Part shown: in pieces, positions 1-58,024 of the stretch
Position numbering within the stretch: position 1 is the first letter of the stretch
How the letters are laid out: each line of letters opens with the position of its first letter
Assembly (NCBI GenBank): GCA_030147525.1
Contig: JASBVF010000019.1
Coordinates: 1-58,024 of the forward strand
Direction of reading: 5' to 3'
Source of the DNA: Bacteroidota bacterium
Lineage (GTDB): Bacteria > Bacteroidota > Bacteroidia > Chitinophagales > Saprospiraceae
Length of the DNA stretch: 58,024 bases
Made by a program: the position numbers and the translations under genes
The notes under the pieces: model-generated
Database searches by the model: none
Told to the model about the DNA's origin: nothing
The model's input: only the letters and a program-made list of their open reading frames with translations

Positions 1-55
1 CGTGGCTTTTTACAAACTGCTTTAACAGGGGTATTTCATTAAAATCATTGAAAAC

Positions 56-394
56 ATGGCACAAAATCATGCTATTCAGATCGAAGGGGTCAACCCTGAC
101 AATTCGCTGATCTTATCGGACCGGGGGCATACGAATGTGGACCCGGGCGATACGGTAACCTGGCTGATCAAGCCAAATTCGGGCGTGCATGCCATCACCG
201 GCATCACCAAAAAGGAACATTCCATCAATGTGTTCATTTCCGGACCAAACCAGGTCGGCAACTCCAACAACTGGGTGGGGATCGTCGATCCAACTATTCC
301 AAAAGGCTCCGAAGAGGAATATAACATTTTGTGGACGGCTGCCAGCGGCGGCGAGGTCCATGTTTTTGATCCGAAAATTCAGATTAACTCTTGA
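56..394 (+). CDS. Small beta-rich protein of unknown function
   Basis: This 112-residue protein has no signal peptide or membrane segment and is rich in short predicted beta strands (VDPGDTVTWLI, EVHVFDPKIQI). The VDPGDTVTW pattern resembles the strand turn of cupredoxin-like folds, but no clear copper ligand set is visible, so the fold is only a suggestion. The ATG at 56 fits the open frame. The stop lies about 70 bp before the adenylate cyclase gene, and an inverted repeat fills that gap, so the two may be transcribed separately. I do not recognise the family. Confidence 0.7.
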   Translation: MAQNHAIQIEGVNPDNSLILSDRGHTNVDPGDTVTWLIKPNSGVHAITGITKKEHSINVFISGPNQVGNSNNWVGIVDPTIPKGSEEEYNILWTAASGGEVHVFDPKIQINS

Positions 395-432
395 TGGTTG
401 AAAAGGTTGAGCCTCAACCCCCCTCAACCATC
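393..432. repeat. Intergenic inverted repeat made of GGTTGA words
   Basis: The arms at 393-411 and 413-432 are near-perfect reverse complements (GATGGTTGA / TCAACCATC outside, GGTTGAG / CTCAACC inside). More CATCTCAACC-like words continue to about 455. The position just after the 56-394 stop suggests a terminator-like or spacer role. The same word style recurs at 49031-49102. Confidence 0.55.
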
Positions 433-464
433 TTCACCATCTCAACTATCTCAACCCTCTTTCC

Positions 465-2249
465 ATGGCTGTGAAAGGAAAAGTCTGTGCTTTCCTGGTA
501 AGCTTTTTATGTTGTACGGTGCTGACTTCCGTGTCCGGGCAGGACCAGAAGGTGGCGGATAGTCTGTACGTGATTTACCGGGAGAACAGGCTTTCGGATA
601 CGGCGAAGATGGAGCTGCTCAGAAACCTTTCGTTCAACGAAGTGAAGGACCTGGATCTGTCGCTGAAGTTTGCAGAGGAACTGATCAGCCTGTCCGTGGC
701 AGCCGGCAATCATTTGTACCAGTATAGGGGCTACCTGCAAAAAGGCAATAAAAAAAGGCTCAAAGGCGATCTGCAGGAGGCGATAGAAGCCTATTTCAAA
801 AGCGCCGAAGCGGCAAAGAAGGCGGGTTTCGCCGTCGGGGAGGGGACGGCTTACAGCGCCATCGCCGATGTTTATTCCATTTCCAACAATCATTCGAACT
901 CGGAGCGTTACTACGACGAAGCCATCCGGCTTTTGCGGGAGTCGGGGGATTCCATCGTGTTGGGGTCCGTGATCCTGAATGCCGGCGACGAATTTCTGAA
1001 CAACAAAAAATACAAGGCTGCGCTCCGGTATTTCAAAGAGTCGCAATCGATTTTTGAAAAGGCGGGTTACCCGGTCGGGGAGGCTTACAGCCTGGGCAAT
1101 ATCGGCATGGTGTACGCCAACACCGGCAACAGGGTGCTGGCCGAAAAGAACATCAACAAAGCCATCGGGGTGCTGGAAGCATTGGAAGATTATTACCCCA
1201 TCTGCGTGTACCTGCTTTCCATGTCCGACATTTACCTGGAAAGAGGGGAGCAACAGTCGGCGCTGAATTATGCGGCGAGAAGCCTGGAGCTTGCGCAACG
1301 GTACGGGCTGAAAGACCAGGTGAGCGATGCCAGCCTGAAGCTGTCGGAGTTGTATGAAAAAGCCGGCCAAACGGGCGAGTCGCTGCGGTTTTTTAAAAAC
1401 CACATCGTTTACCGGGACAGTGTGCGCAACATCAAAACGGTGCAGCAGATAGCGAACCTGCGCACGGATTACGAGGTGGCCCGGAAGCAGGCGGAGGTGG
1501 ATTTGCTCAACCAGGAAAAGCGCAACCAGCGCATCAAGATCACTTTTCTTTTTATCATACTGGGGCTGGTGACGGTGTTGCTGGGTACATTGTACTGGTA
1601 TTACCGTTCCATTTCACGGGAAAAGAAACGGTCGGAGGGGCTGCTGCTGAATATTTTGCCGGCGGAAACGGCGAAGGAGTTGAAGCAAAGCGGACGGGTG
1701 GATGCGGTGAGGTTCGAGCAGGTCACGGTGCTGTTCACCGATTTTGTCCAGTTCACCAAGGTGGCGGAAAAGGTGGAGCCGGAGCAGCTGGTCAGGAGCC
1801 TTGACTTTTATTTCAAAGGATTCGACGAGATCACGAGCAAATACGGGCTGGAAAAGATCAAAACCATCGGCGACTCCTACATGTGCGCCAGCGGTTTGCC
1901 CACCGCCCAACCTTTGCATGCAAGGCAAGCCGTGATGGCTGCCAGGGAGATGGTCGAACTGGTCAAAAAGGAGTGGCAGGCGCAGGACGGGCTGAGCCAT
2001 TTCGAGGTCAGGATCGGGGTGCACACCGGGCCGGTGGTGGCGGGGATCGTGGGTTTCAAAAAATGGCAGTACGATATCTGGGGCGACACGGTCAATATTG
2101 CCTCCCGCCTGGAAGCTTTATCGGAACCCGGCAGGATCAATCTTTCCGAGACGACCTGGCAGGAAATAAAAGATGAGTTCGAGTGCGAGCCCCGTGGAGA
2201 GATTGAAGTTAAAAACAAGGGGACTTTGAAGATGTACTTTCTGGTATGA
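465..2249 (+). CDS. TPR-domain class III adenylate cyclase, membrane anchored
   Basis: The product is predicted to make cAMP from ATP at the inner membrane. A signal peptide (about 1-26) leads into a periplasmic TPR-like helical region (about 50-310), a coiled coil, a membrane segment (about 357-380) and a cytoplasmic class III cyclase domain (about 410-594). Metal-binding aspartates are D426 (FTDF) and D470 (TIGD). The purine-specifying pair is K466 (KTIGD) and D537 (YDIWG), which points to adenylate rather than guanylate cyclase. N544 and R548 (VNIASR) are the transition-state residues. All catalytic positions are intact, so it should be active. The TPR part presumably senses a periplasmic partner (inference). 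Confidence 0.88.
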   Translation: MAVKGKVCAFLVSFLCCTVLTSVSGQDQKVADSLYVIYRENRLSDTAKMELLRNLSFNEVKDLDLSLKFAEELISLSVAAGNHLYQYRGYLQKGNKKRLKGDLQEAIEAYFKSAEAAKKAGFAVGEGTAYSAIADVYSISNNHSNSERYYDEAIRLLRESGDSIVLGSVILNAGDEFLNNKKYKAALRYFKESQSIFEKAGYPVGEAYSLGNIGMVYANTGNRVLAEKNINKAIGVLEALEDYYPICVYLLSMSDIYLERGEQQSALNYAARSLELAQRYGLKDQVSDASLKLSELYEKAGQTGESLRFFKNHIVYRDSVRNIKTVQQIANLRTDYEVARKQAEVDLLNQEKRNQRIKITFLFIILGLVTVLLGTLYWYYRSISREKKRSEGLLLNILPAETAKELKQSGRVDAVRFEQVTVLFTDFVQFTKVAEKVEPEQLVRSLDFYFKGFDEITSKYGLEKIKTIGDSYMCASGLPTAQPLHARQAVMAAREMVELVKKEWQAQDGLSHFEVRIGVHTGPVVAGIVGFKKWQYDIWGDTVNIASRLEALSEPGRINLSETTWQEIKDEFECEPRGEIEVKNKGTLKMYFLV

Positions 2250-2294
2250 GGGCCGGCGGGGCATCAGCCGGGCGGTTTAGAAATTACAGTCAAT

Positions 2295-3269
2295 ATGGAT
2301 TCTATCACACAGGCGGTGCTTGGCGCTGCCGTCGGGGAAGCGATTTTAGGAAAAAAGACAGGCCGTAAGGCTGCCATCCTCGGCGCTGCGGGAGGGACGA
2401 TTCCGGACCTCGACGTGGTGCTGTTACCGTTTTTCAACGATCTTCAACGCATCAGCATCCACCGGGGGTACAGCCATTCCATCCTGTTCAGCGTGCTGGG
2501 CGCTTTTCTGATCGCATGGATTTTGAGCAGAGTGAAATGGACCCGGGAAGTTGCTTTCGGCAGGCTATGGTGGTTTGGGTTCATGGTCCTTTTTACGCAC
2601 ATGCTGCTGGATGCGTTCACCACCTACGGCACGCAGTTGTTGTTGCCCTTTACGGATTACCGGGTGAGTTTCGACAGCATTACCATTGTGGACCCCGTGT
2701 ACACCCTGCCCTTGACGGCGGGTCTGTCAACCGGCCTGTTTTTTTATAAAAAATATCCCGGAAGGATGGTCGCCAATTACCTGGGGCTGGGCGTCAGCAC
2801 CCTGTATTTGCTGTTTACGCTTGTTCACAAACAGCAGATCGAAGAGCGATTCGGAGAGGAGCTGGCGAAGCAGGGTATTGTTTTTGATAAAATGCTCACG
2901 GTGCCGGTCTCTGCTGCCAATCTGGTCTGGTACGGCGTCGCCAAAGACGGGCAGGGGCTGCACATCGGTCGGTACGTAGCAGGACAGGAGGAGCCGGTGA
3001 CATTTGAGTTTTTCCCTACCAACGATCATTTGCTGGAAGGGCTCGACCCTTACCTGATCGACCGGATGAAATGGTTCTCCCAGGGATTCTACACGGTGGC
3101 GGAACACGAGGGGAACATCAGACTCTACAACATGCAGTGCGATATGCAGGGCATACGGTACTTTGGCGATTACAAAGCGCCCACTGCATTTTATTTTGAA
3201 ATAACGCCTCTGGAAAATGGTGCATACCGCCTGGATTCGGGGATGCACCCGGAAAACAGCGTGCAATGA
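2295..3269 (+). CDS. YdjM/COG1988-family membrane protein (predicted metal-dependent hydrolase)
   Basis: The N-terminus (MDSITQAVLGAAVGEA) and the motifs PDLDV, HRGYSHS and FTHMLLDAFTTYGT match the YdjM-like family, where conserved His and Asp residues are thought to bind metal near the membrane. About four to five hydrophobic segments lie in the first 190 residues. The last 130 residues form a soluble domain that I cannot assign. It follows the cyclase gene by 45 bp in the same direction and may share a transcript. The substrate is unknown. Confidence 0.8.
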   Translation: MDSITQAVLGAAVGEAILGKKTGRKAAILGAAGGTIPDLDVVLLPFFNDLQRISIHRGYSHSILFSVLGAFLIAWILSRVKWTREVAFGRLWWFGFMVLFTHMLLDAFTTYGTQLLLPFTDYRVSFDSITIVDPVYTLPLTAGLSTGLFFYKKYPGRMVANYLGLGVSTLYLLFTLVHKQQIEERFGEELAKQGIVFDKMLTVPVSAANLVWYGVAKDGQGLHIGRYVAGQEEPVTFEFFPTNDHLLEGLDPYLIDRMKWFSQGFYTVAEHEGNIRLYNMQCDMQGIRYFGDYKAPTAFYFEITPLENGAYRLDSGMHPENSVQ

Positions 3270-3293
3270 TTTTTAAGAATGCAACTACCCATC

Positions 3294-4049
3294 ATGAAAA
3301 GACGATTCGGCCGGATATTGATTTTCACCATCTCAGCTGGCTGTCTGCTGTACCTGGCGTCCTGCGGGCACGAGCTGCCGGCGCTGGACGATGATGAAAC
3401 CGGCACGCCGGTGGATACGACGGTGGTCGAGCCGCCCGACACCATAGCGGGTATCGTTTGCAGCCCCGATACCATTCACTTCGAATGGGAGTTATTGCCC
3501 ATCCTGAAATCTTCCTGCGGCAGAAGGGACTGCCACGATGCCGGCGCTGCCTCCTCAGGCGTGAAGCTGGTCAATTACCAGACGGTCATGCAGACCGGCG
3601 GCATCAAGCCTTTCAACCCTGAGGAGACAAGGATTTTCAAACATATCACCCATACCGACGAGGAAGCACGGATGCCGCCGCCGCCCTACGACCGGCTCAA
3701 CAGCCGGCAAGTGCAGGTTATCGAGACCTGGATCCAACAGGGCGCTCAAAACTTCCGTTGCGACAGTGCCACCATTCCCTGCGACACGGACAGCATCAGC
3801 TTTTCGTCGGACATTGCCCCGCTGGTCAAGGATGCCTGTTACGGTTGTCACAACCAGTACGTGCATGAAGGCGGGATCACATTACTGGATTACGAAGATC
3901 TGCAGGCGGTGGCGCTCAACGGCAGCCTGTACGGCACTGTCTCCGGCGAAAGCGGCTATGTGCGCATGCCTTATGGCAGCATCCGGCTACCGGCATGTTC
4001 CATCGAGCGGATTCGATCCTGGGTGGAGGCGGGTGCGCCGGAGAATTGA
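3294..4049 (+). CDS. Lipoprotein with two c-type-heme-like motifs
   Basis: The ATG at 3294 gives a clean lipoprotein signal (MKRRFGR, hydrophobic core, LASC lipobox) and is preferred over the ATG at 3279. The mature protein has two similar halves. The first carries CGRRDCH (a CxxxCH variant) and the second carries CYGCH (canonical CxxCH), each followed by a PPP or MPYG-type loop with a possible distal Met. This looks like Planctomycete-type cytochrome c or heme-lipoprotein domains seen in Bacteroidota. It would be anchored at the membrane and could carry electrons. The CxxxCH spacing in the first half is unusual. The gene begins 24 bp after the YdjM-like gene. Confidence 0.72.
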   Translation: MKRRFGRILIFTISAGCLLYLASCGHELPALDDDETGTPVDTTVVEPPDTIAGIVCSPDTIHFEWELLPILKSSCGRRDCHDAGAASSGVKLVNYQTVMQTGGIKPFNPEETRIFKHITHTDEEARMPPPPYDRLNSRQVQVIETWIQQGAQNFRCDSATIPCDTDSISFSSDIAPLVKDACYGCHNQYVHEGGITLLDYEDLQAVALNGSLYGTVSGESGYVRMPYGSIRLPACSIERIRSWVEAGAPEN

Positions 4050-4443
4050 GGTGTTGACTTTTTGTTTGCAGGAAGCATCCCTGAGGCCATTGCCTTTCAA
4101 ATCTTGACTCATATTCCTTAAATGCTGATGGCCACAAATTGCGCTGATTTTATCGAATTTAATTCGTGTGAAATTAGCGGTAAAGAGTTTAGTAAAGCAA
4201 GGTAAATCAATCCGTGGCAAGGAAATATGAGCGCAAATCTTTCCTTTTTTCTGTGCATGCCAGGGGTGGGGTAGTAGCCGGCGGGCATTACGTCCACGGA
4301 CTTTTGTCGGCTGATCTTTTAATCTTCCTTCCCTTCCGTATTTGAACAAATAAATCTTCCTCCCTTTCCAACTAATAAAAAGCAGGAAAACGGACGGGCG
4401 CCGGCAGGCGCAGCGGCTGCTGCTTCTGCCTGATGATTAAAGG
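4050..4443. other. Intergenic region, no gene seen
   Basis: About 390 bp without a convincing ORF. It holds an AT-rich stretch at about 4127-4180 with a CGAATTTAATTCG palindrome inside repeat-like sequence, and a short GC hairpin (GCGCC/GGCGC) near 4397-4410 shortly before the permease start. No clear promoter was identified. Confidence 0.5.
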
Positions 4444-5667
4444 ATGGATACTTTTCTTGAACAATATACCGAGGCCGTCCGGACGACGGCCGGATTTTTC
4501 TGGATGGCCTTCTGGGCTTTTTCGCTGGGCTACCTGATCAGCAGCATGATACAGGTGTTCGTCACCCGCAGCCGCATGCGCCGCTACATGGGAGATGCCG
4601 GCGGAAAGAGCATGTCGCTGGCGGTGTTTTTCGGTTTTATCAGCAGTTCGTGCAGTTTTGCTGCGCTGGCGACGACCAAATCCCTGTTTAAGAAAGGCGC
4701 AGGATTTCTGCCATCCCTGGCTTTTTTACTGGCCTCCACCAACCTGGTGATCGAACTCGGGATCATCATTTCCATCTTTCTGGCCTGGCAATTTGTGGTC
4801 GGGGAATACATCGGCGGTGTGCTGCTCATTCTATGCAGTTGGTTGCTGGTGCGCCTCAGCCAACCCGAAAAGCTGATCGAACAGGCCCGTGAACATGTGC
4901 AGGACGACGGGGACGATGCCTCGGAAGATCAGGACTGGAAAGATAAAATTACTTCCCTGGCGGGCTGGCAGGCAGTGGCCCGCAATTATTTCATGGAATG
5001 GAAAATGGTCTGGAAAGACGTGGCGTTCGGTTTTACGATCGCCGGTGTCATCGCCGCCTTTGTTCCGGATGCTTTTTATGAAACGCTGTTCATCGGCAGC
5101 AGCCAGTCCGGCGAAGCCGGTTTCGCTGCGGTGCTGGAACATACGGTCGTCGGGCCGGTAGCGGCCTTTTGTACGTTCATCGGCAGCATGGGCAATGTGC
5201 CGCTGGCGGCGTTGCTTTACAGCAAAGGGGTGAGTTTTGCGGGTATCATGGCTTTTCTTTTCAGTGATCTGGTGGTATTCCCCGTCCTCCGGATCAATGC
5301 GAAATACTACGGCTGGAAGATGTCGCTGTACATATTGGGGCTGTTGTTCGTTTCCCTCGTCGTCACTTCCCTGATCCTGCATTACGGCTTCAAATGGGCG
5401 GGCTTTCTGCCGGAATTGTCCGGTATCGATATCGTCAGTCAGGATCATTTCAAGCTCAATTATACCTTCTACATCAACCTCGGATTTGTCCTGGTCAATG
5501 CCCTGTTCGCCTGGCTGGCCTTTTACAAAAAGGTGCCCGAAGAGATTCCGCTGCACCGTGAAATGGCGGACAAAGGAAAGCTGGAAGCGGTGTTGAAGTA
5601 CCTGGCGATCGGCGCCATGATCTGGCTGGCGGTGGGGGGTGTTCTGCAGTTGGTGGAGTTATTTTGA
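4444..5667 (+). CDS. COG0701-family permease (ArsP/DUF318-like)
   Basis: A 407-residue polytopic membrane protein with about eight to ten hydrophobic segments. It has the family hallmarks in both halves: SSSCSFAALATTKSLFKKGAG with LASTNLVIELG in the first, and GSMGNVPLAALLYSKGVSFAGIMAFLFSDL in the second. The central loop (about 150-180) is acidic and likely cytoplasmic. Members of this family include the organoarsenical exporter ArsP, but most have unknown substrates and no ars regulator or reductase lies nearby here. The Cys in SSSCS is of the kind seen in thiol-dependent members. I would not assign arsenic resistance without more evidence. Confidence 0.8.
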   Translation: MDTFLEQYTEAVRTTAGFFWMAFWAFSLGYLISSMIQVFVTRSRMRRYMGDAGGKSMSLAVFFGFISSSCSFAALATTKSLFKKGAGFLPSLAFLLASTNLVIELGIIISIFLAWQFVVGEYIGGVLLILCSWLLVRLSQPEKLIEQAREHVQDDGDDASEDQDWKDKITSLAGWQAVARNYFMEWKMVWKDVAFGFTIAGVIAAFVPDAFYETLFIGSSQSGEAGFAAVLEHTVVGPVAAFCTFIGSMGNVPLAALLYSKGVSFAGIMAFLFSDLVVFPVLRINAKYYGWKMSLYILGLLFVSLVVTSLILHYGFKWAGFLPELSGIDIVSQDHFKLNYTFYINLGFVLVNALFAWLAFYKKVPEEIPLHREMADKGKLEAVLKYLAIGAMIWLAVGGVLQLVELF

Positions 5668-5675
5668 AAGATAGG

Positions 5676-5731
5676 GTAGTGGGTTCTTTATGTCCCTTCA
5701 GGGATCCCCGAGGGGAAAAAAGAACTACTCC
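5676..5731. terminator. Bidirectional hairpin between convergent genes
   Basis: TAGTGGGTTCTTT pairs with AAAGAACTACT, enclosing two small GC hairpins (CCCTTCAGGG and CCCCGAGGGG). It lies between the permease stop and the end of the minus-strand lipoprotein gene and includes that gene's stop codon, so it could end both transcripts. Confidence 0.55.
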
Positions 5732-6906
5732 ATACCATAATTGTCAACATTCAGAAAGAAGGTGCCGCCGGTGGCGCCGCCAGTGATGACGTTTCTGCCG
5801 CCTGCGACTTTGATGATGTTCTCACCTCTGAAGGTCTTGCTGTCTGTGAAATATTTTAAGCTGATTTCGTTGCCTTCGGCGTCCGTAAAAATCAGCATGT
5901 GATCCGTTTGAGAAGGATGTCCGCTCAGGGCATAACCAGTCAGTACAAACTTGCCGTCCGCATTTTCTGCGATGGACTGGCCGTCATTAAAAAAATCGGC
6001 ATCGCCAACTTCTTTTTCCCAGATTAATTCGCCGTTTGTATCGGTTTTAATCAGCACCACGAGGGCAGAGTCGATGGCGTTGGAGCCGGTTGTCTGGTGT
6101 GCGTATCTTCCGACCGTCAGCAGGTTGCCGTCGTGCAGTTGAATGGTGCTTCTGCCGACTCCCGGATTTGGCCCGTAGGTTTTTAGCCAGAGCTGATTGG
6201 CAGCCTGGTCGAAGCAGGTCAATTTTATTATTTCGTCATATCCTGTGATCAGGATGTTTCCGTTTTGGAGGACCAGCATGCCCGAGGGCGTGTTGTGTTT
6301 TGGCGAGTTTATGGTTTTGAACATCAGTTCCTGCCCGAGGGTGTCTATCTTCAGGAAAATCAGGTCCGTGTTTCTTGAGCCGCTGATAATGATTTCATTT
6401 TCACTGAGGCCGCTGATGTGGTAACCGGTGATGCTTTCCTGTTCGTGATAAGTTTTTTCCCAGATCACATTGCCGTTCTTGTCGAGTTTTGCGGCTGAAA
6501 GTCTTCTGTTTTCGTATGGATTCTCGGCATAGGTGTAGCCGGTCACGTAGATGTTTTGCGCATCATCTTCAAAAACGCCCAGCGCCTTGCTGTGGACCTG
6601 GTGAAACAGGGTTGAAAAAATGATTTCTCCGGCCGTGTCTGTTTTTAAAAGGAGCATTTGCCGGTTGCCGTATCTGTTGCTCCCGACAGTGATTACATTG
6701 CCGTCGGCGGAAAGCACGGTGGAGCTGTGCCAGACTCCGAGAAAGCCATCCAAAATTTTATAGTCCGCTATTTCTTCGACCGGACAATTATTGCAGCCGG
6801 GGTTGGAAGGATTAGAAGGGGTAGTGGGGATGACCGGGGCGTCATCTGCTTTGTTGCACCCGATGGTGATGATCAAAAGCGCTATAAAAAATCCGGTTTT
6901 GTTCAT
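5725..6906 (-). CDS. Lipoprotein with beta-propeller-like repeats
   Basis: The 393-residue product starts with a lipoprotein signal (MNKTGFFIALLIITIGC) followed by a Pro/Ser/Asn-rich linker and a CNNC pair. The rest consists of roughly seven to eight repeats of the type LLLKTDTAGEIIFSTLF, AAKLDKNGNVIWEKTY and IKTDTNGELIWEKEV, each about 45-50 residues and typical of propeller proteins in Bacteroidota. There is no T9SS tail, so it is likely held by its lipid anchor. The biological role and ligand are unknown. Confidence 0.75.
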   Translation of the reverse strand: MNKTGFFIALLIITIGCNKADDAPVIPTTPSNPSNPGCNNCPVEEIADYKILDGFLGVWHSSTVLSADGNVITVGSNRYGNRQMLLLKTDTAGEIIFSTLFHQVHSKALGVFEDDAQNIYVTGYTYAENPYENRRLSAAKLDKNGNVIWEKTYHEQESITGYHISGLSENEIIISGSRNTDLIFLKIDTLGQELMFKTINSPKHNTPSGMLVLQNGNILITGYDEIIKLTCFDQAANQLWLKTYGPNPGVGRSTIQLHDGNLLTVGRYAHQTTGSNAIDSALVVLIKTDTNGELIWEKEVGDADFFNDGQSIAENADGKFVLTGYALSGHPSQTDHMLIFTDAEGNEISLKYFTDSKTFRGENIIKVAGGRNVITGGATGGTFFLNVDNYGME

Positions 6907-6975
6907 TTTTTGATGTTGTTGTGTGTTGAGAGGATTGATGGAATTAAAAGTTTGTGGGTTGATGTCGCAAAACTC

Positions 6976-7318
6976 CTACCATTTTGCGCTCAAAAAGACC
7001 GTCGCAGAAAAAGTCATCGCAAGGAAACCCAGGTGCAACACCGGACGAATGCCCGGCCTGATCTTCCTGAAGTCTGCCCGGGTGAATTCTGCCAGTATGA
7101 CTCCCACCGAAATCAAAAGAAACCAGGTGGTAACGAAAGGCAGCGGTATTTTTCCATCATCCATGATGGCCATGGGGATCAGGTAAAAAATGTCATGTAA
7201 AAATCCGCAGGCGATAAAAGTGAGGATCAATGCAAACGGAGATGAAATAACTTTTCGCAAGGGGCTGTAGCAGTAGTATAAAAGAAAATAGCCATAGCCC
7301 GGGTTCCAGTACCACCAG
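6976..7318 (-). pseudogene. C-terminal part of an MBOAT-like acyltransferase split by the integrated element
   Basis: The reading frame is open upstream of any start codon, back to a stop near 7351. The coding part begins in the attL core with WWYWNPGYGYFLLYYCYSPL and continues through membrane helices containing CGFLHD, where the His matches the expected MBOAT catalytic His region. The missing N-terminal 37 codons are at 13320-13433 on the same strand. Joining the two at the 7-bp core restores one in-frame gene of 149 codons (KFWWYWNPG across the join). The similarity to MBOAT enzymes (FWxxW, then xxYxYxPL, then LH) is by eye, and the rebuilt protein is short for that family. Confidence 0.8.
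7312..7318. other. attL core (CCACCAG)
   Basis: The left crossover core lies inside the split acyltransferase gene. Element sequence to its right begins GACCCGAACC. The same 7 bp recurs at the right end, consistent with the 6-8 bp overlap region of tyrosine recombinases. Confidence 0.75.
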
Positions 7319-7436
7319 GACCCGAACCTTTGGTTTTCTTGGTTCTTTTCTTATTTCAAAAAGCCTTTATTATCAATGATTTATTAAGTGGAAATACCAA
7401 AGCGAATCAGAAAAGAATCACAGAAAAACAAAAAAA

Positions 7437-7460
7437 GTGTCAACCACAGTGTCAACCAAT
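7437..7460 (+). repeat. Left arm-type repeat pair (GTGTCAACCACA twice)
   Basis: Two tandem 12-bp copies: 7437-7448 is exact and 7449-7460 matches 10 of 12. An identical pair lies at the other end of the element in the same orientation. This is the pattern expected for integrase arm-binding sites. The copies end 14 bp before the integrase promoter box, so integrase could repress its own gene. Confidence 0.7.
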
Positions 7461-7473
7461 GACTTTAAAGACT

Positions 7474-7481
7474 TACTTTTG
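7474..7481 (+). promoter_or_regulatory. Bacteroidota -7 box (TACTTTTG) for the integrase gene
   Basis: TACTTTTG matches the Bacteroidota TAnnTTTG element and lies 35 bp before the integrase ATG. No clean TTG/TTTG -33 box is seen. That position is occupied by the arm repeats. Confidence 0.5.
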
Positions 7482-7516
7482 ACGTGCGAAACATTCATAA
7501 ATAAAAGCCGTGAATC

Positions 7517-8791
7517 ATGTCAAAAGTACGTTTCTACCTTAAAGCACCGGACGCCACCGGGGAAAGCTTAATCAGCCTTTATTTCAGTTACAATAAAAAA
7601 CGCCTGGTTTATTCCACCGGGGACAAAATCCCGCCGAAGTTCTGGAATGAGGAAACCCAACGGGCTATTAAGTCAAAAAAGCTATTTCCTCAATACCCCG
7701 ACCTAAATGCCCGCCTCGACAATCTTACCCACGAAACGTTGAGTATTTACCGCCGCTTCCTGAATGATGGAAAGGTCCCTTCCATTGCTCAATTTAAAAG
7801 CGAGCTGGACGCCTTTGCACTTCGGGGAGCCGTCGCCGGGGAAACTTCCCTTTTTGGCTTCATCGATCAATTCATCAAAGAACGGGCAGCCCTTCCAAAG
7901 TTTTCAAAAAGTACAATCAAGGTTTATCAAAGGACCTTAAAACACCTGCAAACCTTTTCAAAAAAGAATCACCGGCAATTGGATTTTCAGGACATAGACC
8001 TCGACTTCTTTTATGACTTTCAAAAATACCTTTATTCGCCGCCTGTCTCCTATGCTCAAAACACCGCTCAAAAGATCGTTAAAACCATCAAAACCATTCT
8101 CAACGAAGCAACGGACCGGGGACTAAATAAAAATCTTGCTTACCAAAGCCGCCGGTTTGGAATCCCGCAAAAGGAAGCGGAAAGCATTTATCTAACCAGT
8201 GACGAACTTTTGAAAATTTACCGCTTGAACCTTACCTACCTGCCCCGCCTCGACAAAGTGAGGGACTTGTTTTTGATTGGAGCCTTTACAGGATTGCGTT
8301 TTTCTGATTTCACGAACATAAAGCCGGAAAACATTAAAACCGTTGACGGGGTGGATGTTATCCAGATCACAACGAAGAAAACCGGGGAGCCTATTACCGT
8401 GCCTATTCACCCGATAGTGAAAGCCATTTTAGACAAGCATAATGGAAACACACCTGAGCCATTGAGTAGCCAAAAAATGAACGACTATTTAAAAGAATTG
8501 GCCGAACTCGCAGAACTAAACGAAACGATAATTTTAGCAAAGGACCGGGGAGGAAAACGGTATGACCGGCAGTACAAAAAATGGGAGTTGGTGACCTCGC
8601 ACACCGCCCGCCGCTCGTTTGCCACCAACGCATTTAAAGCGGGTATTCCTGCCATTTCAATAATGAAGATCACCGGCCACCGTACCGAAGCCGCATTTAT
8701 GAAATACATCAAAATTTCAAAGGAAGAAAACGCCGTTTTGATCTCTCAAAATGCCTTTTTCAAAACGTCACCACTGAAAGCAGTGAGATAG
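7517..8791 (+). CDS. Tyrosine-type site-specific integrase
   Basis: A 424-residue Bacteroidota-type tyrosine recombinase with an N-terminal arm-binding domain (about 1-100), a SAM-like core-binding domain (about 105-210) and a C-terminal catalytic domain (about 220-410). The catalytic set is complete: R261 (TGLRFSD), H362 and R365 (HTARR), H388 (TGHR) and nucleophile Y397 (KYIKI). It is the first gene inside the left end of the element and faces inward. It is predicted to recombine the 7-bp CCACCAG core. The chromosomal target is the short acyltransferase gene. Confidence 0.93.
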   Translation: MSKVRFYLKAPDATGESLISLYFSYNKKRLVYSTGDKIPPKFWNEETQRAIKSKKLFPQYPDLNARLDNLTHETLSIYRRFLNDGKVPSIAQFKSELDAFALRGAVAGETSLFGFIDQFIKERAALPKFSKSTIKVYQRTLKHLQTFSKKNHRQLDFQDIDLDFFYDFQKYLYSPPVSYAQNTAQKIVKTIKTILNEATDRGLNKNLAYQSRRFGIPQKEAESIYLTSDELLKIYRLNLTYLPRLDKVRDLFLIGAFTGLRFSDFTNIKPENIKTVDGVDVIQITTKKTGEPITVPIHPIVKAILDKHNGNTPEPLSSQKMNDYLKELAELAELNETIILAKDRGGKRYDRQYKKWELVTSHTARRSFATNAFKAGIPAISIMKITGHRTEAAFMKYIKISKEENAVLISQNAFFKTSPLKAVR

Positions 8792-8913
8792 TTTTTTTGA
8801 GCATACACCAAGCACTGAGAAAGCGAAAGAAGGGAGTTTGAAGAAAGCCCCGCCCGGTTTTACTTGCAGGTTCCACCGGGACGGGGAAAACGTTAATTTA
8901 ATTCATCAAAATT

Positions 8914-10065
8914 ATGGAAAATGTAACGAACCGCCACACGTTGCACACTTCGGACATTTACGCCGAACATTTCAACGCCTTCCAACAATCACAGTTTTTC
9001 CAAGAACTCGAAAGGAAGTTTGCACCGCTACCGTATTACCTGAAATTTCGACCGCTTCAACGGATTGCGCTTTTCACCTCGTTTTTGTTCAATGGCTTTT
9101 CAGCCCTTACCGCTTCAACCCTGGTTTTCTTTTTCGTGGAAAGCATGACCGGCCACCGGGGAGCCGCCGCCGCCGTCACCGTTTGCGCCCTTGCGGTTTT
9201 GGAACTGAGTAAACGGAAAACGGGGAGCCTGTTTTTTAAAGATTGGCTTCAATTCAGGAAGGCAAGCGCCGGACTTGCGGCCCTGGTTGTTTTGTTGGCC
9301 GGCCTTTCGGTTTCGTCTTCTTACTTCGGAGCTAAACAGTTGGTGACGCAATTCACGCCGCCGCCCGCCCTGGAAGATGCCACCGCCGCCGCCGCTCCGA
9401 TCCGTGACCAATTGGCCGAAATTGACCGGCAGATCGAAAAGCACCTGAGCAATAAAAACGACCGGGGGGAGGTGTACGTCCGAAGTCAGCGAGCCGCCGA
9501 AAGTTTGACCAAGCAGAAAGAAACGCTTTTAGCGCAATGGGTGAACATCGAAAACAGGACGGCCACCAAGAACGAAACGACCGCCGCCGCCCACCTCGAA
9601 CAAACGAGCCTGAACGCTGAACACTTCGCCGCCGTCACCCTGCTTTTAGAATTGCTGTTTCTGTTATGCGCTTACTATCTGGAATACTTCGATTTTAGGA
9701 GTTTCACTGAGTTTGCCGGACCTGCTGAAATAGCAATTGATGACAAAACGAATTTTGCATATACAAAACCGGGGGGACCGTCACAGCCTGCAAAGCCGGC
9801 CACCGATAACAGGAAGCCGGACGGGAAAAATGCCACCGGGAAAACGCCGGAAATTGCCCCAAACGGAAAGCCATTGAACGGTAAAACCATCCACCTAAAC
9901 GCCACGTCCGAAGATGCTATTCAGAAAGCAATCAAACACGTGAAAGGAAGGATTGCCAGTGCCGCCCACCGTTTGCGGAATGGCATAGGCCGCCCGGAAA
10001 CGAGCAAAGCGAACATAGAACACCACACCGCCGAACTTCGGGAACTGGAAGCCATGCTTTCGTGA
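8914..10065 (+). CDS. Element-encoded membrane protein with central coiled coil
   Basis: This 383-residue protein is not recognised. Two hydrophobic segments near 65-120 and another near 125-150 are followed by a soluble alpha-helical stretch (about 165-235) containing IRDQLAEIDRQIEKHLSNK, then a further membrane helix (about 240-265) and a Pro/Lys/Gly-rich tail ending in a short helical region. The layout (N-terminal helices, coiled coil, late helix, charged cytoplasmic tail) suggests a membrane-bound assembly or sensing protein. It lacks Walker motifs, so it is not a typical coupling protein or Zot ATPase. As the largest non-core gene it is the best candidate for element-specific cargo. Confidence 0.75.
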   Translation: MENVTNRHTLHTSDIYAEHFNAFQQSQFFQELERKFAPLPYYLKFRPLQRIALFTSFLFNGFSALTASTLVFFFVESMTGHRGAAAAVTVCALAVLELSKRKTGSLFFKDWLQFRKASAGLAALVVLLAGLSVSSSYFGAKQLVTQFTPPPALEDATAAAAPIRDQLAEIDRQIEKHLSNKNDRGEVYVRSQRAAESLTKQKETLLAQWVNIENRTATKNETTAAAHLEQTSLNAEHFAAVTLLLELLFLLCAYYLEYFDFRSFTEFAGPAEIAIDDKTNFAYTKPGGPSQPAKPATDNRKPDGKNATGKTPEIAPNGKPLNGKTIHLNATSEDAIQKAIKHVKGRIASAAHRLRNGIGRPETSKANIEHHTAELRELEAMLS

Positions 10066-10098
10066 AAATTCATTTCATAACTTTTAAAATTCAATGCC

Positions 10099-10350
10099 AT
10101 GCAAAACAACGCAACCGCAAAACCGGCCCCGGCTGAAATTCTGGAAGAATTGACAGATTGGGGAATTACTGAGTTTAGGGAATTGCTTACCGACCTGTTT
10201 TCTTCCTATGTATGTACCAAAGAATGGGAAGAATGTACTGATGAATGGAAAGGTGACGTAACTACCCGCTACCGCATCATTAACCGCTTTTTTGACAAGG
10301 CCGAAGCATGGGAGAGTGACCGGATGAACGGCCCGCAGGTAGTAAACTGA
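10099..10350 (+). CDS. Small acidic protein of unknown function
   Basis: An 83-residue, Trp- and Glu-rich, mostly helical protein starting MQNNATAKPAPAEILEEL. It has no membrane segment or known motif. It starts 33 bp after the membrane protein gene and is followed within a few bases by a strong terminator, so the two genes probably share a transcript that ends here. Functions such as an anti-host or regulatory peptide are possible but unsupported. Confidence 0.65.
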   Translation: MQNNATAKPAPAEILEELTDWGITEFRELLTDLFSSYVCTKEWEECTDEWKGDVTTRYRIINRFFDKAEAWESDRMNGPQVVN

Positions 10351-10354
10351 AAAC

Positions 10355-10391
10355 AAAAACCCTGTCAGATGGTGAAATGACAGGGTTTTTT
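10355..10391 (+). terminator. Rho-independent terminator
   Basis: AAAAACCCTGTCA (10355-10367) pairs with TGACAGGG followed by six Ts (10378-10391). The loop is about 10 nt. It directly follows the 10099-10350 stop and splits the element into an upstream and a downstream transcription unit. Confidence 0.85.
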
Positions 10392-10423
10392 AAATTTGTA
10401 GAAAATCAAAATACGTTTAAGCT

Positions 10424-11389
10424 ATGACAAAGATAAAAACCGAATCGGAATTCAGGTTTGAATTTCGGGCATACTGCAAAGCATCCGCAGCGTTTCAAGC
10501 CTCCGACGAAAAACACGAACTTTCAAGCCTTGAAAATGACCTGCCGGAACGATCCGCTAAGGCCCTCCGAAAGTTCTACAAAAAGGCCGGTAAACGCATT
10601 ATGGAAGATGAACGATACCGGCAGGCCAAGCGGAATGTTTCCGTCCTTCCATTTGACATAGCTTTTGACGCAATCGAAACACCCGCTACCGTCGCCGCTT
10701 ATGTAAGCAACCCAATTTACATGGAAAAGGAATCTGAATTGGCAGGAAAGGAGGTATTTGTAAGCGACCCTAACCCGCTATTTTGGAAGCTGGAAGCAAC
10801 ACCTTATTTCAGCGACTTCATTTATCTGGAGCGGAAACAAATAGTTTTAGCCTGGATAGGGGAGCGATTGAAAGTACTGAATGAAAGCGACCTGCCCGCC
10901 GGCGCAATTTCTACCGATGACAAAGCAGCCCCGGCCACCAGGGAGCCTGAGAGCCAGACCACCGTAAATGCTCCGATCGATGGAAAGGAAGCCCCGGCCA
11001 CCGGCCCGGCAGATCAAAACCCGCTTTCTGTACTCTCACAAAGGCAATTGGCCCTTTGGGTTTATTACCGGCAACATCGGGAAGCTAAAGAGATGGAAGA
11101 TTTTGAAAACATGGGATTTCCTACTAAGAAAAAAGCCATTTTTTCATTTGCTGAAAGCATCCCAAAAGCAGACGGTTCAAAAAGGAGTGGTCAGCGTTTT
11201 GAAGATGAATGGAGAAACCTAGATAAAAAATGGTTGGATGAGTATAAGGAGGAAACTAAGCTCAAAAACTTTGAAGCTCCAACAATAGAAAATGAGGAAG
11301 ATCACCGGGAAATTTTGAAGCATTTAGAACCAAGCTCAAAGGCTTATGGACTTGCCAATGAAACACTTGAAAAAATAGTCACCCCGTGA
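10424..11389 (+). CDS. Element protein of unknown function with Ala/Pro linker
   Basis: This 321-residue soluble protein has two helical regions (about 1-165 and 200-321) joined by a linker in which a motif is duplicated (KAAPATREPES and KEAPATGPADQ). The second region contains LSQRQLALWVYYRQHREAKEM, suggestive of a helical DNA- or protein-binding domain, but no family is recognised. The C-terminal part is highly charged. The stop lies within the first copy of a tandem palindromic repeat, so the end of the gene overlaps a possible control site for the excisionase-like gene. Confidence 0.7.
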   Translation: MTKIKTESEFRFEFRAYCKASAAFQASDEKHELSSLENDLPERSAKALRKFYKKAGKRIMEDERYRQAKRNVSVLPFDIAFDAIETPATVAAYVSNPIYMEKESELAGKEVFVSDPNPLFWKLEATPYFSDFIYLERKQIVLAWIGERLKVLNESDLPAGAISTDDKAAPATREPESQTTVNAPIDGKEAPATGPADQNPLSVLSQRQLALWVYYRQHREAKEMEDFENMGFPTKKKAIFSFAESIPKADGSKRSGQRFEDEWRNLDKKWLDEYKEETKLKNFEAPTIENEEDHREILKHLEPSSKAYGLANETLEKIVTP

Positions 11390-11422
11390 CCCGGTTTTCA
11401 GTCACCCCGTGACCCGGTTTTT
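11377..11422. promoter_or_regulatory. Tandem 23-bp palindromic repeat, possible operator
   Basis: Two head-to-tail copies (11377-11399 and 11400-11422) differ only at the last base. Each contains the dyad GTCAC-CCC-GTGAC followed by CCGG and a T run. The pair lies at the end of the unknown-function gene and about 50 bp before the excisionase-like HTH gene. It could bind that regulator (inference), or the T runs could make it an attenuator. Confidence 0.5.
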
Positions 11423-11469
11423 CTGTTTTTCCTACCCTCAAATTTGCTCCGAATCAAATAATTATCACA

Positions 11470-11781
11470 ATGGAGCAAGTATTATTTTCAATCAATTTGA
11501 GAGACTTTGAAGCCCTTCAACGGCAGTGGATGAGAGAGGAAGCCGCCAAAGCCATTGAAGCCGCCCTTCCACAAATTCAGGGTGAATTTTCCGACCTGCC
11601 GGAATTGATGACCCGCAAACAGGCCGCCGCCGTTATCGGGGTTTCCCTGGGAACCCTCGACAGTTGGGCGAAGGAAGGCCGCCTTACCAAAGTCAGAGCC
11701 GGGGGAATTGTCCGCTTTCGGAAAGATGAACTTTTGGCGAATTTCAAAAGCCTGAGAGATAGCCGCTACCAACGTGTGTAA
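11470..11781 (+). CDS. Excisionase-like helix-turn-helix protein
   Basis: A 103-residue protein with a C-terminal MerR/excisionase-type HTH (about 47-95): LMTRKQAAAVIGVSLGTLDS, then WAKEGRLTKVRAGGIVRFRKDELLA. This is the HTH_17 layout found in Xis and AlpA-like proteins. The N-terminal 45 residues form a helix. It lies upstream of the winged-helix and replication genes. It probably directs excision and may regulate the replication operon, as such proteins often do both. Confidence 0.8.
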   Translation: MEQVLFSINLRDFEALQRQWMREEAAKAIEAALPQIQGEFSDLPELMTRKQAAAVIGVSLGTLDSWAKEGRLTKVRAGGIVRFRKDELLANFKSLRDSRYQRV

Positions 11782-11800
11782 CCTCAAAAAGAAAATCAAA

Positions 11801-12178
11801 ATGCAACAGCTTGAATTATTCCAGCCATTGCCGCAGCCTGAGCGCCTGGAAAGAACGATCCGGCGAAGGGGTAGAAACATTGCGGCCACGTCCATTTTAT
11901 CACATAGGGAAGAAAAGGAGAAAGGCACGTTTTCAGCCCTCGAAGCCGGGATTTTGAAACAACTGGCAGACGGTAGGCCACGAACCCGCCGCCAATTGGC
12001 TAAGGCCCTGGGAAAAGAGCCGTCCGGTATTTGCCAAGCCGTGAAAAGCCTGGTTGACCGGGGAGAGATAGCCGTTTCTACCATTGCCAAGTGTCCAACG
12101 ACAGGTAAGGCCGTCCGTTGGTTTGTTCGCTGCCTGAGTAGGCCGAAAAGCCCGCAGGCTAAAACATTGGAGCCATGA
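11801..12178 (+). CDS. Small winged-helix DNA-binding protein
   Basis: The ATG at 11801 is preferred because the earlier GTG at 11774 overlaps the upstream gene. The 125-residue product has an N-terminal basic segment (RTIRRRGRN) and a winged-helix-like domain (about 45-105: LEAGILKQLADGRPRTRRQL, followed by SGICQAVKSLVDRGEI). The pattern resembles DNA-binding wHTH modules used in phage and plasmid control. Its stop overlaps the start of the replication gene by 4 bp (ATGA), so the two are translationally coupled. Confidence 0.7.
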   Translation: MQQLELFQPLPQPERLERTIRRRGRNIAATSILSHREEKEKGTFSALEAGILKQLADGRPRTRRQLAKALGKEPSGICQAVKSLVDRGEIAVSTIAKCPTTGKAVRWFVRCLSRPKSPQAKTLEP

Positions 12179-12993
12179 AAGATCAAGGTTGGATTAAATT
12201 ACATCGTTCAATCAAGATGAACAGCATCTATCAAGACAGGGAACCGTTTTGCAAACGTGCCGCATGGATGGACATTTTACTTGAAGTGAATCACAGCGCC
12301 GCAAACGTGCTGATAGGTGGACGTGAAATAGTCTGCAATCCGGGGGAAAGCCTAAACAGCCTTGACACCTGGGCGCAACGCTGGAGATGGGACAAATCAA
12401 AAGTCAGACGGTTTTTCAAGATGTTACACAGCCTGAGAATGATTGAAACCAAAAGCGAATCAAAAACGACACGGCTAACTGTCTGTAATTGGGAGAGTTA
12501 TCAGCATGACCGACACGACAGCGACACGATACCGACACGACAGCGACACGACAGCGACACGATACCGACACCAAACAAGAATGAAAAGAATAACAAGAAT
12601 GAAAAGAATGAAACAACTACGTCAACGACAGCGCCGAAGCCGCCGCCGGAAAATTTCGATCAATGGATTGAGCAGATAAAAGCGGATGAACTTTTCCGGG
12701 AACAGGTAGCCAGACAGCACCAAGTTTTTCTACCCGGCGAATTTGAAAATTTATTGAATGAATTCGTTTCGCATAAGCAAGCCCTGGGAGAGCTAAATCA
12801 TAAATCATTTACAGACTTCCGGCGAAATTTTTTGTACTGGATACCGAAAAACCTGGAAGCGAAGAAAAGCAGTAAAAGCAACAACGGTAAAACCCGCCAA
12901 CATTCTAACCTGATTGACGAAGAAACCGCCCGGCGTGTGTTTGCCAGAGTGACAGAAAACGACAGATTACCGGAAAAAAACAACTTCTATTGA
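12175..12993 (+). CDS. Phage-type replication initiator with in-gene iteron array
   Basis: The N-terminal half (MKDQGWIKLHRSI, WMDILLEVNHSAANVLIGG, SLDTWAQRWRWDKSKVRRFF) matches the winged-helix replisome-organiser domain of phage and plasmid initiators. The middle (about 108-155) is low complexity and is encoded by 11-bp tandem repeats, giving an HDSDTIPT repeat followed by a Lys/Asn/Glu stretch. The C-terminal part (about 165-272) is helical with an FxxxFVSHKQALGELNHKSF segment like DnaD/loader-binding tails. Its role is predicted to be opening the element's origin and loading host helicase. The layout is close to lambda O, where the origin lies within the initiator gene. Confidence 0.8.
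   Translation: MKDQGWIKLHRSIKMNSIYQDREPFCKRAAWMDILLEVNHSAANVLIGGREIVCNPGESLNSLDTWAQRWRWDKSKVRRFFKMLHSLRMIETKSESKTTRLTVCNWESYQHDRHDSDTIPTRQRHDSDTIPTPNKNEKNNKNEKNETTTSTTAPKPPPENFDQWIEQIKADELFREQVARQHQVFLPGEFENLLNEFVSHKQALGELNHKSFTDFRRNFLYWIPKNLEAKKSSKSNNGKTRQHSNLIDEETARRVFARVTENDRLPEKNNFY
12511..12618. other. Candidate replication origin: 11-bp iterons plus A-rich region
   Basis: Six contiguous 11-bp units start at 12511. Units 1, 3 and 4 read CGACACGACAG, units 2 and 5 read CGACACGATAC, and unit 6 (ending 12576) is degenerate. An A-rich stretch with a repeated AAGAATGAAAAGAAT word follows to about 12618. Direct iterons spaced at one helical turn next to an easily melted region, inside an initiator gene, is the classic theta-origin layout (compare lambda ori in gene O). 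Confidence 0.65.
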
Positions 12994-13133
12994 ACTGGAA
13001 TACATCCCGCCGGGGAGGGGGTGTTTAAATCTCTAAGCTGAACGCCGCCAACATCGCAGCCCCAACCTTGTGTGTGCATCGCCTATAATTTTGGGTAGGG
13101 GGGGGTAATTCGCCTGGAATCTCTATTTTTGTC

Positions 13134-13192
13134 AAGCCGTTCGCAAGTGGAATGTTTCGCACCTTATCCACGGCTTTAATTGCGAACGGCTT
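13134..13192. other. Large double-stem hairpin near the element's right end
   Basis: A perfect 13-bp stem (13134-13146 with 13180-13192, AGCCGTTCGCAA / TTGCGAACGGCT) encloses an inner 5-bp stem (GTGGA 13147-13151 / TCCAC 13167-13171) and is followed by a T run. It could be the terminator of the replication operon, but the internal structure also suits a structured RNA or single-strand origin. The rest of 12994-13319 holds no gene. It has a G-rich run at 13096-13106 and a weak TAATTTTG box at 13086-13093. Confidence 0.6.
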
Positions 13193-13225
13193 TTTTATTG
13201 CCCGCCGCCGTGAATCTTAAATGAA

Positions 13226-13249
13226 GTGTCAACCACAGTGTCAACCACA
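13226..13249 (+). repeat. Right arm-type repeat pair (GTGTCAACCACA twice)
   Basis: Two exact tandem 12-bp copies at 13226-13237 and 13238-13249, in the same orientation as the left pair at 7437-7460. They lie about 70 bp inside the attR core. They are probably integrase arm-binding sites. Confidence 0.7.
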
Positions 13250-13319
13250 TTATAAAAACAAAAGAAAAACCCTCGTAATTCGCTGATTTACAAGGGTTTT
13301 CTAATTTTTGCGGGTGGTC

Positions 13320-13326
13320 CCACCAG
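13320..13326. other. attR core (CCACCAG)
   Basis: This is the right crossover core. Element sequence GGTC lies to its left and host coding sequence AACTTCCGC to its right. Confidence 0.75.
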
Positions 13327-13433
13327 AACTTCCGCAACGAACTTGCCTTGAATGGTTTGGTTAACATCTTTTGAAAGACTTTCAAAGGATCGATTGTTCC
13401 CATTCTGTATTGGATGTATTCCTCGACGGTCAT
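13320..13433 (-). pseudogene. N-terminal part of the split MBOAT-like acyltransferase
   Basis: It starts with ATG at 13433 (MTVEEYIQYRMGTIDPLKVF) and is host coding sequence through KFW at the attR core. The frame then runs on into element DNA to a stop at 13176, giving an 85-residue chimeric peptide whose last 48 residues are not from the original gene. The C-terminal part of the gene is at 6976-7318. The intact enzyme is presumably lost while the element is integrated and restored on precise excision. Confidence 0.8.
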
Positions 13434-13542
13434 TGGTTTAGTGTTTTGTGCCTTGCACGGGCAATTGTTTGGCGTGGGGTTGAGAGGGGGTGAGTCTGTA
13501 TCAAAAGATAACGCAGAGAAATTTGAAAAAACTATTGTTTGG

Positions 13543-13649
13543 TCTCCCGCACCTGCCTGTCGGCAGACAGGGATTCTGCAGATTCACACAGATTTTTTTT
13601 TGAAAATCGCCCGAATCAATCTGCGAAAATTTGCGAGATCTGCGGGAGA
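13543..13649. repeat. Intergenic inverted repeat (TCTCCCGC...GCGGGAGA) with inserted mini-hairpin
   Basis: The left arm TCTCCCGC (13543-13550) continues at 13573-13594 after a small hairpin insert (13551-13572, CCTGTC-GGCA-GACAGG). The right arm is 13618-13649 (AATCTGCG...ATCTGCGGGAGA). The same family, without the insert, occurs at 27276-27364. The surrounding 13434-13703 has no credible gene. Confidence 0.6.
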
Positions 13650-13703
13650 ATGACTTATGATTCAGCCTCGGCACGCAGCATAAAATCGCCGGAAAACGCA
13701 GCA

Positions 13704-13883
13704 TCACCTATCGCTTTTTTTAGGGTGAGGCGCCGCTTGTTTTTGTTCTTCCTGCAGCTGCGGGGTCGCTTGTTGCTGTATTTTTGCGACCAGCGCAAAG
13801 ACCTTTTTATAAGACTGTGATCCCAAAGCTTCAAGGATCAGGTTGGCCTCGTCGATCGTAACTTTTAATGTAATTTCTTTCAT
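13704..13883 (-). CDS. Short conserved-looking helical protein
   Basis: The ATG at 13883 gives a 59-residue protein: a short beta/alpha core (MKEITLKVTIDEANLILEAL, then KKVFALVAKIQQQ) and a Gln/Lys-rich tail. The compact amphipathic core looks like the small soluble proteins often found in Bacteroidota genomes, and the upstream extension of the frame is not needed. No function is assigned. Confidence 0.6.
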   Translation of the reverse strand: MKEITLKVTIDEANLILEALGSQSYKKVFALVAKIQQQATPQLQEEQKQAAPHPKKSDR

Positions 13884-14015
13884 GATGAATAAATTATTTG
13901 ACGTCCTTGGTTGTGAGGTGACCCGGTTTTGCATGACACCGTTTTCTGCACAATTTCTTCCTTCCTGAGTGGCCAGGTCATGTATCTGCCTACCTGCCTA
14001 CTGGCCTGCTTTCCA

Positions 14016-14276
14016 TCAGACCCCGTCACCGATGCCGTACTTTCTCCATAAAACACCGCCATACCTTTGGCCCAGAAAAAACGCAAGCACCATGAATACG
14101 TAGGTGTACCAGGCAAATCCGAGTCCGGAGAAAATACGCAGTGCAACGATCACCGGAACGGGCAGGTGAATAGCCAAAAACCAGGGAAGTGAAAACTTGC
14201 GCACCTGTGCACGCCAATATCCGAAAGGAATGTTCAACACAAAAACCACGAGGCTGATGATAACTAATTTCGTCAT
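14016..14276 (-). CDS. Small three-helix membrane protein
   Basis: Starting at the ATG at 14276, this 86-residue protein has three hydrophobic segments: LVIISLVVFVLNIPFGYW, LAIHLPVPVIVALRIFSGLG and WYTYVFMVLAFFLGQRYGG. It ends RKYGIGDGV. The motif pattern (IPFGYWR, HLPVP) looks like a conserved uncharacterised membrane family. An upstream extension of the frame to 14384 lacks hydrophobic or recognisable content and overlaps a hairpin, so the shorter start is preferred. Confidence 0.65.
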   Translation of the reverse strand: MTKLVIISLVVFVLNIPFGYWRAQVRKFSLPWFLAIHLPVPVIVALRIFSGLGFAWYTYVFMVLAFFLGQRYGGVLWRKYGIGDGV

Positions 14277-14827
14277 GTTGATCGTCTGTTTGTCCGGGCG
14301 GATCGGTCTGTGCCAATCTGCCGGACGAGTATATTCAAAAGATCCGGTATGCAAGAATACGGATTCAGCATGAAAGACCCGCAAAGAGCGTGTTTTTAGC
14401 GAAATAAGGTTGAAAATGGATGCTCAGGTGTGATTGAATGATTTGGCGACGCCTCCAATCTTCGATTTCAGCAGTCTCCGCAGGGCCACCCCAGCGAATG
14501 TCCGTGAAATGGAAAATATTAACAACACCAGGCTAACGGCAATCGGTAGTAGGGTCCAGACCCTACTCGATTCCATACAGGCCCTCATAGCAGGCTGCCG
14601 GCAGCGGTCCTACCTTTGTCATAGAAATTTAAACAATGAAAAATGGCTTGCGAAAATGCCCGGCATATCCGCAAACCGGCCTGATGGACAGAAGCAGTTT
14701 TTAAAAGTAGGTAAAGGTGGATGAGGTTTTAAAAATCAACTTTCATCAGCCATGACCGGAAGAACTTTCGAAGCTAACATCTCTGCAAAATCAGGCAACT
14801 TTCTTCATCATCTTAATTCATTTGATC
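14277..14827. other. Intergenic region with two hairpins and a promoter-like box
   Basis: No convincing gene. A hairpin at 14292-14326 (GTCCGG...CCGGAC), a perfect 9-bp stem at 14548-14567 (AGTAGGGTC-CA-GACCCTACT) and a TAnnTTTG-type box TACCTTTG at 14611-14618 are visible. ORF-like stretches here have poor composition and no recognisable motif. Confidence 0.5.
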
Positions 14828-15286
14828 ATGAAAACAATGACCATTCTCTGTACCTTATTCCTCCTTGCAAATATTACTTTTTCGCAAGACATCTCTTACG
14901 AGACCAATCAGGAGACGACTGCCATTTCCACTAAAAAAGATAAAAACGGGAAAACGGAGGCGCAAGTCAAAGACAGCAAGGCCTACCACCAGATGAAAAC
15001 AAAACAAACCCGAGAGTTTGAGGCCAGTCTGATGCAGCACCTGGCGGAAAACCTTGTGTATCCGGAAGCGATGGAAGACAAAGGAATCGAAGGAAAAGTT
15101 GTCATTTCAGTATCCATTTCATCCAGTGGGAAAGCGAAAAAGTACGCCATCGTCCAAAGCCTGAACCAGGCATTTGACGACGCAGTACTGGATGCTATGA
15201 AAAATTTTAAAGGGTTAAACCTTAAAAAAGGAGAGTACATAGGAGCTGCCCAAACGCAGGTGCCGCTGAAGTTCTCCCTGCGGTGA
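14828..15286 (+). CDS. Secreted TonB C-terminal-domain protein
   Basis: The ATG at 14828 begins a signal peptide (MKTMTILCTLFLLANITFSQ). A charged linker of about 55 residues follows, then a TonB_C-type domain (about 65-152): LVYPEAMEDKGIEGKVVISV, SSSGKAKKYAIVQSLNQAFD and ALDAMKN-like helix. It lacks the N-terminal membrane anchor and proline-rich span of a real TonB. It is therefore probably a periplasmic or cell-surface accessory protein using the TonB-C fold, as seen often in Bacteroidota. Confidence 0.78.
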   Translation: MKTMTILCTLFLLANITFSQDISYETNQETTAISTKKDKNGKTEAQVKDSKAYHQMKTKQTREFEASLMQHLAENLVYPEAMEDKGIEGKVVISVSISSSGKAKKYAIVQSLNQAFDDAVLDAMKNFKGLNLKKGEYIGAAQTQVPLKFSLR

Positions 15287-15382
15287 TAAGTGCTGTTTTT
15301 GGCTGAACCTTCAATTGTTTATATCTTGACGCTTGATCTATGCTTAAAGCGGGCGGGCTTGATGATTGCCAGATGAGTTGTC

Positions 15383-15430
15383 AGGTTGATGAGGGTTAAT
15401 CATTCAAACCCTCATTAACCCGATAAACCC
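15383..15430. repeat. Intergenic inverted repeat (GGTTGATGAGGGTTAAT type)
   Basis: The left arm at 15383-15399 pairs imperfectly with 15412-15430 (ATTAACCC...ATCAACC), and GAGGGTT pairs with AACCCTC inside it. It belongs to the word-like intergenic hairpins seen across the window. The remaining bases between 15287 and 15569 hold nothing else clear. Confidence 0.45.
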
Positions 15431-15569
15431 ATCAACCTTTAACCCATTTAACTATAATGCCTTCATTTCGCTTACCAATATTCTTTGAGTATGAAATAGT
15501 AAGAAGCCGTGCATCCGGTCGGGTTTTCAGGGTAAAAGCCGCCGGGCTGCGGGCAGGAAGCAGGTAAAA

Positions 15570-17660
15570 ATGATTGTAATTCAAGTATTCAGGGCTTTAC
15601 ATTTTTTCAAAATACTTTTCTTTGGGTATAAAGGATTGAAAATCAGGCTATCAGCCCGCTTTCCGGCCAGTATTCATTGTACATTAATGTTCCTCCTTTT
15701 CTCAGCGGCAGGTATAGCACAATCCGGCGATTCAGAGCCGCTGAAAATCAAACCCACTCCCGACAATTTCGAGCGGGTGATGGCGATCAAAAACCCGACC
15801 ACCAGGCAGGTCGATTCGATTATACAACTCAGCATCGAGTACAGCTATACCAACCAGGATTCCTGTATCATACTGGGCGTGCGTTCCGTCGAAATCAGCA
15901 AAAACCATCCTGACCGTTCGATTCATGCCAAGGCATTGCTGGAGCTGGGCGACACTTACCGCATTTTCGGCAACCGGGAAGAAGGGACGAAGCTGATCAG
16001 GGAAGGGCGGGCGATTTATGAGTCGCTAAAAAATACCAATCAGCTGGCTTATGCCGATAATAAACTGGGAGCTTTAAGCCTGGATGCCGGCGATTATGAA
16101 AAAGCCCTGGAGTATTTCCTGAGGGCGTTGAATACCTGGGAAAAACTGAAAGATTCGTCCAACCTGGTCAACCCCTGCATCAATATCGGGCACGTATTCT
16201 GGATACTCAAACGGTATGGTAAATCAGACGAGTACAACGAAAAAGCTTTGAAGCTCGCTGAAATCCGCCAGGAAGACCGCCCTAAAATGTACGTGCTGAA
16301 CAACCAGTCGCTCAACTACAAAGCAACCGCCGATGACTACGTCAACCGGGCCGATACTGCCCTTAATGCGGCCGTGCTCAGGGATTCGGCATTGCTGTTT
16401 TATAAAATATCGAGTGAAAAACTGGAACAGACGCTGGAACTGGCAGAAAAACTGAACGACAAGCAGTCCATCATCCGGGTGTTGATCAACATGGCTGATA
16501 TCAAAGACGAACTGGGCGAACACCGGGAGGCCATCCGGATCAACAAAGAAGCGGAGCTGCTTACACAAGCTCTCGGCGATCCCATTCTGATGGTTTTAAT
16601 CAAAAGAAACATGGCGGAAGCTTACCGGCATGCCGGTCAATACAATTTATCGGTAAAATATGGCAACGAAGGGCTGCAGCTGGCCCGGACACATGCACTC
16701 GAAGGCTACGAGCAAGGCATCAACGAACAGCTTTATCCCACCTACAAAGCCATGGGGCTCTACGAGAAAGCGCTGGAAACGCACGAGTCCATGCTGGTTT
16801 ACATGAAAAAGAACAACAGCATCGACTTCAACAAGGCCATAACCGAAGTGGAAGAGAAGTACCAGAATGCGCAGAAGCAGCGCAAAATACTGGAGCAGAA
16901 AAACAGCATACTGGAGCTGGAATCCGCCAAGGCAAGCGTCGAAAAACAACGGAATATGTTCATCGGAGGAAGTCTGTTCCTGGCGATCGCCGGATTTTTT
17001 GGTTTCAAGATAAACCAGGTCCGGAAGGAGCGAAATGAAAAAAGGGCTTTTGCGGAAGCCCTGATTTTTGCCCAGGAGGAAGAGCGCAAACGCATTTCCC
17101 GAGACCTGCACGACGGGATCGGGCAGTCGTTGCTCTTGCTTAAAAAGCAGCTCGACAACACCGGCGCCAATGTTTTGGAGAATCAAAAGCTGATCAGCGA
17201 AACCCTGGAGGAAGTCCGGACGATCTCCAGAGACCTGCATCCGTTCCAGCTGGAAAAGTTCGGCCTTACGCTCGTCATACAGGACACCGTCCAGCGTATT
17301 GCCGGCTCCACCAATATTTTTATCACCAAAAGCGTCGACAACATCGACGGACAGCTTCCGGAAAAAGCGGAGATCCACCTGTTCAGGACCATTCAGGAGG
17401 CCCTGAACAATATCGTGAAGCATTCGGGGGCCACGGCTGCACAGTTGGCGGTAACTTCCAAACCGGAAGAAATTCAGGTGGTCGTGCAGGACAACGGTAA
17501 GGGGTTTGATTATGAACTGAAGATGGTGAAATCCAAAAGCCTGGGGCTGCATACCATGTTCGAACGCATCGCCGCCATCGGGGGTAAACTGAAGATCAGT
17601 CCCGGCAAGCCGGGGGGGACGGTTGTTACGATGACGATACCGAGGGGCAGTAGGCAGTAG
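15570..17660 (+). CDS. TPR-domain sensor histidine kinase (HisKA_3/NarX-like)
   Basis: The N-terminus has a hydrophobic export segment (about 38-50, MFLLFSAAGIAQS). The true start could be this ATG at 15570 or a later one. Several TPRs follow (about 90-420), then a coiled coil and membrane segment (about 465-485). The cytoplasmic part has a HisKA_3 domain with phosphoacceptor H514 (ISRDLHDGIGQ), the typical RDLHP motif, and an HATPase domain with EALNNIVKHS (N box) and DNGKGFD (G1). It is predicted to autophosphorylate in response to a periplasmic cue and pass phosphate to the regulator encoded 73 bp downstream. Confidence 0.88.
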   Translation: MIVIQVFRALHFFKILFFGYKGLKIRLSARFPASIHCTLMFLLFSAAGIAQSGDSEPLKIKPTPDNFERVMAIKNPTTRQVDSIIQLSIEYSYTNQDSCIILGVRSVEISKNHPDRSIHAKALLELGDTYRIFGNREEGTKLIREGRAIYESLKNTNQLAYADNKLGALSLDAGDYEKALEYFLRALNTWEKLKDSSNLVNPCINIGHVFWILKRYGKSDEYNEKALKLAEIRQEDRPKMYVLNNQSLNYKATADDYVNRADTALNAAVLRDSALLFYKISSEKLEQTLELAEKLNDKQSIIRVLINMADIKDELGEHREAIRINKEAELLTQALGDPILMVLIKRNMAEAYRHAGQYNLSVKYGNEGLQLARTHALEGYEQGINEQLYPTYKAMGLYEKALETHESMLVYMKKNNSIDFNKAITEVEEKYQNAQKQRKILEQKNSILELESAKASVEKQRNMFIGGSLFLAIAGFFGFKINQVRKERNEKRAFAEALIFAQEEERKRISRDLHDGIGQSLLLLKKQLDNTGANVLENQKLISETLEEVRTISRDLHPFQLEKFGLTLVIQDTVQRIAGSTNIFITKSVDNIDGQLPEKAEIHLFRTIQEALNNIVKHSGATAAQLAVTSKPEEIQVVVQDNGKGFDYELKMVKSKSLGLHTMFERIAAIGGKLKISPGKPGGTVVTMTIPRGSRQ

Positions 17661-17695
17661 GCAGTAGGCCGGTAGGCGAGTAGGCCGGTAGGTAA
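17647..17695. repeat. GTAGGC-type short repeat run
   Basis: Successive copies of GCAGTAGGC, GGTAGGCGA and GTAGGCCGGTAGG lie between the kinase and regulator genes. The first copies overlap the kinase stop codon. The same words form both arms of a long inverted repeat at 37247-37505. Confidence 0.6.
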
Positions 17696-17733
17696 TCCCC
17701 TGATTCAAAAAAAAAATATCAAAATATCTCTTC

Positions 17734-18387
17734 ATGTCCATCCGAGTTTTCAATGCTGACGATCATCCCATGCTGTGCAAAGGAATTACCGACCTGCTGG
17801 TTGAAACGGCGGGGCTGGAGTGGGCCGGGAGTGCAGCCGATGGCCGGGAAGCGTTGGAAAAAATCCGGCAGTTGGTGCCCGACGTGGCTTTGCTGGATAT
17901 TGAAATGCCGCACCTGACAGGGCTGGAAGTTGCGAAAACACTGATAGCTGAAGGAATTACCACCCGGTTCGTCCTGCTGACGCTCTACAAAGATGAAGCC
18001 CTGCTGAACAATGCCATTGAGATGGGCATCAAAGGCTACCTGCTGAAAGAGAGCAGCGAGAAAGAAATCCTCGACTGCATACACGCCGTCCACAGCGGCC
18101 AGGCGTATGTGAACGCAAGCCTCACGCAATACCTGATCCGGCACAGAATGCAGGAAAACAACATCTTGAGCCAACTCTCCGAGCGTGAAATCGATATCCT
18201 CAAGTTGATCGCCATGCAAAAATCCACGGCTGAAATCGCCGGGATGATGTTCATCAGTCCCAAAACGGTCTCCAGCCACCGCACCAACATCAGTAAAAAG
18301 CTGAATCTGCCCGGCGAACAAAACGGTTTGCTGAAATGGGCCCTTGGGAACAGGGAGTTGTTGCTGAGAGGCGGCGGGGGAAAATAG
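17734..18387 (+). CDS. NarL/FixJ-family response regulator
   Basis: A 217-residue two-domain regulator. The receiver domain (about 1-120) has acidic pocket D9/D10, phosphoacceptor D55 (LLDIEMP), a conserved Thr-like position in LLTLY and a Lys in YLLKES. The C-terminal LuxR-type HTH (about 150-205) reads LSEREIDILKLIAMQKSTAE, then MMFISPKTVSSHRTNISKKL. It is the partner of the upstream TPR histidine kinase and probably activates target promoters when phosphorylated. The targets are unknown, and no dyad is obvious nearby. Confidence 0.9.
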   Translation: MSIRVFNADDHPMLCKGITDLLVETAGLEWAGSAADGREALEKIRQLVPDVALLDIEMPHLTGLEVAKTLIAEGITTRFVLLTLYKDEALLNNAIEMGIKGYLLKESSEKEILDCIHAVHSGQAYVNASLTQYLIRHRMQENNILSQLSEREIDILKLIAMQKSTAEIAGMMFISPKTVSSHRTNISKKLNLPGEQNGLLKWALGNRELLLRGGGGK

Positions 18388-18497
18388 GACCGGAAGCACC
18401 CATGGCGTTTAAAAACAGCTCACCCGGACACAGCGCCAATGCGCTCAGGTTTACATCTTTTTTATAGGTTTTCAACGACAACTACTGCGGCTAAAAT

Positions 18498-18505
18498 TAT
18501 CTTTG
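18498..18505 (+). promoter_or_regulatory. Possible -7 box (TATCTTTG) for the CorC-like gene
   Basis: It fits TAnnTTTG and lies about 85 bp before the 18591 start. No good -33 TTG is present, so this is weak. Confidence 0.3.
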
Positions 18506-18590
18506 CAGGTGGAAAACAACAGCCTTGCAGTTCATACACCGGCATTTTTTTAACTTCACTTTTCATTTCGTTTAAACTAAAACCAACCGC

Positions 18591-19877
18591 TTGGAATTTC
18601 TCATCATTATCCTCTTCAACCTGATCAACGGCGTTTTTGCCCTGTCGGAAATCGCCCTGGTGTCAGTCAAAAAACAGCACATGGTTCAGTTAGCAGAAAA
18701 GGGGAACTCCAAAGCGAAGACCGTCCTCGAACTGCTGAAAAACCCGGAAGGATTCCTCTCGGCTGTACAGATCGGCATCACCCTCATCGGCATCGTGTCG
18801 GGGGTGTACGGCGGCGCCACGCTTACCGACAAATTCCGTCCTTACGTAGAGCAGATCGAACTGCTGCAACCCTACGCCCATACCATCGCCTACGTGCTGG
18901 TGGTGGCCATCATCACCTACCTGTCGATCGTTATCGGGGAATTGATTCCCAAGACCCTGGCCATAAAATACGCCGAGTCGGTGGCCCTGTCAATTGCCGG
19001 GTTTATCCGGCTGTTCAGCCGCATTGTCAGCCCGTTTGTCTGGTTGCTGTCAGCATCCACCATGCTGGTTTTTAAAATATTCGGCATCAGGGAGACGACC
19101 GAGGAAATGATGACCGAAGACGATCTGCGCTATGCCATCAAGACCGCTGGCAAACAGGGCTTGTTTGACAAAGATGAAAGTGAAATTCACCAGAAGATAC
19201 TGTCGTTCGGCGGGGTCCGTGCCAAAACGCTGATGACTCACCGCCTGCATGTGGAGTGGGTGGACGTGAATAAACCCGTTGAGGTGATCGAACAGATGCT
19301 CCGCAATAGCCACCGCACCCGTTTTCCGGCCTGCGAAGACACATACGACAAGGTGCTGGGCTACCTCCATGCCCGTGATTTTTTTGCCATGAAAACCCAA
19401 CCGGATTTTCAGTTGCGCAACATCCTGCGTGAACCGGTCATCGTACCCGAAAACCAATACGCCATCGACGTGCTGCAACGGTTCAGGAAAAACCGCTGCT
19501 ATTTCGGCATCGTCACCGACGAATTCGGCGCTTTCGAAGGCGTTCTCACCCTGCACGACATCTCCGAAGCCCTCGTGGGCGATCTCCCGGATGTGGACGA
19601 AGAGTCAGACGGTATCGATCAGCGGGAAGACGGCTCCCTGCTGCTCAGCGGCAGCGTACTTATTTCCGATCTTAATAATTTCCTGAAAAAGAGCGATTTC
19701 ATCCCGGAGAGCAGCCCGTTTTACAGTACGTTGGCCGGTTTTATTTTTCATAAAATGGAAAACATGCCCGCTACCGGTGATCATCTGGAATACAAAGGCT
19801 ACAAATTGGAGGTAGTGGACATGGATGGCGCAAGAATCGATAAAGTGTTGATGGTGAAATTACCTGAGGAGCAATGA
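18591..19877 (+). CDS. CNNM/CorC-family membrane protein with CBS pair (DUF21-CBS-CorC_HlyC)
   Basis: A TTG start at 18591 is forced because an in-frame TAA lies at about 18573 and the protein begins with the family N-terminus (EFLIIILFNLINGVFALSEI). The DUF21 domain (about 1-180) has four membrane segments with the SEIALVS and IGELIPKTLA motifs. Two CBS domains (about 205-330) and a C-terminal CorC_HlyC transporter-associated domain (about 345-425) follow. Members are linked to Mg2+ or Co2+ handling (CorB/CorC type), with CBS domains binding adenine nucleotides. Length (428) is normal. The next gene encodes a secreted heptad protein. Confidence 0.87.
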   Translation: MEFLIIILFNLINGVFALSEIALVSVKKQHMVQLAEKGNSKAKTVLELLKNPEGFLSAVQIGITLIGIVSGVYGGATLTDKFRPYVEQIELLQPYAHTIAYVLVVAIITYLSIVIGELIPKTLAIKYAESVALSIAGFIRLFSRIVSPFVWLLSASTMLVFKIFGIRETTEEMMTEDDLRYAIKTAGKQGLFDKDESEIHQKILSFGGVRAKTLMTHRLHVEWVDVNKPVEVIEQMLRNSHRTRFPACEDTYDKVLGYLHARDFFAMKTQPDFQLRNILREPVIVPENQYAIDVLQRFRKNRCYFGIVTDEFGAFEGVLTLHDISEALVGDLPDVDEESDGIDQREDGSLLLSGSVLISDLNNFLKKSDFIPESSPFYSTLAGFIFHKMENMPATGDHLEYKGYKLEVVDMDGARIDKVLMVKLPEEQ

Positions 19878-19993
19878 CTCATGTTTTGACAGATTGCTCC
19901 GGCAGTACTGTAAGGTCTTTGCAACCTTGCCATTGCAGAATTGTCTCTGCCTGCAGTAACCAATTTTATTTTTCATCAAAAAAAATCTTCTTT

Positions 19994-20596
19994 ATGAAAA
20001 CTATCTTTTTGTTCGCAATCACAGCCTTGCTCTCCCTGCCGTTTCTGACCGCCGCACAATCCTCTGCGGACGACCTGACGATGGCAGCTCTTTCCGATAA
20101 AATGGAAAACCTCGGCCAGGAAATGGAAAAACTAGGCGTCGTGATGGAAGGCTACGGCCAGGAAATGGAGCGCTATGGACAGCAACTTGAAGAAACCCAG
20201 GGCAAGGCGCCCGAAGCCCAGAAAAAAATGCAAGAACTGGGCGATAAAATGAAAATCCTGGGCGATGAAATGGGCTCACTCGGTGATGAAATGGGACAGT
20301 ACGGCAAACGCATGGGCGAACTGCACCGCCAGATGATGAACTGGTTTTTCTACGAACTGAAAAAGGATGGCCTCATTCAGTCGCTCAACGGCAATGCCCG
20401 CGTTATTTTCGATGAAAAAGGCCTGGACGTGGATGGCAAAAAAGCCTCTGACGAAATGTTCAGAAAATACAAATCCGGTCTCGAAAAATACTGGGGAAAA
20501 TCCCTGAAACCTGATTTCACTTTCTTTTTTAAAGGTACTTTGAAAGAAAAAAATGGCAACATCGAAACGAATGGAAGTATGAATATGGATTTTTAA
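19994..20596 (+). CDS. Secreted heptad-repeat protein
   Basis: The ATG at 19994 gives a signal peptide (MKTIFLFAITALLSLPFLTAAQ) in a 200-residue protein. An earlier in-frame start would add a long non-signal extension. Residues 25-125 are a run of Gly/Met-rich heptads (LGQEMEKLG, YGQEMERYG, LGDEMGSLG), predicted as a periplasmic coiled coil or amphipathic rod. The C-terminal 75 residues form a charged beta/alpha domain. Proteins of this kind appear in Bacteroidota, sometimes with sensor or peptidase genes. No function can be assigned. Confidence 0.75.
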   Translation: MKTIFLFAITALLSLPFLTAAQSSADDLTMAALSDKMENLGQEMEKLGVVMEGYGQEMERYGQQLEETQGKAPEAQKKMQELGDKMKILGDEMGSLGDEMGQYGKRMGELHRQMMNWFFYELKKDGLIQSLNGNARVIFDEKGLDVDGKKASDEMFRKYKSGLEKYWGKSLKPDFTFFFKGTLKEKNGNIETNGSMNMDF

Positions 20597-20602
20597 GGGA
20601 TG

Positions 20603-20644
20603 AGGGATTAGGGATGAAACTGCGCCAGGTCATCCCTAATCCCT
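20603..20644. terminator. Perfect 15-bp hairpin between convergent genes
   Basis: AGGGATTAGGGATGA (20603-20617) pairs exactly with TCATCCCTAATCCCT (20630-20644) around a 12-nt loop. It lies between the ends of the heptad-protein and GH2-GH53 genes and could stop both transcripts, although there is no long T run. Confidence 0.6.
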
Positions 20645-20648
20645 GAAT

Positions 20649-23600
20649 TCAATCTTTCAAATACTGCTTGTAAAACTCATCGTACATCTTCAAAAAATCA
20701 TTCGAATTCCCATCCCGGTCAAACACCGATTCCCAAGTATTCAGCGGCTCCCAGATGCAGGTTCCTTTTCCCTTGCCGTCCGGCAACTCGAAGGCGATTT
20801 TGTGAACTTCTGACTTTTTTGCCGAGTATTCCACCACGATCACATCCTTGCCATAGCGGCGCACGAGGTCGTGTAGGTTGTCCCGAAGGTCGTCAAGCGT
20901 ACCGTGCCACTTGGGGTAATACGACTCGCCAATCACGTCGAAATGCACGCCCCGTTTCACCATGTTATCGATGAAAAACACCGACTCGTCATTTTGCCCT
21001 CCGAGGGCCACGTGCAGCATCATCACTACGGTTGGGTCAACAGCCTTTACAGCGGCGGTACCGGCGTTGATGAGTTGAGCGAGGCTGTCGGGGTGGCTTA
21101 CGCTGCCCTCCGGCCAGACGATGCCGTGGTTGATCTCGTTGCCGATCTGCACCATGTCGGGCGTGGTGCCTTGTTTTTTCAAAGCTGTCATCACCTCGTG
21201 CGTGTAGTCGTAGAGGGCTTTTTTCAAATCCTCAAATCCGAGTCCTTCCCAGGCTTTGGGTTTGTACTGTTTGCCCGGGTCGGCCCAGTAGTCGGAGTAG
21301 TGGAAATCAAGCAGTAGTTTCATACCGGCGGCTTTCACCCGTTTGGCCATGTCGAGGGTGTGTTGCAGGTCGCAGAAGCCCTTGCCGGGCGAGTAGCCGT
21401 TTTCGAGACTGGGATTGTGAAAAATGCGCAGCCGCACGTAGTTGAAGCCGTGGTCTTTTAAAATCTGAATGGCGTCTTTTTCCACGCCGTTGTCCTTGAA
21501 TTTGAGGCCCCGGTCTTCCAGTTGGGGCAAAAATGAAATGTCAGCGCCGATCATTTTATCCACCTTGCGGGGTTTGGCGGCTTCGCCTTTCAGCCGGTAT
21601 TTTTCATCGAAATTCACTGACCCCACGCTGCCCGGCCCAACGGTGATGATGTCGGTGGAGCCTTTCCACAGGTTCGGCGAAGTCGCTTCGAATTTGATGA
21701 TGCCCGGCGTTTTGCCCGCCTGCACGATCACCTGGCATTTGCCGTTGAAAAGGCTGCGCTGCCAGCGGCCGTCGGCGCATTTGTCCGGCTCGTGACTGGA
21801 CGGGTCGCCATTGCCCACGCCGATGATTTTACCGTCGCCCACGATGTGGAACTGGATCAAATTATTGGCATTCGGCACCTCTCGTCCTTCCCGGTCGAAA
21901 ACTTGTACGTTGATGACGGTGGCGTCCTGCCCGTCGGCGAGCATGGTGGTTTTGTACGGGGTGAGCACGACCTCGGTGGGTGTGCCGGTCGTTTCGACGT
22001 AGGCGGTGAGTTTTTTACCTTTTTTAAACGCCACTGCCTCCAGCCTGCCGGGCTGGTACTCGACCTTCCACTTCAGGTGGCGGTGGCGGGGCATATCCTT
22101 TTTGCCGAGGCTTTTTCCGTTTAAAAAAAGCTCCACGTCGTCAGCGTTGGTGTTGACCCAGACGTCGATGCTGTCGCCCCGGCGATCCATCCAGTTCCAG
22201 TGAGGCGTGATGTGCAGCACGTCCTTGTCCGTCCACCAGGATTGGTAGTAGTAGTAAATGTTTTTCGGAAAACCGCACATGTCCATGATGCCGAAGTGCG
22301 AATTGATGTTAGGCCATGAGAACGGCGTCGGCTCGCCCCGATAGTCGAGGCCGGTCCAGACGTAGCCGCCGAGCCAGAAGTCGTTCTCTGCCGCCAGTGT
22401 CCACCACTCTTCGGCGGTGCTGGCCCACCACGGGGCGCTGATGTCCTGGTCGGGCAGGTAGCCCCGGATGCTGTCCCGCTCGTACTGTCCACGAGTGGTT
22501 ACCGTGCTGCCCATCTCCGTGCCGATAATCGGCTGGCCGGGGTGGTCACGGTGGTAGTCGGCCACGGCAAATTGCCGGTAGTTGAAGCTTCGCACAGGGA
22601 TGACTTCGTTGATGCCTTTGAAAACATTCGGCAAGTCGGCGGCATAGGTGCTCGTTCGGGTGGGGTCGAGTTGCTTTTGTTTTTTCAACATCGTTTCAGC
22701 GATGCGTTTACCGGTGGGCGTGGTATGTACCCAGCCCTCCTCGTTGCCGATGCTCCACATAAAAACACAGGTGCGGCTGCGGTCCCGGCGGAGCAGACGC
22801 TCGAACTGGTCCATGTACTCCGGGCTGCTGTTGAGCAGGCGGGTTTCATCCATCACCAACATGCCGAGGCTGTCGCAGGCGTCGAGCAGTTCGGGCGTGG
22901 GCGGGTTGTGGCTGGTGCGGTAGGAGTTGACACCGAGGTTTTTCAACAAACGAATGCGGTAAAATTGCAGGTAATCGGGCAGTGCGCTGCCTACCCCGGC
23001 GTGATCCTGGTGGCAGTTGACGCCCTGGAGTTTGACGTGTTTTCCATTCAAAAAAACGCCGTTCGTCTTCACCTCCACCGTGCGGATGCCGAAACGGAGC
23101 ACCTGCTTGTCGATCAGCTTGCCGCCCGATTTCACCTCGACGTGGAGGCGGTAGAGGTAGGGATCGTCGAGCGTCCACAGGCGTGGGTTTTCAAATGAAA
23201 TATCGTGATAGGTTTTGCCTTCTTTCAAAACATCGACAAAAACCGTCCTGGTCAGCGGCTTGCCTACCGTCTTGCCATTCCGGTCGGTCAGGTATACCTC
23301 GACGTTGAAGTTGCCCGAGGCATCCCCGTCATTTTCCAGCGTGGTTTCGACGGAGACGGTGGCCTTTTTACCCTCCACTTTCGAGTAAGCGAAAATGCCT
23401 TCGTGGGCGATGTGCGTTTGATCGAAAACATTCAGCCAGACGTGCCGGTAAATGCCCGCCCCTTCGTAAAACCAGCCCTCGTACTGCGTCGCATCCACCC
23501 GCACGACAAGTACGTTTTCCTCGCCGTATTTGATGAAATCAGTCACGTCATACGCCACGCCCATGTAGCCGCTCTGGTTGTTGCCCATGTAGAGGCCGTT

Positions 23601-24050
23601 GAGCCAGAACTCCGCATCCCTGAAAACCCCGTCGAATTGCAACTCGAAGCGCCGGCCCTCGTCCGCCGCATCCACCGTGAAGCGCTTGCGGTACCAGCCG
23701 ATGCTCGTCTCCGGGAACTTCCCGCCGACGGGCTTGTAGCCATGCGACATGACCTGCGGGTGCGGATCGTACACGAATGGCAGTTCCCCCGCCCAGTCGT
23801 GGGGCAGGTCGAGTGAACGCCACAGGCTGTCGTTGAAACGGGGGTCGATGGCTGTGCCGCCTGCCTCGGCGGCTTTTTTGAAAATGGTCTCGATGCCGTA
23901 GTTAAAATCTTTTTCCGGGTTTTGTGCATGGCCGAAGTGGAATTTCCAGCCGTCGTCGAAGTTGAGGTGTTGGCGGGGAGCAGCGTTTTGCCCAAGGGAA
24001 TAGTTGCAGAAAAGTAGCAGGGACAGCAGTGTTTGCAGGAACCATTTCAT
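20649..24050 (-). CDS. Secreted GH2 beta-galactosidase fused to GH53 endo-beta-1,4-galactanase
   Basis: This 1133-residue exported enzyme (signal peptide about 1-20) combines two glycoside hydrolases. Residues about 25-610 are a GH2 enzyme (sugar-binding, Ig-like and TIM-barrel parts) with acid/base E437 (SIGNEE) and nucleophile E512 (GTEMGS). Residues about 620-810 are beta-sandwich domains of the GH2 C-terminal kind. Residues about 830-1130 are a GH53 barrel with acid/base E972 (QIGNEI) and nucleophile E1074 (VVEYSAK). The pair would cut beta-1,4-galactan side chains of pectin internally and release galactose from the fragments. No T9SS tail, SusC/D pair or regulator lies nearby. Regional codon use looks like the neighbours. 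Confidence 0.9.
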   Translation of the reverse strand: MKWFLQTLLSLLLFCNYSLGQNAAPRQHLNFDDGWKFHFGHAQNPEKDFNYGIETIFKKAAEAGGTAIDPRFNDSLWRSLDLPHDWAGELPFVYDPHPQVMSHGYKPVGGKFPETSIGWYRKRFTVDAADEGRRFELQFDGVFRDAEFWLNGLYMGNNQSGYMGVAYDVTDFIKYGEENVLVVRVDATQYEGWFYEGAGIYRHVWLNVFDQTHIAHEGIFAYSKVEGKKATVSVETTLENDGDASGNFNVEVYLTDRNGKTVGKPLTRTVFVDVLKEGKTYHDISFENPRLWTLDDPYLYRLHVEVKSGGKLIDKQVLRFGIRTVEVKTNGVFLNGKHVKLQGVNCHQDHAGVGSALPDYLQFYRIRLLKNLGVNSYRTSHNPPTPELLDACDSLGMLVMDETRLLNSSPEYMDQFERLLRRDRSRTCVFMWSIGNEEGWVHTTPTGKRIAETMLKKQKQLDPTRTSTYAADLPNVFKGINEVIPVRSFNYRQFAVADYHRDHPGQPIIGTEMGSTVTTRGQYERDSIRGYLPDQDISAPWWASTAEEWWTLAAENDFWLGGYVWTGLDYRGEPTPFSWPNINSHFGIMDMCGFPKNIYYYYQSWWTDKDVLHITPHWNWMDRRGDSIDVWVNTNADDVELFLNGKSLGKKDMPRHRHLKWKVEYQPGRLEAVAFKKGKKLTAYVETTGTPTEVVLTPYKTTMLADGQDATVINVQVFDREGREVPNANNLIQFHIVGDGKIIGVGNGDPSSHEPDKCADGRWQRSLFNGKCQVIVQAGKTPGIIKFEATSPNLWKGSTDIITVGPGSVGSVNFDEKYRLKGEAAKPRKVDKMIGADISFLPQLEDRGLKFKDNGVEKDAIQILKDHGFNYVRLRIFHNPSLENGYSPGKGFCDLQHTLDMAKRVKAAGMKLLLDFHYSDYWADPGKQYKPKAWEGLGFEDLKKALYDYTHEVMTALKKQGTTPDMVQIGNEINHGIVWPEGSVSHPDSLAQLINAGTAAVKAVDPTVVMMLHVALGGQNDESVFFIDNMVKRGVHFDVIGESYYPKWHGTLDDLRDNLHDLVRRYGKDVIVVEYSAKKSEVHKIAFELPDGKGKGTCIWEPLNTWESVFDRDGNSNDFLKMYDEFYKQYLKD

Positions 24051-24125
24051 GTTTTTGATTTTTGAGGGGGCAAATTAAACATCCTGGCTGAAATGGGAGG
24101 GGGGGACTTTTGCAGTGATGTCCAA

Positions 24126-24158
24126 AGATCTGTTAGCACTTCAAGTGCTAACAGGTCT
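24126..24158. repeat. REP-like palindrome 1 (CTGTTAGCACTT...AAGTGCTAACAG)
   Basis: A 33-nt near-perfect palindrome with arms AGATCTGTTAGCACTT and AAGTGCTAACAGGTCT. It lies 17 bp beyond the stop of the RAYT transposase gene. Confidence 0.85.
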
Positions 24159-24175
24159 AAGTTTAACCATTCCTA

Positions 24176-24922
24176 TTATTCCAACAACAACTGCTGATTC
24201 AGCATTGCCAGCTCGCTTTGCCGGTGGGAGTGGAGAAAAGCATCCTTATCAGCAAACCAAAATTTCAAAAATTCTATATCGCAGATGTCCAGAGACCTGT
24301 TAGCACTCGAAGTGCTAACAGGTCTAAGTTCAGCATTCAAAGTGCTAACAGCACTTGCCCTATCCAACCCACACAAAATTTCCCGGTACGAGCTGTATTC
24401 CCACTCCTCGAACGCTGCACAAAAACCATGATGCAATGGATTGCGGTGAATATAGCACAGCAGCCATCCGAAATAAGCCTCGTCGTCCACCAGGACTCTT
24501 TTGAATGGCAGGGAAAATAGCTTCCCGCTGCGTTCCACTGCTTTATTGATAGCACGGGAATAGCCCCCGAAGAAATCCGCAAACTGTTTCGAAATAGCAA
24601 GGCTTATAGCATCATCAAAGGCAACATGTTCTGTTGTCGAGATGTCATTCCCAGTCCGCACTCCTGGCGGCGGAGAGGGGAAGCGCTTGGGAAAGGCCTG
24701 GTGCAGTTGTGTGTAGTCCCTGAAACGAAGCATTATATGAAAATGATTAGGCATCAGGCACCATGCGTAGGTATCGGATATGGGTGAAATGTACTCCTTG
24801 TATTTCTTGAGGAAATAAGGATAATTCCTGGCCTCCGGGAAAATGTCTTCTCCATTGTTTCCCCTGTTGAAAATGTGGTAGGTCAGACCACTTTTTAACG
24901 GCGGGAAATAGTCTTCTTTCAT
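24176..24922 (-). CDS. REP-associated tyrosine transposase (RAYT, Y1/HUH family)
   Basis: A 248-residue Y1-type HUH endonuclease. The HUH pair is H60-F61-H62 (PNHFHIML), and the likely catalytic tyrosine is Y121 in YSRAINKAVER, followed by the family's LFSLPFKR and YIHRNPLHHG motifs. RAYTs are domesticated relatives of IS200/IS605 transposases that cut at REP palindromes. Here REP-like palindromes lie on both sides, and one is inside the gene: residues 200-210 (RPVSTSSANRS) are encoded by a palindrome, and residues 191-198 by a partial copy. The C-terminal tail beyond the core therefore seems to have been extended by REP sequence. Confidence 0.88.
   Translation of the reverse strand: MKEDYFPPLKSGLTYHIFNRGNNGEDIFPEARNYPYFLKKYKEYISPISDTYAWCLMPNHFHIMLRFRDYTQLHQAFPKRFPSPPPGVRTGNDISTTEHVAFDDAISLAISKQFADFFGGYSRAINKAVERSGKLFSLPFKRVLVDDEAYFGWLLCYIHRNPLHHGFCAAFEEWEYSSYREILCGLDRASAVSTLNAELRPVSTSSANRSLDICDIEFLKFWFADKDAFLHSHRQSELAMLNQQLLLE
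24293..24356. repeat. REP-like palindrome 2 inside the RAYT gene, plus partial copy
   Basis: 24293-24325 is a full palindrome (AGACCTGTTAGCACTC...AGTGCTAACAGGTCT). 24332-24356 holds a partial copy in which AGTGCT-AAC-AGCACT forms a smaller dyad. Both are translated as part of the transposase C-terminus. Confidence 0.8.
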
Positions 24923-24945
24923 AGTAGTTGTTTTTAGGTCGTTTT

Positions 24946-24978
24946 AGACCTGTTAGCACTTTAAGTGCTAACAGGTCT
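24946..24978. repeat. REP-like palindrome 3 upstream of RAYT
   Basis: A perfect palindrome of the same family (AGACCTGTTAGCACTT/AAGTGCTAACAGGTCT), starting 23 bp upstream of the transposase start and ending 13 bp before the next gene's stop. Confidence 0.85.
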
Positions 24979-24991
24979 TATGGTCTTAAGC

Positions 24992-25753
24992 CTATGCCGG
25001 CTTCAAAAAAATCTTCCGGATGTTGGACACCGAATCAGCATACTCAGCTTTGACCCGCATAGTATTCCACTCCGGATGATTGATGAAGGTTGCCCAGTTG
25101 GCATCCCGTTCGGCCATGTCCTTGAAATTCAGCATGTAAACCAGCGAAGGCCGGTAGGGGCCAGCGATCATTTCACCGAAAAAGACGGGGTGGAGTTTCG
25201 TTTTATAAAAAAGCTCGATTTCTTCATCATTGAACATTTTGACCTTGCGCCGCACCGCATCCTCGGAATAACCCTCGTAAATGCGAAGTTCGAACAACGA
25301 TGCTCCCTCCTTGGGGTCCAGCATTTTGGGCAGCCCGTCGAAGGCCAGCAGCAGCGACGAACCGAAGCGGTTATAGATAGGCTTTGCGGCTGGCAGGGCA
25401 TGGTAGTCAGCGGAGGCTTTCAGGTATTCAAGATCGGTAAAAAGATTTTGCGATTGCAGGTAAACCGAGGCGTCGGGATAACTGATGAGTACCCAAATGT
25501 TGGCAGGGTCGGAGTTGCCGTATTCCCGGAAAATCATGAAATGGTTAGCGCCCTGGCGTTTCAGGGCAGGTTCGAGGGCGTTTTTTAAATAGTCCATCAA
25601 CAGGTTTTGATTCCCGCCGAATTTGATTTCATAGGTGCGGAGTTCGTAGAGTTCCTTGCCGGAGGCCGGTTTTGACGGCTGTTGGCCCGCCGCAAAAGTG
25701 AGCGGCAGGGCAGTTGCAAGGGCAGAAGACTGGATGAATTTTCGTCTTTTCAT
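24992..25753 (-). CDS. NIPSNAP-family protein with Tat-like signal
   Basis: A 253-residue protein with a twin-arginine-like signal (MKRRKFIQSSALATALPLTF) and two NIPSNAP-type ferredoxin-like domains. The first reads YELRTYEIKFGG (about 35-130) and the second LFELRIYEGYSEDAV (about 150-250), each with the typical late FxxxHPEW-like segment. NIPSNAP proteins are dimeric alpha/beta barrels of unclear function. Tat export suggests folding or cofactor loading in the cytoplasm before release to the periplasm. Confidence 0.85.
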   Translation of the reverse strand: MKRRKFIQSSALATALPLTFAAGQQPSKPASGKELYELRTYEIKFGGNQNLLMDYLKNALEPALKRQGANHFMIFREYGNSDPANIWVLISYPDASVYLQSQNLFTDLEYLKASADYHALPAAKPIYNRFGSSLLLAFDGLPKMLDPKEGASLFELRIYEGYSEDAVRRKVKMFNDEEIELFYKTKLHPVFFGEMIAGPYRPSLVYMLNFKDMAERDANWATFINHPEWNTMRVKAEYADSVSNIRKIFLKPA

Positions 25754-25880
25754 GATTTGTTTTTTTTTTGTGAAACTGCTCAGAGGGGAATTTAGATAAA
25801 AAATGAAATTCTGCCCCGGTTAAAATAATCAACGGCAACAAAGTGGCAAGGCATTTCAATCCATAAATTGCGGGAGGTCA

Positions 25881-27200
25881 TCAGACTGCCAACCCCGCCT
25901 CCCGGTTCAACCTGTTCCAGTAGCGACGGTACAGCCAGTTTCCCCCGGATTTCACAGGTTGTTTTTTTAAAACTTCCAACCATTCCTTCGCTTTCAGAGC
26001 CGACTTTTCAAACGTCCCGGCGCAATAAGCGAATCGGTCCGCCTCGGCCAGGTTTTGAGCGCCGGATATAATTTCCTCCTGAAGCTTCGCCAGTTCTCCG
26101 GCGATGAGTGGCCGCAATCTTTGGTAATCCCGGAGGAGGGTGCGGTGCAGCAGTTCGTTTTTCCACCAGTAATTTTCAGGGTCAAATTTTGGCCCCGGCG
26201 GACCGAGCGGCGGCAAAACTTTTTCACCGAACCGAACCGGTTTGAAAACGCTGGCACATGCTGACGAGGTGGCGGTAAACCAGGCTGTGATATCACCTGC
26301 GAGGTGGGCGACCATGGAACCGGTGGTCTGGGTAGCGTGCCTGCTGAGCGGATTGCCCGCATGGGCACAAACGGAACTGCCCAGCAGCGGGCTGTGCGGA
26401 GTGTAATCCTCCCGGTCGTGGGATTGCAGGAATTTAATGGCGCCGGGCACGTTTACCTGTTTCAGGTTGTCACGCAGGTAGCAGTGCGACTGCCGCCTGC
26501 GCATTTTCGAAGCTGAAAAAGTGGTGTAAAACCAGTCGGAATAGGCCGCCCGGAAACTGAAAGTTTTGCCTTTGCGGTGCCAACCGTTTTTGATCGCCGT
26601 TGAAATGAGGTCGGGATGTGCCAGGTCAAATTCCTCCCCGATCGTGGCGCCGTTGGAGATGGCGTAGTAGTGCTCGACTTTCTTCGCAACCCACAGGTAG
26701 TCAGCGGTTTCCATGACCCATGCCTCGTTTTTATCAGCCAGCAGGAAGCTGTTGTGGTAAGCCATGTTTTTGTCCCGGTAGCCTGCGATGCCGCCCTGGC
26801 CGTGGCGCTCAAGCAACTCACAAATCACCTCCACGCCCTGCCGTGCCGAACCGGCCCGTTCCAATGCCAGCCGCAGCAAGTCCATGCCGAGAAGCCGGTC
26901 GTTTTTCCTGCGAACGGGCATTTTGGTCCAGATCGCCTCGTTGCCGATAGCGAGGCCTTTTTCGTTGATACCCATCTCGGCGCCCCACATCCAGAAAGGC
27001 CGGCTGATGAGCACGGCATGCGTTTTTTCAACCTGGTCGATGGAGCGGTAGGTGCACCGCAATTTTTTACCGGGGCCATGTTCGGCGCCTGCGTGGTATT
27101 CCAACGCCTGCATTTCATTGGCCTCACGGTCGCTGTTTTTGGCAAAAATTACGCTGCCGTCTTCCGTGGCTGAGGATAGGGCAACGATCGTATCACACAT
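25881..27200 (-). CDS. C69-family (secernin-like) dipeptidase
   Basis: A 439-residue N-terminal-nucleophile hydrolase. The start MCDTIVAL places Cys at position 2, which becomes the catalytic residue after Met removal. Family motifs include VIFAKNSDREANE, WGAEMGINEKGLAIGNEA and the Asn/Gly-rich segment near SNGATIGEEFDLAHP. Peptidase C69/secernin enzymes cleave small peptides or act as amidases. There is no signal peptide, so it works in the cytoplasm. The gene ends about 130 bp from the NIPSNAP start in the same direction, but shared transcription is uncertain. Confidence 0.86.
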   Translation of the reverse strand: MCDTIVALSSATEDGSVIFAKNSDREANEMQALEYHAGAEHGPGKKLRCTYRSIDQVEKTHAVLISRPFWMWGAEMGINEKGLAIGNEAIWTKMPVRRKNDRLLGMDLLRLALERAGSARQGVEVICELLERHGQGGIAGYRDKNMAYHNSFLLADKNEAWVMETADYLWVAKKVEHYYAISNGATIGEEFDLAHPDLISTAIKNGWHRKGKTFSFRAAYSDWFYTTFSASKMRRRQSHCYLRDNLKQVNVPGAIKFLQSHDREDYTPHSPLLGSSVCAHAGNPLSRHATQTTGSMVAHLAGDITAWFTATSSACASVFKPVRFGEKVLPPLGPPGPKFDPENYWWKNELLHRTLLRDYQRLRPLIAGELAKLQEEIISGAQNLAEADRFAYCAGTFEKSALKAKEWLEVLKKQPVKSGGNWLYRRYWNRLNREAGLAV

Positions 27201-27217
27201 GGTTCAGAATTTATTTT

Positions 27218-27428
27218 AACGCTGAGACACAAAGACGCAGAGGAGAGATAGTCCCGCAAATAAGTTTTTTATAGTTCTCCCGCAGATTTCGCTGATGATC
27301 GCAGATTTAATTTATTTAAAATCAAATATTTATCTGCGTAAATCCGTAGAATCTGCGGGAGAGGAATTATTAATTTTCTATTTTCGGCGGTAAATCTTCC
27401 TCTGCGTCTCAGCGTCTCTGCGTTCATT
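27218..27428. repeat. Nested double inverted repeat
   Basis: The outer arms are 27218-27246 (AACGCTGAGACACAAAGACG...) and 27395-27428 (CCTCTGCGTCTCAGCG...). Nested inside are arms at 27276-27308 (TTCTCCCGCAGATTTCGC...) and 27323-27364 (...AATCTGCGGGAGA). The outer family recurs at 48751-48812 and the inner family at 13543-13649. It fills the gap between two minus-strand genes. Confidence 0.7.
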
Positions 27429-27468
27429 ATTTTAGTTTTATCAACCTCAGGCAAAGGCTTCGGTATAT

Positions 27469-28374
27469 TCACCGCTTAATTTTCCCCGGCAAAATAAACT
27501 GGTATTCTTTCCGGTAAACATGCCGGTGCAGCCACCGGTCCATCTTGCGCAGGCTGAGGAATAACTGCCAGATGAATTTGTCTTCCCGGTAATAATCCGC
27601 AATTTCTTTTTGGGTGATTTTTTCGCTGGAAAAACGGTTGGCCACCTCGATGAACAGCGGAATTAGCGCCGGTTTTTGCTCCTTGTACAAATTGGCGATC
27701 AGGTCAATGTTCACGAATTTTTCATCGTAGTAGCGGTCCATCACGTCCTGCAAAAAGAACTTCCGGATGATGGCCCTGCCGAAAGAGGGGGCGCTGGTGA
27801 GCAAAAGTTCGGGGTCGAGTTGTTCCTGGCCGTTGATTTTGAACAATGGCGTGGTGGTGTCGAGGTAAAACAAGGCGCCGGTTTGCCTGTCAAAAACCCA
27901 GTTCGACAGCTGCGAGTCGATAGCCAGATCCACTTCTTTGTTTTGTTGGTTAAAATCCCAAACGCCGTAGATGGTACTGAAAATCTGTTCAGCCAGTTTC
28001 CTGATTTCATCTTCTGTTAAAAAATCAACCACCTTGTTACCAATGGAGTTGGGATCGAACTTTTGCTGCGCAAAATACAGCACGGTCAGCTTGGGCGTTT
28101 TTTCAACCACAATTGCGCTGTCCTCGGGCAAATTCACCCCGGCTTTCACAAGAAAACTGCAATACCTCGTGTATTTCTCCAGGTAGTCTCTGGCTTGCGC
28201 CCTGTTCGAAAACATGGGCATCCGTTTGAACACCACACCCGGCGCCGCTTCCAGCTCAAAAATGGTGGAGATTTCACCAAAACCGATCAGCTTCGCTTTG
28301 ATTTTCGATGCGTCGAGGTGCTGGGGGTCCAGCTCCCGCTCGAATTGTTCGACCAGTTCTTTGTCTATTTTCAT
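27469..28374 (-). CDS. DUF6206-like protein with weak kinase-like N-terminus
   Basis: This 301-residue soluble protein has an N-terminal segment (KLIGFGEISTIFEL, then GVVFKRMPMF) reminiscent of the glycine loop and lysine of aminoglycoside-phosphotransferase/protein-kinase folds. It lacks an obvious HxDxxxxN catalytic loop, although DSQLSNWVF with YLDTTTP could be a diverged version. I relate it to the DUF6206 family from its overall pattern only. It lies 11 bp downstream of a class III aminotransferase gene and is almost surely co-transcribed, so it may act on the same small-molecule pathway. Confidence 0.7.
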   Translation of the reverse strand: MKIDKELVEQFERELDPQHLDASKIKAKLIGFGEISTIFELEAAPGVVFKRMPMFSNRAQARDYLEKYTRYCSFLVKAGVNLPEDSAIVVEKTPKLTVLYFAQQKFDPNSIGNKVVDFLTEDEIRKLAEQIFSTIYGVWDFNQQNKEVDLAIDSQLSNWVFDRQTGALFYLDTTTPLFKINGQEQLDPELLLTSAPSFGRAIIRKFFLQDVMDRYYDEKFVNIDLIANLYKEQKPALIPLFIEVANRFSSEKITQKEIADYYREDKFIWQLFLSLRKMDRWLHRHVYRKEYQFILPGKIKR

Positions 28375-28385
28375 GACGGCGCAAT

Positions 28386-29672
28386 TTACTTTTCATGCTT
28401 CAACCATCCGGTCACAACATTCTTCACTTTCAGCAACGGCCGGAGCTTCCTGGCCTGCGACAAAGCCTTGTCCAGTCTCGTCATGATCTCCGGCACCTGC
28501 TCCTCCCGCAGGATCAGCGGCGGCAGCAACTGGCACACCCGCTTGTCATTGTTGGCGTAAATGATGAGCAGGCCGTTGTCGTAGGCTGTTTTGGTCAGCA
28601 ACGGGCCGCAGTCTTCGTCTTTCATTTCCAGGCCCATCATCAATCCTTTCTGGCGCAGCCCGGTGAGAAAGCCGCCGTGTTTTACCATCAGCTTGTCAAT
28701 TTCTGTTTTGAAAATCGTCGCCATCTGGTTCACGTGGTCGAGAAATTCCGGTGCTGAAGAAATTTCAAGCACCTTCTGCATGACGACACATCCCAACTCG
28801 GCCCCGCCGTAGGTGGAAATGTGGATGAACGGATCGCTGTGAAACACGCTTTCCAGTGGCTTTCGGAGCACCGTAGCGGAAATCGGGTAAATGCCGCCTG
28901 AAAGCCCCTTGCCCAGCACGACGATGTCGGGCACGATGCCGTAGTGCTCGAAAGCCCACAGTTTACCGGTTCTTCCCAGCCCGCTTTGCACCTCGTCCAG
29001 GATCAGCAACACCTGGTTTTCATCGCAGATTTGCCGGATGGTTTTCAGGTATTCGGGGGATGGTATGGGCATGCCTAGCGTGGCCGGAATGGTTTCCAGG
29101 ATCACGGCTGCCGTGTTGCCATCGAGTGCTGATTTCAAGGCTTCGATATCGCCGAAGGTGCATTGTTCGAAGCCCGGCAGATCATCGCCGAACGGTTTGC
29201 GGTACTTTTCATCACCGGTTGCAAGGGCAAGGCCGGTGTGGCCGTGGTAGCCGCCTTTCACAGAAATGATTTTTTGTTTTTTGGTGAAACTGCGGGCTAC
29301 CTTGATGGCCGTGTCCGTCGCTTCGCCTCCGCTGACGCCGAAGACGGTGTAAGACAGGTCGCCCGGCATCAGGTCCGTCAGCATTTTAGCTGCCTTCGCT
29401 CTTTCCGAGCTGATGAAATGGTGGTTCCCGATATCGAAATGATCCAATGCATCTTTCAGTGTGGCAATGATCTGCGGGTTCCGGTGGCCAAGGTTGAACA
29501 CCCCGCCGTTGCAGTGGAGGTTGATGAGTTCCGTGCCGTTTTCGACATCCCTGATGCGGATATTTTCCCGTTCACCCATCACGAAATCCATTCCGTATTT
29601 TTTAAAAAACGCCACCTTTTGGGAGGAAACGTGGTGCTCGAAGTCGGAGATGATGGAAGTCTTTTGATGCAT
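28386..29672 (-). CDS. Class III PLP-dependent aminotransferase
   Basis: A 428-residue enzyme of the ornithine/4-aminobutyrate aminotransferase class. The PLP-binding region shows GVSGGEATDTAIKVAR, GGYHGHTG, the acidic motif LDEVQSGLGRTGK (226-237) with the Asp that holds the pyridine nitrogen, and the Schiff-base lysine K255 (VLGKGLSGG). All catalytic residues are present. The exact substrate cannot be told from the sequence. Its partner gene, starting 11 bp downstream, encodes a kinase-like unknown, which hints at a two-step pathway on an amino compound (inference). Confidence 0.87.
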   Translation of the reverse strand: MHQKTSIISDFEHHVSSQKVAFFKKYGMDFVMGERENIRIRDVENGTELINLHCNGGVFNLGHRNPQIIATLKDALDHFDIGNHHFISSERAKAAKMLTDLMPGDLSYTVFGVSGGEATDTAIKVARSFTKKQKIISVKGGYHGHTGLALATGDEKYRKPFGDDLPGFEQCTFGDIEALKSALDGNTAAVILETIPATLGMPIPSPEYLKTIRQICDENQVLLILDEVQSGLGRTGKLWAFEHYGIVPDIVVLGKGLSGGIYPISATVLRKPLESVFHSDPFIHISTYGGAELGCVVMQKVLEISSAPEFLDHVNQMATIFKTEIDKLMVKHGGFLTGLRQKGLMMGLEMKDEDCGPLLTKTAYDNGLLIIYANNDKRVCQLLPPLILREEQVPEIMTRLDKALSQARKLRPLLKVKNVVTGWLKHEK

Positions 29673-29887
29673 GATTTACGGTTGAAAATCGATGGTTAAA
29701 ACAGAACAAACTTAAGCAACTTTTTGGGGTGCGACCGCAGCGGATGCGTCAAAATGTCCAAAGGAAATTTGGTGCAAAAAGAAGTTTTATTGCTTGTGCC
29801 TGCCGGCAGTAAGAGAACTGCAAACAGCCACAGCGTTTTAGTGCAATTTGCAAATGAAGATAGCGTTATCAGAAAAATGTATAACCT

Positions 29888-30424
29888 ATGCAAAAAATCC
29901 CCTACCTCCTGCTGGCAGTGATCACAGTGTCTTTTCTGCTGAACGGCTGCGAAAAAGAAACTACTGAACAGAATGAATTCGTCCCCAATCCTCCGCCGGA
30001 CCTCTGCGGCAAAAGCGACAATTGCGATGACGGCATCCTGGATGATTTGCTGCTAGCCTGGAGGCCGATTGGCGGTGTATTTGATGGGAATGCCTTTGGG
30101 GGCTGTGTGAATCCGTTATGCCCCGACATCCGGGTCACTTTCCTGAAAGATTCTACTTACCTGATTAAGACGATTATCGTCGTCCAGGATTCATCCGGAG
30201 TATGGACGGAAGAGGCCACGGAAACCGGCACTTACCTTGTGCGCAACTGCACCTGTACGCAAACAGGTAATTGGTGGGACGGCTACCGGATGGAAAAAAA
30301 AGGAAGAATCTATTGCTCGCCCGATGCAGGGGATGCTTATGAAATGAGTTTCCTGCGTAATACGAGCAATTTATATCTCACCGATTCGTCCAGAGATTCT
30401 ACGTTGATATTGTTTATGTTTTGA
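29888..30424 (+). CDS. Lipoprotein of unknown function
   Basis: A 178-residue lipoprotein with a clear signal (MQKIPYLLLAVITVSFLLNGC). The mature part has several cysteines (DLCGKSDNCDDG, FGGCVNPLCPD, RNCTCTQTG) and a beta-rich pattern of the sort seen in small lipocalin-like proteins of Bacteroidota, with DSTYLIKTII and GTYLV strands. No domain name can be given. It is transcribed divergently from the aminotransferase operon. Confidence 0.72.
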   Translation: MQKIPYLLLAVITVSFLLNGCEKETTEQNEFVPNPPPDLCGKSDNCDDGILDDLLLAWRPIGGVFDGNAFGGCVNPLCPDIRVTFLKDSTYLIKTIIVVQDSSGVWTEEATETGTYLVRNCTCTQTGNWWDGYRMEKKGRIYCSPDAGDAYEMSFLRNTSNLYLTDSSRDSTLILFMF

Positions 30425-30530
30425 GTGACCGTGAAGCGGCAGCCGGTACCCGATAACAGGCTTGCACCGGGACGAGTGGTAGCATTCATGACCAATTAGC
30501 GCAGAGCACCTTCACTAATGATAGTCACAG

Positions 30531-30656
30531 TTAACTCACCTCAATCCTGAAAGGATGGAAAGAATACTTGCTGTTGGCCAGGCAATATTCGCAAAGATTT
30601 CTTGCCCGCAGCTTGACGAGGCGTTGCACGGCAGACGATAAACGTCTATTCGGCAT
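30531..30656 (-). pseudogene. Truncated HNH endonuclease gene
   Basis: The 41-codon frame (ATG at 30656) starts like HNH nucleases: RLSSAVQRLVKLRARNLCEYC, then a spacer and FHPFRIE. It stops where the catalytic His-Ile-(Ile/Val)-Pro and second Cys pair should follow. The start overlaps the stop of the upstream gene (ATGCCGAATAG), the usual coupling for this gene pair. The downstream sequence does not restore the HNH fold, so this is a decayed remnant. Confidence 0.7.
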
Positions 30657-31047
30657 AACCGGGGGATTTGATTCCGAGGTCTTTGGCAACTTCATCCAGG
30701 GTAGCTCCCCGCAACTGTGCCAATTCCCCAAGGATGTGGATGCGTTTCAGTTGCAACTGCCGCTCCTCTGCCACCAGTTGGAAAAATTCTTTCGATTCTG
30801 CCGGTGTAAGTTCGGTTTCTTCCTGTTTTTCAGAAAGGGCATTGTATCGCTGCCAATGGCTTTCCGGCAAGACACATTCTTCGTTCAACCGTTGAATCAG
30901 AGCAACTTCCTTCGCTTTCTGAGCCTCTGATTTACGCCGGGCAAGCAATGCCGGTATTTCACGAAGGAAAGCCTCCAACTCCTGAGTTCCTGGCTGTGAG
31001 AGAAAAGTACGCACATCTATTTCCGTCTGTATTTGCACTTTTTGCAT
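30646..31047 (-). CDS. Coiled-coil protein paired with an HNH gene
   Basis: A 133-residue mostly helical protein (VQIQTEIDVRTFLSQPGTQE near the start, then long charged helices ending ATLDEVAKDLGIKSPGYAE). The family occurs next to small HNH endonuclease genes in cyanobacteria and Bacteroidota, and here the HNH gene follows with an overlapping start. The function is unknown. The tight coupling suggests a partner, perhaps an inhibitor or adaptor of the nuclease (inference). The nuclease here is truncated while this gene is intact. Confidence 0.7.
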   Translation of the reverse strand: MQKVQIQTEIDVRTFLSQPGTQELEAFLREIPALLARRKSEAQKAKEVALIQRLNEECVLPESHWQRYNALSEKQEETELTPAESKEFFQLVAEERQLQLKRIHILGELAQLRGATLDEVAKDLGIKSPGYAE

Positions 31048-31152
31048 CTGGTCATTTTTCTACTAATTTATACTGATTTTTCAAAAAGTAGAAACGGTTT
31101 AGGGCGACAGGCTGAGGTATCATCATTTCCCGGCCTATACCACCCAAACCCC

Positions 31153-34100
31153 CTACCGCAAAACCAAAACCTTCCCGTGCACCCTGCGCACTCCATCCGA
31201 AATCCTGAGCAAGTACATTCCATTCTCTACCGCCAGCGGCACAGTCAGCCGGTGCAGGCTACAGTTCAGATCGGCGTTCAGCAGTGTACCCATGTTTTTT
31301 CCGGTCAAATCCGACAGTTCAATACGGATGCGGGCTGGGTGTTTCAAAACAAATTCCACGGTCAGCCAGTCGCCGGCGGGTTTCGGGTACATTCGGAGGC
31401 CGCTAAGGAAGATGTACTCGTTCGTCCCCGTCAGCACCGAAACTTCCGCATCCGCCACTGCAGGCGGTGCTTCCCGGTTCCCCACGCTGTCCACAGCAAT
31501 GCTGTAGAAACGGTAGGTCGAGCCGTATCGCCCGGTGAAGGTCGTTTCAGTGCCGTAGGCATTGTGCGAGAAAACGTAGAGACTGTCATTCTCCGAAGCC
31601 CAAACCTCGACGTTACGCACTTGGCTGCCGTCGTCGGATGCTGCAAGCTGGAGCATGATCAGCGTGTCTGTCGTCGATGGGGAGGGGACGCTAAGTTCGC
31701 TCACGGGCGCCACGAGGTCGAAAGTGTTCAGGTGCAGGTTGGTGACGATGGGCTCGTTGGCATCGAAGACGATGGTGGCCCGGTTCTCGATTTTTTCATT
31801 GTTCAAAATATCGTTCGAAATGCCGAGGGTGAAATTGACGAAACCTTCGCCCTCCGGCGACGTCACATTGGGCGGGAGGAAGCCGCCGAGCGGGTCGTAC
31901 ACCAGGTCCATCGTGGCAGGATCGAGGGAGAGAAAGCGCCATTTCACCACTTTCGTTACCTCGTCCAGTTCGCCGCTCACCCGCACGATCACGTCTTTTT
32001 CAGGCCGCAGGTCCACGTCCATGCTGAACTGCCGGGAGTTGGGCAGCGGGAACAAAATCGTGTCGCCCCAGCCGAAAGGACCGAAGGAGAAGTTTTCAAG
32101 ATCCATTTTTTCAAAAGTCAAAGTATCCAGAATGACCACTTCGTGGGCGGGCGCCGTGGCGGTGTTTTTATTTTCAAAACGCACCTGGTAACCCAGCCTC
32201 GACTGCCGGTTGATGTAGCCTTCTTGGGTGAAACCCGGCGTGCCCGCTTTTTCATTGGGGTCAAACGACCCTACGGGATAGTAGAGGATGTCCAGCCAGC
32301 CGACCTGCCGGAAACCGCTGTAGCAGTCGGCGTTTTCCTGGGCGGCCTCCACCCCGGAGGTGATGGTGGTCAAAATGCCCGTGATGACCGAACCGCCGGA
32401 GAGCGAAGCCGCACATTCCAGCAGATTGCTGCCAAGAATCCAGCCCCAGCTCCGGGTGTCGATATGCTCGAAGTTGGAGGGTGTCGGCGGCGGGTCATTC
32501 AGATAATCGGAGGCGATGGCCATTGCCCCGGTGAGGCAGGCTACGCCGGGGATGAAGCTTGCTCCCGATTTAATCAGCGCCTTGGCTGCTGAAAGTGCCA
32601 CGCAGCCTTGCACTTCCGGCGAGAGTGGCGAGTGGTAAAACGGCCCGCTCAGCCAGACATTCACCGGTACCTGGTTGCTGGTTTGTCCGACTTTCACCCG
32701 CATGGCAATGTCGAAACTCGACCTGGCGGGCAGTATCGGGAAATAAAACGTATACACCCGTGCGTGATTAGGTTTGCCGAACAGCGAATCCACCACCACG
32801 TAGGGGCCGAGGGCTTCCAGTTCGGCGGCGTTGCCGTGGTCGATGGCCACCTGCGGCGGCAGGATGTTGAGGTTCAAAAAAGCGATGTCGTTGCCGGGCG
32901 CTTCGGGGATGGTCACCCAGAGCAGCACGCCGTGGGCATCCACATTGGCCTTGTTGCCAATGGTAATGGTTTGCGGGGTATAGCGGTTGAAAAGAATCAG
33001 GCCGCCGCCGTTATAGGTCACGAACGGTTCGGCCACTTCGCCCGGTACGATGCTGAAAGCCTCGGGCAACACCATCTCCTGCGGCCCGTTTGCGATCACT
33101 ACGTCCCAGAGACCCACGTCCTGCTGGGCGAGGTCGAAGAGGGCGGTCAGGGTTTTCTTTTCATCAAAAATCGTTTGCGAAGCAATGATGTCGGCGAAGC
33201 CGCTGCGCCGGAGTTTCACCACATTGTTCTGGTTAAAACCGCCGCCATAGATGTACAGGGTCAAAAAATCCGTGTTGCCGCCTTCCGTGGGGTAAATCCG
33301 GTCAATGCCGAACACCTCCACTTCCTCGCAATAGGTGTCAAACATTTCGCCGCCGTAGGCCGTCAGGCAGACGTTGTAAATGCCCGGGGTGGCGTAGGTG
33401 ACGGATGGGTTCACGAGGTCGGAGGTTTCACCATTGCCAAAATCCCACTGGAAGCTTTCCGCCCCGTTGCTTTCCTGCTGAAATGCGAAAGTGCTTACCG
33501 TCTGCGTGTAGCCGAAACGCAGGCCGAGGTCGGAGATGGTGGACTGGGGCGACTCCTCCTTGTACATCAGGTGGCCGGTGTGGCCGTTGCCGCTGAGGTC
33601 GGTTATTTCACCGAAAGGCGACACGGCGTTGAAACGATAGTAGGCCGCCAGTCCCGGCTCATCTCCGTTGAGCGGGGTGAAACGGGCGTCCCGTATTTCT
33701 TCCGGCGTGCGGGCCACGCTCCAAAATCGCAGCTCGTCGAAACTGGCATTGACCCCACTCGACATGTAGCCGCCAAAGCCGCCGATGATACTGCCCAAAA
33801 CCCAGAGAGCATCCTGCTGTTTGAGGTCGCCGGTGGCGGTGAGTTGATTGACGACCTGGCCGTTGAGGAGTATTTTAAAATTGCCGGGGCTGCCGTCGTT
33901 CGTGTAGGTGGCGGCGAGGTGGTTCCAGTATCCGGAGGCCATGTTTTTACCGGCGGGCAGGGCGTAACTGCCCGTCGTGGTCACGATGGCGTTCACCGGC
34001 TCGTTCGAGGCACTGGCCCAAAGCTGGAATCCGGCCGGGTTCCACATGTTCCAGGTGCCAACCACGTGCTGGGTGAGCAATTTTTTCTCTTCGCTCACAG

Positions 34101-35661
34101 CTTCGGGTTTCACCCAAAACTCGATGGTCATGGCCTCTTTAAAATGATAACCAAGGGCTGGTTCGACGATCATGTTGTCGAAACGGTTAATACCGCTGCC
34201 GTTGCCAGGGTTGGGGACGATGGCCATTTTCAGGGCCAGTTCATCCTGTCCGGGGTTGTTTTCAGCGAGGCTGATGCGGCGGTACCAAACGTTGATATCG
34301 GTGAAAACGCCCGTCTGCGTCCATTCGCCGCCATCTTCCATAACCACGTGAAGGTAGTCGCCGCTGAGCGCCATCCGGGGCCGGCGGCTGTTGCCGAAGC
34401 TGTAGAGGCCATAATACGAAGCTGCCCGGTTGTTGCCATCGGGCATGAGCTTGCCCACCTTCGGGCCGGTGGAGAGAACGAAGGCGCTATTGTCGGAGGG
34501 ATCGATGAGCAGTTGTGGCTCGATGCCGCCGTCGAGATAGGCGCCGGTGGAGGGGGTGAAATTCATGGCGTCGCTGAAACTTGCACCTCCGTCATTGGAT
34601 TGGCTGACAAAAAGTTTGTAGTTCGTCGTGTTGAAAATGACATACACGTTGTCGCCTTTCGCAGCGATGGTTTCCATTCCGCTGTGCAGGTTGGTCACCG
34701 TGCCTGACACTTTTTTCAAGGGTGAAAAACTCGTCCCGGCATCCGGCGAATGGCGAACGAAGACGGTTGGCGTGTTCGTTTCATCCCAACCCGACCAGAC
34801 GGCCCAGACATGATTGCCGTCAGTAGCGATTTTAGGCATGTAGCCGTTGCTGGAGTTGAGCAGCCAGAAGGCGTGGTGCTGCCCGCTCATGGCCGGTTCG
34901 GAGATGACGTTGTCGGTGAAATTCCCACCGCCGTCAGTGGAACTGAGCAGGTGGAGTTCGTAGTCGTAATTGGCCCACCAGCCGATGCTTTCGAGGTAGA
35001 GCAGGTACACGTTTTGACCGGCAATTTTCAGTCCGGTGAAATTGGAATATGTGCCGTACACGTCTTCCTTCACCAGCTTGTTTTCAAAACTGGCGCCGTT
35101 GTCGTCGGACTTGATGAGGTAGAGCCATTTTCTGGGAGTACAGAAGTGACAGTCCTCCGACATGAAAATCCGCACTTTGGTGCCCTCGGTATCGATTTGA
35201 AGTTCATAAATTGAGAAAGTTGTGGTGTAGAGCACCTTTGGGGTTTCGAAAGTCGCTCCGCCGTCGGTAGAACGGAAGTACACCAGCTCCCTGGTCGTGC
35301 CGAGATTGCGGCTGGCGATGAGGTGGACGAAGTTGCCGGAGACAGCCAGCCGCCGGTAACGCTTGTCGTAGTCTATATCGGTGTCGAGCAGGGTGATTTT
35401 CGGGTTCCAGGTCAGGCCGTTGTCGGTGGAGCGGCGGTAGTTGAGTTGCTTGTTTGCGCCGAGCCAGGTCAGCCAGGCGGTGTGCACGGTGGTTCCGTCA
35501 GCAGCGATTTCCGGGTTGAAATCTTCGTACCCGTTGACGGGTTCGCCCATGCCCTCGGAGAGGTTGCGGAGCCAGTTGGAGTTTTGCTGTGCCATGACCG
35601 CAAAAGGCAGCAGGCTGGCCGTGAGGACGGCCGCTTTAAGGAAAGAATAAAGACTTTTCAT
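31153..35661 (-). CDS. Giant T9SS-exported surface protein (BNR, LamG, PKD, TIG-like domains)
   Basis: The ATG at 35661 gives a signal peptide (MKSLYSFLKAAVLTASLLPF). The 1502-residue protein begins with several BNR/Asp-box repeats (SxDxGxxF, about 30-440). A LamG domain (about 480-690), a PKD domain (FQWDFGNGETSD, about 720-800), an IPT/TIG-like domain (about 810-900), a conserved SFDPNEKAG domain typical of Bacteroidota adhesins (about 1100-1290) and a T9SS type A sorting tail (about 1420-1502, ending in GKVLVLR) follow. It should be secreted and anchored at the cell surface. Asp-box and LamG domains fit glycan or matrix binding. A sialidase active site was not found. Confidence 0.85.
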   Translation of the reverse strand: MKSLYSFLKAAVLTASLLPFAVMAQQNSNWLRNLSEGMGEPVNGYEDFNPEIAADGTTVHTAWLTWLGANKQLNYRRSTDNGLTWNPKITLLDTDIDYDKRYRRLAVSGNFVHLIASRNLGTTRELVYFRSTDGGATFETPKVLYTTTFSIYELQIDTEGTKVRIFMSEDCHFCTPRKWLYLIKSDDNGASFENKLVKEDVYGTYSNFTGLKIAGQNVYLLYLESIGWWANYDYELHLLSSTDGGGNFTDNVISEPAMSGQHHAFWLLNSSNGYMPKIATDGNHVWAVWSGWDETNTPTVFVRHSPDAGTSFSPLKKVSGTVTNLHSGMETIAAKGDNVYVIFNTTNYKLFVSQSNDGGASFSDAMNFTPSTGAYLDGGIEPQLLIDPSDNSAFVLSTGPKVGKLMPDGNNRAASYYGLYSFGNSRRPRMALSGDYLHVVMEDGGEWTQTGVFTDINVWYRRISLAENNPGQDELALKMAIVPNPGNGSGINRFDNMIVEPALGYHFKEAMTIEFWVKPEAVSEEKKLLTQHVVGTWNMWNPAGFQLWASASNEPVNAIVTTTGSYALPAGKNMASGYWNHLAATYTNDGSPGNFKILLNGQVVNQLTATGDLKQQDALWVLGSIIGGFGGYMSSGVNASFDELRFWSVARTPEEIRDARFTPLNGDEPGLAAYYRFNAVSPFGEITDLSGNGHTGHLMYKEESPQSTISDLGLRFGYTQTVSTFAFQQESNGAESFQWDFGNGETSDLVNPSVTYATPGIYNVCLTAYGGEMFDTYCEEVEVFGIDRIYPTEGGNTDFLTLYIYGGGFNQNNVVKLRRSGFADIIASQTIFDEKKTLTALFDLAQQDVGLWDVVIANGPQEMVLPEAFSIVPGEVAEPFVTYNGGGLILFNRYTPQTITIGNKANVDAHGVLLWVTIPEAPGNDIAFLNLNILPPQVAIDHGNAAELEALGPYVVVDSLFGKPNHARVYTFYFPILPARSSFDIAMRVKVGQTSNQVPVNVWLSGPFYHSPLSPEVQGCVALSAAKALIKSGASFIPGVACLTGAMAIASDYLNDPPPTPSNFEHIDTRSWGWILGSNLLECAASLSGGSVITGILTTITSGVEAAQENADCYSGFRQVGWLDILYYPVGSFDPNEKAGTPGFTQEGYINRQSRLGYQVRFENKNTATAPAHEVVILDTLTFEKMDLENFSFGPFGWGDTILFPLPNSRQFSMDVDLRPEKDVIVRVSGELDEVTKVVKWRFLSLDPATMDLVYDPLGGFLPPNVTSPEGEGFVNFTLGISNDILNNEKIENRATIVFDANEPIVTNLHLNTFDLVAPVSELSVPSPSTTDTLIMLQLAASDDGSQVRNVEVWASENDSLYVFSHNAYGTETTFTGRYGSTYRFYSIAVDSVGNREAPPAVADAEVSVLTGTNEYIFLSGLRMYPKPAGDWLTVEFVLKHPARIRIELSDLTGKNMGTLLNADLNCSLHRLTVPLAVENGMYLLRISDGVRRVHGKVLVLR

Positions 35662-36179
35662 GGTCATTAATTTTGTAAAAATGACCAGCGGTCTTCCCTC
35701 TGACAGCCAAAATCCATACGACCCGATTTCCCTCCACACAGGGACGAGACACTGTCATTTTTGAAAAAAAAGTACCGGTGAGAAGTGTATGATGGGTGAG
35801 TGAGCAGGTTTTGGGGAATGAGAACAAGGATAATCAGCCTCTTGCCGGAATGATCAGCCTCCAATTTGACAAACAACCGGCAAATTTGCAGTGATTTTGC
35901 TCGCCCCGGAGTAGTGATTTTTAGCTGTATGAACAAAAGCTGAATAGTCCTTTCGATGCAGGCTGTAAAAATGAAGGAATAAAAAACGACCTTTACGCCG
36001 CTGCACTCAACCCCGGCGAGTTTGCGGGTCGGATATTGATGCGGCTGAAATATTTCAATCCTCAATCCTTCGTGTTTTGAGCGTAAAAAGGAAACTGGCG
36101 GCTCAGTTTTTCATGCTGATCAAATGGCAGCTGCTTTATCTTTGACCTTGAGCACAACTACAATGCGCTTTTTTTTGAC
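35662..36179. other. Divergent intergenic region, no gene
   Basis: About 520 bp separating the giant surface protein (minus) and the methyltransferase (plus). It is AT-rich with T runs. A TATCTTTG box at 36137-36144 could serve the plus gene, but no matching -33 TTG was found. ORF-like stretches near 35667-36065 have no recognisable content. Confidence 0.5.
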
Positions 36180-37250
36180 ATGATAAATGAAATTGACCTG
36201 CCGGAAGAGGATTCAGAGCAACCGGTAAAAACTATCCACGCACTTGCTTCTTACCTGCTGGACCGCCACATCGATCCGATGCACGAGGAAAGCATCATCG
36301 ACCGCATACATGAAATCCTGTCGGAGATGGCTATCGTTTCCGGCTTTGACGGAGCCCTGGAATGGCAAAACGATGTACAAACTTCCTCCGGCATGGCCAT
36401 TTCCGTCAATGAAGCGGCACGCTGTCTGTTGGATTACCGGCGTACCGGACAGTTTTTGCGGGGTATTCATCAGGCCATTCTGGATGCGAGGGATCGATAT
36501 CCCGGTGAAACCATCGAAGTGTTGTATGCGGGTTGCGGACCGTATGCGCCGTTCCTGACGCTCGTTGCACCGTTTTTTACGCCTGAAGAAGTGCAGTTTA
36601 CCCTGGTTGAAATCAACGGAGAATCCTTATCGGTAGCCCAAATGCTGATCCGGGAAATGGAGCTTGGCGCCTACCTTCGTGAATCCTTCCATGAAGATGC
36701 TATTTTGCTGAAACTGCCGGACCCGGAGCGCTTTCACATCCTTTTTTCCGAGACCATGGATGCAGCATTGGAGCGGGAACCAATTGTTTCCATCCTGCTG
36801 AACTTGCTGCCGCAATTGCGGGAGGACGTGTTCGTGCTGCCCCGCAACGTGATCGTTGAGGGTGTTTTTTACCGTGAAAAAGATTTGAGTAAAGGCCTCG
36901 ACGGGTTGTGGGACCCGGCAAATGAGGACGAGGGTTTTTCCATCGGTATCGTCATGGACCTGAAAGAAGCGCTTGGCACTTACCTTTCCATGCCGCCTCC
37001 GCCCGACCTTATTTTTCATGAACTTCAACTGAAACTCCCTCATGCAGAATGGAGGGAATATCTTGCGCTGCAAACGACTGTCGATATATGGGAAGGTTTT
37101 ACCCTTTTTAAAAACGAATCGGATATCACCGACCTGCGGGTCCGCAAACTGGACGATCTGCCATCCTGCGAATACATCAACTTTGAATATGAACTGGTCG
37201 ACGAGCCGATGCTGGCTTTTGGGGTAAGCATGGAAGAGTGGGAGGAGTAG
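36180..37250 (+). CDS. SAM-dependent methyltransferase, PRMT-like
   Basis: A 356-residue soluble protein. Motif I for SAM binding is EVLYAGCGPYAPF (about 120-130), followed by an acidic end of strand 2 (TLVEIN). A PRMT-style double-E region reads FSETMDAALEREP and is followed by LPRNVIVEGVFY, like the arginine-methyltransferase fold. The N-terminal 100 residues are a helical region and the C-terminal part is a beta barrel-like extension. Protein arginine methylation is possible, but small-molecule substrates cannot be excluded. The acidic C-terminus ends SMEEWEE. Confidence 0.65.
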   Translation: MINEIDLPEEDSEQPVKTIHALASYLLDRHIDPMHEESIIDRIHEILSEMAIVSGFDGALEWQNDVQTSSGMAISVNEAARCLLDYRRTGQFLRGIHQAILDARDRYPGETIEVLYAGCGPYAPFLTLVAPFFTPEEVQFTLVEINGESLSVAQMLIREMELGAYLRESFHEDAILLKLPDPERFHILFSETMDAALEREPIVSILLNLLPQLREDVFVLPRNVIVEGVFYREKDLSKGLDGLWDPANEDEGFSIGIVMDLKEALGTYLSMPPPPDLIFHELQLKLPHAEWREYLALQTTVDIWEGFTLFKNESDITDLRVRKLDDLPSCEYINFEYELVDEPMLAFGVSMEEWEE

Positions 37251-37505
37251 GCAGGTAGGCGAGTAGGCCGGTAGGCAAGTAGGCCGGTAGGCCGGTAGGC
37301 CGGTAGGCAGGTAAACTGATTTTCAGCTGCGCTATGTCGGGATTGTTCAAAAAACTGTGTCACGAAATGTACACAACGCATTGATTTTTAAAACGTTGCG
37401 TGCGTTACGTCATGGTGTGAGCCAAAATTTCAAATAGTGCCCCTGCTATGTCCGGCAATTCCGGCAATTACTCGCCTACCGGCCTACTTGCCTACCGGCC
37501 TACTC
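37247..37505. repeat. Long inverted repeat of GTAGGC words enclosing a second repeat
   Basis: The left arm (about 37247-37317) is a run of AGTAGGCCGGTAGGC-type words. The right arm (37466-37505) is its reverse complement (CGCCTACCGGCCTACTTGCC...). Between them, 37345-37425 holds a member of the CAACGCATTG/CGTTGCGTGCG family also found at 42128-42208 and 57905-57968. It lies between two convergent genes. Confidence 0.65.
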
Positions 37506-37509
37506 AAAA

Positions 37510-38565
37510 CTACGGTTCCCAGTACCACGGCCGCTCCACCGAACTATTTTGAATTTGCGTGCAATCCCGGCACTCCGAGTATTGCGGCTGGCCCGACCAG
37601 CTGCGGCAACGGGGTGGGGCGGAGACGCCAAGTTGCGCTGCACTGACGAAATGGCGTTTGTAATGAACGCCCGCCACGGAGAAATAGCCCAGTATCTGAT
37701 CGTTCGGATCGTCCGGATTGTAGAGGTTGCCGGTGACGGTACCCGGAGGCGGGTCAAACAGACTCCCGTCGATGGTCACATTGTCACGAACGTCCCGCCA
37801 GTATTGGTATTCCGCTTCGCTGATGGAGTATTGAAAAATGTGAAAGCAATACATGTAGGCAAAACGGTAATCATATTTGGTGGTAAGCAGCGGTTCGTCG
37901 AAAAGCAGGCCGTCGGCCAGGCTGTTGGTGTCAAAAACCTTGATGTTGTTGAGGTCCACGGTGTTTTTAACGTAACAGATTTTGCGGTCGATAATGCCTG
38001 GGTAGTCTTCTCCGAATTCATATTCGCCGGTAGCCCGCCAGCGCAGGTAAGGACGTTCCGGCATTGCCGACACATCCGTGTTCATTTCCAGTGCCAGCCG
38101 TTTGTCGTACAGACTGGTGCCTGCCTGGCTGATGGTCAGTTCCTCCACAACTTTGGCCGTGGCCGGCAGGAGCGGCGGCGCCTGGGCCAGTACGGCAGGG
38201 GTGCTTCGGATGGTTTTCTCATCGGCGGTTTTTATTTCAACATGGTAAGCCTTTCCGGCTTCACCCTTCATCAGCCGGGAGTAAACGCCGCTGGCCGTTT
38301 CGGTGAAATCAAAAATACCGCCTGCATCGTCCAGCACCCGCACGGTGGCGCCGGTGACGGGCTCCTTGATATGGTCGAGGCCCAGGCCCAGCAGGGCGCT
38401 GTAATTCAGACGGATATCGTGCACCTGCAGGCTGTCGGACAGGAGTCCGTCGACCACCAGCAGTTGCCGGGCGTCTCCGGTATCGAGTCTGATTTCATCG
38501 ATGCAGCTGCCGAAGAGCAGTCCGGTGAGCGCTGCGAGGAGGAGGTGTTGAAATTTTATTTGCAT
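37510..38565 (-). CDS. DUF4249 lipoprotein partner of the TonB receptor
   Basis: A 351-residue lipoprotein (signal MQIKFQHLLLAALTGLLFGSC) with the DUF4249 hallmarks: LVVDGLLSD near the start, then an Ig-like TGATVRVLDDAGG segment and a conserved CRDC-like Cys pair at the C-terminus (SECRDCTQIQ). DUF4249 proteins sit in the outer membrane next to SusC-like receptors and probably help to capture ligand. The gene lies 39 bp downstream of the receptor gene and would be co-transcribed. A near-complete antisense frame is a composition shadow. Confidence 0.85.
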   Translation of the reverse strand: MQIKFQHLLLAALTGLLFGSCIDEIRLDTGDARQLLVVDGLLSDSLQVHDIRLNYSALLGLGLDHIKEPVTGATVRVLDDAGGIFDFTETASGVYSRLMKGEAGKAYHVEIKTADEKTIRSTPAVLAQAPPLLPATAKVVEELTISQAGTSLYDKRLALEMNTDVSAMPERPYLRWRATGEYEFGEDYPGIIDRKICYVKNTVDLNNIKVFDTNSLADGLLFDEPLLTTKYDYRFAYMYCFHIFQYSISEAEYQYWRDVRDNVTIDGSLFDPPPGTVTGNLYNPDDPNDQILGYFSVAGVHYKRHFVSAAQLGVSAPPRCRSWSGQPQYSECRDCTQIQNSSVERPWYWEP

Positions 38566-38604
38566 GCCCTGGTTGTTTTGATGTAAGTCGAGTTAAAAAC
38601 TCAG

Positions 38605-41001
38605 TTAAAATTTGAAATCATAAGTCACCGCCGGGAACATTGTCCCCAGCACGGCCACCCGGTAAGCTTTCACGTTCTGGAAGGGGTTTTGACGGAAAAA
38701 AACCGAAAAAGCATTCTTCCGGAAATAAAGATTGTAAATCGAAAACGTCAGGCTGTTGCGCCAGCGATCCCTTTTCCCCCAGGGACCCACCGTGTAAGCC
38801 AGGTCGAGGCGGTGGTAGTCGGGAATGCGGTACCGGTTGCGCTGCGAATACACCGGAATCGTCAGCACATTCCTCGTCGAATAGGTGCTGACGGGCGCCG
38901 TGGTAGGCCTGCCGGTGCTGTAGGTAAAATTAACGGACAGGCTGCTGTTGGGTTTGATCTGAAAGAAATAGTTCAGGTTCAGGTTGTGCGGTTTGTCGTA
39001 ATTGGAGGGATACCATTCGCCGCTGTTGACGCCCTCCTGCACAGCCGATGCCTCGATTTGCCGCTGCGTTCTCGAATAAGTGTAATTCAGCTCAAAGCGA
39101 TGCTGGCCGTAGGCTTTGTTGAAATACATTTCCACGCCGTAAGCTTTGCCCTGTCCGGTCAGCAGTTCGGTTTCGATATGATCGTTCAGCAACAGCTTCG
39201 CAAAATCCTTGTAATCAATTAATTGGTAGATCTTTCGGTAAAAAAGCGTGACGTAGGACTGGATGGTGTTTTCCCTGAAATTCCGGTAATATCCGATAGA
39301 GAAATTGTCAGCGTGCTGAGGCCGGATGTAATAATTGGAGAGCTGCCAGATATCGATGGGCGTGGCGGAAGCCGTGTTGGAAATCTGGCTGAAAAACTGG
39401 TACGAACGATTGTAGCCAAACTTCACCGAACTCGCTTCGCTCAGGCGGACCCGCAGCGAAAGGCGTGGCTCCAGCCCTGTGTACGAAGCGGTCTCTTCGC
39501 CGTCGCCGAATTGCAGACTGTCCCGGATGGTTTCTTCCGTTTTCGGAACACCTTCCTCGTAGAGCAGCACCCGTTCCGGTCCCAGGTTTTTAAAAAAGAT
39601 ATAACGAACACCCGCCATCAGTTCAATGTTGTCGCTGATGGTCCATTGATTATTCAGAAAAAGGCTGGTCTCGTGTGCCTGTTCATCAGGCAAAAGGTCG
39701 GCCTTAACGACCGAATTTTCCAGCGGATTCAGTTCGCCGGGTGAAACGGTGTATCGGTTTTGCTCGGCGCCCAACTCCAGTTGAATGGCGTCAGTCGGCT
39801 GGTAAAATCCGATCAAACTGCCCCGCAGGAATTGAATGTTGTTGGTGAAACGGGATTGATCATTGCCGTTGATGTCGAAGAGATTACTTTGGTACTGGCC
39901 TGCGTTGACGCTGGTGGTCAGGTTGATTTTTTTACCCACCAGTTGCCGTAGGTAAACCGAGCCGCTGGTGGTGGCGTATTCAAATTTTACCTCATCGGCA
40001 AACTGGAAATTATCGTGCGTGTTGAAAGCCGTGAAGCCGATTTTCGTCGTGGGCGTGAGCCGTGCATCTGCCTTGGCCGTCAGGTCGTAAAAGAAAGCCT
40101 GGCTTTTGCGCAGATCGACGTTACGGGTGCGTTTCAGCATCCAGTCTACGTAGCTTACCCTGGCCCCGGCAATGAACGAAGCCTTGTTTTTAACGATCGG
40201 CCCTTCCAGCACCAACCGGGAAGAGGCGATGCCAACGCCGCCCTGCACGGACATTTGCCTGTCGTTGCCCTCCCGTAATTTCACATCGAGCACGGAGGAA
40301 AGCCGTCCACCGTATCTGGCCGGCACGCCGCCTTTGTAAAGCGTGACGCCCTGCACCATGTCGGGGTGAAAAAGCGAGAAAAAGCCCAGTGCATGAACGG
40401 GGTTGAAGACCAGGTTGCCATCCATCAGGATGAGGTTTTCATCCGTATTGCCGCCCCGCACGTTGAAGCCGGCAGCGCCCTCGCCGGCACTCGTGACGCC
40501 GGTGACGGATTGCAGGCTTCGCAACACATCCATTTCACCCAGAAACTTGGCCTGCCGTTCCAGTTTTTCTATACTCAACTGCTCCACACCGGCCATGACG
40601 GAAGTCAGGTTGTCATCCGCCCTGATGTCACTGATCACCACTTCGTTGAGTTTCAGCGCTCCCGTTTGCAGCCGGAAGTCCTGTCTCGCATTACTGAAAA
40701 TCTGAAACGGGGCATTGAATTCTTCATAGCCAAGAAAACTGATTTGGATGGAATACTTCCCCGCAGGCATGGTGAGTCGAAAGCTGCCGTCGGCCCGGCT
40801 TACATCACTCAGACCGATGGGAAGTATCTGGAGCACGGCGCCCGGAATCGGTTCGCCATTGGCAGCGTCGAACACCTGGCCGCTGAGGGTAACGGAGCCT
40901 TCGTTTTTTGCGTTTTTATCCCCTAACTCCATGATGTCCTGTTGGCTGAACAACGGGAGGGTAAAGAAAAGCAACAGCAGGGTAAAAGTTGATCTGGTCA
41001 T
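38605..41001 (-). CDS. TonB-dependent outer-membrane receptor (CarboxypepD_reg plug barrel)
   Basis: A 798-residue receptor: signal peptide (about 1-19), CarboxypepD-like domain (SGQVFDAANGEPIPGAVLQI, about 38-115), TonB plug (about 125-235: RADDNLTS, GFNVRGGNTDENLILMDGNL, SLFHPDMVQGVTLYKGG) and a barrel of about 22 strands ending in the aromatic-terminal TYDFKF. It is predicted to import a ligand across the outer membrane using TonB energy. The downstream DUF4249 lipoprotein suggests a SusC/D-like complex, but nearby enzymes do not reveal the ligand. Confidence 0.9.
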   Translation of the reverse strand: MTRSTFTLLLLFFTLPLFSQQDIMELGDKNAKNEGSVTLSGQVFDAANGEPIPGAVLQILPIGLSDVSRADGSFRLTMPAGKYSIQISFLGYEEFNAPFQIFSNARQDFRLQTGALKLNEVVISDIRADDNLTSVMAGVEQLSIEKLERQAKFLGEMDVLRSLQSVTGVTSAGEGAAGFNVRGGNTDENLILMDGNLVFNPVHALGFFSLFHPDMVQGVTLYKGGVPARYGGRLSSVLDVKLREGNDRQMSVQGGVGIASSRLVLEGPIVKNKASFIAGARVSYVDWMLKRTRNVDLRKSQAFFYDLTAKADARLTPTTKIGFTAFNTHDNFQFADEVKFEYATTSGSVYLRQLVGKKINLTTSVNAGQYQSNLFDINGNDQSRFTNNIQFLRGSLIGFYQPTDAIQLELGAEQNRYTVSPGELNPLENSVVKADLLPDEQAHETSLFLNNQWTISDNIELMAGVRYIFFKNLGPERVLLYEEGVPKTEETIRDSLQFGDGEETASYTGLEPRLSLRVRLSEASSVKFGYNRSYQFFSQISNTASATPIDIWQLSNYYIRPQHADNFSIGYYRNFRENTIQSYVTLFYRKIYQLIDYKDFAKLLLNDHIETELLTGQGKAYGVEMYFNKAYGQHRFELNYTYSRTQRQIEASAVQEGVNSGEWYPSNYDKPHNLNLNYFFQIKPNSSLSVNFTYSTGRPTTAPVSTYSTRNVLTIPVYSQRNRYRIPDYHRLDLAYTVGPWGKRDRWRNSLTFSIYNLYFRKNAFSVFFRQNPFQNVKAYRVAVLGTMFPAVTYDFKF

Positions 41002-41162
41002 TGCGTTGTTTAGAAGCGGCTTAGCTTTTTTGGTTGAAATCCGCCTGTTTGGGCGTTTGTTGCAGGATGAAAGGTTCTACTTCATCAAGCCTTATCAATG
41101 CTCAAATATCTCCGTCGATAGCTGTCGGATTGGAGCAGGCAAAATATCAGAAGCCCTTTGCC

Positions 41163-41170
41163 CAAAGGTA
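41163..41170 (-). promoter_or_regulatory. Possible -7 box (TACCTTTG, minus strand) for the receptor operon
   Basis: It reads TACCTTTG on the minus strand, about 160 bp before the receptor start, without a good -33 box. The rest of 41002-41306 contains no gene. Confidence 0.3.
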
Positions 41171-41306
41171 TCCAAATCAAGTACTTTTTTACTGTGGAGT
41201 GGGGATTAATTGGCGAATGGCCTTGTGGAAGGAAGGTTTTGGTCGTTTGGGCAACATTGGCGGGGTGACGAGAACCTTTACAAACAAAGCAACTAAAATA
41301 AAGCGG

Positions 41307-41345
41307 GTTCCCGCCAAACCTCGCCCTGCAAGGCTCGACGGGAAC
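41307..41345 (-). terminator. Hairpin after the small barrel gene
   Basis: On the minus strand GTTCCCGTC (41345-41337) pairs with GGCGGGAAC (41315-41307), with further partial pairing inside. A T-rich stretch follows. It lies 8 bp past the stop of the 41354-41926 gene. Confidence 0.5.
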
Positions 41346-41353
41346 GTCACTGT

Positions 41354-41926
41354 TTAGTACCAGTTAAAACCAATTCCGACCTCAAATGCTGCGGCATCCC
41401 GGTGGAAATCATTGCCGAGGTAAGTCCGGCCAAGGTGGACCCGGCTTTGAAGATCGAGTGCAAAGTTTCTGGTCTGAACCAATTCGTAACCCATACTGAA
41501 AGCCACGGCACAACCAAAGTTCCAGTCCTCGTCCTTAAAGTCGTCCACTTCGTAAAATGCGGGGAAATCCATCGCCAAACCAGCGCCGGCATTGATCCAC
41601 CAGCGATCGTCGAGCCAGTATTGGATGGAAGGAAGGAAAGATTCGAAGCTGCGGTCTTTGCCATCCTGCTCGTAGATCATTCCCGGAAAAGTAGCGAGCA
41701 GCGCCGTGCGTTCGTTCAGCATCCATCCGATTTTCAGGTTGGGGAGGCTGAACGCTCCCTGTGCTTCATCAAAGTCTGTTTCCAGTTGACTGTCGGCAAG
41801 GCTGATGACGCCGCCGCCAATTCCAAAACCGATCACGAAACCTTCCCGTTCAACGCCGCTACCAGCGTGTTGTCCAAAAACTGAAAGCGCACAAAAAGTC
41901 ATTACGGTCATCAATAGATTTTTCAT
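41354..41926 (-). CDS. Small outer-membrane beta-barrel protein
   Basis: A 190-residue exported protein (signal MKNLLMTVMTFCALSVFGQ). It has a beta-barrel strand pattern with alternating aromatic/hydrophobic residues (FVIGFGIGGG, LKIGWMLNERTALLATFPG, WWINAGAGLAMDF, LQSRVHLGRTY) and a terminal aromatic residue (FNWY). It resembles 8-stranded OmpW/OMP_b-brl barrels of Bacteroidota. It has no clear operon partner; the receptor gene lies about 350 bp downstream on the same strand, beyond the hairpin. Confidence 0.75.
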   Translation of the reverse strand: MKNLLMTVMTFCALSVFGQHAGSGVEREGFVIGFGIGGGVISLADSQLETDFDEAQGAFSLPNLKIGWMLNERTALLATFPGMIYEQDGKDRSFESFLPSIQYWLDDRWWINAGAGLAMDFPAFYEVDDFKDEDWNFGCAVAFSMGYELVQTRNFALDLQSRVHLGRTYLGNDFHRDAAAFEVGIGFNWY

Positions 41927-42051
41927 TGTTTGATTGTTTTAAAAGTGAATTAATGTGATTGAAATAATTGATGACACAAAGGTGCGGCAGGCTTGCCTTG
42001 CGATCGTCCCGGATTACATTTTCGGACGTAGTGGTGAGATTCCGGACTTTT

Positions 42052-42208
42052 AAATGATGAATGATGAATGGTGAATGATAAATGATGAATGGTAAATGAT
42101 GAACGGTGGACGGGAGTGGACGGCCTTGTTCAGAAATCTTTGTTACGCAAAAACGCTACACATGCAACGAGATAGTAATCAATGCGTTGCGTGCGTAGCG
42201 TGAGCAAA
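42052..42208. repeat. Intergenic region: ATGATGAATGG run and dispersed CGTTGCG repeat
   Basis: 42052-42104 is a low-complexity run of ATGATGAATGGTGAATGATAA words. 42128-42208 belongs to the ATGCAACG...CAATGCGTTGCGTGCG family shared with 37345-37425 and 57905-57968. No gene lies between 41927 and 42240. Confidence 0.55.
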
Positions 42209-42240
42209 AGCTTGAGAAGCAGAGGTAATCAGTAATAACA

Positions 42241-43626
42241 TTACTCCCCGAGCGATAATCTGTCACTTTTCTCGTCTGCGGGGAGGCCGTTCGGCTCGTC
42301 TTCAAGCTCTTCCAGCAAATCCTTCGGGAGGTTCTTCGACGCCTTGGCGCCTAGCTCCCGGATTCGTTCGGCACGGCCGATGAGGGTGTCGCCGTATTTT
42401 TTGGATTCCGAAAGTTTGTTCATCGTACCGCTCCAAGCAGCCTGTGCCTGATCGAGGCGTTGGCCCACTTCCTTTAGATCGTCCACGAAACTGACGAATT
42501 TATCGTAGAGCAGTCCGCTCTGCCGTGCGATTTCCAGCACGTTGCGCTTTTGGCGCTCCTGCCGCCAGATGTACGACACCGTTCGCATGGTGGCCAGCAG
42601 GGTAGAAGTGGTAACGATGACGATGTTCTTGTCGAGGGCATCGAGGAAGAGCTTGGAATCGTGCTGTAGCGCCACGGAAAAGGCCGGTTCGATGGGGATG
42701 AACATCAGCAGGTAGTCCGGCGAGTTGATCTGGTAGAGGTGCTGGTAGTTTTTGCTGCCGAGGTCCCGCAGGTGATTGCGGATACTGGCGAGGTGGTCCT
42801 GCAAATGCCGGTCCCGCAGTTCGTCGCTGTCTGCCTGAAAATATTGTTCGTAGGCTTTGAGCGAAACCTTGGAATCGACGATCAGGTGCTTTTCCTCCGG
42901 CAGGTGGATGATGAAATCGGGGCGTTTGTCCTGGCCGTTTTCATCTTTGAAAGAAGGCTGTACAACGTAGTGCATATCTTTCACGAGGCCGGCTTTTTCC
43001 AGTAAAACTTCGAGTTGATGTTCGCCCCAGTCGCCTTGAAATTTGGCATCGCCTTTCAGGGCATTGGCGAGGCTTTGGGCGTCGTTGCTGAGCTGAAGAT
43101 TGAGCAGGCGCAGCGAGTCGATTTCTTTTTTGAGAGAAACTTTATCCTTCGCTTCGTCGGTAAACCGCCTTTCTATGTCCTGCCCGAACTCCCGGATGCG
43201 TTCCTTTAGCGGATGCAACAAATCGTTTAATTGCCGGGAGTTTTGATCGGTGAATTTTTTCGACTTTTCCTCCAGCAGGCGGCTGGCAATGTTCTCAAAC
43301 TCAGTGTGGGCCCTGCTTTGCAATTTTTCAAAATCCCGTTGCCAGGTTTGCAGTTTTTCATCCAGGTAGAGGATGTCCCGCTCTTTGGAAGAAAGCGCTT
43401 TTTCAAGCGTGACAAGATCTTCGCTCTTGATTTTCAAGTCATTGCGAAGCGTGTCGGCTTGCTCCCGCAAGGAATCGAAAGCTTCCCGTGGGGTGTATTT
43501 TGCGTTAAGTTCTTCCGGTGAAATGTATTGGGCGGCGAAACGGAACTTGGCAATCAACCAGGCAGCAAGCGAACCGGCGACGAGGCCGAGTATCAGGAAA
43601 AGCAGGCAAATGGAGAGATCGGTCAT
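42241..43626 (-). CDS. rmuC: DNA recombination protein RmuC
   Basis: The ATG at 43626 yields 461 residues. An N-terminal membrane helix (LSICLLFLILGLVAGSLAAW) is followed by a long coiled coil (about 45-195), then the RmuC nuclease-like domain (about 195-420) with the hallmarks GDWGEHQLE, DSKVSLKAYEQYF and LMFIPIEPAF plus SYIWRQERQ. RmuC limits large DNA inversions between repeats. This may be relevant in a genome so rich in inverted repeats, though that link is only a thought. An acidic tail follows the conserved part. No operon partner is seen. Confidence 0.92.
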   Translation of the reverse strand: MTDLSICLLFLILGLVAGSLAAWLIAKFRFAAQYISPEELNAKYTPREAFDSLREQADTLRNDLKIKSEDLVTLEKALSSKERDILYLDEKLQTWQRDFEKLQSRAHTEFENIASRLLEEKSKKFTDQNSRQLNDLLHPLKERIREFGQDIERRFTDEAKDKVSLKKEIDSLRLLNLQLSNDAQSLANALKGDAKFQGDWGEHQLEVLLEKAGLVKDMHYVVQPSFKDENGQDKRPDFIIHLPEEKHLIVDSKVSLKAYEQYFQADSDELRDRHLQDHLASIRNHLRDLGSKNYQHLYQINSPDYLLMFIPIEPAFSVALQHDSKLFLDALDKNIVIVTTSTLLATMRTVSYIWRQERQKRNVLEIARQSGLLYDKFVSFVDDLKEVGQRLDQAQAAWSGTMNKLSESKKYGDTLIGRAERIRELGAKASKNLPKDLLEELEDEPNGLPADEKSDRLSLGE

Positions 43627-43896
43627 GCGGTGGTTTTTTTGATTTAAAAACAAATTGCGACCGAAAGGTAAGGGTTTGTTTTAATATTTGAAACAAATTG
43701 GTTGATTGAAATTGCTTTGCAGGAAAGTTTTTACACTTTTTAAAAGTGGAGTTTTGCGAGCGACCGGCGGAAGAACAAATCGTCAGCAGGGAAGACAACT
43801 TCGTGTGCGGGAGCGGCAATCTTACCTTTCCGGGTGCTCATTTTTATGATGTGGTAGGCAGCTTTGCCTGCGGGAGTCACTTCATTATAAGTCGGG

Positions 43897-44253
43897 ACGA
43901 TCACTTTTTGTGTTAGTATGATAACTTTGAAAGTTAGGACGAAAACTTTTTAAATTAGTACAAACACTTTGAAAGTCAGGACGATCACTTTCTATGTTAG
44001 TATGATAACTTTGAAAGTTAGGACGAAAACTTTTTAAATTAGTACAAACACTTTGAAAGTCAGGACGATCACTTTTTGTGTTAGTATGATAACTTTGAAA
44101 GTTAGGACGAAAACTTTTTGAATTAGTACAAACACTTTGAAAGTCAGGACGATCACTTTTTATGTTAGTACAAATACTTTGAAAGTCAGGACGATCACTT
44201 TTTATGTTAGTGCAAACACTTTGATGTTTAGCATAAGCACTTTGAAAGAAGGG
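43897..44253. repeat. 17-unit 21-bp satellite array with an 84-bp higher-order period
   Basis: Exactly 17 contiguous units of 21 bp, each built on an ACTTT core with a TTAG/TCAG end. Four unit types rotate in the order ACGATCACTTT, ATGATAACTTT, ACGAAAACTTT, ACAAACACTTT, giving near-identical 84-bp superunits for the first 12 units. The later units are simpler and more degenerate. One minus-strand frame (43888-44256) is open throughout and reads as heptapeptides such as PDFQSVC and TNLKSFR, but it has no start codon. The rest of 43627-43896 shows nothing else. Confidence 0.9.
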
Positions 44254-44293
44254 CCATTACTTTAAACCAATAATTTCCACCGAAGGCCAGTGG

Positions 44294-45445
44294 TTAAAAA
44301 TCAAAATTCTCCGGTTCTCCCAGTACTTTCCTGCCGCTTAATATGGCATTTGCAACGTGATTCCTCACTGCGTCTGATTGATAAGCCTTAAAATTGGTCG
44401 CAAAGTTGCGGATCAGTTCCTCAGCATTGGCCTCAATATGATCTCCGGTCTTTCTGCGGTACTGCCGCCATGCACGGGGAAGGGCTTTTATGTAATTTTC
44501 CTTTTTGTAATTCCAGACGGTCATTTCTAAAGATTCTTTCCAGTCATCGGCCTCAACGAACGGATATTCACCGGGAATTGATTTCATATATTCGTAAAGC
44601 TCATCCAGGTACTCAAAATCTTCCTCGTACATCTCGGCTTTGGCGTGAGAGAGGAGAATTTCCATCGTTTCATCATCTTCAAAATGCTTTGCGAATTCAA
44701 TGAAATTTCTCTTATCGTAGCTGCTCAAATGCGGTTTATTCAGTTCAAAATCTTTTTTGATGGCCTCCATCTCAGGCGTTGGCGGAGGCGGCGGCGGCAG
44801 TGTTGCAAGCCTGGCCGGGTCGGTGTAAAAAGCATTGCTGTAATGTAATTCCTTTTCACCCCGTATATCAGGCAGTTCCATCAAAAATTCAGTATCAAAA
44901 ACCTTATCATAATATCTAAACCATGAAGGTATTGCATGCCGCATGAAGCCGGTTATATGTTTCCTGACCATAGAAGGATAATCCTGCCATTCCACATCAC
45001 CTGAGTCATACAATTCACAATAGGAACTTTCCAGGAACTCAATGTAAACCTCCATTTCCTCCTTTGTGACGGGAGGGATATACGGACAGGTTAATACATG
45101 CGGTTCAAGAATGATGAAATCATATGAAATCTCAATACCGGGTAGTTTGATCCGTTCGGCCCGCCATTCACATTGCAGGTTAAAAAGCTTTTTGTTTTGG
45201 ATATGCATCAGTATTTTATAGGCGTAGTCGTTGAACTCGGTTACCTTAGGCTTGAAGTCGTTAATGTACAAGGTAGGAAATGTCAATGCTGATTGCTTGA
45301 ACTCGGCAAAACTCTCAATAAATTGGGCCCAGGAGCTTTGGTTATAAGGCTCAAACCACGCAGCGCACCACGGCTCTTTTTCCATCATTTTTTTTATTTG
45401 CTGTACAATTTCCTCTTTGGCAGGTATTTCTTTTTTCATGATCAT
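44294..45445 (-). CDS. Large soluble protein of unknown function
   Basis: A 383-residue, acidic, mostly helical protein without signal peptide or membrane segment (start at MIMKK, 45445; the ATG at 45439 is also possible). Features are aromatic-rich segments (EPWCAAWFEPYNQSSWAQFI near the start), a polyproline run (about 212-220, PPPPPP flanked by Leu and Thr) and a C-terminal helical region. No motif or family was recognised. It ends only 40 bp from the 21-bp satellite array, so its transcript may run through that array. Confidence 0.7.
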   Translation of the reverse strand: MIMKKEIPAKEEIVQQIKKMMEKEPWCAAWFEPYNQSSWAQFIESFAEFKQSALTFPTLYINDFKPKVTEFNDYAYKILMHIQNKKLFNLQCEWRAERIKLPGIEISYDFIILEPHVLTCPYIPPVTKEEMEVYIEFLESSYCELYDSGDVEWQDYPSMVRKHITGFMRHAIPSWFRYYDKVFDTEFLMELPDIRGEKELHYSNAFYTDPARLATLPPPPPPTPEMEAIKKDFELNKPHLSSYDKRNFIEFAKHFEDDETMEILLSHAKAEMYEEDFEYLDELYEYMKSIPGEYPFVEADDWKESLEMTVWNYKKENYIKALPRAWRQYRRKTGDHIEANAEELIRNFATNFKAYQSDAVRNHVANAILSGRKVLGEPENFDF

Positions 45446-45562
45446 GAATGAATTTAGTGAAACGCCCGTCCGGAATTTCCGTCCGGAAATTTAAGTTTAG
45501 AGATAGCAGGTTCAGGAGTCCATCAGGTTATACCCAATGTCCCGGAAGCGATACGATCGCTT

Positions 45563-45727
45563 GAAACGGTCGCAACGCTGCGGTAACGGAATTACACAGA
45601 TTTTTTTATCGGAAAACTTCCCGAAACGTTCTTCAGGAATTTGATTTGAGAAACAGCCACAATATCGTACACGGCTTTGATGTGAGCAAGCCTTTTGTCC
45701 GGAAACGTTGCCGACAGCGACCGTTTC
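45563..45727. repeat. Long-range inverted repeat in a gene-free gap
   Basis: 45563-45588 (GAAACGGTCGC...GGTAACG) pairs with 45704-45727 (CGTTGCCGACAGCGACCGTTTC) around a loop of about 115 nt. The 45446-45841 gap otherwise holds no gene. A TATTTTTG box at 45775-45782 could be the -7 element of the next gene. Confidence 0.5.
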
Positions 45728-45841
45728 ACTGCTGCAACATTTTTTAAGTAGCTCCTAACTATCTTCAACTTTTCTATTTTTGCATAAATCAATGTGCCAG
45801 ATTTTTATCAGGTACTTGTAAAACACCAAACTCTTACTACT

Positions 45842-48736
45842 ATGAACAAAACGTTGACCTTCCTGGCATTGCTATGTTTTCCCGTTTTCCTTTTTGCGCA
45901 ATTGACACGTCCGCCATTCACTCCGGCGACGGAGCGTATCCAAAGTCAGCAGCAGAAAACGCCTTTATTTGAAAATTCCCTCGTCACTAACGTTCCGTTT
46001 CGCTCCATCGGGCCTTCCGTGTTCAGCGGCAGGGTAGCCGACGTGGACGTGCGGTCGGATGATCCCACGCATTTCTACGTGGCTTATGCCTCCGGCGGCC
46101 TTTGGAAAACAGAGAACAATGGTCAGTCCTTTACCCCGCTGTTTGATGATGAAATGGTCATGACCATCGGCGATATTGCTGTCGACTGGGAACGAAATGT
46201 GATCTGGATCGGCAGTGGCGAGGTGAATTCCAGCCGTTCCAGTTATGCCGGCGTGGGTATGTTCCGCAGTGCCGACGGTGGAAAAACCTGGGAGCACAAG
46301 GGTTTGCCGGAAAGTCATCACATAGGGCGGGTCATCCTGCATCCGTCAGATCCGAATACACTCTGGGTGGCTGTATTGGGCCATCTTTATTCGCCCAACC
46401 AGGAGCGGGGCGTTTATAAAACCACCGACGGCGGCCAGAATTGGAAAAAAGTGCTGTTCGTGGATGGCAATACCGGCGCTGTCGATCTGTCCATCGATCC
46501 GCAAAACCCCGATGTGCTCTACGCCGCCACCTGGCACCGGGAGCGTTACGCCTGGGATTTTATAGAAGCGGGCTCCGGTTCAGGCATCTACCGCAGCAAT
46601 GACGGCGGTGAAAACTGGACGCTGCTCAGCACCAAAAACAGCGGTTTTCCTGCCGGCGGAGGCACCGGACGCATTGGTCTTGAAACGGTGGTAAAAGATG
46701 GAAAAACCCTCTTGTTTGCTGTGGTTGACAATCAAAACCGCCGGCCCGAAGAGAAAAAAGAAGAGAAGAAAAATGTTTTAACCAAAGATCAGCTCCGGAC
46801 CATCAACACCGAAGCATTTTTAAAACTGGATAAAAAACTCGTCATCGATTACCTGAAGGAAAATCGTTTTCCTGAAAAATATTCAGCCGACAAGGTGATC
46901 GAAATGGTGAAAAAGAACGAGATCAAACCCGTGGCGCTGGTCGAGTACCTTGAAAATGCCAACGCCAATTTGTTTGACACGGAAGTGATTGGCGCTGAAG
47001 TTTACCTTTCATCCGATGAGGGGCAATCCTGGAAAAAAACGCACGAAGGATACCTCGATGACCTGTACTACTCTTACGGTTACTATTTTGGTCAAATTCG
47101 GGTGGCGCCGCACAACCCGGAGAAAATTTACATCTTCGGTGTGCCTATCCTCCTCTCCACCGATGGCGGAAAAACCTGGAAGTCGATCAACGAGGAAAAC
47201 GTTCACGCCGACCACCACGCCCTCTGGATCAATCCGAACCGTGACGGCCATCTCATCCTTGGCAATGACGGCGGCATCAACATCAGCTACGACGACGGCG
47301 AGACCTGGAACAAATGCAACACCCCGCCCGTCGGCCAGTTTTACTACGTGGCAGTGGACATGGAAAAACCTTACAACTTGTACGGCGGTCTGCAGGACAA
47401 CGGCGTCTGGTACGGCCCCAGCACCTACGAGGCGAGCAACCGCTGGCATGGTTCGGGACAGTATCCTTACAAATCCATCATGGGCGGCGACGGCATGCAG
47501 GTAGCCGTGGATACGAGGGATAACAAAACGGTGTACACCGGTTATCAGTTCGGCAACTACTACCGCCTGAACACGGAAACCGGTAAAAGCGATTACATCA
47601 CTCCCCAGCACGAACTCGGCGAGCGCCCGCTGCGCTGGAACTGGCAAACACCCATCCACCTGTCCAACCACAACCAGGACATTCTCTACATGGGCTCTCA
47701 TAAATTGCATCGCTCATTCAATCAGGGTAAAGACTGGGAAGTTATTTCCGGCGATCTGACCAATGGCGGCAAAGTGGGCGACGTGCCTTTCGGAACTTTG
47801 ACGACCATCCATGAAAGCCCGAAGAAATTCGGCTTGCTTTATGCCGGTTCCGACGATGGCCTGCTGCACGTCAGCAAGGACGGCGGCAATAACTGGACAA
47901 ATATTTCAGCCACGCTTCCGCAGGATATGTGGGTGGCAAGGGTGCAGGCTTCCCAACATGAAACGGGCCGGGTTTACGTGGCCCTGAACGGTTACCGCTG
48001 GGATGATTTCCGTTGCTTTGTATATGCGTCGGAAGATTATGGCGCCACCTGGCAGCGCATTGGTACGGATCTGCCCATGGAGCCGGCGAACGTCGTCAAG
48101 GAGGACCCGAAAAACCCCGACCTGCTCTACGTGGGCACTGATCACGGTCTCTACATTTCGCTCGACCGTGGTAAAAGTTTTATGACGATGATGAAAGACC
48201 TGCCCGCCGTGCCGGTTCACGATGTGGTGGTGCATCCCCGTGAAAACGACCTGATCGTCGGCACGCACGGCCGCTCGATTTACCTCGCCAACGTGGAGCA
48301 TGTGCAGCAATTGGCAGACAGCATACGGTCGCAAATGCTCTATGTTTTTGATATTGAAAAAGTCCGTCACCGTGGCAACTGGGGCAACGCCTGGAGTGCA
48401 TGGAGCGAAAACGTGCCGGAACCCGATATCGAACTGCCCGTTTTCACAAAAACAAAAGGAAAGCTGAAGGTCACCGTTATGTCGGGCGACCTCGCCCTGA
48501 AATCCTGGGAAGAAGAGGTGACCGCCGGACTGAATTACCTGATCTACCATGCGGACATTGCTGAAAACGCCGTGGCGGCATACGTGAAACAGCTAAACGA
48601 AAAGAAGAAAAAAGACGAGGAGGAGATCAAAGTGGAGAAGGCTAAAAATGGCAAGTATTACCTGAAAAAAGGCAGTTACAAATTAGTCTTCGAAATGAAC
48701 AAGGCGAGAAAAGAGGGGAGTTTAAAAGTGGAGTGA
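45842..48736 (+). CDS. Secreted sortilin/VPS10-like beta-propeller protein
   Basis: The ATG at 45842 gives a signal peptide (MNKTLTFLALLCFPVFLFAQ) on a 964-residue protein. It has about ten Asp-box/BNR repeats (SADGGKTWE, TTDGGQNWK, SNDGGENWT, STDGGKTWK, SKDGGNNWT, SEDYGATWQ) forming a VPS10-type ten-bladed propeller, as in bacterial sortilin-like proteins and exo-glucanase-related GH74 relatives. The GH74 catalytic aspartates were not confirmed. A Lys/Glu-rich helical insert (about 300-380) interrupts the propeller. The last 100 residues form a beta domain. There is no T9SS tail. Confidence 0.82.
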   Translation: MNKTLTFLALLCFPVFLFAQLTRPPFTPATERIQSQQQKTPLFENSLVTNVPFRSIGPSVFSGRVADVDVRSDDPTHFYVAYASGGLWKTENNGQSFTPLFDDEMVMTIGDIAVDWERNVIWIGSGEVNSSRSSYAGVGMFRSADGGKTWEHKGLPESHHIGRVILHPSDPNTLWVAVLGHLYSPNQERGVYKTTDGGQNWKKVLFVDGNTGAVDLSIDPQNPDVLYAATWHRERYAWDFIEAGSGSGIYRSNDGGENWTLLSTKNSGFPAGGGTGRIGLETVVKDGKTLLFAVVDNQNRRPEEKKEEKKNVLTKDQLRTINTEAFLKLDKKLVIDYLKENRFPEKYSADKVIEMVKKNEIKPVALVEYLENANANLFDTEVIGAEVYLSSDEGQSWKKTHEGYLDDLYYSYGYYFGQIRVAPHNPEKIYIFGVPILLSTDGGKTWKSINEENVHADHHALWINPNRDGHLILGNDGGINISYDDGETWNKCNTPPVGQFYYVAVDMEKPYNLYGGLQDNGVWYGPSTYEASNRWHGSGQYPYKSIMGGDGMQVAVDTRDNKTVYTGYQFGNYYRLNTETGKSDYITPQHELGERPLRWNWQTPIHLSNHNQDILYMGSHKLHRSFNQGKDWEVISGDLTNGGKVGDVPFGTLTTIHESPKKFGLLYAGSDDGLLHVSKDGGNNWTNISATLPQDMWVARVQASQHETGRVYVALNGYRWDDFRCFVYASEDYGATWQRIGTDLPMEPANVVKEDPKNPDLLYVGTDHGLYISLDRGKSFMTMMKDLPAVPVHDVVVHPRENDLIVGTHGRSIYLANVEHVQQLADSIRSQMLYVFDIEKVRHRGNWGNAWSAWSENVPEPDIELPVFTKTKGKLKVTVMSGDLALKSWEEEVTAGLNYLIYHADIAENAVAAYVKQLNEKKKKDEEEIKVEKAKNGKYYLKKGSYKLVFEMNKARKEGSLKVE

Positions 48737-48750
48737 TGGGCATTTGATTG

Positions 48751-48812
48751 AACGCTGAGGCGCAGAGACGCAGAGGATAAGAGTTTTCTCTGCGTCTCTG
48801 TGTCTCTGCGTT
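48751..48812. terminator. 25-bp stem hairpin between convergent genes
   Basis: 48751-48775 (AACGCTGAGGCGCAGAGACG...) pairs with 48788-48812 (...GTGTCTCTGCGTT) with few mismatches around a 12-nt loop. It belongs to the family of the outer arms at 27218-27428. Its position between convergent genes suggests a bidirectional terminator role. Confidence 0.6.
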
Positions 48813-48825
48813 CATAAATAATCAA

Positions 48826-48996
48826 TCACTTCTTCCGCAGTTCTTCAATTTTTTTCAAGATCTCCTCCGACTGCTCCATCAACTTCGCATATCCTTTGAT
48901 GTCGCCGGAGCGCTGGGTGTCACGGGCTTTTTCAAGAATGGCAGCGTACTCTTTCTCGAGTTGCTTGACCGGGTCTTTTTTGAATAATCCAAACAT
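48826..48996 (-). CDS. Small DUF6435-like protein
   Basis: A short gene of 56 codons, ATG at 48996, product beginning MFGLFKKDPVKQLEKEYAAI and ending EILKKIEELRKK. It is a single charged helical hairpin. The start MFGLFKKDP and the Gly-Asp-Ile-Lys-Gly-Tyr turn match the small DUF6435 family found across Bacteroidota and Proteobacteria. Function is unknown. The coding sense is supported by its clean composition and by lying between two hairpins. Confidence 0.75.
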   Translation of the reverse strand: MFGLFKKDPVKQLEKEYAAILEKARDTQRSGDIKGYAKLMEQSEEILKKIEELRKK

Positions 48997-49030
48997 GGCT
49001 ATTTAGTTTTGTTACAGCTTGCACCGTTCG

Positions 49031-49102
49031 GGTTGAGATGGGTTGAGATGGTTTAGGTAGTTGAGTCTCAACCGTTCTTAACCATCTCAACTCTGCTCAA
49101 CC
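49031..49102. repeat. 36-bp stem inverted repeat of GGTTGAGATG words
   Basis: 49031-49065 (GGTTGAGATGGGTTGAGATG...) pairs with 49067-49102 (...AACCATCTCAACTCTGCTCA) with several mismatches and almost no loop. It uses the same words as the repeat at 393-455. Confidence 0.65.
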
Positions 49103-49223
49103 ATGCCTGCATAGCGAGTTGCAGAAATGAAAACGGCAACCTAACAGCAGCTTGCCAAAATTGTTTTTTTTGAAACACATCTGCGGGCAAACCGGTATTT
49201 TCGTATTTCAAAATCCTGTTACC

Positions 49224-50474
49224 ATGAAATTCAAGACCCCTGTTCCGGTTTTATTATCATTTTTTCTGGCGGCATTTTTCGGCATAAACGCTACGGCAAT
49301 CGCCCAGCAGGAACGCTGCCGGGCAGGCGAACACCGGTTGTTTGACGAGGCCTGGTATCAACAGCGGGAGGTCCGGGAACGGCTGCTTTCCGAATGGATA
49401 CAAAACCACCCGGAGGAACTGACCCAGCGCACGGTGGTGACCATCCCGGTGGTCGTGCATGTGGTTTGGAATAAAAACGAGGAAAATATCTCCAACGAAC
49501 AGATCCTGACGCAAATGGATGTCCTCAACCGGGATTTCAGGAAGCAAAATGTTGAAATTCCGGGCATACCGGCCGTTTTTCAAAGTAAAATAGCGGACGT
49601 GGAGCTGGAATTCTGCCTCGCTAACCTCGACCCCAGCGGCAATGCCACGACCGGTATTACCCGCACGTACACCAATAATTCGGTGGGCATCGGCGGTACT
49701 TCCAACGTTCATTACACCAATATGGGCGGGAAGAATGCCTGGAACCCTGAAAAATACCTGAACATCTGGGTAGTCAAGTTTGCGGGTGGGGTAGGAGGGA
49801 CCTCTTCTTTTCCCGGAGAAGGTCCACTGGCAGAGGATGGCGTGCAGGTTGATTACCGGCAGTTCGGGACAATGAATGTGGACGAACCTTACCACCTCGG
49901 ACGCACCTGTACGCATGAGCTGGGTCATTATTTTGGTCTTGAACACGTCTGGGGGCCTTCTTTCAACAGCTGCTGCAACGACGACGATGGCATAGCCGAT
50001 ACGCCAAATTCCTGCGAAACTTACCTGGAAGAGTGCCCGTCGCACCCGGTCATTTCCTGCACGCAACCGGATATGTTTATGAATTACCTGTTTTACACGG
50101 ACGATGAATGCATGGGCATGTTCACCAATGGTCAAAAAGCACGAATGCTGGCCACCCTGAGCATGATGCGCACCGGCCTGCTTACCTCGAACGGCTGCGG
50201 ACTGGTTGCTGATACGGAAGCGGCGGCGGCATCCGGTCTGGTCATTTTTAAAAACCCTGTCCGTGAAACGCTGGATTTTGAAGTGAAAAGCGCCGGTTCG
50301 ATGCAATGGGAAGCATCGCTGATAGATTTTACCGGAAGGAAAATCGCTTCGAAAAAGATTAGCGCCAATCAGCTGCAAAGCTTTGCAGTCGGTGAAGCGC
50401 CTGCCGGCATGTACTTTTTGCTGGTAGAAAACGAAGGGAAACGGCTGGTGGAGAAGGTGTTCTTGCTTCGATGA
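49224..50474 (+). CDS. Secreted M43-family zinc metalloprotease with T9SS tail
   Basis: The ATG at 49224 gives a signal peptide and 416 residues. The pappalysin-like (M43/MEP-type) domain has the metzincin zinc motif HELGHYFGLEH (231-241) and a Met-turn FMNYL at about 290, with several cysteines likely in disulfides (CNDDDGIADTPNSCETYLEE). The Glu and three His ligands are intact. The C-terminal about 70 residues (after about 345) form a T9SS sorting domain (IFKNPVRETL to LVEKVFLLR). The enzyme would be secreted by T9SS and cleave proteins outside the cell. Confidence 0.9.
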   Translation: MKFKTPVPVLLSFFLAAFFGINATAIAQQERCRAGEHRLFDEAWYQQREVRERLLSEWIQNHPEELTQRTVVTIPVVVHVVWNKNEENISNEQILTQMDVLNRDFRKQNVEIPGIPAVFQSKIADVELEFCLANLDPSGNATTGITRTYTNNSVGIGGTSNVHYTNMGGKNAWNPEKYLNIWVVKFAGGVGGTSSFPGEGPLAEDGVQVDYRQFGTMNVDEPYHLGRTCTHELGHYFGLEHVWGPSFNSCCNDDDGIADTPNSCETYLEECPSHPVISCTQPDMFMNYLFYTDDECMGMFTNGQKARMLATLSMMRTGLLTSNGCGLVADTEAAAASGLVIFKNPVRETLDFEVKSAGSMQWEASLIDFTGRKIASKKISANQLQSFAVGEAPAGMYFLLVENEGKRLVEKVFLLR

Positions 50475-50611
50475 GGCGGCCGGTTTGTTTCTCCACGGAG
50501 ATCCGTCCTCGTTAAAAGTGTAGTGCCGGTTTGTGTGACAAATGTGACGTGGACGGATCTCAAGGGAGAAACAAAAGAGCGCAGCATTATTTCATCAAAC
50601 AGTTCTCCTGC

Positions 50612-50654
50612 AAAAAAAATGCTGTTGGCTCTACAAAAGGGCCAACAGCATTTG
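50612..50654 (-). terminator. Rho-independent terminator for the DUF6089 barrel gene
   Basis: On the minus strand, ATGCTGTTGGC pairs with GCCAACAGCAT around an 11-nt loop and is followed by eight Ts. It lies 26 bp past the stop of the 50681-51553 gene. Confidence 0.85.
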
Positions 50655-50680
50655 TCATTCTTACTTTCGATGTTACGCTT

Positions 50681-51553
50681 TCAATTATAACACCCTGCTC
50701 TCTTCCTTCCCCGTTTGCGTCCGCCCATCAGTCCGTTATCCAGGAAATTATAGGTTACGGTAGCGCCAAGGATAAAGTACCAGTCATTGCCGGTGCTGTC
50801 GCCACGACGGGTACCGGTTTCGACGATGACCGGCTCACCGCCGATCAGTTCGCCGGTGCGGTTGCCGAGGGCTGCGGCAAGTGCGCCGTTGCCGGCCAGC
50901 AACTCAGGATAGGAAACGTAGGTGCCGCTCACATCGTCGAGGTAATCCGTAAAAGTGCGGCGGGCGCCAAATTCGAGGCCGAGGTTGATTTTGTCGGTCA
51001 GTGCATATTTCACACCGATTCCGAAGGGAATGGCAATGGAGGTCAGGGCATATTCTTCCCGGTCCGGGTACTGCGTCATACCTTGTCCTTCGGTGCCGAG
51101 CGGTTGAAGTTTCACCCAGTCACCCTGGTACCGGGCTTTCGGGTTAAATCTGAACACGGAAATACCGCCAAAAAGATACGGTGAAAACGGCCGGGAAAGC
51201 GCATACGGCTGGTACCCCGGAATATTGATCTCGCCGATCAGCGAAAACTCGAGGATGTTGGATTTAAAGCTAAGATTGCGCTGACGGACGAAGTCGTCGT
51301 TGTTCACGTTGGCGTCGCTTCCGGCTACCCAGGTATAGTTGAGGCCCAGGCGAGCGGTAAACATTTCGCTCACATTGTAACGAACGAGCGCACCGATGGC
51401 CGGTTTGGTTTCTTTTAAATAAAGGCTGCTGGAGTTGTTGGATACGTCGCCCAGGTAATTGGAAGCGCCAAGCAGAATGCCCGCTTCAAGGTACTGGGCG
51501 GAAGCTGCGATGGGAAGCAGGGCCAATGCGATTATTTGAAGGACTTTTTTCAT
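50681..51553 (-). CDS. DUF6089-family outer-membrane beta-barrel protein
   Basis: The ATG at 51553 gives a signal peptide (MKKVLQIIALALLPIAASAQ) and 290 residues. The start of the mature protein, YLEAGILLGASNYLGDVSNN, is the hallmark of DUF6089 barrels. Strands continue through YNVSEMFTARLGLNY, FGGISVFRFNPKARYQGDW, IPFGIGVKYALTDKINLGLE and the ending VTYNFLDN. A basic tail (RKRGRKRAGCYN) follows. Some family members in gliding Bacteroidota are linked to T9SS or outer-membrane function, but the role is not established. Confidence 0.83.
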   Translation of the reverse strand: MKKVLQIIALALLPIAASAQYLEAGILLGASNYLGDVSNNSSSLYLKETKPAIGALVRYNVSEMFTARLGLNYTWVAGSDANVNNDDFVRQRNLSFKSNILEFSLIGEINIPGYQPYALSRPFSPYLFGGISVFRFNPKARYQGDWVKLQPLGTEGQGMTQYPDREEYALTSIAIPFGIGVKYALTDKINLGLEFGARRTFTDYLDDVSGTYVSYPELLAGNGALAAALGNRTGELIGGEPVIVETGTRRGDSTGNDWYFILGATVTYNFLDNGLMGGRKRGRKRAGCYN

Positions 51554-51664
51554 GATGGAGTTGAATTTGCGATGCAACTGAATTTTTGATCAGATTGATC
51601 TTCGTTTTTTCTACCGGGAGCGAATTCAATTTGCATGCTGTAGGAAAAACGAAGCGATAATTTT

Positions 51665-52483
51665 TTAACGTTGAAATGGTGCTAAAACTTGCGCCATCTC
51701 CGCCTGAATTTCCTGTGCCGCCTGCCGGGCCTTTTCTGCGAAATCTTCGCCCTGGCCGGCAAAGATGATACCCCGGGAAGAATTGACGAGCAAGCCGACC
51801 TGCTTGTTGAGGCCGTATTTGCACACTTCTCCCAGCTCGCCGCCCTGCGCACCAATGCCGGGAACGAGCAGGAAATGATCTGGAGCGATGCGGCGGATAT
51901 CCTTGAATTTTTCAGGATGCGTGGCGCCGGTGACGAACATCAGGTTGTCGGGCGTGCCCCATTCCTGGGCTTTTTTCATCACTTTTTCAAACAGGGGTTC
52001 GCCGCCATCTTGCGAAGCAAACTGAAAATCCTGGCTGCCCTGGTTGGAGGTCAGCGCCAGCAGGATGACCCACTTGTCTTGAAACTGAAGAAAAGGCTTC
52101 ACGCTGTCTTCACCCATGTAGGGCGCCACCGTGACGGAATCGAAGGACATGTTTTCAAAAAAAGCCCTTGCGTACTGCGTGGAGGTATTGCCGATATCGC
52201 CCCGTTTGGCATCGGCGATGGTGAAAATGTCGGAAGGAATCAGCTCCAGCGTTTTTTCCAGTGATTGCCAGCCCTTTGCTCCCCGGGTTTCGTAGAATGC
52301 GAGATTGGGTTTGTAGGCTACGCAAAGATCCTGTGTCGCTTCGATGATCTGCCGGTTGAACTCAAAAACCGGGTCGTCGTATTTCAGCAGGTGTTTCGGA
52401 AGTTTGGCCGGATCGCTGTCGAGGCCAACGCAGAGGAATGATTTTTTCTTTAAAATTTGCTGGAAAAGCTCCTGACGGGTCAT
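51665..52483 (-). CDS. pyrF: Orotidine 5'-phosphate decarboxylase
   Basis: The 272-residue product makes UMP from OMP, the last step of de novo pyrimidine synthesis. The catalytic Asp-Lys-Asp set is visible in [11 protein letters not shown] (D91, K93, D96), with phosphate-binding residues near [10 protein letters not shown] and NSSRGIIFA. It is the longer type of PyrF common in Bacteroidota and Mycobacteria. It has no signal peptide and acts in the cytoplasm. No other pyrimidine gene is beside it. Confidence 0.93.
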
Positions 52484-52497
52484 TGATTGGATGGATG

Positions 52498-52589
52498 AAT
52501 TGTTAGATGGTTTGATTGTTTGATGGTTGGATTGTTTTGAAAACCATTATACCATACAGCCATCAAACAATCTAACCATCCAACAATTT
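52498..52589. repeat. 31-bp stem inverted repeat of GATGGTTTGATTG words
   Basis: 52498-52527 and 52559-52589 are reverse complements with about three mismatches (words GTTAGATGGTTTGATTG and CAATCTAACCATCCAAC). The right arm ends at the NfuA-like gene's stop. It is probably terminator or spacer sequence. Confidence 0.6.
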
Positions 52590-52851
52590 ATGCAACTTCG
52601 ATTCCATTGATAGCCTCGACATGTTTGATGCCGGGCACTTTACTTTTGATGGCTTGTTCGATGCCTGCTTTCATGGTCATGATGGACATGAAGCAGTTTT
52701 CACAGTTGCCCATCCATTTCACTTTGACGGTCATGTCCTCGGTAACGTCTACCACCTGAACATCGCCGCCGTCGGCGGCAAGGTGCGGGCGAACGTCGTT
52801 GAGCGCCTGGTCAATTTGTAAAATAAGTTCTGATTTTTCTTGAACTGACAT
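52588..52851 (-). CDS. NifU C-terminal-domain iron-sulfur scaffold protein (NfuA-like)
   Basis: An 87-residue protein that is just the NifU C-terminal domain: IDQALNDVRPHLAADGGDVQ, then VKVKWMGNCENC with the Fe-S-binding CxxC and the helix SIMTMKAGIEQAIKSKVPG. It would hold a [4Fe-4S] cluster and pass it to target proteins. It is separated by 54 bp from the upstream Mrp-like ATPase gene in the same direction, so the pair probably works together in Fe-S assembly. Confidence 0.9.
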   Translation of the reverse strand: MSVQEKSELILQIDQALNDVRPHLAADGGDVQVVDVTEDMTVKVKWMGNCENCFMSIMTMKAGIEQAIKSKVPGIKHVEAINGIEVA

Positions 52852-52904
52852 ATTAGTTTTGTTATTGGCTGTTGGCCTTTGGCTAAAAGCTAATAGCCAA
52901 CAGG

Positions 52905-53996
52905 CTACTGCACATTCACAACTTTTGTTGGCTCTATCATTTCATTTCTAACAGCTACCTGGCGCACGGTGTTTTCAGCTATTTTCATAAATGCCTGTTT
53001 TACCAGTGATTTATCATCGGTAACGACGGGTTTTCCGTTGTCGCCGCCTTCCCGTACGCCCTGCACGATGGGCACCTGGCCGAGCAGCATGGAGTTGCTC
53101 ATTTGAGCAAGTTTTTTGCCGCCGCCTTCTCCGAAGAGGAAGTATTTGCGTTCCGGTAAATCTTCCGGTGTGAACCAGGCCATGTTTTCAACCACTCCTA
53201 CGATCGGCACATTTACCGAAGGCAACAGAAACATATTCATCGCTTTTACGGCATCAGCCACCGCAACTTCCTGCGGGGTTGTTACCATCACGGCGCCCGT
53301 TACTGGAACAGTTTGAACCAGCGTTAGTTGAATGTCGCCGGTTCCCGGAGGTAAATCGACGACCAGGTAATCAAGATCCGGCCAGAGCACGTCGTTGAAA
53401 AACTGCTTGATAATGCCGGCGAGCCTGGGGCCACGCAGCACCACGGCCTGCTCCGGTTCGATGATAAATCCGATGGAAATGACGGGCATGTCGTAAGCCA
53501 TGAGCGGAAGAATCTTGGGTTGGCCGTGCATGTCCTGCACTTTCGGGCGCTCACCCTTCAAGCCCAGCATCGTTGGGATGGAAGGTCCGTAAAGATCGGC
53601 ATCAACGAGGCCGACTTTGGCGCCCAGCTGTTTCAAACCGAGTGCGAGGTTGACGGAAACGGTGGATTTACCCACACCGCCTTTGCCGGAGGCGACAGCG
53701 ATGATGTTTTTGATTTGCGGCACGCTGCTGGTGCCGTCCTGCGAGCCCGGTGTCTTGGCGACCACGTGGACGTTTACATCTGCATCCGGGTAAATTTCCT
53801 TGACTGTTGCCACACAATTGAAAATCAAATCAGATTTGTGAGGGCTGTTGAGTGAAGGAAGAATGAGGTTGAAGTTGACGTTGTTGCCTTCAACGATCAG
53901 GTTTTCAACCATTTTGGCCTTGATCAGGTCTTTGCCGGTGGCCGGGTCCTGAATGGTGTAAAGTGCTTCTACAATTCTCTGTTTATCAATGCTCAT
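52905..53996 (-). CDS. Mrp/NBP35-family Fe-S carrier P-loop ATPase
   Basis: A 363-residue protein with an N-terminal MIP18-like domain (about 1-90: IVEALYTIQDPATGKDLI) and an Mrp ATPase domain with deviant Walker A GKGGVGKST (104-112), Walker B DYLVVDLPPGTGD and the GVVENMAWF segment. The CxxC usually found after this segment in Mrp is absent here (ENMAWFTPEDLPERKYFLFG). It is predicted to deliver Fe-S clusters, in concert with the NfuA-like protein encoded just downstream. A TACCTTTG box lies 22 bp upstream of the start. Confidence 0.88.
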   Translation of the reverse strand: MSIDKQRIVEALYTIQDPATGKDLIKAKMVENLIVEGNNVNFNLILPSLNSPHKSDLIFNCVATVKEIYPDADVNVHVVAKTPGSQDGTSSVPQIKNIIAVASGKGGVGKSTVSVNLALGLKQLGAKVGLVDADLYGPSIPTMLGLKGERPKVQDMHGQPKILPLMAYDMPVISIGFIIEPEQAVVLRGPRLAGIIKQFFNDVLWPDLDYLVVDLPPGTGDIQLTLVQTVPVTGAVMVTTPQEVAVADAVKAMNMFLLPSVNVPIVGVVENMAWFTPEDLPERKYFLFGEGGGKKLAQMSNSMLLGQVPIVQGVREGGDNGKPVVTDDKSLVKQAFMKIAENTVRQVAVRNEMIEPTKVVNVQ

Positions 53997-54017
53997 CGAG
54001 GCTTTTTTTTATTTTCG

Positions 54018-54025
54018 CAAAGGTA
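54018..54025 (-). promoter_or_regulatory. -7 box (TACCTTTG, minus strand) for the Mrp-like gene
   Basis: On the minus strand it reads TACCTTTG, 22 bp before the ATG. A -33 TTG at the expected distance is not clear. Confidence 0.45.
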
Positions 54026-54143
54026 AAAAAAATGATGATTGACGGTTTGGAGATTGATGTTTGTCAGTAATTTGACTGACTTGGTTCATCTCTTTTTGTC
54101 AAATGCTTTTCTTTTGATCCAAAAAAACTGACCGAGACCCACC

Positions 54144-54171
54144 TTGAATCACCAATGACCTATTACATTTG
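54144..54171 (+). promoter_or_regulatory. Bacteroidota promoter: TTG, 17-bp spacer, TACATTTG
   Basis: TTG at 54144-54146 and TACATTTG at 54164-54171 fit the two-box Bacteroidota promoter. The start codon follows at 54177, so transcription would begin at or next to the ATG, giving an almost leaderless mRNA. Confidence 0.6.
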
Positions 54172-54176
54172 CCGCT

Positions 54177-56174
54177 ATGAAAGTGTACAGAGACCTCAAC
54201 AACCTGCCACAGTTCAGGAATGCAGTGATCACCATCGGTTCATTCGATGGCGTGCATTATGGTCACAAGAAAATTGTCAAGAAAGTCAAGGACCTCGCCA
54301 TTGCGACTGGAGGGGAAAGCGTAGCTATTACCTTTCACCCGCATCCTCGTCAGATTGTCTATCCAAAAGATGACACGCTGAAGCTCATTACCACGACCGA
54401 GGAGAAAATCGCTCTGCTGGAACAGTCGGGACTGGATCACCTGGTCATCGTACCATTTACCTTTGAGTTTTCGCAACTCAGCGCCGACGAATACATCCAG
54501 AAGTTTTTGATTGAAAAATTTCAGCCGAAGCACATCGTCATCGGCTACGATCACCGGTTTGGCATGAATCGCCGCGGCGATATCAACTACCTGCGCTGGC
54601 ACGAACAGAAGGGCGGCTACAAAGTCGTGGAAATTGAAAAAGAGGAAATCAATGCCATCGGCGTCAGCTCTACCCGTATCCGGGAGTCGCTCGAATCGGG
54701 CGATGTAAAAAAAGCGGCGTCGCTGCTCGGGCATTTTTTCACACTTTCAGGAAAGGTGGTGAAAGGCCAGCAGATCGGTACTACCATCGGCTTTCCGACT
54801 GCCAACCTTGAAATAACAAGCAAGGCTAAGCTCGTTCCGCCCGACGGTATCTACGCTGCCTATGCCATCTACGACGGCGAACGCCACCGGGCCATGCTTT
54901 ACATCGGCAAGCGCCCGACGCTTAAAAAATACAGCAACCGGACCGTCGAAGTCCACATTTTCGATTTCAGTAAAACCATTTATGAAGACGAATTGGAGGT
55001 CGAGTTTGTGGATTTTATCCGCAGCGACGCCAAACTGGACGACCTGAATGCTTTGCAGGCGCAACTGACGCAGGATCAGAAGACGACGATGAAAGTGCTG
55101 GATCAGACGAAAGACCTCGTCAACGAGTGGGAAGCCGCCAAACTTCCGTCCGTCGGCGTGGTGATACTGAATTACAACGGGAAAAATTTCCTGGAAAAAC
55201 ACCTGCCTTCCGTTCTGAAAACCACGTACCGGAATTGCCATGTGTACGTCGCCGACAACGCCAGCAAGGATGGATCGGTGGAGTTTTTACGAAAGAACTT
55301 TCCGGAGGTCTCCATCATTCAGATGACGCAAAATCACGGTTTTGCGGAAGGCTACAACGTAGCGCTCGAAACGCTGGAACCGGACTATTTTGTACTGCTC
55401 AACTCAGACGTGGAAGTACCGCCAAACTGGCTCGAACCGCTCGTGGACCTGATGGAAAAGGACCACACCATTGCGGCCGTTCAGCCAAAGATTCGGGCAT
55501 TAAATCAACCTGAATATTTCGAGTATGCCGGTGCTGCCGGTGGCTGGATTGACTTTCTCGGCTATCCGTTTTGCCGGGGCCGCATTTTTGATTCCGTGGA
55601 AAAAGACAAGGGGCAGTATGATCAGGTCAGCGAAATCTTCTGGGCTTCGGGCGCCTGCATGGCCGTGCGTGCCCCGCTTTTCAAAGGTTTTGGAGGATTC
55701 GATGCCGAGTTCTTTGCTCATTTGGAGGAAATCGACCTTTGCTGGCGTTTCAAAAGGGCGGGCTACAAAGTCATGTTCACACCTCGCTCCACTGTATTCC
55801 ACCTGGGCGGCGGCACCCTGGGCTATCATTCTCCCTATAAAACTTACCTTAACTTTCGGAACAGCTATTACACGCTGCTGAAAAATGAGGGCGTGATCAA
55901 GCTGGCATTCCTGCTGCCCATCCGGGTGGCGATGGACACCGTTGCGGCGCTTTCATTTCTGCTGCAGGGGCGTTGGTTGCATGCGCAGGCAGTGATCGGG
56001 GCGTTTTTGTCCTTTTTCCTGGCGCTGGTGACCTTTATTAAAAAGCGAATTGTCCTGGAACAACTGATCGAACGCATCCGGATTTCACCCCAGCCTAACC
56101 GGCAGGGGCTGCTGAGCAGAAGCATTGTTTTTCAGTACTTTGTGATGCAGAAGAAGTTCTTTAACCGGCTCTGA
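54177..56174 (+). CDS. Fusion of RibF (riboflavin kinase/FAD synthetase) with a family 2 glycosyltransferase
   Basis: One uninterrupted 665-residue frame joins two unrelated enzymes. Residues about 1-315 are RibF: FAD synthetase with SFDGVHYGHKKI and SSTRIRESLESGDV, then riboflavin kinase with GFPTANLE, which make FMN and FAD. Residues about 325-625 are a GT2 glycosyltransferase of the rhamnosyltransferase type (VGVVILNYNG, NSDVEV with the metal-binding Asp at 411, EEIDLCWRFKRAG), with hydrophobic helices at about 570-620. The linker KLPSV matches the start of separate GT2 proteins, so a lost stop or start between two neighbours seems likely. I found no frameshift sign. Both catalytic sets look intact. 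Confidence 0.88.
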   Translation: MKVYRDLNNLPQFRNAVITIGSFDGVHYGHKKIVKKVKDLAIATGGESVAITFHPHPRQIVYPKDDTLKLITTTEEKIALLEQSGLDHLVIVPFTFEFSQLSADEYIQKFLIEKFQPKHIVIGYDHRFGMNRRGDINYLRWHEQKGGYKVVEIEKEEINAIGVSSTRIRESLESGDVKKAASLLGHFFTLSGKVVKGQQIGTTIGFPTANLEITSKAKLVPPDGIYAAYAIYDGERHRAMLYIGKRPTLKKYSNRTVEVHIFDFSKTIYEDELEVEFVDFIRSDAKLDDLNALQAQLTQDQKTTMKVLDQTKDLVNEWEAAKLPSVGVVILNYNGKNFLEKHLPSVLKTTYRNCHVYVADNASKDGSVEFLRKNFPEVSIIQMTQNHGFAEGYNVALETLEPDYFVLLNSDVEVPPNWLEPLVDLMEKDHTIAAVQPKIRALNQPEYFEYAGAAGGWIDFLGYPFCRGRIFDSVEKDKGQYDQVSEIFWASGACMAVRAPLFKGFGGFDAEFFAHLEEIDLCWRFKRAGYKVMFTPRSTVFHLGGGTLGYHSPYKTYLNFRNSYYTLLKNEGVIKLAFLLPIRVAMDTVAALSFLLQGRWLHAQAVIGAFLSFFLALVTFIKKRIVLEQLIERIRISPQPNRQGLLSRSIVFQYFVMQKKFFNRL

Positions 56175-56339
56175 TAAAGGCGGCGGTTAGTTCCGGATTA
56201 GCCAGGTTCGTTTCGGGACTACTGTCCTCCTGTTTTCGTTTCAGAACAGAAACCGGATGCGGAAAGAGTCGCCTGTAAGCGGATTTTTTGTCGGCCAGTA
56301 GCGAATATCAACAGCCAATTTCAACAATACAACCAAGTC

Positions 56340-57014
56340 ATGAAAAATCTCGCCCTTTTTACACTGATTCTCGTAGCATTCACATTGCTGGCCAGCACCT
56401 GTGAGCAGGCTCAAAAAACCGGCGATGGGTGTATCGACCCCAAAAAAATCAACCCGGATGCCGTCTGTACCATGCAATACGATCCGGTGTGCGGCTGCAA
56501 TAATGTTTCCTACGGAAATGCCTGCGAGGCAGCAAAAGCGGGGGTGACTTCGTGGGTGCAGGGCGAGTGCGATAAATGTGTGGATGCCGGAAAAATCAAC
56601 CCGGAGAAAATGTGTCCACGGGATTATCAGCCCGTTTGCGGCTGCGACGGCAAAACCTACAGCAATCCCTGCGAAGCAGAAAAAGCAGGCGTCATGAAGT
56701 GGAGTGTGGGCCAATGCGACGATTGCATCGACATTAATAAAATCGATCCGGACAGCCCCTGTACCAAAGAATACCGGCCTGTCTGCGGCTGCGACGGCAG
56801 AACTTACAGCAACCCCTGCATGGCTGAAAAAGCAGGACTAAAAAAGTGGTTTGAAGGAAAATGTGAAGACTGCTTCGAAGAAAACCCAAGAAAAACCGAT
56901 TGTCCGGACATTTACAAACCGGTTTGCGGTTGCGATGAAAAAACCTATTCCAACGAATGCGAAGCCAAAAATGCCGGGGTGAAAGCCTGGCGCAAAGGCC
57001 CTTGCGAAGGGTAG
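56340..57014 (+). CDS. Lipoprotein with four Kazal-type inhibitor domains
   Basis: A 224-residue lipoprotein (signal MKNLALFTLILVAFTLLASTC). After a short linker come four tandem Kazal domains (about 30-77, 78-124, 125-171 and 172-222). Each has the C...YxPVCGCDGxTYSNxCEAxxAG pattern with six cysteines. Kazal domains block serine proteases by presenting a reactive loop. The predicted contact residues (around PVCGC) are similar but not identical between domains, which could broaden the target range. The protein may protect the cell surface from proteases, including its own secreted ones (inference). Confidence 0.87.
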   Translation: MKNLALFTLILVAFTLLASTCEQAQKTGDGCIDPKKINPDAVCTMQYDPVCGCNNVSYGNACEAAKAGVTSWVQGECDKCVDAGKINPEKMCPRDYQPVCGCDGKTYSNPCEAEKAGVMKWSVGQCDDCIDINKIDPDSPCTKEYRPVCGCDGRTYSNPCMAEKAGLKKWFEGKCEDCFEENPRKTDCPDIYKPVCGCDEKTYSNECEAKNAGVKAWRKGPCEG

Positions 57015-57068
57015 TTTCACAGATCGGAACCCCTGAAATTTTGAGTACCGATGTTTAATTTAAAATAC

Positions 57069-57836
57069 ATGCGTTCAATCTTATTTTTTAGTTTTCTGCT
57101 GGCGTTTCTTCAGGCGGATGCACAGCGCAACCGCTACTTTTTTCAGGAGGAGCGCAGCAACGACGGCAACGTGGTGCTCATCAATGCGCTGTTTGGATGG
57201 CACAAGCCGGGCGGCGATCTGGCTGACCGGTTCGGCGTTAATTCCAGCACCGGCGGCTCCGTGGAGTTTTATACTAAAAACAACCTGATCGTCGGGGCAC
57301 ATTCCAATTTTTATTTTGGGGCAAACGTCAACACTGACGTGCTGGCTGAGCTGCGCAATGCGGAGGGGATGATTTTCGGGGATGACGGCGGTATTGCCGA
57401 GGTGCGTTTGCGGGAACGGGGGCTGTACGTTGGCGGTCACATCGGGAAAATATTTTCACTTTCAGAAACGAATAAACGTTCCGGCATCCGGGTCACCGTG
57501 GGCGGAGGCTTTTTTCAGCATAAAATAAGGATACAGGACGATCCGCAGGTGTACGTTGCCACCCTCAGCGGCGATTACAAAAAAGGCTATGACCGAATGG
57601 CGAATGGCTATGCGCTGACGGAATTCATTGGTTATCAATATCTCTCACAAAACAGGCGGATCAATTTCTTAATTGGTTTGGAATTGACGCAGGGCTTCAC
57701 GGAAAGCCGCCGGAGTTTCAATTTTGATACCCGTGACCGGGAAACCGGTAGTCGCCTGGACTTTCTTAACGGCATCAGGGTAGGGTGGACGCTGCCGCTG
57801 TATGTCGGGGAAAATCCGGATGAAATACGGTATTGA
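57069..57836 (+). CDS. Outer-membrane beta-barrel-like protein
   Basis: The ATG at 57069 gives a signal peptide (MRSILFFSFLLAFLQADAQ) on a 255-residue protein; the 57051 start would place six extra residues before it. The mature protein has strand-like segments (VLINALFGWHKPGG, SVEFYTKNNLIVGAHSNFYF, RGLYVGGHIGKIFSL, RVTVGGGFFQHKIRI) typical of an outer-membrane barrel of Bacteroidota. I cannot name the family. Confidence 0.7.
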   Translation: MRSILFFSFLLAFLQADAQRNRYFFQEERSNDGNVVLINALFGWHKPGGDLADRFGVNSSTGGSVEFYTKNNLIVGAHSNFYFGANVNTDVLAELRNAEGMIFGDDGGIAEVRLRERGLYVGGHIGKIFSLSETNKRSGIRVTVGGGFFQHKIRIQDDPQVYVATLSGDYKKGYDRMANGYALTEFIGYQYLSQNRRINFLIGLELTQGFTESRRSFNFDTRDRETGSRLDFLNGIRVGWTLPLYVGENPDEIRY

Positions 57837-57968
57837 GAGGGGTGAGAGAGTGAGAGAGTGAGAGAGTGAGAGGGTGAGAGGGTGAGAGAGGTGGTCTGAA
57901 TTTGAGTCACGACAAAGGCATGACGCATGCAACGATTTGCATATCAATGCGTTGCGTTCGTTGCGGCG
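57837..57968. repeat. GAGAGAGTGAG run and dispersed CGTTGCG repeat
   Basis: 57840-57891 is a run of GAGAGTGA words. 57905-57968 is a third member of the ATGCAACG...CAATGCGTTGCG family (also at 37345-37425 and 42128-42208). Nothing further is seen up to the window end. Confidence 0.6.
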
Positions 57969-58024
57969 GAGCGGGATACAATTTTACAAACAAAACCGGC
58001 GGAATTTCCCCGAACACATAAACA

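What the first reader, a model, noticed from the sequence alone, without database searches (positions are those of the whole stretch)
6976..13433. A 6-kb element splits a membrane acyltransferase gene and should restore it on excision
The C-terminal part (6976-7318) and N-terminal part (13320-13433) of one minus-strand gene sit on opposite sides of the element. Joining them at the 7-bp CCACCAG core restores the exact reading frame (149 codons). This gives precise att sites and suggests a phase-like switch in which host enzyme function depends on element excision.
Basis: partly seen in the sequence, partly recalled or inferred. Interest (0 to 1): 0.78.

Follow-up and report, generated by a model that had tools for sequence, protein, structure and literature searches.

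The report
tRNA-targeting element stranded in a gene
A small mobile DNA element whose relatives mostly insert at the ends of tRNA genes has here landed in a membrane-enzyme-like gene and split it in two; leaving would restore the gene, but nothing shows that the split is a deliberate switch.

Summary
A 6,008-bp element lies between two copies of CCACCAG (7312-7318, 13320-13326), and joining its flanks gives one 149-codon frame. The joined protein keeps 14 of the 15 residues invariant in 11 short MBOAT-like homologues, whose frames are uninterrupted.

The "phase-like switch" is not supported. The integrase belongs to a family that mostly inserts at tRNA/tmRNA 3' ends: of 24 relatives with at least 9.7 kb of downstream sequence, 18 have an att repeat there, in one arrangement. 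One is a sibling element in the same genome, at tRNA-Arg(CCG).

The circle junction deduced here, TGGTC|CCACCAG|GACCCGAACC, is a tRNA 3' end. It matches a tRNA(CAT) gene of this genome over 16 unbroken bases (that gene is intact and unoccupied) and a relative's tRNA-Arg(CCT) at 21 of 22. The disrupted gene matches at 12 of 22: the 7-bp core and little else.

Best reading: integration at a secondary site, as shown for ICEBs1 in B. subtilis, broke a host gene. Excision should be precise and restore it, but is not demonstrated. A natural example of a known kind.

The parts
6976..7318 (-). C-terminal part (last base of codon 36, codons 37-149 and stop) of the split short MBOAT-like gene, including the core
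   Evidence: frame continuous with 13320-13433 after removal of the element; carries W40 N41 P42 and H77 D78
7312..7318 (.). attL core CCACCAG (crossover inferred to lie in or at it)
   Evidence: exact 7-bp identity with 13320-13326; in the tRNA register it is acceptor stem plus first T-stem base
7319..7332 (.). Element inner left end GACCCGAACCTTTG: tRNA T-arm-like remnant
   Evidence: same ACCCGAACCTTT in the attL of L130 (tmRNA site), CCCGAACC in L102 (tRNA-Val site)
7435..7458 (+). Left copy of AAGTGTCAACCACAGTGTCAACCA, probable integrase arm sites (role inferred)
   Evidence: exact copy at 13224; a different but equivalently placed repeat in the sibling L089
7517..8791 (+). Tyrosine integrase, 424 aa
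   Evidence: Phage_int_SAM_5 9.5e-18, Phage_integrase 3.8e-11, Arm-DNA-bind_5 5.1e-7
8914..10065 (+). 383-aa protein with hydrophobic stretches (by eye), unknown function; 92% identical in the sibling element
   Evidence: no family above its cut-off
10099..10350 (+). 83-aa protein, unknown
   Evidence: weak short matches only (RIIA.1-like 2.5e-4, below cut-off; DUF5053 0.09; phrog_1683 3.1e-4)
10424..11389 (+). 321-aa protein, unknown; residues 164-321 67% identical in the sibling
11470..11781 (+). Excisionase-like HTH protein, 103 aa
   Evidence: HTH_17 1.1e-7; TIGR01764 excise 2.2e-8 (above cut-off); phrog_66
11774..12178 (+). Winged-HTH-like protein, 134 aa
   Evidence: MarR_2 6.4e-5 (below cut-off); phrog_1123
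12175..12993 (+). DnaD-like helicase loader / replication protein, 272 aa
   Evidence: phrog_2514 3e-30; DUF7833
13224..13247 (+). Right copy of the arm repeat
13312..13319 (.). Element inner right end GGGTGGTC: the CCA end, discriminator and first acceptor base of a tRNA plus 3 further bases
   Evidence: with the core and the next G, 16 bases identical to the own tRNA(CAT) gene
13320..13326 (.). attR core CCACCAG
13320..13433 (-). N-terminal part (start to codon 38) of the split gene; as assembled it reads on into the element for 85 codons in all

Best explanation
A 6-kb integrative element of a mainly tRNA/tmRNA-3'-end-targeting tyrosine-integrase family has inserted at a secondary (off-target) site. 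Shown: element and exact ends, open integrase and excisionase-like genes, terminal repeats, tRNA-type attP, family preference for tRNA 3' ends, an intact unoccupied tRNA(CAT) gene with the matching 3' end in the same genome, and a split but otherwise undamaged short MBOAT-like gene. Inferred: Int paired its tRNA-type attP with CCACCAG in the codons of the conserved FWWYWNP motif (11 of 13 with the nearest flanks), knocking the gene out. Because the 7 bp are identical on both sides, Int plus the excisionase-like protein could excise precisely and restore the gene, probably less well than from a tRNA site. Gene restoration is a by-product of precise excision, not an evolved switch.
For:: 18 of the 24 relatives with at least 9.7 kb downstream (37 distinct integrases examined; 13 have less sequence) have an att repeat at a minus-strand tRNA/tmRNA 3' end (Arg, Val, Met, Ser, Cys, Glu, Asp, Leu, tmRNA); in 16 of these 18, attL and attR are identical at the seven bases where the window core falls (sibling L089 6 of 7, L121 5 of 7); sibling element in the same genome at tRNA-Arg(CCG); attP 22-mer, up to 3 mismatches, found twice in 7.08 Mb: attL itself and the tRNA(CAT) 3' end; reversed-pattern control 0; of 38 own tRNAs only this one has CCACCAG at the 3' end (19 of 22); among all window 22-mers, both strands, the best score against 30 of those 38 tRNA ends is 17, and it is attL itself; a relative's tRNA-Arg(CCT) matches attP at 21 of 22, the MBOAT-gene site at 12 of 22; no interrupted homologue among 11.
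Against: No read, PCR or population data: integration order and activity are inferred. 6 of the 24 relatives lack a demonstrated tRNA att repeat; L133 has arm repeats and a short repeat at a site where no tRNA was called (its smaller copy L097), so the family is not strictly tRNA-bound. In L089 and L121 the register is not fully identical, so the exact crossover may vary. The 7-bp core is undamaged and the gene halves show no decay, which a recent off-target event and a maintained reversible insertion predict alike. The native target is not settled: own tRNA(CAT), or a tRNA-Arg(CCT) of another host.
Confidence: 0.9

Rival explanations
1. Evolved phase-like switch: the element is maintained in the gene because regulated excision turns the acyltransferase-like gene on, like known phage regulatory switches.
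For: Precise in-frame restoration, conserved residues kept on both sides of the join, open integrase and excisionase-like genes.
Against: attP is a tRNA 3' end; the family sits mostly in tRNAs; no interrupted homologue among 11 short homologues; none of the 13 same-genus genomes searched gave the short gene, so no conserved association was seen.
Confidence: 0.04
2. Primary site in a protein gene: this integrase has evolved a new specificity for the conserved FW.YWNP motif of the MBOAT-like gene.
For: The core falls in one of the most conserved motifs of the gene, and GTnCCACCAGnAC is shared by attP and the gene.
Against: attP keeps TGGTC and ACCCGAACC, which match tRNA 3' ends and not the gene (12 of 22); a new primary specificity should show attP matching the gene beyond the core. 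Only one case was seen here.
Confidence: 0.05
3. Assembly artefact joining unrelated sequences.
For: The draft genome has 59 contigs.
Against: Both junctions lie inside one 58-kb contig, and both sides fit biologically (frame, terminal repeats, attP); an artefact would not give a tRNA-type attP and a restored 149-codon frame together.
Confidence: 0.01

Closest known systems
ICEBs1 of Bacillus subtilis in secondary attachment sites (PMC3715440; passages read)
   Same: Element whose primary attB is a tRNA gene; can insert in other genes at sites partly matching attB; 7-bp crossover region.
   Different: [quoted passage not shown] excision was reduced or eliminated from all secondary sites analysed there. 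Here a matching tRNA site is intact, the 7-bp core is fully identical, and no conjugation genes were found.
Sibling element at G000:C18 (L089), tRNA-Arg(CCG)
   Same: Integrase 71% identical, 383-aa protein 92%, excisionase-like 84%, p321 C-terminal half 67%, winged-HTH protein 50%; same layout of terminal repeats and ends.
   Different: About 8.4 kb between att repeats; sits at a tRNA 3' end; different replication-type gene position occupied by a 264-aa HTH-like protein, and a pentapeptide-repeat cargo.
Phage regulatory switches / active lysogeny (e.g. phiSa3int in S. aureus hlb, PMC6597384; search listing with start of abstract only)
   Same: An element splits a host gene, and the gene is restored on excision.
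   Different: By its abstract the hlb insertion is found in most S. aureus isolates; here one case, a tRNA-type attP, and no sign of recurrence.

Membership tests
tRNA-3'-end-targeting tyrosine-integrase elements | Tyrosine integrase with arm-binding, SAM-like and catalytic domains | tested here: met
tRNA-3'-end-targeting tyrosine-integrase elements | attP carries a tRNA 3' end | tested here: met
   19 of 22 to own tRNA(CAT), 21 of 22 to a relative's tRNA-Arg(CCT)
tRNA-3'-end-targeting tyrosine-integrase elements | Integrase relatives sit at tRNA/tmRNA 3' ends | tested here: met
   18 of 24 relatives with at least 9.7 kb downstream
tRNA-3'-end-targeting tyrosine-integrase elements | This copy sits in a tRNA gene | tested here: not met
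   no tRNA in the window; it is in a protein gene. The claim is therefore a relative of the family at a secondary site, not a member in its normal site
Phage regulatory switch / active lysogeny | Recurrent, conserved occupancy of the same host gene | tested here: not met
   11 short homologues, none interrupted by an element
Phage regulatory switch / active lysogeny | Regulated, reversible excision | not testable with these tools
   Needs reads, PCR or culture
Integrative conjugative/mobilizable element | Relaxase or conjugation genes | tested here: not met
   none of the 7 element proteins matches a relaxase or transfer family
Complete prophage | Capsid, terminase or tail genes | tested here: not met
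   integrase, HTH and DnaD-like families only, besides unknowns; the one packaging-class match is a weak match of the excisionase-like protein to a terminase small subunit family (phrog_57, 2.9e-5), weaker than its excisionase match (2.7e-9)
MBOAT acyltransferase (the split gene) | MBOAT profile match and conserved His | tested here: inconclusive
   E up to 0.01: MBOAT_2 in 12 of 12 and MBOAT in 10 of 12 aligned proteins, but the joined protein itself is below both curated cut-offs; H77 invariant; about 150 aa against 326-505 aa frames in the longer matches

The most novel reading that the evidence does not exclude
The insertion is a maintained, reversible on/off control of a short MBOAT-like acyltransferase by an element that switched from a tRNA target to this gene, keeping a fully identical 7-bp crossover so that excision stays precise.
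Probability: 0.05. Interest if true: 0.6.

Novelty: new member of a known kind. Interest (0 to 1): 0.33.

Why it matters
It is a natural, sequence-resolved case of a tRNA-targeting element caught at a secondary site in a genome whose matching tRNA site is intact. If it is what it seems, the off-target site confines the crossover to 7 bp (CCACCAG), tighter than most of the tRNA-site relatives allow (unbroken attL/attR identity there 10-55 bp, except 6 bp in L121). It also shows that precise restoration of a reading frame is not by itself evidence of a regulatory switch: the attP should be read first.

Tried and rejected
Rejected: evolved switch, new protein-gene specificity and assembly artefact (see rivals). 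A strict tRNA pattern found nothing in the own genome; the attP-based pattern did. The scan of genome contigs with the joined protein confirmed 1 relative out of 95 stretches. The 383-aa protein found no relative among viral contigs (19 stretches, none confirmed; single-protein query, close relatives only) and, among 298 family genomes, 11 besides the own with matches: the best by E-value 42% identical, two short stretches of 49 and 63 residues at 59% and 46%. Synteny: the flanking 696-aa kinase has a relative in 1 of the 13 other same-genus genomes (44% identity), so the empty locus could not be compared. PADLOC gave two weak matches among 8 proteins. Paper searches on satellites of Bacteroidota and on Bacteroidetes integrase cores listed nothing on this family by title; no wider claim of absence from print is made. 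No structure was predicted.

Counting notes. One search listed 48 integrase matches including the window's own; 35 of the other 47 were fetched and examined, 12 were not, several because their contig ends close by. Of 37 viral loci, 2 were put through. One search had 39 entries: the window, one integrase twice (L092 and L135), and 37 distinct relatives. Of the six without a demonstrated tRNA repeat, L126 and L131 have a minus-strand tRNA downstream but no repeat was found, and L117, L127, L133 and L053 have no tRNA called in the stretch. L136 (under 9.7 kb) has a repeat resembling a tRNA-Cys site at its contig end, not counted. In one search, 30 of the 38 own tRNA ends were used: 7 were out of register and one was a duplicate. 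The 14 'invariant' residues include the joined protein itself; the fair count without it is 14 of 15. One search stopped with an error after 12 of 18 rows; one search did the other 6. In one search, two homologues (L198, L200) are reported with one TGA; (as L015 and L012) their frames run uninterrupted to a stop at the C-terminal end, so I take the TGA to be the normal stop.
Full report
Observation. The 7-bp CCACCAG occurs at 7312-7318 and 13320-13326. Removing 7312-13319 leaves one 450-nt minus-strand frame of 149 codons plus stop. The 7-mer alone is no evidence (13 copies on the + strand of the window), but the joined protein aligns across the join with short homologues: 10 open frames of 146-178 aa among 395 genomes of the phylum and one in a MAG labelled Halanaerobiales. 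Of 15 residues invariant in these 11 homologues the joined protein keeps 14, three before the join and eleven at or after it; S27 is the exception. In the assembled genome the two halves are the only copies found.

The split gene. All 12 aligned proteins match Pfam MBOAT_2 and 10 of 12 match MBOAT at E up to 0.01, but the joined protein scores below both curated cut-offs. The family profile matches solved DGAT1 sequences over about 90 residues (9e-5). 'Membrane acyltransferase-like' is fair. It is a short stand-alone protein of about 150 aa, not a full MBOAT (326 to 505 aa frames in the longer matches). None of 13 same-genus genomes gave the short gene; one, G011, has a longer MBOAT match.

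The element. Six kilobases with seven genes: a tyrosine integrase (Arm-DNA-bind_5, Phage_int_SAM_5, Phage_integrase), a 383-aa protein with hydrophobic stretches, two unknown proteins, an excisionase-family HTH, a winged-HTH-like protein and a DnaD-like helicase loader. No relaxase and no structural phage family was matched, apart from a weak terminase-small-subunit match of the excisionase-like protein. It could be a phage-satellite-like or other dependent element; that is inference. A 24-bp direct repeat containing two GTGTCAACCA units lies just inside each end, as expected of arm-type integrase sites; that role is inferred.

Relatives give the target. The own genome holds a sibling element on contig C18 (integrase 71%, 383-aa protein 92%). 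Its terminal repeats are at L089:6875 and 15072, and its att repeat at the 3' end of a tRNA-Arg(CCG) gene. I then took 37 distinct integrase relatives: 35 of the 47 matches found in 298 genomes of the same family, the sibling included, and 2 of 37 viral loci. With a script I looked for direct repeats between the 600 bp upstream of the integrase and the sequence downstream. 24 had at least 9.7 kb downstream. 18 of these have a repeat at the 3' end of a minus-strand tRNA or tmRNA at the far end. Two more have a minus-strand tRNA but no repeat found. Four have no tRNA in the stretch. Lined up on the tRNA, the seven bases where the window core falls are identical between attL and attR in 16 of the 18; the sibling L089 has 6 of 7 and L121 5 of 7. 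This register starts 179-243 bp upstream of the integrase in the relatives and 205 bp in the window.

The window's own attP is a tRNA end. Joining the element's inner ends through the core gives TGGTC|CCACCAG|GACCCGAACC. With up to three mismatches this 22-mer occurs twice in the 7.08-Mb genome: once as attL itself and once exactly at the 3' end of a tRNA with anticodon CAT, C14:2259-2332. The reversed control pattern gave none. There the identity is 16 unbroken bases, GGGTGGTCCCACCAGG. Among 38 own tRNAs it is the only one with CCACCAG at its 3' end and the best match, 19 of 22. Scanning all 22-mers of the window on both strands against 30 of those tRNA ends, the highest score is 17, and it is attL. 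A relative's tRNA-Arg(CCT) site (L115) matches attP at 21 of 22, so the native target could be tRNA(CAT) here or tRNA-Arg(CCT) in a former host; own tRNA-Arg(CCT) lacks the core. The own tRNA(CAT) gene is called intact. An element would lie on its low side, where a 584-aa frame starts 156 bp away; no integrase of this family was found on contig C14. Only the first 4.5 kb of that contig were inspected.

The gene site matches attP poorly: 12 of 22, made of the core, the pattern GTnCCACCAGnAC (11 of 13) and one more base. Within the window that pattern occurs only at the two ends. The element's TGGTC and ACCCGAACC, which match tRNA ends, find little in the gene. This is what secondary-site integration looks like.

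Mechanism and limits. Shown: ends, frame, family preference, attP type, free tRNA site, open integrase and excisionase-like genes. Inferred: the integrase accepted the gene site by the 7-bp core; excision is possible because the overlap is identical on both sides, and would restore the gene. In ICEBs1, excision from secondary sites was reduced or eliminated at all sites analysed (PMC3715440, passages read); lower excision here is expected by analogy, not shown. Gene halves without added damage fit a recent event but do not prove it.

Verdict on the switch. It needs the gene to be a recurrent or selected site. None of 11 short homologues is interrupted; a second search in 92 genomes of one family re-found 7 of them, again without an element in the gene, and no others. 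The gene itself is patchy. The switch is left at about 5%.

Noticed in passing
L008-L017, L007: A family of stand-alone proteins of about 150 aa that covers only the conserved-His part of MBOAT acyltransferases, with invariant W..WNP and HD motifs; whether such a short protein can be an enzyme or needs a partner is open.
   Followed up: partly
L089 (G000:C18:3000-21000), about 6747-15170: Sibling element at a tRNA-Arg(CCG) 3' end with a 573-aa pentapeptide-repeat protein, a DUF5681 protein and a 264-aa HTH-like protein where the window element has its DnaD-like gene.
   Followed up: partly
L097/L133 (G016:C9): An integrase relative with arm repeats and a short repeat GCCCCGATGGG[A/G]CTAT at a site where no tRNA was called: another possible non-tRNA insertion of the family.
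   Followed up: partly
window 11377-11421: Two tandem copies of AGTCACCCCGTGACCCGGTTTT between the 321-aa gene and the excisionase-like gene; possibly an operator or terminator pair.
   Followed up: no
window 12511-12571: Tandem 11-bp repeats (CGACACGACAG type) inside the DnaD-like gene, giving an RHDSDT-like linker.
   Followed up: no
G000:C54:8897-10039: A third, distant integrase (25% identity) in the same genome.
   Followed up: no
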